Part shown: positions 1-25,709 of the stretch, piece by piece | How the letters are laid out: the number at the start of each line of letters is the position of its first letter | Numbering within the stretch: the first letter of the stretch is position 1 | DNA from: a virus | Reading direction: 5' to 3' (one strand) | Length of the DNA stretch: 25,709 nt | Virus record (IMG/VR): IMGVR_UViG_3300026114_000013 | Coordinates: 1 to 25,709 of that record | Notes under the pieces: model-generated | What the model was told of the DNA's origin: nothing | What the model saw: the letters and a program-made list of their open reading frames with translations, nothing else | The model's database searches: none | Made by a program: the position numbers and the translations under genes

Positions 1-102
1 GTTTAGATGAATCTTGTTATTTGTACTGTTCGACGTTATCGTAAGGCGACTGTTCGTGTCATCATCTTGAAAGTCGTAGTCGCCAAGTGTAAAGTTGCTC
101 AT
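1..102 (-). CDS. Tail-fibre paralogue, N-terminal part (runs off left edge)
   Basis: This frame opens with ATG at 102 and stays open for 34 codons to the window edge, so only the N-terminus is visible. It begins MSNFTLGDYDFQ and continues with DDDTNSRL and a later N at residue 34. This pattern lines up with the N-termini of the 201-residue (1331..1936) and 216-residue (244..894) proteins: a Leu at position 5-6, an acidic/aromatic stretch, then (A/T)N(N/S)R, and 15 residues later an Asn. I infer a third member of the same fibre-like family, with the shared head attaching to the virion and a variable tail lying outside the window. An 18-bp repeat also found upstream of the gene at 891..1055 lies 29 bases before the start. 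No Shine-Dalgarno is visible; the leader is A-rich. Confidence 0.7.
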   Translation of the reverse strand, partial: MSNFTLGDYDFQDDDTNSRLTITSNSTNNKIHLN

Positions 103-131
103 TTTATTTCAGTTGTTATTTTTTGGTGTGA

Positions 132-149
132 CTGTTCAGTGTGTCTCAG
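132..149 (-). repeat. 18-bp direct repeat, copy A
   Basis: The plus-strand word ctgttcagtgtgtctcag is identical to the copy at 1080..1097. On the coding strand it lies just after the stop of a small gene and 29 bases before the start of the next. It may be a regulatory element, an RNA-processing site or a scar of cassette duplication or recombination. It does not look like a TATA box. Confidence 0.85.
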
Positions 150-152
150 GAC

Positions 153-299
153 TTACTGCCACGGCACCGTCTCTTCGGGAATTGTGAGGTCGCGGTAATT
201 CCAGTTGCCCGCTACGATATCTACAAAGTACGGCAGAACAGTGTCACCGAGAAGATGGGTGGACCACCCCCCGTATGACATCATACCCCGTTTTATCAT
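153..299 (-). CDS. Small protein of unknown function (42-48 residues)
   Basis: A short frame overlaps the 3' end of the 216-residue fibre gene and ends with TAA at 155..153, just before repeat copy A. In-frame ATGs lie at 299, 284 and 281, giving 48, 43 or 42 residues. A GGAGG run lies only two bases before the first ATG, which is tight, so the start is uncertain. From the last ATG the protein starts MSYGGWSTHLLGD and ends TIPEETVPWQ. It has no Cys and no membrane segment. Its place, downstream of a fibre gene and just before the 18-bp repeat, mirrors that of the 76-residue gene at 1101..1331, which supports a real gene. I do not recognise the family; a fibre-assembly helper or small tip protein is only a guess. 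Confidence 0.5.
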   Translation of the reverse strand: MIKRGMMSYGGWSTHLLGDTVLPYFVDIVAGNWNYRDLTIPEETVPWQ

Positions 300-894
300 T
301 GCCTCCGTTAAGACGAAAGCTGCTGGTGTTATTCGATGCCTGAATCTGGTAATTAGTTCCGGCTGTGAGATTTACGTACACAGTCCCGTGTATATTTCCT
401 TTAGAGCCACTGGTCCAATCTTCAAGCAATCCATCAGTGACGGTCAATCCCGAGTCAACATCCCGAACCGCAACCCGGATTTGGTCTTGGTCGCTTCCAT
501 CAAAAAATGATGCCCGCAAAAAGACAGAATACCAACCCGATTCGTTTGGATTTATATTGAACGACCCGTCTTGCTCATCAAGATTGTCGAGAACTTCGGC
601 ATCTGCCATAACTACCCAAGACCCCGACGAAAATGAAGACCCTCCGTCGTCTTTGTTGTTCCCAAGGCGAGCCTTCACAACTGTTTCGTTTGTTATGTCT
701 GCTTCGCCTGTACTGACCGAACCCGCATTTGTAATATCTGCCCCACCAAGGTCGATACCACCATTGAGAGGACGAAGTGTCCCATCTTCGTTCATTTCAA
801 ACTGGGTCCCATTGGGCGTGTACTCTGCGAGTAGTCGATTATTCGCAGCATCGGCTCGCAGTTCCCAGTCTTGACCGAGATTAAGTGTCGTCAT
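244..894 (-). CDS. Tail-fibre / receptor-binding-like protein, jelly-roll C-terminus
   Basis: A protein of 216 residues. Residues 6-20 (LGQDWELRADAANNR) and the NEDGT near residue 36 repeat the pattern seen in the 201-residue protein at 1331..1936 and in the partial protein at the left edge. A short linker with GGIDLGGADIT and GSVSTG follows. The second half (GWYSVFLRAS, GTVYVNLTAGTNYQIQAS) has the alternating strand pattern and the 'G-x-Y ... L-x-x-G-x-x-Y' spacing of C1q/TNF-type jelly-roll sandwiches, common at phage fibre tips. The fold is inferred from pattern only. ATG at 894 overlaps the stop of the 54-residue gene upstream (ATGA), so the two are probably translationally coupled. Likely role: host recognition at the tail or baseplate. 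Confidence 0.65.
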   Translation of the reverse strand: MTTLNLGQDWELRADAANNRLLAEYTPNGTQFEMNEDGTLRPLNGGIDLGGADITNAGSVSTGEADITNETVVKARLGNNKDDGGSSFSSGSWVVMADAEVLDNLDEQDGSFNINPNESGWYSVFLRASFFDGSDQDQIRVAVRDVDSGLTVTDGLLEDWTSGSKGNIHGTVYVNLTAGTNYQIQASNNTSSFRLNGGNDKTGYDVIRGVVHPSSR

Positions 895-1055
895 TCTTGC
901 ACCTCAATTTCTTCGCGGTTATCATACAGTTGCGTAAGTCGCTGGACAACAGTGTCTTCAAGGTCGCCAGTTACGTTGGCGTCACCGAGTTTGTCAGCAA
1001 GGTCGTCGTACATTACCTCTCGTGCAGAGTCGAGTTCAATTGTAAGTTCCTTCAT
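891..1055 (-). CDS. Small acidic protein of unknown function (54 residues)
   Basis: ATG at 1055 opens a frame of 54 codons ending in TGA at 893..891, overlapping the ATG of the 216-residue fibre gene by ATGA. It starts MKELTIELDSAREVM and ends NREEIEVQE. It is strongly acidic and mostly helical in character (DDLADKLGD, VVQRLTQLYDNREE), which fits the composition of the neighbouring genes. The 18-bp repeat copy B lies 24 bases upstream of the start. I do not recognise the family. The tight coupling suggests a product used with the following fibre protein, perhaps as an assembly chaperone or coiled-coil adaptor; that is inference. Confidence 0.75.
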   Translation of the reverse strand: MKELTIELDSAREVMYDDLADKLGDANVTGDLEDTVVQRLTQLYDNREEIEVQE

Positions 1056-1079
1056 TTTAAGTTTTTATAGTTGGAATAT

Positions 1080-1097
1080 CTGTTCAGTGTGTCTCAG
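1080..1097 (-). repeat. 18-bp direct repeat, copy B
   Basis: Identical to 132..149 and in the same orientation. It lies in the gap between the 76-residue gene (stop at 1101) and the 54-residue gene (start at 1055), so both copies occupy the same position in their modules: after a small gene and 24-29 bases before the next start. Confidence 0.85.
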
Positions 1098-1100
1098 TAT

Positions 1101-1331
1101 CTATTGCTCCGAGACTGGTGGACCTTTGTTAATAATCCCAGCAATCATGCTCAACAGCCACATCATCTGATCATCTGTTAGGTTGGCGAGTCCTATATCC
1201 TCAACAATACCAATTGCCCAAAGTTGTGCATCGCGGGGGATGTCCGCATCAGTACCGATGTTATCCGCCTGCGTTTCGTCGGGGTAATAGAGGTCGCCAG
1301 TTTCAGGATCGTAGAACCACACGACCGCCAT
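1101..1331 (-). CDS. Small acidic protein of unknown function (76 residues)
   Basis: The start is placed at 1331, where the TAA of the 201-residue fibre gene and this ATG overlap as TAATG, a typical coupling arrangement; an in-frame ATG at 1346 would add five residues. The protein begins MAVVWFYDPETGDLYYPDE and has an amphipathic to hydrophobic C-terminal helix (TDDQMMWLLSMIAGIINKG) before PPVSEQ. The N-terminus, with short aromatic strands and a PETGD turn, resembles small beta-hairpin modules of phage tail tips. The C-terminal helix is too polar at its ends to be called a membrane segment with confidence. The family is not recognised. Its position after a fibre gene suggests an accessory fibre protein. 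Confidence 0.7.
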   Translation of the reverse strand: MAVVWFYDPETGDLYYPDETQADNIGTDADIPRDAQLWAIGIVEDIGLANLTDDQMMWLLSMIAGIINKGPPVSEQ

Positions 1332-1936
1332 TAGTCGACCCTCCATGCAAACGCGAGTGCTCCACTAAGTGCGGAACTGAAATTGAACGCACCAGTGCCA
1401 GCAGTCACTTTACCTCGATACGTCCATCCATAGAAGTCGTCAGTGAGCGAGGTTGTGATTTCCGTCCACCCAGTCGATACTCGCGTCTTCGATGTGTCTG
1501 TCACCGAGAGTTCTAATTCACTCATTTCTTTTACGTCGCCACCCAGACCGAACAAGCGCGGGACTGCGCTCGTGGTTTCGCCGCCCGTATCGTTCCGCAT
1601 TACCGTGATAAACAAGCCGTACAGTGACGTTGCTGGTGGATTATTGCCAAGGTCGAACACACCCTTTGAATTGTGTATTGTGGAATAACTCGTGCTCGTA
1701 GTTGTCTGCTCGCTATCGATGACGACAGGATTGTTTTGGATAGTGGCGAACTCGTCCGTTTTGTAGAGGTCGCCAGCGCCAGTGATACCTACAACATCTG
1801 TACTGACCGAATCAGCCTCAAACGTCCCATCGTCGTTAAAGATAAACTGCTTGCCACTTTGCAGTGTCTCAAGTATCGACCGATTATTCGCTCCATCCTC
1901 GTACCACTCGTACAAATCTTTAAGTCTAAATCCCAT
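1331..1936 (-). CDS. Tail-fibre-like protein, paralogue of 216-residue protein
   Basis: A protein of 201 residues. Residues 5-19 (LKDLYEWYEDGANNR) and FNDDGTF near residue 35 match the N-terminal motif of the proteins at 244..894 and 1..102. A segment SVSTDVVGITGAGDL follows and echoes the 216-residue protein's GSVSTG linker. The C-terminal ~130 residues are Ser/Thr-rich and beta-like (TTTSTSYSTIHNSKG, GWTYRGKVTAG), end in LAFAWRVD, and show no similarity I can see to the other paralogues. ATG lies two bases after the stop of the 316-residue fibre gene, with no Shine-Dalgarno. I infer a virion-anchored receptor-binding or tip protein with a shared anchor and a variable head. Confidence 0.65.
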   Translation of the reverse strand: MGFRLKDLYEWYEDGANNRSILETLQSGKQFIFNDDGTFEADSVSTDVVGITGAGDLYKTDEFATIQNNPVVIDSEQTTTSTSYSTIHNSKGVFDLGNNPPATSLYGLFITVMRNDTGGETTSAVPRLFGLGGDVKEMSELELSVTDTSKTRVSTGWTEITTSLTDDFYGWTYRGKVTAGTGAFNFSSALSGALAFAWRVD

Positions 1937-1938
1937 GA

Positions 1939-2889
1939 TTACATCACCGTCATTGAACCGCCATCTTTAATTGTCAACGTTGAATCCGTCCCGACTGTAT
2001 AGTCACCCGAAACAACCATCGACTCGCCTGCTTCAATGGTAAACGCTTCAGTCGTCTCAAGCGTCTTGTTCATGACCATACCATCTTCAGCGGTAAATTT
2101 GCGAACGTTCGAAATGTCGTAATTGCCCCAGTCCTTGTTGGCGTCGATGGATAACTGAGTCAGTGTAGACGCTGCTGTGACGGTTACAGTGCCATCCCCA
2201 TCGTCGGCAACGTCGATACCAGTCCCGAAGTTAACACCCGTTGATGGGGAGTACACAGCCGTCCCATTGTCTTCTACGACAACACCGAGGTCGTCAGCGT
2301 CTTTTCCGTCAACTTTGTCAGCATTGAAACCGTTGCCAGAACCTTCACCACTTGCGCTAACGTTAGACAAATCACCAAGTTCAACACTCGTTGAACCGCC
2401 TAGAGAAACAGAATTCCCCGCTACATTGAGGGAACTATTAGTTAACGTAGTATTATCAATAGTTCCCATTGCAGAATCAGGAATTTCACCAGCAGAATAA
2501 TCCCAAATAGTATTTGAATTATCATCATTCAAATTTCCTTTAACTTCTGCTCCTGAATTCAAAGTCAAACCACCCTCCATTACATCTCCGGTAGCATCGA
2601 GGGCGCGACTCCATGAAGTTGAAGACTGGTCGTACCACTCTAGTTTACCATCGCTAGTATCAGCAAACAGGTGTGCTTTTTCTGGAGAAGTAGGTCTAGA
2701 AGTTCCTTTATCAGATTCAACTCTATCGTTAGTTAGCGAAGTGAGGTGCTGCAAATCAGTAACTATGTTATCAATGAGCCAGTTGTCATACACGTCAACT
2801 GGAGGAACACCGTCACCATAGCTGTACCCATCAGGAGGTTCAGTACCAGCCGAACCCCAATCTTTCAAATTTGTATTGTAGTCTACCAT
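1939..2889 (-). CDS. Long tail fibre protein
   Basis: A protein of 316 residues, directly after the gpI-like gene, the usual place for a tail-fibre gene in contractile-tailed viruses. The N-terminus (residues 1-110) has LKDWGSAGTEPPDG, a helical stretch and HLFADTSDGKLEWYDQSS, a type of segment common at the base of phage fibres. The middle is a low-complexity beta-rich shaft (TLTNSSLNVAGNSVSLGG; FNADKVDGKDADDLG), the latter phrase being typical of fibre repeats. The C-terminus is a run of short strands (TLETTEAFTIEAGESMVV, DSTLTIKDGGSMTVM). The gene is compositionally split: a hand-counted block at 2461..2520 (N-terminal half) is 35% G+C, whereas 2221..2280 (C-terminal half) is 53%, which suggests domain exchange. 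Confidence 0.75.
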   Translation of the reverse strand: MVDYNTNLKDWGSAGTEPPDGYSYGDGVPPVDVYDNWLIDNIVTDLQHLTSLTNDRVESDKGTSRPTSPEKAHLFADTSDGKLEWYDQSSTSWSRALDATGDVMEGGLTLNSGAEVKGNLNDDNSNTIWDYSAGEIPDSAMGTIDNTTLTNSSLNVAGNSVSLGGSTSVELGDLSNVSASGEGSGNGFNADKVDGKDADDLGVVVEDNGTAVYSPSTGVNFGTGIDVADDGDGTVTVTAASTLTQLSIDANKDWGNYDISNVRKFTAEDGMVMNKTLETTEAFTIEAGESMVVSGDYTVGTDSTLTIKDGGSMTVM

Positions 2890-2890
2890 A

Positions 2891-3517
2891 TTATTTTAGA
2901 TAATAACCGCTATATGTTCCGCCGCTAGTCACGTTTCCGTCTTGGTCGAGCGTTGCATATCCTTCACTTGAATCGTAAGTTTCGCTTTCGTATTCAGATT
3001 CAGAAATATATCTTAGAGAACCTACTCCAAAAACTTCTAACCCATAAGAAGCAGCAGTAGAATTTAAAAGTATTTCAGATATTAAATTTTCACTTCCAAA
3101 CTGTTCTTCAATAGAAGCTAATGGCGCTCTAATTTCTAACTTGGGTTCATTTTCTAAATTAGAAATTTTGACCAGTTCTTTATCGACATTAAGAAGTTGG
3201 CTGAAAAGTTCTACAATTTCTTTGGATGAAGAATTTCTACTTAGCTTTTGAAATTCTTTTAGTATTCTGTTTCTATATTCGTTTATAGAATATGAGTCTT
3301 TATACTTTATCCTAGTAGGAGAAGCTATTTGTTCTATTTCTGCTTTTGTTTGAGCTTCTTGTAAAATTAAACCTTTTTTTACTTCTTCTATTTCTTTTTC
3401 TAACGTTGAAGAAGCTGTTGCTGCTCCTTCTAATAGACGTTTTACTTCATCATTACGAGGAAACCATGCTGGAAGGTCTTCTTCAAGAGCTATTTTATTT
3501 TCTTCAAATGTAGTCAT
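2891..3517 (-). CDS. Baseplate/tail protein I-like (gpI, YmfQ type)
   Basis: A protein of 208 residues immediately after the gpJ-like gene, the order J then I seen in P2- and Mu-type tails. The N-terminal half is helical and coiled (LEKEIEEVKKGLILQEAQ). It then has YRNRILKEFQKLSRNSSSKEIVELFSQLL, the helical region of gpI-like proteins, followed by a beta portion (VKISNLENEPKLEIRAPLA) and a Gly/Ser/Tyr-rich C-terminus (SSEGYATLDQDGN ... GTYSGYYLK) that probably meets the fibre. The role is to join the outer baseplate to the fibres. Codon use is AT-rich like that of gpJ. ATG at 3517 directly follows the gpJ stop codon. Confidence 0.7.
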   Translation of the reverse strand: MTTFEENKIALEEDLPAWFPRNDEVKRLLEGAATASSTLEKEIEEVKKGLILQEAQTKAEIEQIASPTRIKYKDSYSINEYRNRILKEFQKLSRNSSSKEIVELFSQLLNVDKELVKISNLENEPKLEIRAPLASIEEQFGSENLISEILLNSTAASYGLEVFGVGSLRYISESEYESETYDSSEGYATLDQDGNVTSGGTYSGYYLK

Positions 3518-4744
3518 TTATCTAATAGTAGTAGTTATATCTATATTAGAATAATCTATAACAGCACGTTCGTTGGTTTGAATTTCTATATTAGAAGTTC
3601 CAGTTGGATTGTCAGATGTTCCTATTTTAAGAGAAGTAATATCATACGTTTCATCAGTATTTCTAATGTTGTACTCTACTTCTCCATATAGAACATCTTC
3701 TGAAACATTTAGCTGTCCGTAAATATTACTACCATTAGTTTTTGTTCCACCAATATATTCAACTATATTATTTTTAATAATATCTTTGTCTACATCAGAA
3801 GAAAGTGTAACATCAGCATCTACATAGATTTGTTTAGTGTACGGAGTAGAATACGGAATAGTGAAACTCTGACTATTATCTAATGTTGCTACACCACTAT
3901 TAGACTGTCCATGAACACCTGAAACTAGGTTAACGCCAGCAGGAGTGTTGTTGAATATAATTTGAGCTATTTCGTCGCTATGACCACTTTCTGAATCTAC
4001 TACAATTTCCGTTTCATGAGCATTGAGGTCGCTTCCAGCTTCATCTTCAGAATTATCTATAAATCTTATTTCTTTTACATACTCAAGGCTGGATAGCTCA
4101 TTGAAAATTACTTGACCAGAAGTAACGTCAATTTCTCCAACACTGGTTTTTATTCTATTTCTATATGACTTGTCTTTTTCTATATCTCTACCACCAGATG
4201 TTTGAACAGGATTGGTTACAGATTCTACTCCTACAATATCACTGAAAGTCTCGGTAATAGTATTAGATGCTACGTTTGCTTGACTACCAGACCTTCGAGC
4301 TTCTACTTTAACAGTATCTTCTTTTGTCCCGCTTTCTATTAGACCCTGTTCTGTTGTAACAAACTCAATTGAGTCAATAGAACCAGTCTCTAAAACAGTA
4401 CCTTTCTGAATATAATAATCTTTAGTTGCTTCTGTACTTCTGCTAAACTTCACCTCTCCTGTAGATTTTTCTGCTTCCCTTCTAGAGACTCCAAGGCGTT
4501 CGCCAAGATAGTCTAGTTCCTGACCCTCAGCATCATCGACCCTCAATGCTTCGTGGACCTGTTGAAGCTGCTGTTCAAGTTCTGCTAGACGACCGGCATA
4601 CGGCTCATAAAAATAGTGAAGAGCAGTATCTTCTCTCTCAGTAATATCGTCGCCCCAGTAGTCAGACCCATCATCTAAAATTAAATTTAGCCATTCTTCT
4701 TGGGAACGTGGCTCTACTTGAGCAGTATCTTTATTATAAGTCAT
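3518..4744 (-). CDS. Baseplate wedge protein J-like
   Basis: A protein of 408 residues of the baseplate J-like family (P2 gpJ / Mu gp47 / T4 gp6 type). The N-terminal helical part contains EGQELDYLGERLGVSRREAE, typical of these proteins. The centre carries the family signature GGRDIEKDKSYRNRIKTS, the 'GG-x-D-x-E-x-D-x-x-YR-x-R' motif, and it is followed by repeated alpha/beta units. With the gp25-like protein it forms the baseplate wedge ring around the hub. ATG overlaps the stop of the gp25-like gene by ATGA (4744/4741), so the two are likely co-translated. The codons are very AT-rich except near the N-terminus. Confidence 0.85.
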   Translation of the reverse strand: MTYNKDTAQVEPRSQEEWLNLILDDGSDYWGDDITEREDTALHYFYEPYAGRLAELEQQLQQVHEALRVDDAEGQELDYLGERLGVSRREAEKSTGEVKFSRSTEATKDYYIQKGTVLETGSIDSIEFVTTEQGLIESGTKEDTVKVEARRSGSQANVASNTITETFSDIVGVESVTNPVQTSGGRDIEKDKSYRNRIKTSVGEIDVTSGQVIFNELSSLEYVKEIRFIDNSEDEAGSDLNAHETEIVVDSESGHSDEIAQIIFNNTPAGVNLVSGVHGQSNSGVATLDNSQSFTIPYSTPYTKQIYVDADVTLSSDVDKDIIKNNIVEYIGGTKTNGSNIYGQLNVSEDVLYGEVEYNIRNTDETYDITSLKIGTSDNPTGTSNIEIQTNERAVIDYSNIDITTTIR

Positions 4745-5058
4745 ACTGAATCTAAATCAATATTAAATTCGTCGTTTGATTGAAGTTGAATATCAACTGA
4801 ATAAGAATTTTCTTCTCGCTCTACCAATATATCTGCAACAGAATCAATAAAATCTAACTCTCGTGCAATATTTCTAATTTCTTTTTCTATTTTTTGAGGA
4901 ATAAGACTATCTTGGTACTCAGAAGAAATATTGTATGTCTTTTTAATAGCTTTCAGCCTTACAATCTGTTGCAGAGTTTCTTTACCTTCTGTAACTTGGT
5001 AGTTTTTTGTACCAGACCAGATTGGTTGTAAACTGCCGTCAAGGTCTAAATCTTTCAT
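4741..5058 (-). CDS. gp25-like baseplate wedge protein
   Basis: A protein of 105 residues, the usual length for T4 gp25 / P2 gpW-type proteins. It shows an N-terminal DLDGSLQPIWSGTKNYQV, a helix with TLQQIVRLKAIKK, then IEKEIRNIARELDFIDSVADILVEREENSYSVDIQLQS, matching the family's C-terminal alpha-beta layout. It nucleates sheath assembly on the baseplate. The family's usual 'EPR' motif is not apparent, so the call rests on size, pattern and position between the spike and gpJ. ATG overlaps the spike gene stop (ATGA, 5058/5055). Confidence 0.75.
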   Translation of the reverse strand: MKDLDLDGSLQPIWSGTKNYQVTEGKETLQQIVRLKAIKKTYNISSEYQDSLIPQKIEKEIRNIARELDFIDSVADILVEREENSYSVDIQLQSNDEFNIDLDSV

Positions 5059-5618
5059 TCTATCTCAACACTGGTCTTTTCTCCGTTCGAAACCTTTGAG
5101 GTCGTCTTCGTCGCGGTCGAGCCGTTCTCGTCTGTATCTTCGTACTCGAACACAGCGTCTTCAGTCAAGACTTTCTTCGCAGTCCCACCTTCTTTGATAG
5201 TTACGTCACCACCCGCGTCAATGGTTATATCACCGTCTACATCGAGGTCGATAACATAACCCCCATCTCGGTATTCAATAGAGAGCTTTTCCGGGTCAGA
5301 AGCACCGTCTCTCTGAGCGAAGACGAACGACATTGAGGCGCATTGATTAACAGCTCCTTCTTTCACTTCCGACTCTGACAATCCACTTTCTACAGAAGAA
5401 GATACTATATTTGTAACAAAAACTTCTCCACCTATTTTTTCTACTAGAACTTCTGTTCCAACTGGAGGAATAGAAGTTTCAGAAATAGATGTAGTGGTTA
5501 ACTTAGCATTGTATTCTCTATTTGGAATATCTTTATCTTCAATAGTGCAAAATACATTGCCACCAGAAATATATACAGAAGCAACTTCTCCGCGCCTTTT
5601 TCCAAACTTCTTAACCAT
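5055..5618 (-). CDS. Baseplate spike protein (gpV/gp45-like)
   Basis: A protein of 187 residues. The N-terminal ~75 residues form an OB-fold-like beta region (VASVYISGGNVFCTIEDKDIP; PPVGTEVLVEKIGGEVFVTNI), as in gpV/gp45-type central spikes. A repetitive strand region follows (DVDGDITIDAGGDVTIKEGG) that would make the trimeric beta-helix. The gene ends TTSKVSNGEKTSVEIE. It lacks a visible His-x-His iron-binding tip. The role is to pierce the cell envelope on sheath contraction. Base use changes sharply inside the gene: 5521..5580 is 28% G+C and 5101..5160 is 57%, with the break near 5390-5400, so the beta-helix end may have been exchanged. ATG at 5618 overlaps the hub gene's stop. Confidence 0.78.
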   Translation of the reverse strand: MVKKFGKRRGEVASVYISGGNVFCTIEDKDIPNREYNAKLTTTSISETSIPPVGTEVLVEKIGGEVFVTNIVSSSVESGLSESEVKEGAVNQCASMSFVFAQRDGASDPEKLSIEYRDGGYVIDLDVDGDITIDAGGDVTIKEGGTAKKVLTEDAVFEYEDTDENGSTATKTTSKVSNGEKTSVEIE

Positions 5619-6958
5619 TAGTAAAAGTCACCATTAAATTGACCATCTTCTTTATTTAGATAGTCATATAGTTCGCTGTGTTCGAATCCTTGCTGGTCAC
5701 TTATATCCCAGTATTCGAAAGTAACATCTATATTATCTAATATATTTCCAAGGTCGTTTATCACTTCTATTATAACTTCCCAAGAGCTATTGTATCTATG
5801 TGTAACTCCTGAAACAATATATTCATTAGCAGAATATGATGGATTAACTAAATCTCCACACGTAACAGGATTTTCTAGTTGAATAGTATCTCCAACTTTT
5901 ATATTAGTATCTATACCATTATTATAATCTAATACTATTTGACCAGAAGGATTCTTAGACAATATTCCCACTAAGGCCCTTTTAGCAACTGGAACCATAT
6001 ATTCAGGTCTTGGAGTTAACTCGTGACCTTCTAACGTAACTGTTCTTCCACCAGTAGGAGTTTCAACTATTACTTTTCCTCTGACTCTTCCACCAGCATC
6101 GTCAAAAGGATTCCAATACTCAATAGTATTTTCTATACTTTCAGCAGTATTACCGGGAATTCCTGTACTAGTATCTCCTTCTAATATAACTTTACCAACA
6201 TCTGAATTATATCCAGTAACTCCAACACTTTTTATTAGGTGACTTTCTCCATCTCTTATTTTATTTGCAGTATGGGAATTATTAGAATTATAGTCTCCTA
6301 TGACTAACTTCCCTTCTGGAGAAATATGAGAAGTTAATGCCATCTTTTTATTTGCTTCTTGTATTGATTTCAAAGGAGATTGCTCATCAAAATTAATTAC
6401 CCAATTAAAATCTACGTCAAGTATTTCATCATCTCCTACGGGAGAAGATATACCTAAAGCTCCACCCCTTTCATTACTATTAAATCCACGAGCTTCTGAT
6501 ACACTAGTACTTGAATCTTCAATATTTATTTCGAGTCCAGTAATTATATTGTTAGACGTTTCTACTCTTCTCCAAATCTCTCTATAAATATCTTCTACAG
6601 TAGCTTCTTGTGGAGCATAGTCAACAATCCCATTTTTCAGATGTTCATGGAGGTCGTGGAGTTCAAGAACGCCATAGTAATCACGCGCCTCAATGTTTTC
6701 ACCTAGCTGTAAAAAATCAGGCTTATAGTACATGGCCTTGACTGGTTCTCCATGCACTCTAAAAGTAGCTCGCTGAACTTCGTTTAAACCTTCATTTCTG
6801 TTATCATAGAGGCGCTGTGCAGTCTCCGAGCCAAATTTACATATTAGCGTGTCGTAGTTATCGTCACTGGTAGAAAAAGAAAGTTCTTCAGGATATAGTG
6901 TTCCCGCTTCCTGAAAATCAATAGAAACTGGAGAAATTTCACCACTGTCGCAAATCAT
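5618..6958 (-). CDS. Baseplate hub protein (gp27 / gpD-like)
   Basis: A protein of 446 residues between a hub-spacer-like gene and the spike gene, the standard position of the hub (P2 gpD, Mu gp44, T4 gp27). The first ~130 residues carry ARDYYGVLELHDLHEHLKN and ATVEDIYREIWRRVE, matching the 'domain swap' region of late-control-D-like proteins. Later parts have TALTS-like strands (MALTSHISPEGKLVIGDYN), PRPEYMVPVAKRAL, and KVGDTIQLENPV ... YIVSGVTHRYNSSWEVIIEV, a common C-terminal hub pattern. It trimerises to form a platform connecting tail tube and spike. ATG overlaps the stop of the 172-residue gene upstream (ATGA). Codons are AT-rich in the middle and C-terminal portions. Confidence 0.78.
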   Translation of the reverse strand: MICDSGEISPVSIDFQEAGTLYPEELSFSTSDDNYDTLICKFGSETAQRLYDNRNEGLNEVQRATFRVHGEPVKAMYYKPDFLQLGENIEARDYYGVLELHDLHEHLKNGIVDYAPQEATVEDIYREIWRRVETSNNIITGLEINIEDSSTSVSEARGFNSNERGGALGISSPVGDDEILDVDFNWVINFDEQSPLKSIQEANKKMALTSHISPEGKLVIGDYNSNNSHTANKIRDGESHLIKSVGVTGYNSDVGKVILEGDTSTGIPGNTAESIENTIEYWNPFDDAGGRVRGKVIVETPTGGRTVTLEGHELTPRPEYMVPVAKRALVGILSKNPSGQIVLDYNNGIDTNIKVGDTIQLENPVTCGDLVNPSYSANEYIVSGVTHRYNSSWEVIIEVINDLGNILDNIDVTFEYWDISDQQGFEHSELYDYLNKEDGQFNGDFY

Positions 6959-7473
6959 AGGCCAAATCCTTCTTTGTCTCTAATCTCTTGGTCAACAGCA
7001 GTACCTTCGTATTCTACGTATCTATTCTTCGAAGAAGACTCGTACTCGTTCTCGCCTGTGCTAACTAAGTCAATAGTATATTTGAACATCCACTCTTCAG
7101 CTTCAGGGTACGCATCGTAGCCGATAATCTCACCACGTTCTGCTGACTTTACATAGGCGTTCATCGAGCCGGTCGGCAGTGCCGGTGTGTTTATCTCGAC
7201 TTTTTGAGTTGTGTGGGCAATATCATTGAGGGCGCTCAAATCTGAAGCGTGGACCTTACCCGTAACATGGAAAGTAGAATTCTTTAGTTTTTCAATAGAA
7301 ACTGCTTCTCCGTCGCAACCTATTTCAGTTCTCTCTAATTTCTTTTCGGTAGTAATAGTAAAACGAGAAGGATAATACAATGGAATAAAGTCTTCAGCAC
7401 TGTCTTCTATAGTATGTATACTAAAATCTAAGCTATCAGGAGTTGCAGAAGTTGGAAATTCATTGTCTGTCAT
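6955..7473 (-). CDS. Tail hub spacer-like protein
   Basis: A protein of 172 residues between the tape measure and the hub. It begins MTDNEFPTSATPDSLDFS and has a beta-rich core (PLYYPSRFTITTEKKLERTEIGCD ... FHVTGKVHASDLSALNDIA ... WMFKYTIDLVSTGENEYE). This resembles tail hub spacer proteins related to the tube fold, including the 'V-x-G-x-(V/I)-x-x-x-x-L-x-x-L' segment often seen in proteins that set the axis of the tail end. The role is to link the distal tube ring to the hub. The tape-measure gene's stop overlaps this ATG (TGACATAG-type junction around 7470-7473). The call is by position and pattern; a LysM-type domain is not evident. Confidence 0.6.
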   Translation of the reverse strand: MTDNEFPTSATPDSLDFSIHTIEDSAEDFIPLYYPSRFTITTEKKLERTEIGCDGEAVSIEKLKNSTFHVTGKVHASDLSALNDIAHTTQKVEINTPALPTGSMNAYVKSAERGEIIGYDAYPEAEEWMFKYTIDLVSTGENEYESSSKNRYVEYEGTAVDQEIRDKEGFGL

Positions 7474-9488
7474 AGTCCGTTAGAACCAAATTGACCGCTC
7501 GAAAGGTCGTCTTCATACATCACACCTTCAGTAACATCGACCATCCGCTGTCGGCTCGTAGAGTCCATGTCACCTTGGAAGTTCATCGTCACGTCGTTGT
7601 ACGTCTCTCCGCCAGAGCCAGCAGCTATACCACCCCCTCCTGTAGATGGAACATCAGGAGAAAGAGTATCTTGGAGTGTTCCGATTGCTCCAGCAGCAAT
7701 AGCCAAGCCAGCACCAAGTGTCAAAACACCCATCAAAACCGTCGCAAGTTTAGCTGCAACGCCGAGAGCGCCATTGAGCGCCCATGCAGCTTGGACCATT
7801 CCGTAGATACCAGCAATAGCAGAAGAAATCCAACTACCAGCCCAAAGAGAACTGAGATAGCTAAGAAGGCCACCTTGTAAAACTAACTGACCATTTAGAG
7901 CCAAAATAGCTCCTATCATCAGAGTCATAGCCTTTGAAGCTGCAATAATTATTCCAACAAGAGAAGCAATCGAAGCTATAATTATTAAAAGAGCTTGAAC
8001 CCATCTATTTCCTAGAATATCTGCTACTAATCTAATAATAGGCGTAAAGGTCGAAAGGACTCCAACAAATCTCACAACAGCCTTCAGAGCAAAGTAGACA
8101 AGTCTACCCACTTGGAACAACATTCCAGCTATCTTAGCCAGAGTGTCAGAGCTTTTCGCCCCCTCAATGATTACGTTACGGAAAAATTGAACGAATCCGC
8201 CAGCAGTTAGACCACTAAATTGAGAGACTACTTGTTCAATCACCGGACGGAGATTGACCATGCTCTGAAGAAGCCCTTCAAGAAGTGCAGCACCAGCATC
8301 CAGTCCTTCAAAGAATATTCCGCTATAGCCACGAAGTGCAGCAAGCTCGTCAGTTAGTCCTCTGACCTTGTTAACAACAGCACCAAGAAAGCGGTCTACG
8401 ATAGGACCAAATAGGTCAGCAATAGGCTGAATAGCTTGGAAAAGAGATTCTTTAAAGCTCTCCATCCGGTCTTCGGCCTGCTTCATCGAGCCTTCAAGAG
8501 TATTTGCTTCGCCGCCAAGCATCCCAAGAAGGCCAATGGTAGCTCCAACAGCACCTAGAGCTAAGAAAGACGTAGCAACCGCTCCAAGCTGAACAGCAAG
8601 GCCAGCAATAGCAGGCAGAAGCGTAGCAGTAATAGCGTAGACCTTTCTGAACGAAGGCTGTAGTCGTTTAAACGTCGAAACGAGTTTATCACCGACAACA
8701 TCGAGTGCTTGTAGTTGCTTCTTGGCTCTTTTAAATCGAACTTTATTTGAGTCAATATCTGGAATAGAGCCATTATTACGAGAAGCACTAACTAACGCAC
8801 TTCTACTTGCTCTCTCTAACCCACCTTCAGGCTGGTCCATCAAATCTTGGACGCGCCGTGGAACACCAGGAGCCGGACCACCGCCAGCACCGAGCATTTC
8901 GCTAAGGCGCTTTCCATCGAACTTCATTCCGCGAGGTGTTCTGAGAAAATTCATATCTTCTAATGGAGTTTCAAATTCGCTAAATATTCCATCAGGAAAT
9001 AGTTTCTCAGAGTCAGTAAGTTCTATTGTAGAACCACTTAGGTCAAAATCAGCAACACTATCATCATAATTAATTGAACTGGGTTTGTTGCTTTTCTTCC
9101 AACCCGGCAAGTTTTCTGTAATAGAAATATTCTGTCCAAGATTATTTCCAGCAAGCTTTCTGTTGACAGCTTGAAGCTCGCTAATCATTTTAGCCCGCTG
9201 TCTTACTGCTGGTGACGAAAGGCCGCGCTCTCCTTCACCCCCACCAGCAAACGGTTCAAACACCCCCGCCTCCATGTCAGCTTTAACCTTGTGCATTGCA
9301 CGCTGAATTTGACTCTTGAGGTTGTCTTCATCGAGCTTCAGTTCAAGCTCGTCAAAGTCTCCGTCGAGAATTTTATCAAGGTCAAAGTTAATATCAATAT
9401 CGTCTCCAATTGATTCAAGTTGTCTTTCAATTTTCTTTATATCTGAAGAATCTATTTTCTTCAGATGAACGTCAATATCAACACCCAT
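7470..9488 (-). CDS. Tail tape measure protein
   Basis: A protein of 672 residues directly after the tail-chaperone pair. The N-terminal ~110 residues are acidic and helical (DIKKIERQLESIGDDIDINFDLDK). The central and C-terminal parts carry long hydrophobic Ala/Gly/Leu/Ile stretches (VRFVGVLSTFTPIIRLVADI, ALLIIIASIASLVGIIIAAS, GAGLAIAAGAIGTLQD) of the kind that insert in the host membrane on ejection. It ends with a Gly-rich linker and NFQGDMDSTSRQRMVDV. It sets tail length: at the usual ~0.15 nm per residue this predicts a tail of about 100 nm. No peptidase or muralytic motif is seen, which fits an archaeal host without murein. The start follows the chaperone stop by two bases. Confidence 0.9.
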   Translation of the reverse strand: MGVDIDVHLKKIDSSDIKKIERQLESIGDDIDINFDLDKILDGDFDELELKLDEDNLKSQIQRAMHKVKADMEAGVFEPFAGGGEGERGLSSPAVRQRAKMISELQAVNRKLAGNNLGQNISITENLPGWKKSNKPSSINYDDSVADFDLSGSTIELTDSEKLFPDGIFSEFETPLEDMNFLRTPRGMKFDGKRLSEMLGAGGGPAPGVPRRVQDLMDQPEGGLERASRSALVSASRNNGSIPDIDSNKVRFKRAKKQLQALDVVGDKLVSTFKRLQPSFRKVYAITATLLPAIAGLAVQLGAVATSFLALGAVGATIGLLGMLGGEANTLEGSMKQAEDRMESFKESLFQAIQPIADLFGPIVDRFLGAVVNKVRGLTDELAALRGYSGIFFEGLDAGAALLEGLLQSMVNLRPVIEQVVSQFSGLTAGGFVQFFRNVIIEGAKSSDTLAKIAGMLFQVGRLVYFALKAVVRFVGVLSTFTPIIRLVADILGNRWVQALLIIIASIASLVGIIIAASKAMTLMIGAILALNGQLVLQGGLLSYLSSLWAGSWISSAIAGIYGMVQAAWALNGALGVAAKLATVLMGVLTLGAGLAIAAGAIGTLQDTLSPDVPSTGGGGIAAGSGGETYNDVTMNFQGDMDSTSRQRMVDVTEGVMYEDDLSSGQFGSNGL

Positions 9489-9490
9489 AA

Positions 9491-9829
9491 TTATTCAACA
9501 AAAGTAGCTTGATTTTCTGTCTCGTGACTCTGTTCGTTTTTATATGAAATTTTTTCAGTATAGCCACCCCTCGAAGCATTGAGGGTGCCAGATGGAGACG
9601 CGCCTTGTCCGTGTTCTTGTTCGGCTTCTTCTTGCTGGCGCTTTTCTTCCAGAAGTAAAACCTGTTTCTGGAAAGGGGTCATGTCAAGTTGTGAATCGCC
9701 AACTATTCCCCTGTCGTACTCTTTTTCAAGTATCGCAACCTCAGCCGCGAATCCGCTATCTACGAAAGTTTTCTGCTTTCTCGTCGTCGTCAGAAATGTC
9801 CAGCACGTCTTGAGCAATTTCGAGCGTTA
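9491..9829 (-). CDS. Tail assembly chaperone, frameshift extension (GT-type)
   Basis: An open frame of about 110 codons bounded upstream by TAA near 9830 and ending at 9491. It has no ATG and no Shine-Dalgarno near its beginning; only a TTG at 9817 could start it, and the residues from there to ~9764 (LLKTCWTFLTTTRKQKT) are the out-of-frame reading of the upstream gene. Past the junction it reads VDSGFAAEVAILEKEYDRG, then MTPFQKQVLLLEEKRQQEE and a polar C-terminus. I interpret it as the T extension of a G/GT tail chaperone, made as join(10223..9765, 9763..9491), about 243 residues in total. It helps the tape measure and tube subunits assemble and is absent from virions in known systems. Reading frame is +1 relative to the upstream gene. 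Confidence 0.72.
9756..9829 (-). promoter_or_regulatory. Probable programmed +1 (or -2) ribosomal frameshift window
   Basis: In this ~74-base window both the chaperone frame and the extension frame are open. The coding-strand stretch GAA AAC TTT C GTA GAT sits at 9773..9758. A one-base forward slip at TTT (9767..9765) onto TTC lets translation proceed with GTA at 9763 and bypass the TAG at 9758. A -2 slip, as in Mu-like phages, would reach the same frame. A -1 slip, the lambda type, would not. No strong stem-loop is evident by eye downstream. Confidence 0.6.
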
Positions 9830-10223
9830 GACCGTCTCGGAGTCCAATATTTTCTTCTTCGTCGTCAAAAATACCGAAGACCTGCTCCATTTCTTCATCA
9901 CTCATACCATCAGCGTCACACATAGACTGGTCAATGCCTTCGATAGCAGCGCGGGCCATGAGAACCACAAACTCCTGGTCGAGCTTCGCAGGGTCAATGT
10001 CACCTCCCTCGCGGCTCTCTTCAATCTCTTCAGTCGCATCTTCAATATCCATTCCAAACTTCGACTGAAGCGTACCAGTAATAGGAATTAGGCGCTGGTC
10101 TTCAAGCGGCCCAATTCCGAGCCGCATAGTTTCACCGAAATACTCGTACTCGTTTTCTTCTCTGTATTCTTTACCACGGATAGCAAGTTCTTTGAGGCGG
10201 GGAATATTGGCTTTGTCAGACAT
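9756..10223 (-). CDS. Tail assembly chaperone (G-type)
   Basis: A protein of 155 residues between the tail tube and tape-measure genes, the fixed position of gpG-type tail chaperones. It is acidic and mixed alpha/beta: RLKELAIRGKEYREENEYEY, then GIGPLEDQRLIPITGTLQSKFG, then a helical C-terminus (LDQEFVVLMARAAIEGIDQS; EEMEQVFGIFDDEEENIG). It ends KAENFRR at TAG 9758..9756. Just before the stop, codon TTT (9767..9765) is followed by C, so Phe-tRNA could re-pair from TTT to TTC and continue in the +1 frame into the extension at 9491. The leader GAATTAGCTAATT precedes ATG. It interacts with tape measure and tube proteins during assembly. Confidence 0.8.
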   Translation of the reverse strand: MSDKANIPRLKELAIRGKEYREENEYEYFGETMRLGIGPLEDQRLIPITGTLQSKFGMDIEDATEEIEESREGGDIDPAKLDQEFVVLMARAAIEGIDQSMCDADGMSDEEMEQVFGIFDDEEENIGLRDGLTLEIAQDVLDISDDDEKAENFRR

Positions 10224-10225
10224 AA

Positions 10226-10699
10226 TTAGCTAATTCTCTGAGCCATAAATTCATAGCTCGATTCGGTAGATTCGCCGCTAGACGCGCTATACTCTGAAGT
10301 AGTCACAATTGCATTTTCGATAGTTTCAGTGTTTCTAGTTTCAGGATTGTCACCACCAACCGTGTCGGAAGGATTTTCTTCGTCGGCATGAACAATCGTT
10401 ATATCAAAAACTTTTGGAGAACCGTCTTCAAGGAAAAGAAGGCTGTCCAAATTTCTTTCGTTACCGTTTGGAGTACGGACAACATTTCCAGCAAAACTAA
10501 TCGAACCATCAACGTCTATAGCATTGACTGCATATCCATCAGGATAGAGGCCAATTTCTCGAACACGTTCAACGTCAACCTCTTTAGTGAGGTCAACTTC
10601 AGAAACAGGAACTTCAAACGAAGAATTGTCAACACTCATCCGAACAAAAATATTCGCAGCCGTCTCAACTCTGTCAAGATTGTCGGGAGTAGAAACCAT
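10226..10699 (-). CDS. Tail tube protein
   Basis: A protein of 157 residues directly after the sheath gene. The beta-rich body (AANIFVRMSVDNSSFEVPVSE; AIDVDGSISFAGNVVRTPNG; PKVFDITIVHADEENP) with a long loop and a C-terminal strand (ENAIVTTSEYSASS ... YEFMAQRIS) matches the P2 FII / T4 gp19-like tube fold in size and strand order. Its 'EFMAQ' ending resembles 'TFMAE' endings of contractile-tail tubes. Hexameric rings of it form the inner conduit. The leader is a distinct AT-rich spacer: the 15-base word TTAATAAAAATTTTA (plus strand, 10706..10720) also precedes the decoration gene at 18384..18398. There is no Shine-Dalgarno. Confidence 0.85.
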   Translation of the reverse strand: MVSTPDNLDRVETAANIFVRMSVDNSSFEVPVSEVDLTKEVDVERVREIGLYPDGYAVNAIDVDGSISFAGNVVRTPNGNERNLDSLLFLEDGSPKVFDITIVHADEENPSDTVGGDNPETRNTETIENAIVTTSEYSASSGESTESSYEFMAQRIS

Positions 10700-10705
10700 A
10701 GTTAA

Positions 10706-10720
10706 TTAATAAAAATTTTA
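10706..10720 (-). repeat. 15-bp AT-rich leader repeat (before tail tube)
   Basis: The word ttaataaaaatttta is identical at 18384..18398 before the decoration gene. Both copies fill the short gap between a stop codon (CAG-AWT-TAA) and the next start. On the coding strand it gives a T5 run followed by ATTAA, so it may act as a weak terminator, a transcript-end/processing site or a start-enhancing leader for abundant structural proteins. Confidence 0.7.
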
Positions 10721-10721
10721 T

Positions 10722-12002
10722 TTAATTCTGAAGCGTCAGGTCGTTTCCAATCACAAAGTCGTTGTCGATGAATCTGATTGGTTCAGCAACATCAGCATAG
10801 AATCTGACCTTTGCAGTCGTCGGAGTGACTAGCTCAACTTCAGCATTATACGAGTAGATAGCATTACTCTGAGTCAGAGGTCGAGCAGACTTGTTAAGAA
10901 GGTCTTCAAGCTGACCAATGACACCCGGCGAGTTGAACTTTCCAATAAAGGGCTGTTCAAGCTCATGGACAGTCCCAATCAGGAAATCAACAACAAGCCG
11001 CGAGAAGCCGTACTTGTAAGCCTGCTCTTCGCTGTTCTCGTCACTGACCGTAGTAAGGTCGTCAACAACAGCCGCGCTCTGACCAATCCGCTGAAGTGGT
11101 GTAACGAACTTATCAATCAGGTCGCCACGCTCAGTCTCATTGAGGGCGCGGTACGGTCTGTCTCGAAGAACAAGTCGCTGATTGATGGGAGTGGAAGAAA
11201 TACCGATTGCAGCACGGAGGCCGACAAAGGCTCCAAGAAGCGACTCCATGTTGTCCATACGCGATGGAGCAACTAGTTGAAGCCGCGAATCATCATAACT
11301 GTTCGAGAATTCACTCGCATCAACAGGCGGCTCAACACCAGCAACAGCCAGAGCAAAGCTATACTCACTAGCCCTGGTAGTAACTGTTCCAAGAACACTC
11401 GACGTAACTCCAGACCGCTCTTTCAGAGCAGTCAGGAAATCAAAGTCGCCACCATACTCTTCAACAGCATTGAGGGCGCTCTGATACTTGACGTGGGTGT
11501 ACTCAAATGTCCCGCTGCTGCTCGGCGTTTCATCGAGCTTGAATCGGTCAGTAGCCGGATTGAAGTAGACCTTGCCCGACTCGACAGTCTTCTCTTCCAG
11601 GTCTTCAAGATAGAATTCAACTGTCTTGTCTTCGCTATCGACAGTGACCGTCATATCTTCGACCGACTCTTTAGCCGGATTATCAAGCTGACTAGTCGTG
11701 TCAGTTAGACCAGAAAGGTCTTGACTGACGGTTTCTTCTTCGGGAGCAACAGCAAGAATGGGCGAAGCTCCCTGGTTGCTTGCTCCAAAAATATTATACG
11801 TCAGACGAGAATCTTTACCAAATAGATTCTGCGCCTGAGAACCATTACTAATAGAATAGACCTCTTCGGTGTTTGCACTACCACTATCAAGGTCTGCCTC
11901 TCCAACAATCAGCGGCGTACCGGGCGAGTCGGCAGAACCACTCACAAACGGTGCGCTGTTGACCGAAGAAGTAACTCCGGGTTCTTTAGTATTACCAAGC
12001 AT
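10722..12002 (-). CDS. Tail sheath protein
   Basis: A protein of 426 residues of the contractile-tail sheath family. The N-terminus (APFVSGSADSPGTPLIVGEAD ... VYSISNGSQAQNLFGKDS) has the usual 'GTP-x-x-IG-x-A' start and 'LFG' pattern. A variable outer insert follows (residues ~95-170). The conserved core has RLQLVAPS, ESLLGAFVGLRAAIGISSTPINQR, LVLRDRPYRALNETE and GQSAAVVDDLTTVS. The C-terminus (YSYNAEVELVTPTTAKVRFYADVAEPIRFIDNDFVI) is the beta-strand extension that links sheath subunits. It forms the outer cylinder that contracts on infection. It lies between the terminator and the tube. ATG is preceded by AATTAATTTAACT with no Shine-Dalgarno. Confidence 0.92.
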   Translation of the reverse strand: MLGNTKEPGVTSSVNSAPFVSGSADSPGTPLIVGEADLDSGSANTEEVYSISNGSQAQNLFGKDSRLTYNIFGASNQGASPILAVAPEEETVSQDLSGLTDTTSQLDNPAKESVEDMTVTVDSEDKTVEFYLEDLEEKTVESGKVYFNPATDRFKLDETPSSSGTFEYTHVKYQSALNAVEEYGGDFDFLTALKERSGVTSSVLGTVTTRASEYSFALAVAGVEPPVDASEFSNSYDDSRLQLVAPSRMDNMESLLGAFVGLRAAIGISSTPINQRLVLRDRPYRALNETERGDLIDKFVTPLQRIGQSAAVVDDLTTVSDENSEEQAYKYGFSRLVVDFLIGTVHELEQPFIGKFNSPGVIGQLEDLLNKSARPLTQSNAIYSYNAEVELVTPTTAKVRFYADVAEPIRFIDNDFVIGNDLTLQN

Positions 12003-12009
12003 AGTTAAA

Positions 12010-12513
12010 TTAATTTACAATGTCAAGTTCTGTTGTAACTTCTTCAATATTCTCGTAATCAGAATCTTCCAAAATTAAGGAAGTAGTGAACGTAGCCGCC
12101 TGATTAAATTCGCTCTCAGACGGATTAACAAATTGGTGCGAAATTCCACCGCCGCCGTTCAAATCGACGCTGGAGATGCTATTCGAAAGCATTGAGGGGC
12201 GTGTAGACAACCTCATCAACTCTTTTTTGAGCTTATCATGAAGCTGACTGCCCTCTAATTCCCCACTGCCTCTTACCATAAAGGAAACTCGACACTCATA
12301 CGGAATTCTGTAAATCCGCGCTGCCTCGTCTCCTTGGTCGTCATAGACAGAAGTGAGGTAGTTATTTAACGACCCATCCATGTGCGTAGCGTTCCAGTCT
12401 TCAATTATTACACCCGGAACAGGCCGCTGGTCGGAACCTGAAACCAGTACTTCAGTAGAAAGCTGTGTGTCCAGATGTGACTGGAGAGCAGAAATTAACT
12501 CAGTTACTTCCAT
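12010..12513 (-). CDS. Tail terminator / tail completion protein
   Basis: A protein of 167 residues immediately upstream of the sheath gene. It starts with a helix (MEVTELISALQSHLDTQLSTEV), has strands with VPGVIIEDW and IYRIPYECRVSFMVRGSGE, a second helix (SQLHDKLKKELMRLS) and then C-terminal strands (AATFTTSLILEDSDYE). This alpha-beta order fits the tail terminator/completion (gpU, gp15-like) families, which cap the tail and bind the head connector. The call rests on pattern and position; sequence identity to a named family was not tested. The leader TATAGAATT precedes ATG. Confidence 0.65.
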   Translation of the reverse strand: MEVTELISALQSHLDTQLSTEVLVSGSDQRPVPGVIIEDWNATHMDGSLNNYLTSVYDDQGDEAARIYRIPYECRVSFMVRGSGELEGSQLHDKLKKELMRLSTRPSMLSNSISSVDLNGGGGISHQFVNPSESEFNQAATFTTSLILEDSDYENIEEVTTELDIVN

Positions 12514-12517
12514 AATT

Positions 12518-12712
12518 CTATACCGACCGCGTTAGATTGTCTTCAATAGCCTTCTTGACCAAGAGTGGTCCTTGCTGTTTCATTCTCGATTCGGCTGCTT
12601 CGGAGAAATCCACGCCCTCAATGCCTTCTTCATAGATTTTTTCTTGGAGCCAGAAGGCTTTTCGGACTGTCTCTTCGCCGTGTTCTTCAATAAGCTCGTC
12701 AATAGTGGGCAT
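12518..12712 (-). CDS. Small neck-region protein of unknown function (64 residues)
   Basis: The protein is 64 residues long, starting MPTIDELIEEHGEETVRKAFWLQEK and ending AIEDNLTRSV. It is helical and acidic, with no Cys or membrane segment. The ATG overlaps the upstream stop as TAATG, so it is co-translated with the 101-codon gene. Its G+C at 12601..12660 is 47%, back to the ordinary level after the AT-rich gene upstream. It lies between the neck protein and the tail terminator, so it may be a minor connector or assembly factor; no family is recognised. Confidence 0.7.
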   Translation of the reverse strand: MPTIDELIEEHGEETVRKAFWLQEKIYEEGIEGVDFSEAAESRMKQQGPLLVKKAIEDNLTRSV

Positions 12713-13002
12713 TATATTTCAAATTCTTCTCTCTTTTCAGGAAATACAAGATAATAAGGGTGGTCTAGATTTTCAATCAATGTACCTCCAAATTCAATAT
12801 CTCCTTCTTGTCTTTCTGTTATACTGTCAGATAAAGACCCTTCATCATAAGAAGTGGCTGTTATGGTATAAATAGAATCATTGGGAGCAAGAAGATTTTC
12901 AACATGATTTTTGAAATCAAGAGTTTCGTAACTCCAAGTTTTATCGCTTATACTTCCGGCTATTTCGCCAGTTTCGATATTTCTAATTGCTGCTCTTGTC
13001 AT
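12712..13002 (-). CDS. Protein of unknown function downstream of neck-peptidase fusion
   Basis: The start is set at 13002 because the ATG overlaps the stop of the 994-residue gene as ATGA; an ATG at 13017 would add five residues. The 96-residue product starts MTRAAIRNIETGEIAGSISD and contains SYETLDFKNHVENLLAP, SIYTITATSYDEGSLSDS and HPYYLVFPEKREEFEI. It appears beta-rich and moderately acidic and has no known motif. Base composition is AT-rich (12721..12780 is 30% G+C), like the C-terminal part of the 994-residue gene and unlike the gene after it, which suggests both were acquired together. It could be a partner, chaperone or inhibitor of the peptidase domain; that is inference only. Confidence 0.75.
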   Translation of the reverse strand: MTRAAIRNIETGEIAGSISDKTWSYETLDFKNHVENLLAPNDSIYTITATSYDEGSLSDSITERQEGDIEFGGTLIENLDHPYYLVFPEKREEFEI

Positions 13003-15983
13003 TTGACACTCACCCACTCCATTTGTTCAAATGCGTTTCTTCTATAAGTTACACCATCTTCCATTGTAACTTCTATTTTACCAGAAGAATTTTCTTCTAT
13101 CTTTTGAATAGTGTCTACTGTCTTCATTTCTGGCTGACCCAAATCTACTCCAATAGATGCTCCGGGTTCTAATTCATCAAAATTTTCTACTCGCTCTTTA
13201 TTTTCTGAATATTCTTCCCAAAACAGATACATCCTTGGAGATTTAAATTTTAGCCTGTCAGGTTTTTCTACATAATATCTGTATGAGACAGCCAATTTTT
13301 CAACTCCGTGTTTTCTTTCGTATTCTCTAAGTTCGGTATAGTTTGGATTTTCTTTATGCTCTTCCCAAGCCTTTCTGAGATAACTCAAAGCTTCTTCTGC
13401 TTCATCATCGACAACTGAAGAGTCAATACCAAGCTCAATATCTAATATGTCCTTGTCTAAGTTGTCGTCATTGTAAGTGCTATTATCAAATCCAAGACCG
13501 AGCAGATGATGAACTTCGTGACCCACTTCGTGAGCCATAGTAGATTTTATTTCTTTTCTACTTCTGTGTACTCCTAATCTAATTCTGTTTTTATTTGAAT
13601 TGTGGTCGCCTGCTTTATAGCTTCCAGTAAAATCTTTAGCAATAACTTTTTCAATATTCGCTAATACGTGTGAACCTATTACTGGATTTATGTCTTTTAC
13701 AACTTTGTCATAAGAGGCAAATACATCACTAGCTTGTGAACTACTGACTCCAAATTCTTTGTATTCTACAAAATCGCTCACTTTAGCTCTAAATGTGTTA
13801 GAGCTAGCATACATTGGAACTTCTTCTGTATCATTTCCTAGAAGTAGATATGCTTGGAGTATTTCAGCTTGTTCAGGGCTTATATTATCTCCAGTAGATA
13901 TTTCTTCTTTTATTTCATCTGGAGTAGCTTCATTAATATATTCAAACCAATCAGAAGATATTGTCTGATTATTATCTAAGCTTTCATCAGTAGAATTTTG
14001 AGGTACAGGGAGGTCGTATTCATTAGGAGTTTGCTGGTCTATTTCTTTTCCAACTATTTTTATCTTATAAGTTGGATTCTCATTTGAAACAGAAGATTGT
14101 CTATATGGTTTTTCAGGATGACCCCCAACTTTAGTATAGGTATTAAATCTATCAGGAACTACAGTTATGAACTTTCCTTTTCTGTAATCCCAAGCTAGAT
14201 ATTCTTTATCTTCTTCAGCATCTTCGTATACTTGTTTAGTGTATTCTTCAAATTTATCTGGTAGAGAGTAATTTTCTGGTAGCTCATTTTCTTTTCTCCA
14301 ACTAGTATCTTTAGAGATATTTTTCAGAGTTTTAGCTTCTATTCTTTTAGCTCCGTCTTCTTCACTAAATATTTTTATTTCACCCAATTGGTACGACTTG
14401 TAATCATCTTTTCTCTCTATAAATCTACCAGTAACCTCTTCACCAGTTATTGTTTCGCCGGTTACTTTATCTCCAACTTGGAGAGTTTTAGCGTTCCAAA
14501 CAGCGGGGTCTTCAGAACGAGTCCCAATAAATCCTTCAAAGGATGCGTCTCTAATTTGAAGATTGCTAGCTTGGTGAGTTTCTATAGCTACTTCTCTAAA
14601 TCCTCCCGAATCAGTTCTTACATTAGCTACTTTAGCTCTTATTATTTTATCAGAAACATTAGGATTGTCAAAATTCCAGTCTTCATATGCACTATCAGCG
14701 TATGGATATTTGCCAATATCAAGGATTATTTCATCCCCTTTTTCTACTTTCATCCAGCGTTCAAGCTCATCTGGTACTCCTTCTAACTCCCAATCTGCAT
14801 CTTTTACATCGGAAGCGTCGTCAAATTCGAATCTTAATTCATTTCCATCAGCATCGAGGCCAGCGTCAAAAGCATAAGTTTTTGCTTGAATGTAACCGTC
14901 TACGAGATTGGCAACGTATTTATCACCATCACTATCTTTTATTACTACTTCACTGGCAAAATCAAGATTACTACTGTATAACTCTTTTATTAAGTCTTTG
15001 TCTATAGTAGAAGGAGTAGTAAATCTTTGAGGAGCTTCTGGACCAGATGCTATATCAACTTCTTCAGCCCAATCATCTCTTTCTTCTCTAAGCCCGTATA
15101 GATTTCTGGACTTGGTTGCATCTACGGTATAAAATCCACCAAATCGTTCTTCAAAGTAGTCTGTTACCTTATAAGCAGATTTATTTCCATCTCTGTCATA
15201 ATCTATCCGCTCTATGACTCCGTAAATGGGTCTATCAAGACTTTCTTGACCTACTCCACGAGCAGCATCATAGAAAATAGCTTCATCTCCTTCTTCAAGT
15301 TCTCTGATTGTAGTTTTGTCTTCCCGAGCTATTATCTGCTGTCGGTAATAGTCAAGATTTATTTCAGTTTCTAAATCAGTATAAAGAACTTTAACAGAAT
15401 TATTTTCAGAATCTATTTCAGTTATAGTTGCTTCAAAAGTATTTGAGCCGTTATCATAAATAACATCAACGTCTTTAGCTAATTTTTCTGTGTCTTCTAT
15501 CCGTTCTTTTCTATATTTATCTTTAACATCATACTCTTCTAATGGACGGAAATAATCAGAGTCTCCATCATCAAAACCAGAAGAATCAAAATCTGAGTCT
15601 AAATCCCAACCACCCATACGCTCTTCAACGTATTCTATCATCTCTTCGATGGGTGGCATTGAATCTGTATACGCAAACGGTGTGTCACGACTCCGCTCAG
15701 TACCAGAAACACCTTGGTCTACGTAAGCAGCGTAATCAAGTGGATTAGTAATGTGACCTTGAATTTCATCTCCCAAATCGAATTGATGATGGTCAAAAGA
15801 AGAGTGAAGATGTGGAGTAGTATACGGAGTCCGTCGCTGTAAAATTCTTTCTACAGCAGCTTCTTGGCCGACAGATAGAGCATCATCGAGGCCCTTCTCA
15901 GCCCCGTCGTGGACTCGCTCTTTAATTTTCTCTACCGTAATTTCGATAGAGTCCCAATCGACCTCGAATTCAATGTCACCCAT
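12999..15983 (-). CDS. Neck protein fused to beta-domain repeats and a zincin-type metallopeptidase
   Basis: A protein of 994 residues. Residues ~1-120 (IEITVEKIKERVHDGAEKGL, TPYTTPHLHSSF, YAAYVDQGVSGT) match HK97 gp10-type neck/tail-completion proteins, which are usually ~110-150 residues long, and the gene sits in that position. The rest is an extra ~870 residues: several SH3/KOW-like beta units (VGDKVTGETITGEEVTGRF; KGDEIILDIGKY; final LEPGASIGVDLGQPE) and then HEVGHEVHH at 818-826, with a likely third ligand Glu895 in EKLAVSYRYYV. HExxH plus a downstream Glu is the zinc-peptidase signature. The extension is AT-rich (27-30% G+C in counted blocks at 15481 and 14281), while the neck part is about 45-48%. 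It may be a cargo enzyme carried in the virion. Confidence 0.8.
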   Translation of the reverse strand: MGDIEFEVDWDSIEITVEKIKERVHDGAEKGLDDALSVGQEAAVERILQRRTPYTTPHLHSSFDHHQFDLGDEIQGHITNPLDYAAYVDQGVSGTERSRDTPFAYTDSMPPIEEMIEYVEERMGGWDLDSDFDSSGFDDGDSDYFRPLEEYDVKDKYRKERIEDTEKLAKDVDVIYDNGSNTFEATITEIDSENNSVKVLYTDLETEINLDYYRQQIIAREDKTTIRELEEGDEAIFYDAARGVGQESLDRPIYGVIERIDYDRDGNKSAYKVTDYFEERFGGFYTVDATKSRNLYGLREERDDWAEEVDIASGPEAPQRFTTPSTIDKDLIKELYSSNLDFASEVVIKDSDGDKYVANLVDGYIQAKTYAFDAGLDADGNELRFEFDDASDVKDADWELEGVPDELERWMKVEKGDEIILDIGKYPYADSAYEDWNFDNPNVSDKIIRAKVANVRTDSGGFREVAIETHQASNLQIRDASFEGFIGTRSEDPAVWNAKTLQVGDKVTGETITGEEVTGRFIERKDDYKSYQLGEIKIFSEEDGAKRIEAKTLKNISKDTSWRKENELPENYSLPDKFEEYTKQVYEDAEEDKEYLAWDYRKGKFITVVPDRFNTYTKVGGHPEKPYRQSSVSNENPTYKIKIVGKEIDQQTPNEYDLPVPQNSTDESLDNNQTISSDWFEYINEATPDEIKEEISTGDNISPEQAEILQAYLLLGNDTEEVPMYASSNTFRAKVSDFVEYKEFGVSSSQASDVFASYDKVVKDINPVIGSHVLANIEKVIAKDFTGSYKAGDHNSNKNRIRLGVHRSRKEIKSTMAHEVGHEVHHLLGLGFDNSTYNDDNLDKDILDIELGIDSSVVDDEAEEALSYLRKAWEEHKENPNYTELREYERKHGVEKLAVSYRYYVEKPDRLKFKSPRMYLFWEEYSENKERVENFDELEPGASIGVDLGQPEMKTVDTIQKIEENSSGKIEVTMEDGVTYRRNAFEQMEWVSVK

Positions 15984-15988
15984 ATATA

Positions 15989-16354
15989 TTAATTGTCAGG
16001 AGCAAACGTCTCGTCAATAACAGAAGAACCGGGCGCGACCGCGTGCGTGCTATGTCGTGTAACAGCGTCAAGCTCGTACCAGCTTCCCTCGTACTTTATC
16101 CGAGCGTCAGCCGGTGGAGCATCATCAACAGGGAAAAAGAACACAGGACGGTCACGGTGTCGCTGACCATCGCTGCTATTCATCGTAGTATTTCTATTCT
16201 GGTAAGACCTCGCAGCGAGGACAGTCCCGTCTCCATAGGCGCTCCATGCCATTTCAGACTGCCCGAAAGCGTCTTCCGACCCTGTATTTGACTCAACATA
16301 GACTGGAACTTCTCTTCCAAGTCTAGAAAGAGCCGTTGAAAGATTTCTAGTCAT
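15989..16354 (-). CDS. Head closure protein (stopper)
   Basis: A protein of 121 residues. It starts MTRNLSTALSRLGREVPVYVES, followed by AFGQSEMAWSAYGDGTVLAARSY, RDRPVFFFPVDDAPPADARIKYEGSWYELDAVTRH and a short tail. The small beta-barrel pattern, with 'P-x-D-A-R-I-x-Y-x-G-x-W-Y-E-(V/L)', is typical of head-tail joining/closure proteins (SPP1 gp16 / HK97 gp7 type), which write out as 'D-x-(V/I)-x-x-x-G-x-x-Y-x-(V/I)'. It closes the portal after packaging. The ATG overlaps the adaptor gene's stop by four bases. G+C-richer codon use than the downstream gene's extension. Confidence 0.72.
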   Translation of the reverse strand: MTRNLSTALSRLGREVPVYVESNTGSEDAFGQSEMAWSAYGDGTVLAARSYQNRNTTMNSSDGQRHRDRPVFFFPVDDAPPADARIKYEGSWYELDAVTRHSTHAVAPGSSVIDETFAPDN

Positions 16355-16785
16355 AGTTCTTCACGTTTTGTGTAGCTCCGTTGTCCACCAGTAGAAGTTC
16401 GAGCAGAACGAGATACCCTGGTGCCGCCACCACTGTTCAAAATTAGAATCTGTTTGGCCTTGGCGTAGTTCTCATACCACATCGTAATTTCGCCATCAGC
16501 CTGTGCTAGAAGCTCACTTTCTTCTATTGCTCCAACACTGATTGCTTTCGCGTCAAGAGCGCCTGTCTGAACCTTACTGAAAAGCATTGAGGCCCAGAAA
16601 AGCGCCTCTTCTTGATTGTCGTCGCCATACCAGTCAACATCTTCTGACTGGAGTGGGGCTTCAGAGAGTAAATGGCTCTTAGCCCGCTTTACGGCGACCG
16701 ACAGGTCTTCGTCACTGACTACTGCTGGTTTGTACTGTGCAAAAGACCGAACTTCACTTACAAGTGTATCATCAGAAGTTGCCAT
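16351..16785 (-). CDS. Head-tail adaptor protein
   Basis: A protein of 144 residues directly after the major capsid gene. It is largely helical: LVSEVRSFAQYKPAVVSDEDLSVAVKRAKSHLL, then EEALFWASMLFSKVQTGALDAK, then ITMWYENYAKAKQILILNS and a basic tail (TRVSRSARTSTGGQRSYTKREE). The four-helix pattern and 'SDEDL-x-x-A-x-x-RAK' start match gp6/gp15-type adaptors that form a ring under the portal. It precedes the head-closure gene with ATGA-type overlap, the usual order. The basic C-terminus is unusual in this acidic proteome and may contact packaged DNA or the acidic portal. Confidence 0.75.
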   Translation of the reverse strand: MATSDDTLVSEVRSFAQYKPAVVSDEDLSVAVKRAKSHLLSEAPLQSEDVDWYGDDNQEEALFWASMLFSKVQTGALDAKAISVGAIEESELLAQADGEITMWYENYAKAKQILILNSGGGTRVSRSARTSTGGQRSYTKREEL

Positions 16786-16814
16786 AAATCGAGCTAAGAG
16801 TTGTTAGTTAATAT

Positions 16815-17831
16815 TCAGTACCGCGTCTGGCTCGCAGTCCAGTCAACCTCGACGCCGCTGAATTCGACCATCGCAAGCGGGTTCGTGTTGGCAAGGCCGT
16901 AGTCCATCGTAGCCGAGCCGTTGATAATGTCGCCGGGGTGACTGACAGGACCGCCCTGAGGCTGCGTAAGCTGAAGCTCTCGCTCAGTATACATCTTGAC
17001 CGGCTGGATGCCAGCATCGTACATCAGGAATTCGTCACCAGTCAGGTAGGGCGACTGCATAAGCTGGACACCGCCGGGAGTAGCGCCCTCCATGTCACGA
17101 ATATTCGTGTTTCGGAGGCCCTCAGCCATCGGGATATGATAGTCAGCACCGTTGGTCAGTTCTTCCTTAATCTTGAACTTCCAATCCTTCGAAATGAGCG
17201 CAACCTTCTGGCCGCTGGTCCAGCCGTGGTGACGGAGGTGTTCGGCAGCAGCTTCGAAGTGCTGCATTGCCGTGTAACCATTACCACTCTCGTCGGGAAC
17301 GTTAATGTCGTTGAACAGAGCCGTCGAGTCGGGAATCTGGTGCGAGTGCGAATCATCAAAGGTATACGCACCGTAGTCAGGAATCTCGAACCAGAGGTTA
17401 CCGGAACCGTCATAGACGGAATCGAACATAACCTCGAAGGTGTCTTCCATCATCGTTTCGGTCGCACCTTCGACAACCTCGTTGACCTTATCCTGAACGC
17501 GCTCAGAAGAACTCTTCTCGATGAACTTCTGAGTCATACCGAGCGACTTACCGTACTCGGTCGTTCGGATAGTCAGTTCGTTGTAGTCAGGGAGGCTAGT
17601 GTCGTTCTGGAAGCCGGGGAATTCACCCTCAGCAAGCGGCTCGAACTGGTCAGGTCGATTCTCGTTGATTTCTTGGATGAACGTCTGCTGGTCCATCTCT
17701 TCAACGAAAATCTCAACGAAAGGAACCTCAGCCTCGTTATTAAAGTAATCAACAATCTGTTGAGCGTTCTCGACAATCTCAGTCAGAGGAACGTCGTCAG
17801 CCGTGTAAAGTTCGGGGTCACGTCGTGCCAT
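16815..17831 (-). CDS. Major capsid protein
   Basis: A protein of 338 residues after the protease, scaffold and decoration genes, so the order is that of an HK97-fold head. It begins MARRDPELYTADDVPLTEIV. Residues ~75-105 (FPGFQNDTSLPDYNELTIRTTEYGKSLGMTQ) look like the E-loop, and the following long helix (SERVQDKVNEVVEGATETMMEDTFEVMF) like the spine helix. A later domain has GYTAMQHFEAAAEHLRHHGW and QKVALISKDW, typical of the A-domain. It ends EVDWTASQTRY. Codon use is GC-richer (16981..17040 is 52%), as expected of the most abundant product. The leader is TATTCTATAACT with no Shine-Dalgarno. The family call is by fold pattern; no cleavage site was identified. Confidence 0.87.
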   Translation of the reverse strand: MARRDPELYTADDVPLTEIVENAQQIVDYFNNEAEVPFVEIFVEEMDQQTFIQEINENRPDQFEPLAEGEFPGFQNDTSLPDYNELTIRTTEYGKSLGMTQKFIEKSSSERVQDKVNEVVEGATETMMEDTFEVMFDSVYDGSGNLWFEIPDYGAYTFDDSHSHQIPDSTALFNDINVPDESGNGYTAMQHFEAAAEHLRHHGWTSGQKVALISKDWKFKIKEELTNGADYHIPMAEGLRNTNIRDMEGATPGGVQLMQSPYLTGDEFLMYDAGIQPVKMYTERELQLTQPQGGPVSHPGDIINGSATMDYGLANTNPLAMVEFSGVEVDWTASQTRY

Positions 17832-17864
17832 AGTTATAGAATATAAGTCTTAGAATTCGCTAGT

Positions 17865-18377
17865 TTACGCCGCCGTCTCGTACTCGTGTTCAACATCAAG
17901 CAGGAACGTCGTCGCATCAACAGCAACGCCGACGTACTGGAGAATGTTGCCAGTAGTACCATCAGGCTTGCTCTGTGTAACGCCGCCACCGACAGCGAGG
18001 TAGACCGGCTCGTTGGGAGTCAGGTCGAGGTCGCCGTCAACGTCTTCAAGATAGACGCCAGTAAAGACATACGTACCCTCGTCACCGACAAGGGTATAAT
18101 CATCTTCTCGAACCTGACGCCGAAGCTGACGCTGCTCGATATAAGCATCTTCAAAGCCACTGACGTTAACATCAGTCGGGTCTTGAACCTCTTCCATCAG
18201 AACACCCATAGCAGGCTGTGGGCTATCAGAATCAGCATCAGCCTGAACCATTTCAGTTTCGCCGTCGTTATTTTCAGTCAGACCAACAAGGTCGCCCTCG
18301 GAGGCCTTGACCGTAATCGTTTCACCATCGCGGTTAAGCGGATGATTCTTCGCCTTGGAAAATCGAATATCAGTCAT
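17865..18377 (-). CDS. Capsid decoration / cement protein
   Basis: A protein of 170 residues immediately upstream of the capsid gene. It starts MTDIRFSKAKNHPLNRDGE and shows a beta-rich pattern: VKASEGDLVGLTENNDGETEMVQADADSDSPQPAMGVLME, then DYTLVGDEGTYVFTGVYLEDVDGDLDLTPNEPVYLAVGGGVTQ, then NILQYVGVAVDATTFLLDVEHE. The 'G-D-x-V ... A-x-G-x-L' opening and 'G-x-x-V-Y-L' later strands are those of DUF2190-like or lambda gpD-type cement proteins. It would stabilise the mature capsid. It begins with an AT-rich leader that shares a 15-base word with the tube gene's leader. A fibre-type head protein cannot be excluded. Confidence 0.72.
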   Translation of the reverse strand: MTDIRFSKAKNHPLNRDGETITVKASEGDLVGLTENNDGETEMVQADADSDSPQPAMGVLMEEVQDPTDVNVSGFEDAYIEQRQLRRQVREDDYTLVGDEGTYVFTGVYLEDVDGDLDLTPNEPVYLAVGGGVTQSKPDGTTGNILQYVGVAVDATTFLLDVEHEYETAA

Positions 18378-18383
18378 TGTTAG

Positions 18384-18398
18384 TTAATAAAAATTTTA
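18384..18398 (-). repeat. 15-bp AT-rich leader repeat (before decoration gene)
   Basis: Identical to 10706..10720. It spans the gap between the scaffold-like gene's stop and the decoration gene's start, the same layout as before the tube gene, so the position as well as the sequence is conserved. Confidence 0.7.
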
Positions 18399-18803
18399 AA
18401 TCTGGGCACCAGAGATGCTGTCAAATGCCTTTTCAACGTGTTCAGGGGTGCCACCTTCTCCGTGGGTTTCACCACGAGTACCGTGGTCATTGAATTCTTC
18501 AGTCTCCTCGTCTTCATCTTCCTCAAAGTCTTCCTCTTCAGACTCGTCAGAAATATCATCGAGGAGAGACTTCTTATCACTGTAAGAAAGAGCCTCAGCG
18601 GATTCCTTACTTAGAGAAGTCTTTTCAGCAACTTCGTCAGTCAGCTTGCTATCATGCTCTTCAAACTCTTCAACAGTATCAGTAACCTCTTCAAAGGTTT
18701 CCTGATTGACAGACTGAGCCTTAGAGAACTTCTGAATAAGCTCCCGAAGCTCGCCCGCCTCCATGTCGTCAAGGTCGTCGTATTCAATAGTCTTGAAAAT
18801 CAT
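18396..18803 (-). CDS. Scaffold-like acidic protein
   Basis: A protein of 135 residues between protease and decoration genes, the usual position of a scaffold. It is mostly helical and coiled (MEAGELRELIQKFSKAQSVNQ ETFEEVTDTVEEFEE) and then extremely acidic (DISDESEEEDFEEDEDEETEEF), ending GTPEHVEKAFDSISGAQI. That layout fits a scaffolding protein that guides capsid assembly and is digested by the protease. There is no catalytic motif. A 62-base gap before it holds the 12-base palindrome TTCTAATTAGAA at 18806..18817, just upstream of the ATG. Confidence 0.72.
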   Translation of the reverse strand: MIFKTIEYDDLDDMEAGELRELIQKFSKAQSVNQETFEEVTDTVEEFEEHDSKLTDEVAEKTSLSKESAEALSYSDKKSLLDDISDESEEEDFEEDEDEETEEFNDHGTRGETHGEGGTPEHVEKAFDSISGAQI

Positions 18804-18805
18804 AT

Positions 18806-18817
18806 TTCTAATTAGAA
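18806..18817. repeat. 12-bp palindrome upstream of scaffold-like gene
   Basis: TTCTAATTAGAA is perfectly self-complementary and ends three bases before the ATG at 18803. In a 62-base gap between two coupled genes it could be a small binding site or simply AT-rich leader; short palindromes of this kind arise by chance. Confidence 0.4.
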
Positions 18818-18865
18818 TTTTGTGGTGTCAAGGGTGAACACTGACCGCAATCTCTTCCCTCTTCA

Positions 18866-20533
18866 TTAGCTGGCGACAACAAAAACGCCAACCTCAGAGG
18901 ATTCATCTTCAGAATAGTCAGTCTTCAGACCGCCTTCATCATATCCAGCCGGGAAAGGAGTAGTCGAAAATTCACGCAACTTTCCATCAACTAGCTCTGT
19001 TTCGCCGTCGTCGTTAACTTCAGACTCGTACTGATTACCAAATCCAACAGAGCCGTCAGTTAACGTCGGAGGGTCGAACGTGAGCCGACTAATAATTTCA
19101 TTATGAGTCTGAGAACCAGTATTGTACGCTCTAGCCATGAGCATTAACTTATTCGTACTATCGTTGAACCACACGTCTTTAACAAATCCAATCTGAGAAA
19201 GTGTCTGTTTAGTGTGGTCCATAATGTACGGCGGATTATTCGAGTAATCTTTCTCAGCTACATTCTGAAGGAAATCTTTAGTAATTCGAACACCATTTCG
19301 GTCTTCAGGTGGTCCAGGTTCCATTGCTTCGAAAACAGCATCGACCGAAACTAGGTTTCCATTGTCGTCATAATTCTCTCTGATTCCGTGTTCATTAAAA
19401 TCTTGAACAATTTCTTTCCGCTTCGGTGAAATAGCCGAAGCAGCAAACGCTATTTTGGAATCATCGAGGGAGGCAGAATTCTCTTGCTCAGGCTTCGGGT
19501 CGCCTTCAGGAAGTGAATCGAACGGATTATACGCCCAGTTGAGCAGACTTACAGCCCACTCACTCGGACACGTCCCTTTGCCACCTTCAGATGGACTATC
19601 GGGCCGCTGACCTTTCATTCGGGAGATGAAAGAAACAGTTCTTTTAGCGTCGTCTATGTCTCTCTGTGTCCAGTCAGACTTATTCTTTTCAAGCAACCTC
19701 ATGTTGCGCTTACGAACTGCTTCAGGGTCTTTCGAAGCAGTATCAGCGCAAGGATGCTCAGACCACCTCTCCAATTTAGAAGCGGTCATATTAACTTTTT
19801 CAGACCACTTTGAATATACTTCATCTAGCTCTTGGCTGTCAGAAGCAAATTCAACAGTATCTACACTCTCACTGAAAGTTGGATTTCCACTTGGGGATTC
19901 ATCAAAAGGATTTATACCCCTGTTGAGCATTTTCACAGCTAGTGGAGCAGGACACGTACCTTCGCCGCCGCTTGGAGCATTATCAGGAAGGTCGTCGATG
20001 TGCTTTCTTGCCCAAGAAACTATTCTGTTGGCAATTCGATAAGATTCTTCGTTCCAGCCATCAGGAGCTTGGCCCATGAGCATCATGGTGTTGTCTCTCC
20101 AATCTGAGCCATTGTCAACACCTACATCAGAGCATGGGTGTTTTTCCCACATCTCCATTTCTTCTTCGCTCATATTGACGAGACTATCCCAAGCCTCGAA
20201 AATTCTGCTTTTATCCATTTCAAAAGTCATGGATAGAGCAGCGCCTTCAATGTCGCTCGAATTCTGAGGTCCGGCCCAAGAACTTACAGAACTTTCAGCC
20301 TTAGCAACCATCTGTCCTGTAAATTCGCCGCTATCAGAATCGTATTCTTCCATCTTGTAGACGTTTTCACCATCTTCACCAGTAACTTTATTTCCGTCTA
20401 CAGTAAAAGAATCTTTAGTTCGGCCACGAATTTCGCCATACACATCGGCTCCATCCCAAGACCACTTGACCCACTCACCAGTATCAAACTGATAAGCAGC
20501 AAAATATAGTTTTTCAATAGTTAAATTAGACAT
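18866..20533 (-). CDS. Prohead protease with duplicated HPC domain
   Basis: A protein of 555 residues. Residues 1-85 form a tudor-like beta domain (WVKWSWDGADVYGEIRGR, then VYKMEEYDSDSGEF). Residues ~122-211 and ~251-339 are two copies of a domain marked by W-x-x-HPC-x-D, a mid-domain helix, GG-x-GTCP-x-x-x-AV-x-x-LN and NPFD; the Cys/His are H132, C134, C194 and H260, C262, C322. Residues ~365-545 are the maturation protease: MDH with His440, GSVGFG with Ser495, and LREFSTTPFPAGY, matching HK97-type S78 proteases, which are normally ~180-250 residues. It cleaves scaffold and capsid at maturation. The first three domains are extra. ATG follows the 82-residue gene's stop by one base. Confidence 0.8.
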   Translation of the reverse strand: MSNLTIEKLYFAAYQFDTGEWVKWSWDGADVYGEIRGRTKDSFTVDGNKVTGEDGENVYKMEEYDSDSGEFTGQMVAKAESSVSSWAGPQNSSDIEGAALSMTFEMDKSRIFEAWDSLVNMSEEEMEMWEKHPCSDVGVDNGSDWRDNTMMLMGQAPDGWNEESYRIANRIVSWARKHIDDLPDNAPSGGEGTCPAPLAVKMLNRGINPFDESPSGNPTFSESVDTVEFASDSQELDEVYSKWSEKVNMTASKLERWSEHPCADTASKDPEAVRKRNMRLLEKNKSDWTQRDIDDAKRTVSFISRMKGQRPDSPSEGGKGTCPSEWAVSLLNWAYNPFDSLPEGDPKPEQENSASLDDSKIAFAASAISPKRKEIVQDFNEHGIRENYDDNGNLVSVDAVFEAMEPGPPEDRNGVRITKDFLQNVAEKDYSNNPPYIMDHTKQTLSQIGFVKDVWFNDSTNKLMLMARAYNTGSQTHNEIISRLTFDPPTLTDGSVGFGNQYESEVNDDGETELVDGKLREFSTTPFPAGYDEGGLKTDYSEDESSEVGVFVVAS

Positions 20534-20534
20534 A

Positions 20535-20783
20535 TTACGTAGGTATAAGATTTAGCGACCAAGCTCCAACAACCGCGATAGCACTAGTTATTGCACTTAC
20601 AATTATAGCATTTCTTCGGGAGCGGTTGTCTATTTTATCAACTTGCTTTTCTAGAGGGTCAATTCTATTTTCAATAACTCTCTCTAGAATTTCGTTAGTT
20701 CGTTTTGTTCTTTCATCTACACGAGCTAAAACGGCATCAGGATTTTCATATTCAAAATTAGAATCTTCTTCAGAATCAGTCAT
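20535..20783 (-). CDS. Small tail-anchored membrane protein (XhlA/holin-like)
   Basis: An 82-residue product. It has an acidic N-terminus (MTDSEEDSNFEYENPDA), a coiled-coil (VLARVDERTKRTNEILERVIENRIDPLEKQVDKIDNRSRR) and one C-terminal membrane segment (NAIIVSAITSAIAVVGAWSLNLIPT), so the topology is cytoplasmic with the C-terminus across the membrane. The layout is that of XhlA-type haemolysin/holin-associated proteins, but the position between portal and protease is odd for a lysis gene; an assembly or membrane-tethering role for procapsids is equally possible. The ATG overlaps the portal stop by ATGA, so it is coupled to the portal. Family membership is inferred from pattern only. Confidence 0.6.
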   Translation of the reverse strand: MTDSEEDSNFEYENPDAVLARVDERTKRTNEILERVIENRIDPLEKQVDKIDNRSRRNAIIVSAITSAIAVVGAWSLNLIPT

Positions 20784-22261
20784 ACATCTTCATCCTCTGT
20801 AGGCGACTTTCTTCTTCTATCTTCATCATCAGAATTGTCTGTAGAGCTATCTTCTCTGCTTGTTACTTCTCGACCAGCAGATTGTGTCCCGCCACCATTG
20901 TCGGTCGGTCTACCACCTTCAGGACTTTGAATAGCATCTCCAAGATTCTGACCTTCGTTAGCTAAACTCTGAAGGACAGGCAGAATATTCTCATTCAGAC
21001 CGTCCATCGAAGGCATTTCAGTCTCGGGGTCTATTCCTGCTCGCTCTGCAAATGCTTCACGAGTAAGGAATCCGGTGTTGAAGAGCTTTAGAAGTTTATC
21101 AATTTCAAGTCTATCTTCAGCAGAACTATGTTCTCCAAACTCAAACTCTGGGATAAGTCCATCGTAGTCTTCTAAACTTTGACCCTTAACTACTTCAACA
21201 TACAGCGGGCGGAAAATCTGCTCTTCAACAAACTCTTTGATAAGATTTTGATAGCGACGAATACGTCGCTTGAATCCAGGCATCAAAATTTCAGCCGAGC
21301 CACCCTTATTGTCCATATTAGCCAAGACTGCCGGAACACCAATTCCAGTAACAATTCGGCGCTCATGGTGTCTGAACGTCTCTTCTAGACGCATTGCTCC
21401 AGCACTCGAAGATGTAGAAGTGGTCCCAACGACCTCGGCTTCAACATCAGCATGACCAGCTATCATCGAATCTGGTTCAATTTCTGTAACTTGGTCAAGC
21501 CAATTATCTATTTGAGGTTCGCTCCAATCTTCATCTCCAGTTCCACACTTCCAAAAAATAGGAGGATATGCCTTGCTAGCGACGAATCTGGCATAATCAA
21601 TCTCCATATCTCGGAGAATATTAGCTTGTTCTTTAACTCGCTCTATAAGAGAGCGGCCAAATTCATCAAGAGGATTCCGTCTAAAGTAAAATTCTGCTAC
21701 GTCAGAAGGTTTGTACTTTGTAGCATCATCATCTGTAGGAGTACCACCCTCAGGCGGTTCTAGAATATATTCTTGAACTTGCCCATATTCATCAGTAAAT
21801 TTATATATCTTCTTACCGGGCAGAATTCTAGGTTTGAAAGAACCGTCTTCAACGACAAGTTCCATAAACCCATGACCTTCAATAGCGCCATTTTCTATCC
21901 AGTGATTGAATACTTTGTCAAAATTAGAATTAGCTATTAGAGTACGGAATCGAGCTAAATCTTTAATATCCATCTGCTTTTCAGAGCCAGGAATATGACG
22001 CTCTGAAATATTATATCCATCAGCAAGAAGCCAATCTAGACTTACATCTACAGAGTGTCCAACGTGAGGGTCAGTATCATAGAGTAGTCTATTCTTTTCA
22101 AACTGGTCTTTTGGTGGCTCGTGTGTTCTATCGTCGTTATAAGACCTACCAGAACCACCTCCACCAGCGGTATTTTTATCAACTACAGCCCCTTTTGGAG
22201 AATCTACAACGAATTCTCCACCATCTTCAGGAGGGTCAACAAAATTAGAATTATTAGACAT
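20780..22261 (-). CDS. Portal protein
   Basis: A protein of 493 residues between TerL and the protease, with the pattern of the phage portal family. After a disordered Gly/Ser-rich N-terminus (~50 residues) come NWIENGAIEGHGFMELVVEDGSFKP-type wing strands, then PSDVAEFYFRRNPLDEFGRSLIERVKEQANILRDMEIDY, the stem region, and GAMRLEETFRHHERRIVTGIGVPAVLANMDN. The last ~70 residues are a polar disordered tail. Twelve copies form the ring through which DNA enters. The C-terminal part includes TGFLTREAFAERAGIDP. The leader ATTTATAT is AT-rich, and TerL ends 10 bases upstream. Confidence 0.85.
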   Translation of the reverse strand: MSNNSNFVDPPEDGGEFVVDSPKGAVVDKNTAGGGGSGRSYNDDRTHEPPKDQFEKNRLLYDTDPHVGHSVDVSLDWLLADGYNISERHIPGSEKQMDIKDLARFRTLIANSNFDKVFNHWIENGAIEGHGFMELVVEDGSFKPRILPGKKIYKFTDEYGQVQEYILEPPEGGTPTDDDATKYKPSDVAEFYFRRNPLDEFGRSLIERVKEQANILRDMEIDYARFVASKAYPPIFWKCGTGDEDWSEPQIDNWLDQVTEIEPDSMIAGHADVEAEVVGTTSTSSSAGAMRLEETFRHHERRIVTGIGVPAVLANMDNKGGSAEILMPGFKRRIRRYQNLIKEFVEEQIFRPLYVEVVKGQSLEDYDGLIPEFEFGEHSSAEDRLEIDKLLKLFNTGFLTREAFAERAGIDPETEMPSMDGLNENILPVLQSLANEGQNLGDAIQSPEGGRPTDNGGGTQSAGREVTSREDSSTDNSDDEDRRRKSPTEDEDV

Positions 22262-22270
22262 ATATAAATA

Positions 22271-23920
22271 TTATCTAGCGTGTCTCGGCTCGTAATCTTT
22301 TCTTCTGTTCGAATTTCTACTAACAGAACTTCTCTTGACTACTCTAGAATCGTTTTTAGTTTTAGGCGTCTCTACATCAAGACGGCTACTTCCCAAATTA
22401 TTCTCTGGAGTAGTTTTACTCACATCTTTTTCTTGAGTTAGAGACTTAGACTCAGTGCTAATATTAGGCGGATATGCAGCAAGAGCAAAAGCAATAGCGA
22501 GGTCGTCTTTCCCTTCAGGCGCAGTGTCTTTCCCACTGAAACGTGCTACAGAACCTTTTGTAGTTTTATCTTTGACTATTGCTAGGAGCTGGTCGCGGAT
22601 TTTGTCGTCGTCAACTAATGTAATCTGATTATTGTGGAATCCGTAATTAACATCGCCCCACATTTCAGCGACAGCTTTCCGGTCACTGAAGTTGAACGAA
22701 TTGACTCCACGGCCTATTGTCTCACGAATCTCAGAGTCGAATCCTTCTCCAATATTAGTCGCGTCAGTGACTACACGGTCAACACCATTAGCTCTGTATA
22801 GCTGTTGGATGCGCTGTGCAATAGCTGACGGATTTCTTGCGTTGGCCGGGCTGATTCCAACATCATTGAGGCGAGAATCCGTCACAACCTCGTGATAGCG
22901 AAGATAACGCTTCTGGCCAACGTGTTCAACCATCACAATAGCCGTGTCGTCTTTACCACCGCCAGCAATATCGACGGCCATGACAAGATTTCCACCTTCA
23001 GGCGCTCCGACCGTAGGACCGTACTCGTAATCAGAGTCGGAAAGCGCCTCAATACTTCCCTTGACCGTTCTTTCATCGAGGAAACGGTACTGATTCTCGA
23101 CAGGCTCACATAAATACTCCTGACGAAAACCTTCAGGGTCGCGGGCACGGTCGCGCTCGGCCTTCTCGATATTCAAATACGGCATCGAAGGCTCAACGTC
23201 TTGCGCGAACAGCGAACGCTTTACATTAATTTCGTCAGCGTTCTTGAAAGCGGGCTGTTCTATCGAAATAATCCCATTTTCGCCTTCTGGCGACCCTGCC
23301 TCCTGGTCCTGCATAAAGAGGCCATTTTCGAGCTTCGGAGTCGAAATTTCAAGCGTTTTAGCGTCTCCAAGAGCTACAAAAGGCGAAAATGCCCGCATGG
23401 ACTCTTCTTGGTCTTCCAAGAAGTCCATTTCGTCAATGAAAAGAACATCTGCGCTGTCTGCACCCCGTGACGTGTCGGGATTTCCGGCAAAAGCCATATA
23501 AGTGGCCCCATTTGAAAGCTCAATTTCGTCTCTGTTGTCGATTTCAAGGTCAAAATCGAGCTTAGACCACTCTATGAGGTCATAAATATCCTCAATTCGG
23601 TCTTTTGCCTGCGATTTACTCGGGCCAGTAATCGCAAAAAAGCTATGAGGTTGAACTAACCCCTTTAAAAGCAGCGCAGCGCAGGAAATAAACGAATATC
23701 CAGTCCGACGACCCTTAAGAACGTTTATCGTAGATGCATTACCGTACCAGAGTGCGTGAACTAGCTGTTTCTGGTATGAAGTTAGCTCAAGAGGTTCTAC
23801 ATCCTTACTCTCAAGGTCACGAACGCGAAAAATATCCTCGATAACTCTGTCAGGTCGCCCTTCCCAACGGTCGAGAAGTGCGTCTGTATCGGCATCGAGG
23901 CGCTGTGCAACTTCCTTCAT
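22271..23920 (-). CDS. terL: Terminase large subunit
   Basis: A protein of 549 residues, the usual TerL length. The ATPase half has a Walker A-like KGRRTGYS at 69-76, Walker B VLFIDEMD at 159-166, and a coupling motif EISTP at 191-195. The nuclease half shows VMAVDIAGGGKDD (Asp317), VVTDATN (Asp386) and GKDDLAIAF (Asp472/473), the RNase H-like metal-binding acids. Note that the usual P-loop Lys is Tyr75 here (GRRTGYS), so Arg71 or Arg72 may take its place. The Ser/Lys-rich last ~60 residues look disordered. It cuts the concatemer and drives DNA into the procapsid. It follows TerS by 20 bases. Confidence 0.93.
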   Translation of the reverse strand: MKEVAQRLDADTDALLDRWEGRPDRVIEDIFRVRDLESKDVEPLELTSYQKQLVHALWYGNASTINVLKGRRTGYSFISCAALLLKGLVQPHSFFAITGPSKSQAKDRIEDIYDLIEWSKLDFDLEIDNRDEIELSNGATYMAFAGNPDTSRGADSADVLFIDEMDFLEDQEESMRAFSPFVALGDAKTLEISTPKLENGLFMQDQEAGSPEGENGIISIEQPAFKNADEINVKRSLFAQDVEPSMPYLNIEKAERDRARDPEGFRQEYLCEPVENQYRFLDERTVKGSIEALSDSDYEYGPTVGAPEGGNLVMAVDIAGGGKDDTAIVMVEHVGQKRYLRYHEVVTDSRLNDVGISPANARNPSAIAQRIQQLYRANGVDRVVTDATNIGEGFDSEIRETIGRGVNSFNFSDRKAVAEMWGDVNYGFHNNQITLVDDDKIRDQLLAIVKDKTTKGSVARFSGKDTAPEGKDDLAIAFALAAYPPNISTESKSLTQEKDVSKTTPENNLGSSRLDVETPKTKNDSRVVKRSSVSRNSNRRKDYEPRHAR

Positions 23921-23940
23921 AAGAATAAACAGTCAAATCT

Positions 23941-24696
23941 TCAATCTTCAAACTGAGAAGGGTCGTATTCGTTCTCTTCGCCGTCCAAGGCTTCAGAAGC
24001 AATCTCCGCCATTGCGCTCGCCTCACTCGCCTTCGCTTCAGACTCGTCCATCGTGCTGCGAGCCTTTGGCGTCAGCCCAAGCTCCTTCATCATTTTTATG
24101 ATAGTCTGTTTCTTGAGCCGGACGTTATCAGAGAGAGGATGAACTTCTTCCCACGTCTCCTTCTCCCCAGTCTCGGGGTTGAAAGACTCGCGGGTAACTA
24201 CCTCTCCATTCTCGTTGAGGTAGACCTCGCCACGCATCGCTCTGACCTTCGACATGGCAAGGGACTCAAGCTGCTGATACTCGGGGCTGCCCTCCTCAAA
24301 GCCGTAATCCTCGGCCCATCCCATCACTTTCTCATACAACTTTTCGTCAGCTTCGTCCCAATTGTCTTTTAAATTAGCATCTTCAGCGTACATACCATGT
24401 TTCATGGCCCGGACATTACCTTCGCTGGCACCGTCAGCTTCATCGAGGCCGCTTTGCCAGTCATTGTGTCCAGCGCCGTTGTGTTTCCGACAGCGATTGT
24501 ATCTCTCACCCTCTGCTTCCTTCTTCAGCGTATTCTTCTTACAAAAACGAGTCGGCCCACCGTACTCATCAGGTTGATTTTGAATCTCGGCTAAACAGTA
24601 AAAATCATGAAAATCACAGCGATGGTCAGACGGATGTTCGGCTCTTGCTTCGAGCTTTTGTTCTTCCGTCCACCCTGTCAACTGTCTGTTAGCCAT
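23941..24696 (-). CDS. Terminase small subunit (putative), zinc-binding
   Basis: A protein of 251 residues, first gene of the operon, directly before TerL. The N-terminus has a Cys/His cluster: C27, H30, C34, C52, C69, H72 (HRCDFHDFYC ... RFCKKN ... NRCRKHNGAGH), which looks like a zinc-ribbon-type DNA- or protein-binding region. The middle contains NVRAMKHGMYAED, the 'A-x-KHG-(L/M)-Y' phrase typical of phage small terminases, then helical segments. The C-terminal ~40 residues are Ala/Glu/Ser-rich. It would recognise the packaging site and recruit TerL. It is larger than most TerS proteins (~140-200) because of the N-terminal zinc region. The leader carries an AT-rich possible TATA and a nearby 22-bp palindrome. 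Confidence 0.78.
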   Translation of the reverse strand: MANRQLTGWTEEQKLEARAEHPSDHRCDFHDFYCLAEIQNQPDEYGGPTRFCKKNTLKKEAEGERYNRCRKHNGAGHNDWQSGLDEADGASEGNVRAMKHGMYAEDANLKDNWDEADEKLYEKVMGWAEDYGFEEGSPEYQQLESLAMSKVRAMRGEVYLNENGEVVTRESFNPETGEKETWEEVHPLSDNVRLKKQTIIKMMKELGLTPKARSTMDESEAKASEASAMAEIASEALDGEENEYDPSQFED

Positions 24697-24760
24697 AGAT
24701 AGGAATAATACTAGTTAAAATAGTGTATTAGAAACAAGTTCTAAAACTAGTTTTAGAACA
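24697..24760 (-). promoter_or_regulatory. Possible promoter of the late operon
   Basis: On the coding strand the 64 bases before the TerS ATG contain TATTTTAA (plus 24715..24722), whose centre lies about 22-23 bases before the ATG, close to the archaeal TATA position for a transcript starting at or near the start codon. The 22-bp palindrome sits just upstream. No Shine-Dalgarno is seen. The call rests on position and composition only. Confidence 0.35.
24738..24759. promoter_or_regulatory. Perfect 22-bp palindrome, candidate operator
   Basis: The half-site GTTCTAAAACT is followed directly by its exact reverse complement, 11 + 11 bases with no spacer. It lies 42 bases upstream of the TerS start and just beyond the possible TATA box, the place where a dimeric archaeal regulator would bind. 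It could also fold as a hairpin in RNA, but it lacks a loop and a T-run. Confidence 0.55.
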
Positions 24761-24786
24761 ACTTTCTGAAAGCATTGATGCGCCTA

Positions 24787-24860
24787 TTCAACACGCAGTT
24801 GTTTCTACGAGGTGAAACACAACGTAGTTTGAACCACGTAGTTCAACAACGTGTTTAATT
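24787..24860. repeat. Cluster of inverted and direct repeats
   Basis: Within ~74 bases are the inverted pair TTGAAC/GTTCAA around CACGTA; AACACG near the left end paired with CGTGTT near the right; GTTGTTTC with GAAACacAAC; and the near-direct repeat ACGTAGTTTGAA / ACGTAGTTCAA. Such density is unlikely in random sequence and, next to the palindrome, suggests a regulator-binding array or structured RNA. Confidence 0.5.
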
Positions 24861-24960
24861 AGTATACTAGGGGCTTTGGAATTAGAAATGTACCATGAAG
24901 ACCGATGAAGGAGTCTTTTCTTTTCTCCTCTACGGCCTCCCTCTTCGACCCCGCTTCACT

Positions 24961-25034
24961 ATTATATACCTACACGGGTTTATATAGTTTATAAGGGACG
25001 TGTCTACTTTCAGATGTATAGGAAAATTTATACT
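24961..25034. promoter_or_regulatory. AT-rich TATA-like boxes
   Basis: Plus-strand words ATTATATAC (24961..24969), TTTATATAG (24979..24987), TTTATAAG (24988..24995) and AAATTTATAC (25025..25033) resemble archaeal TATA boxes. They could serve leftward late transcription, a rightward gene outside the window, or a non-coding RNA. No start of a convincing gene lies at the right distance within the window. Confidence 0.35.
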
Positions 25035-25709
25035 TGACAAATGTGGCGTTTTTAGCTCACAATATTTGTTTTACCCCCTCCCAGTTAGCACTTTTGGACG
25101 TATGTAATACACTAAAACTCTTGACAATTCTCGCGCGCGCTCAGACCCCGTTGAAACCTAACCTTTATCAGTGTCCAGACAGCGAATCGTCAGCTATAAA
25201 AAACTCTAAAGATGCCGACTCTGCGTGAATCACTCCGCGCCTCAATGCTTTCAGAAAGAATCTTTGATAGCAATTAGAGATAGTTACTTTGGCCGAATTC
25301 TTTTCTCCCTGCTTTGGCTCTCGACCTTGACGGCGACGACTCCTCGAAATCAGGCCATGTGAGCATATTCTGTGTGGTGACTTACGTAACTAACGTAGCC
25401 AGCCCCCCCTCCATAGTTGTCAAAACTGGCTCCTACATCGTACACACAGGCGCTCACGACGCCGGTATCACGTCGTATTGCACGCTCGCTCGTCGCGCGT
25501 CGGCTACCTTTGGGCGCACGTAGAACCCCGCTAAGAGGCCGCTCACATGGTCAATACACCACTCAATGCCGTTTAACGGGGTCATATCTCGTAGCACACA
25601 CCTCGGACACACACCGAATCATGCCACACACCCACATACATCTACCATGCACACACCCACAGGTACATATCACGGACACAAATCGCTTTAACACGTCTAT
25701 ACCGCCAGC
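25035..25709. other. Gene-free right-hand stretch
   Basis: No convincing gene is seen here. Short open frames exist on both strands (for example the TTG-started plus-strand frame at 25314..25523) but have no start signal and unremarkable composition. The stretch becomes more G+C-rich to the right and includes CGCGCGCGC at about 25132-25140, the word TTACGTAACTAACGTAG near 25382-25398, and CACA-rich sequence from ~25600. It is most simply the intergenic and control region between the late operon and whatever lies beyond, or a genome-end region. Confidence 0.5.
25620..25661. repeat. CACA-rich tandem repeat, two imperfect units
   Basis: CATGCCACACACCCACA (25620..25636) recurs as CATGCACACACCCACA (25646..25661), 26 bases apart, inside a longer CACA-rich tract. 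Two units are too few for a CRISPR array. Repeats of this kind can mark replication or packaging sites, but nothing here proves that. Confidence 0.6.

What the first reader, a model, noticed from the sequence alone, without database searches (positions are those of the whole stretch)
12712..15983. Neck protein carrying an inserted metallopeptidase cargo with an adjacent partner-like gene
HK97 gp10-like neck proteins are about 110-150 residues. Here the same N-terminal ~120 residues are followed by ~870 more: several SH3/KOW-like beta units and HEVGHEVHH (818-826) with a later EKLAVSYRYYV that can supply the third ligand (Glu895). The G+C of counted 60-base blocks drops from 45-48% in the neck part (15601, 15901) to 27-30% in the extension (15481, 14281), stays at 30% in the following 96-residue gene (12721), and returns to 47% in the next gene (12601). 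Composition therefore marks one AT-rich unit: peptidase extension plus small gene. I infer a virion-borne peptidase, comparable in logic to effector domains fused to MuF-type portal-associated proteins, with a possible dedicated partner. Caution: the baseplate genes are also AT-rich.
Basis: partly seen in the sequence, partly recalled or inferred. Interest (0 to 1): 0.78.

Follow-up and report, generated by a model that had tools for sequence, protein, structure and literature searches.

The report
Archaeal virus neck carrying swappable effectors
In this salt-loving archaeal virus, a small protein that sits where the virus head meets its tail carries a large, swappable enzyme-like cargo (here a predicted metal-dependent protease) with its own small partner gene, which looks like a toxin-and-antidote cassette delivered into the host during infection.

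Summary
Window 12999-15983 (-) encodes a 994-residue protein: an HK97 gp10/tail-completion (neck) domain (1-126), an SH3-like region, and a HEVGH zincin (H818, E819, H822, E895). A translationally coupled 96-residue gene follows. Short forms exist (12 loci, 0 with a partner gene), and other long forms carry different cargos. All 18 cassettes with an enzyme-like cargo have a small downstream gene. Two contigs 99.8-99.9% identical to the window upstream carry an unrelated cargo and partner from codon ~131 on, so cassettes are swapped. Relatives that fuse the neck domain to the downstream 64-residue protein show that the cargo sits at a split in the neck protein. The commonest cargo is a related zincin that shares the window's HExxH...Y-x6-E motif. 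Its partner also occurs as an orphan gene in haloarchaeal chromosomes. The same zincin is fused to eCIS/T6SS leader domains beside a small partner. Best reading: a polymorphic effector-immunity cassette whose carrier is the tail-completion protein that, in phage 80alpha, caps the leading DNA end. Injection, toxicity and immunity are inferred, and the peptidase fold prediction failed.

The parts
15606..15983 (-). Neck (HK97 gp10 / tail completion / Ne1) domain, residues 1-126 of the 994-aa protein: the conserved carrier
   Evidence: phrog_5 Neck1 match 8-91; homologous to HRTV-27 gp16 139-aa short form; alignment A1 with 9 diverse necks
12719..15590 (-). Exchangeable cassette: segment without similarity to L004/L010, which are 99.8-99.9% identical upstream and 91-92% identical downstream
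   Evidence: blastn break-points at reverse-strand 10119 and 12992
13944..15551 (-). Spacer region of predicted SH3/KOW-like beta units (residues 145-680), shared in part with HF2-type, L012 and L003 necks
   Evidence: blastp to L012 337-834 (30%, E=3e-43) and to HF2-type 691-988 (E=1e-6 to 3e-9); SH3-like fold only modelled in relative HRTV-25
13230..13826 (-). Predicted zincin metallopeptidase domain (residues 720-918)
   Evidence: PF06114 E=3.4e-4; tblastn/blastp to HVTV-1 gp113 and HCTV-1 gp106; profile match to class-B zincins, prob 86%, E=5e-6
13518..13532 (-). HEVGH zinc-binding motif, residues 818-822
   Evidence: H818, E819 and H822 invariant in HVTV-1/HCTV-1
13299..13322 (-). Y888-x6-E895 motif, candidate third zinc ligand (E895)
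   Evidence: Y-x6-E-x2-[AST] downstream of HExxH in 18 of 18 zincins; 0.19 expected per 250 aa by chance
13002..13196 (-). C-terminal beta-rich tail of the cargo (residues 930-994)
   Evidence: strands E320-344 in the low-confidence model; inference only
12712..13002 (-). 96-aa partner gene (putative immunity/inhibitor), ATGA overlap with the cargo stop
   Evidence: no relatives found in phages, viral contigs or 294 haloarchaeal genomes; position and coupling like those of 17 other cassettes
12518..12712 (-). 64-aa protein: split-off C-terminal half of the neck protein, cassette boundary
   Evidence: fused to the neck domain in L045, L046, L047, L055; phrog_5 match spans both halves in L045/L046
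15989..16354 (-). SPP1 gp16-like stopper / head-completion protein, conserved upstream flank (context)
   Evidence: tblastn to 49 halovirus records, annotated as such there
12010..12513 (-). SPP1 gp17-like tail terminator, conserved downstream flank (context)
   Evidence: phrog_12281; synteny with HRTV-27/HRTV-25 annotation

Best explanation
The gene pair is a polymorphic effector-immunity cassette carried by the neck (tail-completion) protein of a Hafunaviridae-like haloarchaeal myovirus. The neck protein is split: its N-terminal half bears the cargo, and its C-terminal half is the following 64-aa gene. Cargo plus a small partner gene fill the split. Shown by sequence: the architecture, the short and fused forms without cargo, the cassette swapping, the cargo diversity, the link between partner and cargo, and the conserved catalytic motif. 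Inferred: the neck protein sits in the neck lumen at the leading DNA end, as in phage 80alpha; the cargo enters the host with or ahead of the DNA; the zincin cleaves a host target (for example a defence or regulatory protein); the partner neutralises the zincin in the producing cell until it is packaged.
For: Swapping: 99.9% identity to L010 over 7.8 kb, ending at neck codon ~131, then a different cargo and partner, then 91-92% identity. Insertion point: neck and 64-aa domains are one protein in four loci. Partner association: 18/18 enzyme-like cargos versus 0/12 cargo-less necks, Fisher p=1e-8 without phylogenetic correction; 12 of 18 pairs overlap by exactly 4 nt (coordinates). Partner type tracks cargo type: class-B partners form one family (leave-one-out E 2e-5 to 1e-11), while the partners of the window, L012 and HSTV-2 do not match it. 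Cargo and partner diverge far faster than neck and sheath (HRTV-25 vs L049: 39/42% vs 80/79%). Orphan class-B partners lie in haloarchaeal chromosomes away from any cargo (L112, L113, L114, L117; an extra copy in L116). The same zincin is fused to an eCIS_core/DUF4157 leader beside a small gene (L119, L141); DUF4157 toxin-immunity pairs were shown to act in Haloferax volcanii (PMC11566945). Other cargos imply a cytoplasmic target: a PI3/4-kinase-like cargo in HSTV-2 (E=1.5e-5) and ART-like motifs in L012 and L054 (pairwise E=1.6e-4). Location: the 80alpha tail-completion protein is a monomer inside the neck capping the DNA end (PMC11661146).
Against: No virion proteomics was found for any of these proteins; HF2's four major bands (23-72 kDa, PMC7230728) are too small for the 1037-aa neck protein, though one copy per virion would be missed. 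The structure of the window's peptidase was not predicted. The window's own partner has no detectable relatives, so its immunity role rests on analogy. HVTV-1/HCTV-1 carry the related zincin without an obvious small partner. Two long necks (HF2 type; L054) have no partner. A ~100-kDa extension is hard to fit into a neck lumen. The swap evidence comes from metagenome contigs, although two contigs show the alternative cargo and L002 shows the window's cargo.
Confidence: 0.62

Rival explanations
1. The small partner is a loading chaperone or adaptor that keeps the cargo folded or docks it to the tail, not an immunity protein; the cargo is an injected effector all the same.
For: Strict coupling and co-variation with the cargo fit a dedicated chaperone equally well. 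A lytic virus has less need of immunity than a temperate one; HF1-group proviruses exist (PMC7230728) but the window's lifestyle is unknown.
Against: Orphan partner genes in chromosomes without any cargo nearby are what immunity genes do; a chaperone has no use without its client. The related zincin of HVTV-1/HCTV-1 manages without a small neighbour.
Confidence: 0.2
2. The extension is a virion-surface or neck-collar structure whose peptidase acts outside or during entry, for example on the S-layer or for self-processing, like polyvalent-protein peptidases proposed to process their own polypeptide.
For: SH3-like beads look like a rod or spacer; zincins in polyvalent phage proteins were proposed to process multidomain polypeptides (PMC5512222); haloarchaea have S-layers (general knowledge).
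Against: In the window and the class-B cargos the zincin is the only enzyme recognised, so there is nothing else to release; the same slot holds kinase-like and ART-like domains that need ATP or NAD+; a surface enzyme needs no co-varying partner nor orphan partners in chromosomes.
Confidence: 0.13
3. The extension is a fast-evolving structural decoration with no enzymatic role, the HExxH being incidental.
For: HF2-type necks of 1037 aa keep a long extension with no recognised enzyme and no partner.
Against: HExxH plus Y-x6-E-x2-[AST] is kept in 18 of 18 zincins although most are otherwise very divergent; the same domain is fused to toxin leaders.
Confidence: 0.05

Closest known systems
MuF polymorphic toxins of temperate phages (Jamet et al. 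2017, PMC5576092)
   Same: A conserved virion protein with variable C-terminal toxin domains (20% of the putative MuF toxins had a metallopeptidase domain; ART and RelA-like domains also frequent) delivered by the particle.
   Different: Carrier is the neck/tail-completion protein, not the portal-associated MuF protein; host is an archaeon; cargo is inserted at a split in the carrier; that paper mentions neither archaea nor neck.
HK97 gp10 / lambda gpZ / SPP1 gp16.1 / 80alpha gp51 tail-completion proteins (PF04883, PMC11661146)
   Same: Same N-terminal domain and same genome position between stopper and tail terminator.
   Different: Carries about 870 extra residues; its C-terminal half is a separate gene. 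Eleven PF04883 hits in 195 haloarchaeal genomes lie in frames of 108-267 aa, none long.
Haloarchaeal T6SS/eCIS DUF4157 toxin-immunity pairs (PMC11566945)
   Same: Class-B zincin plus small downstream gene occurs behind this leader too (L119, L141), and DUF4157 toxins with downstream partners were toxic and neutralised in Haloferax volcanii.
   Different: Leader is eCIS_core instead of a virion neck domain; whether any tested H. borinquense toxin is this zincin was not tested here.
HF1/HF2 Nep1 divergence (Dyall-Smith et al. 2020, PMC7230728)
   Same: They noted that two proviruses match HF2 nep1 only in the first 387 nt, the Ne1 part.
   Different: They called it curious and offered no function, cargo, partner or split-gene explanation.
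Polyvalent proteins (Iyer et al. 2017, PMC5512222)
   Same: Large virion-delivered proteins rich in zincins, ARTs and other effectors.
   Different: Not described there with neck carriers; the text searched has no 'neck'.

Membership tests
HK97 gp10 / tail-completion (Ne1) family | Sequence match to the family profile | tested here: met
   Window neck: phrog_5 E=0.0074 only; homologous short form in G139 passes the PF04883 cut-off (26.5 bits vs 21.4) and the HRTV-27 relative is annotated HK97 gp10-like.
HK97 gp10 / tail-completion (Ne1) family | Gene position between stopper and tail terminator | tested here: met
   Order stopper - neck - 64 aa - terminator - sheath in the window and relatives.
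HK97 gp10 / tail-completion (Ne1) family | Location in the neck lumen, one copy | not testable with these tools
   Known for 80alpha only (PMC11661146).
Polymorphic toxin systems | Conserved N-terminal carrier with exchangeable C-terminal effector domains | tested here: met
   Several cargo types on one neck domain and a swap between near-identical viruses.
Polymorphic toxin systems | Cognate immunity gene immediately downstream | tested here: inconclusive
   A cargo-specific coupled gene is present; immunity activity not tested.
Polymorphic toxin systems | Orphan immunity genes | tested here: met
   Class-B partners alone in four or five chromosomal loci; none found for the window's own partner.
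Polymorphic toxin systems | Demonstrated toxicity | not testable with these tools
   Needs expression in a haloarchaeon.
MuF polymorphic toxins | N-terminal MuF (Mu gpF/SPP1 gp7) domain | tested here: not met
   No MuF match; carrier is Neck1 type. It may work like a MuF toxin but is not one.
Peptidase family M78 (IrrE/ImmA, PF06114) | Score above the curated cut-off | tested here: not met
   20.9 bits vs 22.
Zincin-like metallopeptidases | HExxH plus a third ligand | tested here: met
   HEVGH and E895 conserved in relatives; Y-x6-E motif in 18/18. Motif-level only.
Zincin-like metallopeptidases | Zincin fold | tested here: inconclusive
   Model confidence too low, pLDDT 37.
eCIS/T6SS DUF4157 effectors | eCIS_core (PF13699) leader | tested here: not met
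   Absent from the window protein, present on homologous class-B zincins in G046.

The most novel reading that the evidence does not exclude
Haloarchaeal tailed viruses use the protein that plugs the neck and caps the leading DNA end as a general carrier for exchangeable toxins. The toxin-immunity modules are shared with the hosts' own contractile injection systems, and host chromosomes keep stray antidote genes against what the viruses inject.
Probability: 0.5. Interest if true: 0.88.

Novelty: new variant of a known kind. Interest (0 to 1): 0.76.

Why it matters
It would add a new carrier (the neck/tail-completion protein) to the list of ways viruses deliver protein effectors, and extend virion-borne polymorphic effectors with antidotes to viruses of archaea. 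It explains an unexplained observation in HF1-group viruses (nep1 diverging after 129 codons). It also links viral cargo to the hosts' T6SS/eCIS toxins and makes a testable claim: stray partner genes in haloarchaeal chromosomes should protect against specific viruses. The module could be tested in Haloferax volcanii.

Tried and rejected
1) The partner as one shared adaptor for all cargos: looked plausible by eye (W-x-Y-x-G motif), rejected because the class-B partner profile does not significantly match the partners of the window, L012 or HSTV-2 (E 0.06-0.8; the window's 6.5 bits was reached by 3 of 500 shuffles, so a very remote relation is not excluded). 2) HF2-type necks as a dead zincin (HQYGE at 415): no profile support (prob 0.1-0.4%), dropped. 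3) Structure of the window peptidase with HVTV-1/HCTV-1 as alignment: failed; whole-protein alignment misplaced the peptidase and was not used. 4) Structure of HRTV-25 neck plus cargo: pLDDT 51, only the SH3-like part and C-terminus usable. 5) Solved-structure sequence searches gave nothing. 6) Search of host genomes for the window's own partner and peptidase type: two weak peptidase hits, one an eCIS zincin (L099/L119), the other an unrelated DUF7289 protein (L100/L120); no partner. 7) Bacterial relatives of the neck domain (P12024S, Anabaena phage YongM2) have ordinary short necks. 8) Cargo-partner co-divergence beyond vertical descent: rank correlation 0.59, but most of it disappears when sheath divergence is held constant (partial 0.26), so it adds little.
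Full report
WHAT IS THERE. The window is a 25.7-kb virus contig with a haloarchaeal myovirus gene order on the minus strand: terminase, portal, protease, major capsid protein, a 144-aa protein, SPP1 gp16-like stopper, the 994-aa protein, a 96-aa gene, a 64-aa gene, tail terminator, tail sheath. Gene order and best matches are those of Hafunaviridae isolates. The 994-aa protein starts with a neck domain (phrog_5 'tail completion or Neck1'; relative of HRTV-27's HK97 gp10-like protein), continues with spacer units also found in HF2-type necks and in L012, and has a HEVGH zincin domain at about 720-918 (PF06114 E=3.4e-4, just below cut-off). The 96-aa gene overlaps its stop by four bases.

SHORT AND FUSED FORMS. 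I collected the neck locus from isolates, viral contigs and haloarchaeal chromosomes by anchoring on the 64-aa protein, the stopper and the sheath. Necks without cargo exist: HRTV-27 (139 aa) and L056, L059, L061, L065, L079, L080, L081. In L045, L046, L047 and L055 the neck domain and the 64-aa domain form one protein of about 195-205 aa. The 64-aa gene is therefore the C-terminal half of the neck protein, and the cargo with its partner occupies the split. The phrog_5 profile also spans both halves in L045 and L046, weakly. Other HK97 gp10-like proteins in 195 haloarchaeal genomes sit in frames of 108-267 aa.

POLYMORPHISM AND SWAPPING. On related neck domains I found: the window's zincin; a second zincin class (class B) in fifteen loci; a PI3/4-kinase-like cargo in HSTV-2/HCTV-6 (E=1.5e-5); ART-like motifs in L012 and L054 (pairwise profile E=1.6e-4); and the HF2-type extension of unknown function. 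The cleanest evidence is DNA: contigs L010 and L004 are 99.8-99.9% identical to the window for up to 7.8 kb upstream, to neck codon ~131, then carry an unrelated extension (1,158-aa protein in all) and a different 94-aa partner, and match again at 91-92% from the end of the small gene onward. L002 carries the window's cargo up to the contig end. Dyall-Smith et al. (PMC7230728) had noticed that HF2 nep1 and two proviruses agree only over the first 387 nt, without explaining it.

THE PARTNER. Every one of 18 distinct enzyme-like cassettes has a small downstream gene of 76-125 aa, 12 of them with a 4-nt overlap; none of 12 cargo-less loci has one (coordinates). These loci are related, so the Fisher p of 1e-8 overstates independence. 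Two long necks lack a partner: the HF2 type and L054. Class-B partners form a family that detects each member when left out (2e-5 to 1e-11), whereas the partners of the window, L012 and HSTV-2 are not significant members. Cargo and partner evolve much faster than neck and sheath (39/42% versus 80/79% identity between HRTV-25 and L049).

ORPHANS AND eCIS LINK. A profile of class-B partners matches in 10 of 394 haloarchaeal genomes (one of them, G361, looks spurious). Four have proviral cassettes. Others stand alone with no neck or zincin gene within several kilobases (L112, L113, L114, L117), plus an extra divergent copy 17 kb from the cassette in G299 (L116) and a proviral remnant with a truncated 64-aa gene (L115). 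In G046 the class-B zincin is fused to a full or partial eCIS_core (DUF4157) leader twice, each time followed by a 91-93-aa gene only marginally similar to the partner profile. In Halogeometricum borinquense, DUF4157 proteins were toxic to Haloferax volcanii and neutralised by the downstream gene (PMC11566945). Whether those toxins are this zincin was not tested here.

ACTIVE SITE. H818, E819, H822 and E895 are invariant in HVTV-1 gp113 and HCTV-1 gp106. All 18 zincins checked (window, HVTV-1, 15 class-B necks, one eCIS fusion) keep Y-x6-E-x2-[AST] after HExxH; chance gives 0.19 per 250 residues. The window and class-B profiles align around HExxH with probability 86%. The fold itself could not be predicted.

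HOW IT MOST LIKELY WORKS. In phage 80alpha the HK97 gp10-type protein is a single copy inside the neck, capping the DNA end and touching the tape measure (PMC11661146). By inference, cargo attached to that protein would leave with the genome and act in the host cytoplasm. This fits the kinase-like and ART-like cargos, which need cytoplasmic cofactors. The partner would hold the cargo inactive in the producing cell. Steps shown: architecture, swapping, coupling, conserved motif, orphan partners. Steps inferred: virion location, injection, toxicity, inhibition, target.

COMPARISON AND NOVELTY. The logic is that of MuF polymorphic toxins, but the MuF domain is absent, so it is not a member. Among the open-access papers searched I found no report of a neck or tail-completion protein as carrier of exchangeable effectors (find-in-paper). 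I rate it a new variant of a known kind.

Noticed in passing
window 18866-20533 (-): The prohead protease is 555 aa; about 330 N-terminal residues precede the protease part and hold two similar units, one matching DUF3140 (PF11338, E=7.8e-7 at 243-313). Relatives are about 210-390 aa. Another structural/processing gene with an added domain.
   Followed up: partly
window 9491-10223 (-): Two overlapping ORFs (9756-10223 and 9491-9817) in the tail assembly chaperone position; relatives HRTV-25 and HRTV-27 are annotated with a putative programmed -2 frameshift here.
   Followed up: no
L119 and L141 (genome G046): A haloarchaeal genome with 18 eCIS_core (PF13699) matches carries two eCIS_core-zincin proteins (one with a partial leader, one broken by a frame change), each next to a 91-93-aa gene.
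   Followed up: partly
L116 6736-7047 of its reverse complement (genome G299): A second, divergent class-B partner gene about 17 kb from the proviral neck cassette, near a tail-fibre gene resembling the window's 1939-2889 gene; possibly extra immunity within one provirus.
   Followed up: no
L013, L041-L044 (HF2, HRTV-5, HRTV-8, HRTV-10 and others): HF2-type necks have a 1037-aa protein with an extension of no recognised enzyme, HQYGE at residue 415 and no partner gene; its role is unexplained.
   Followed up: partly
L006 and L063 (HVTV-1, HCTV-1): Druskaviridae keep a zincin protein related to the window's cargo, with a zeta-toxin-annotated giant and a MuF-type gene close by; a possible second effector depot near the portal.
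   Followed up: no
L012 7376-11680 and 11683-12060: A 1434-aa neck with an ART-like motif and a kinase-like C-terminal motif (not confirmed by profiles) plus a 125-aa partner unlike all others.
   Followed up: partly
L140 (genome G068): Proviral remnant with zincin, partner and a truncated 64-aa gene but no neck domain at the start of the frame.
   Followed up: no
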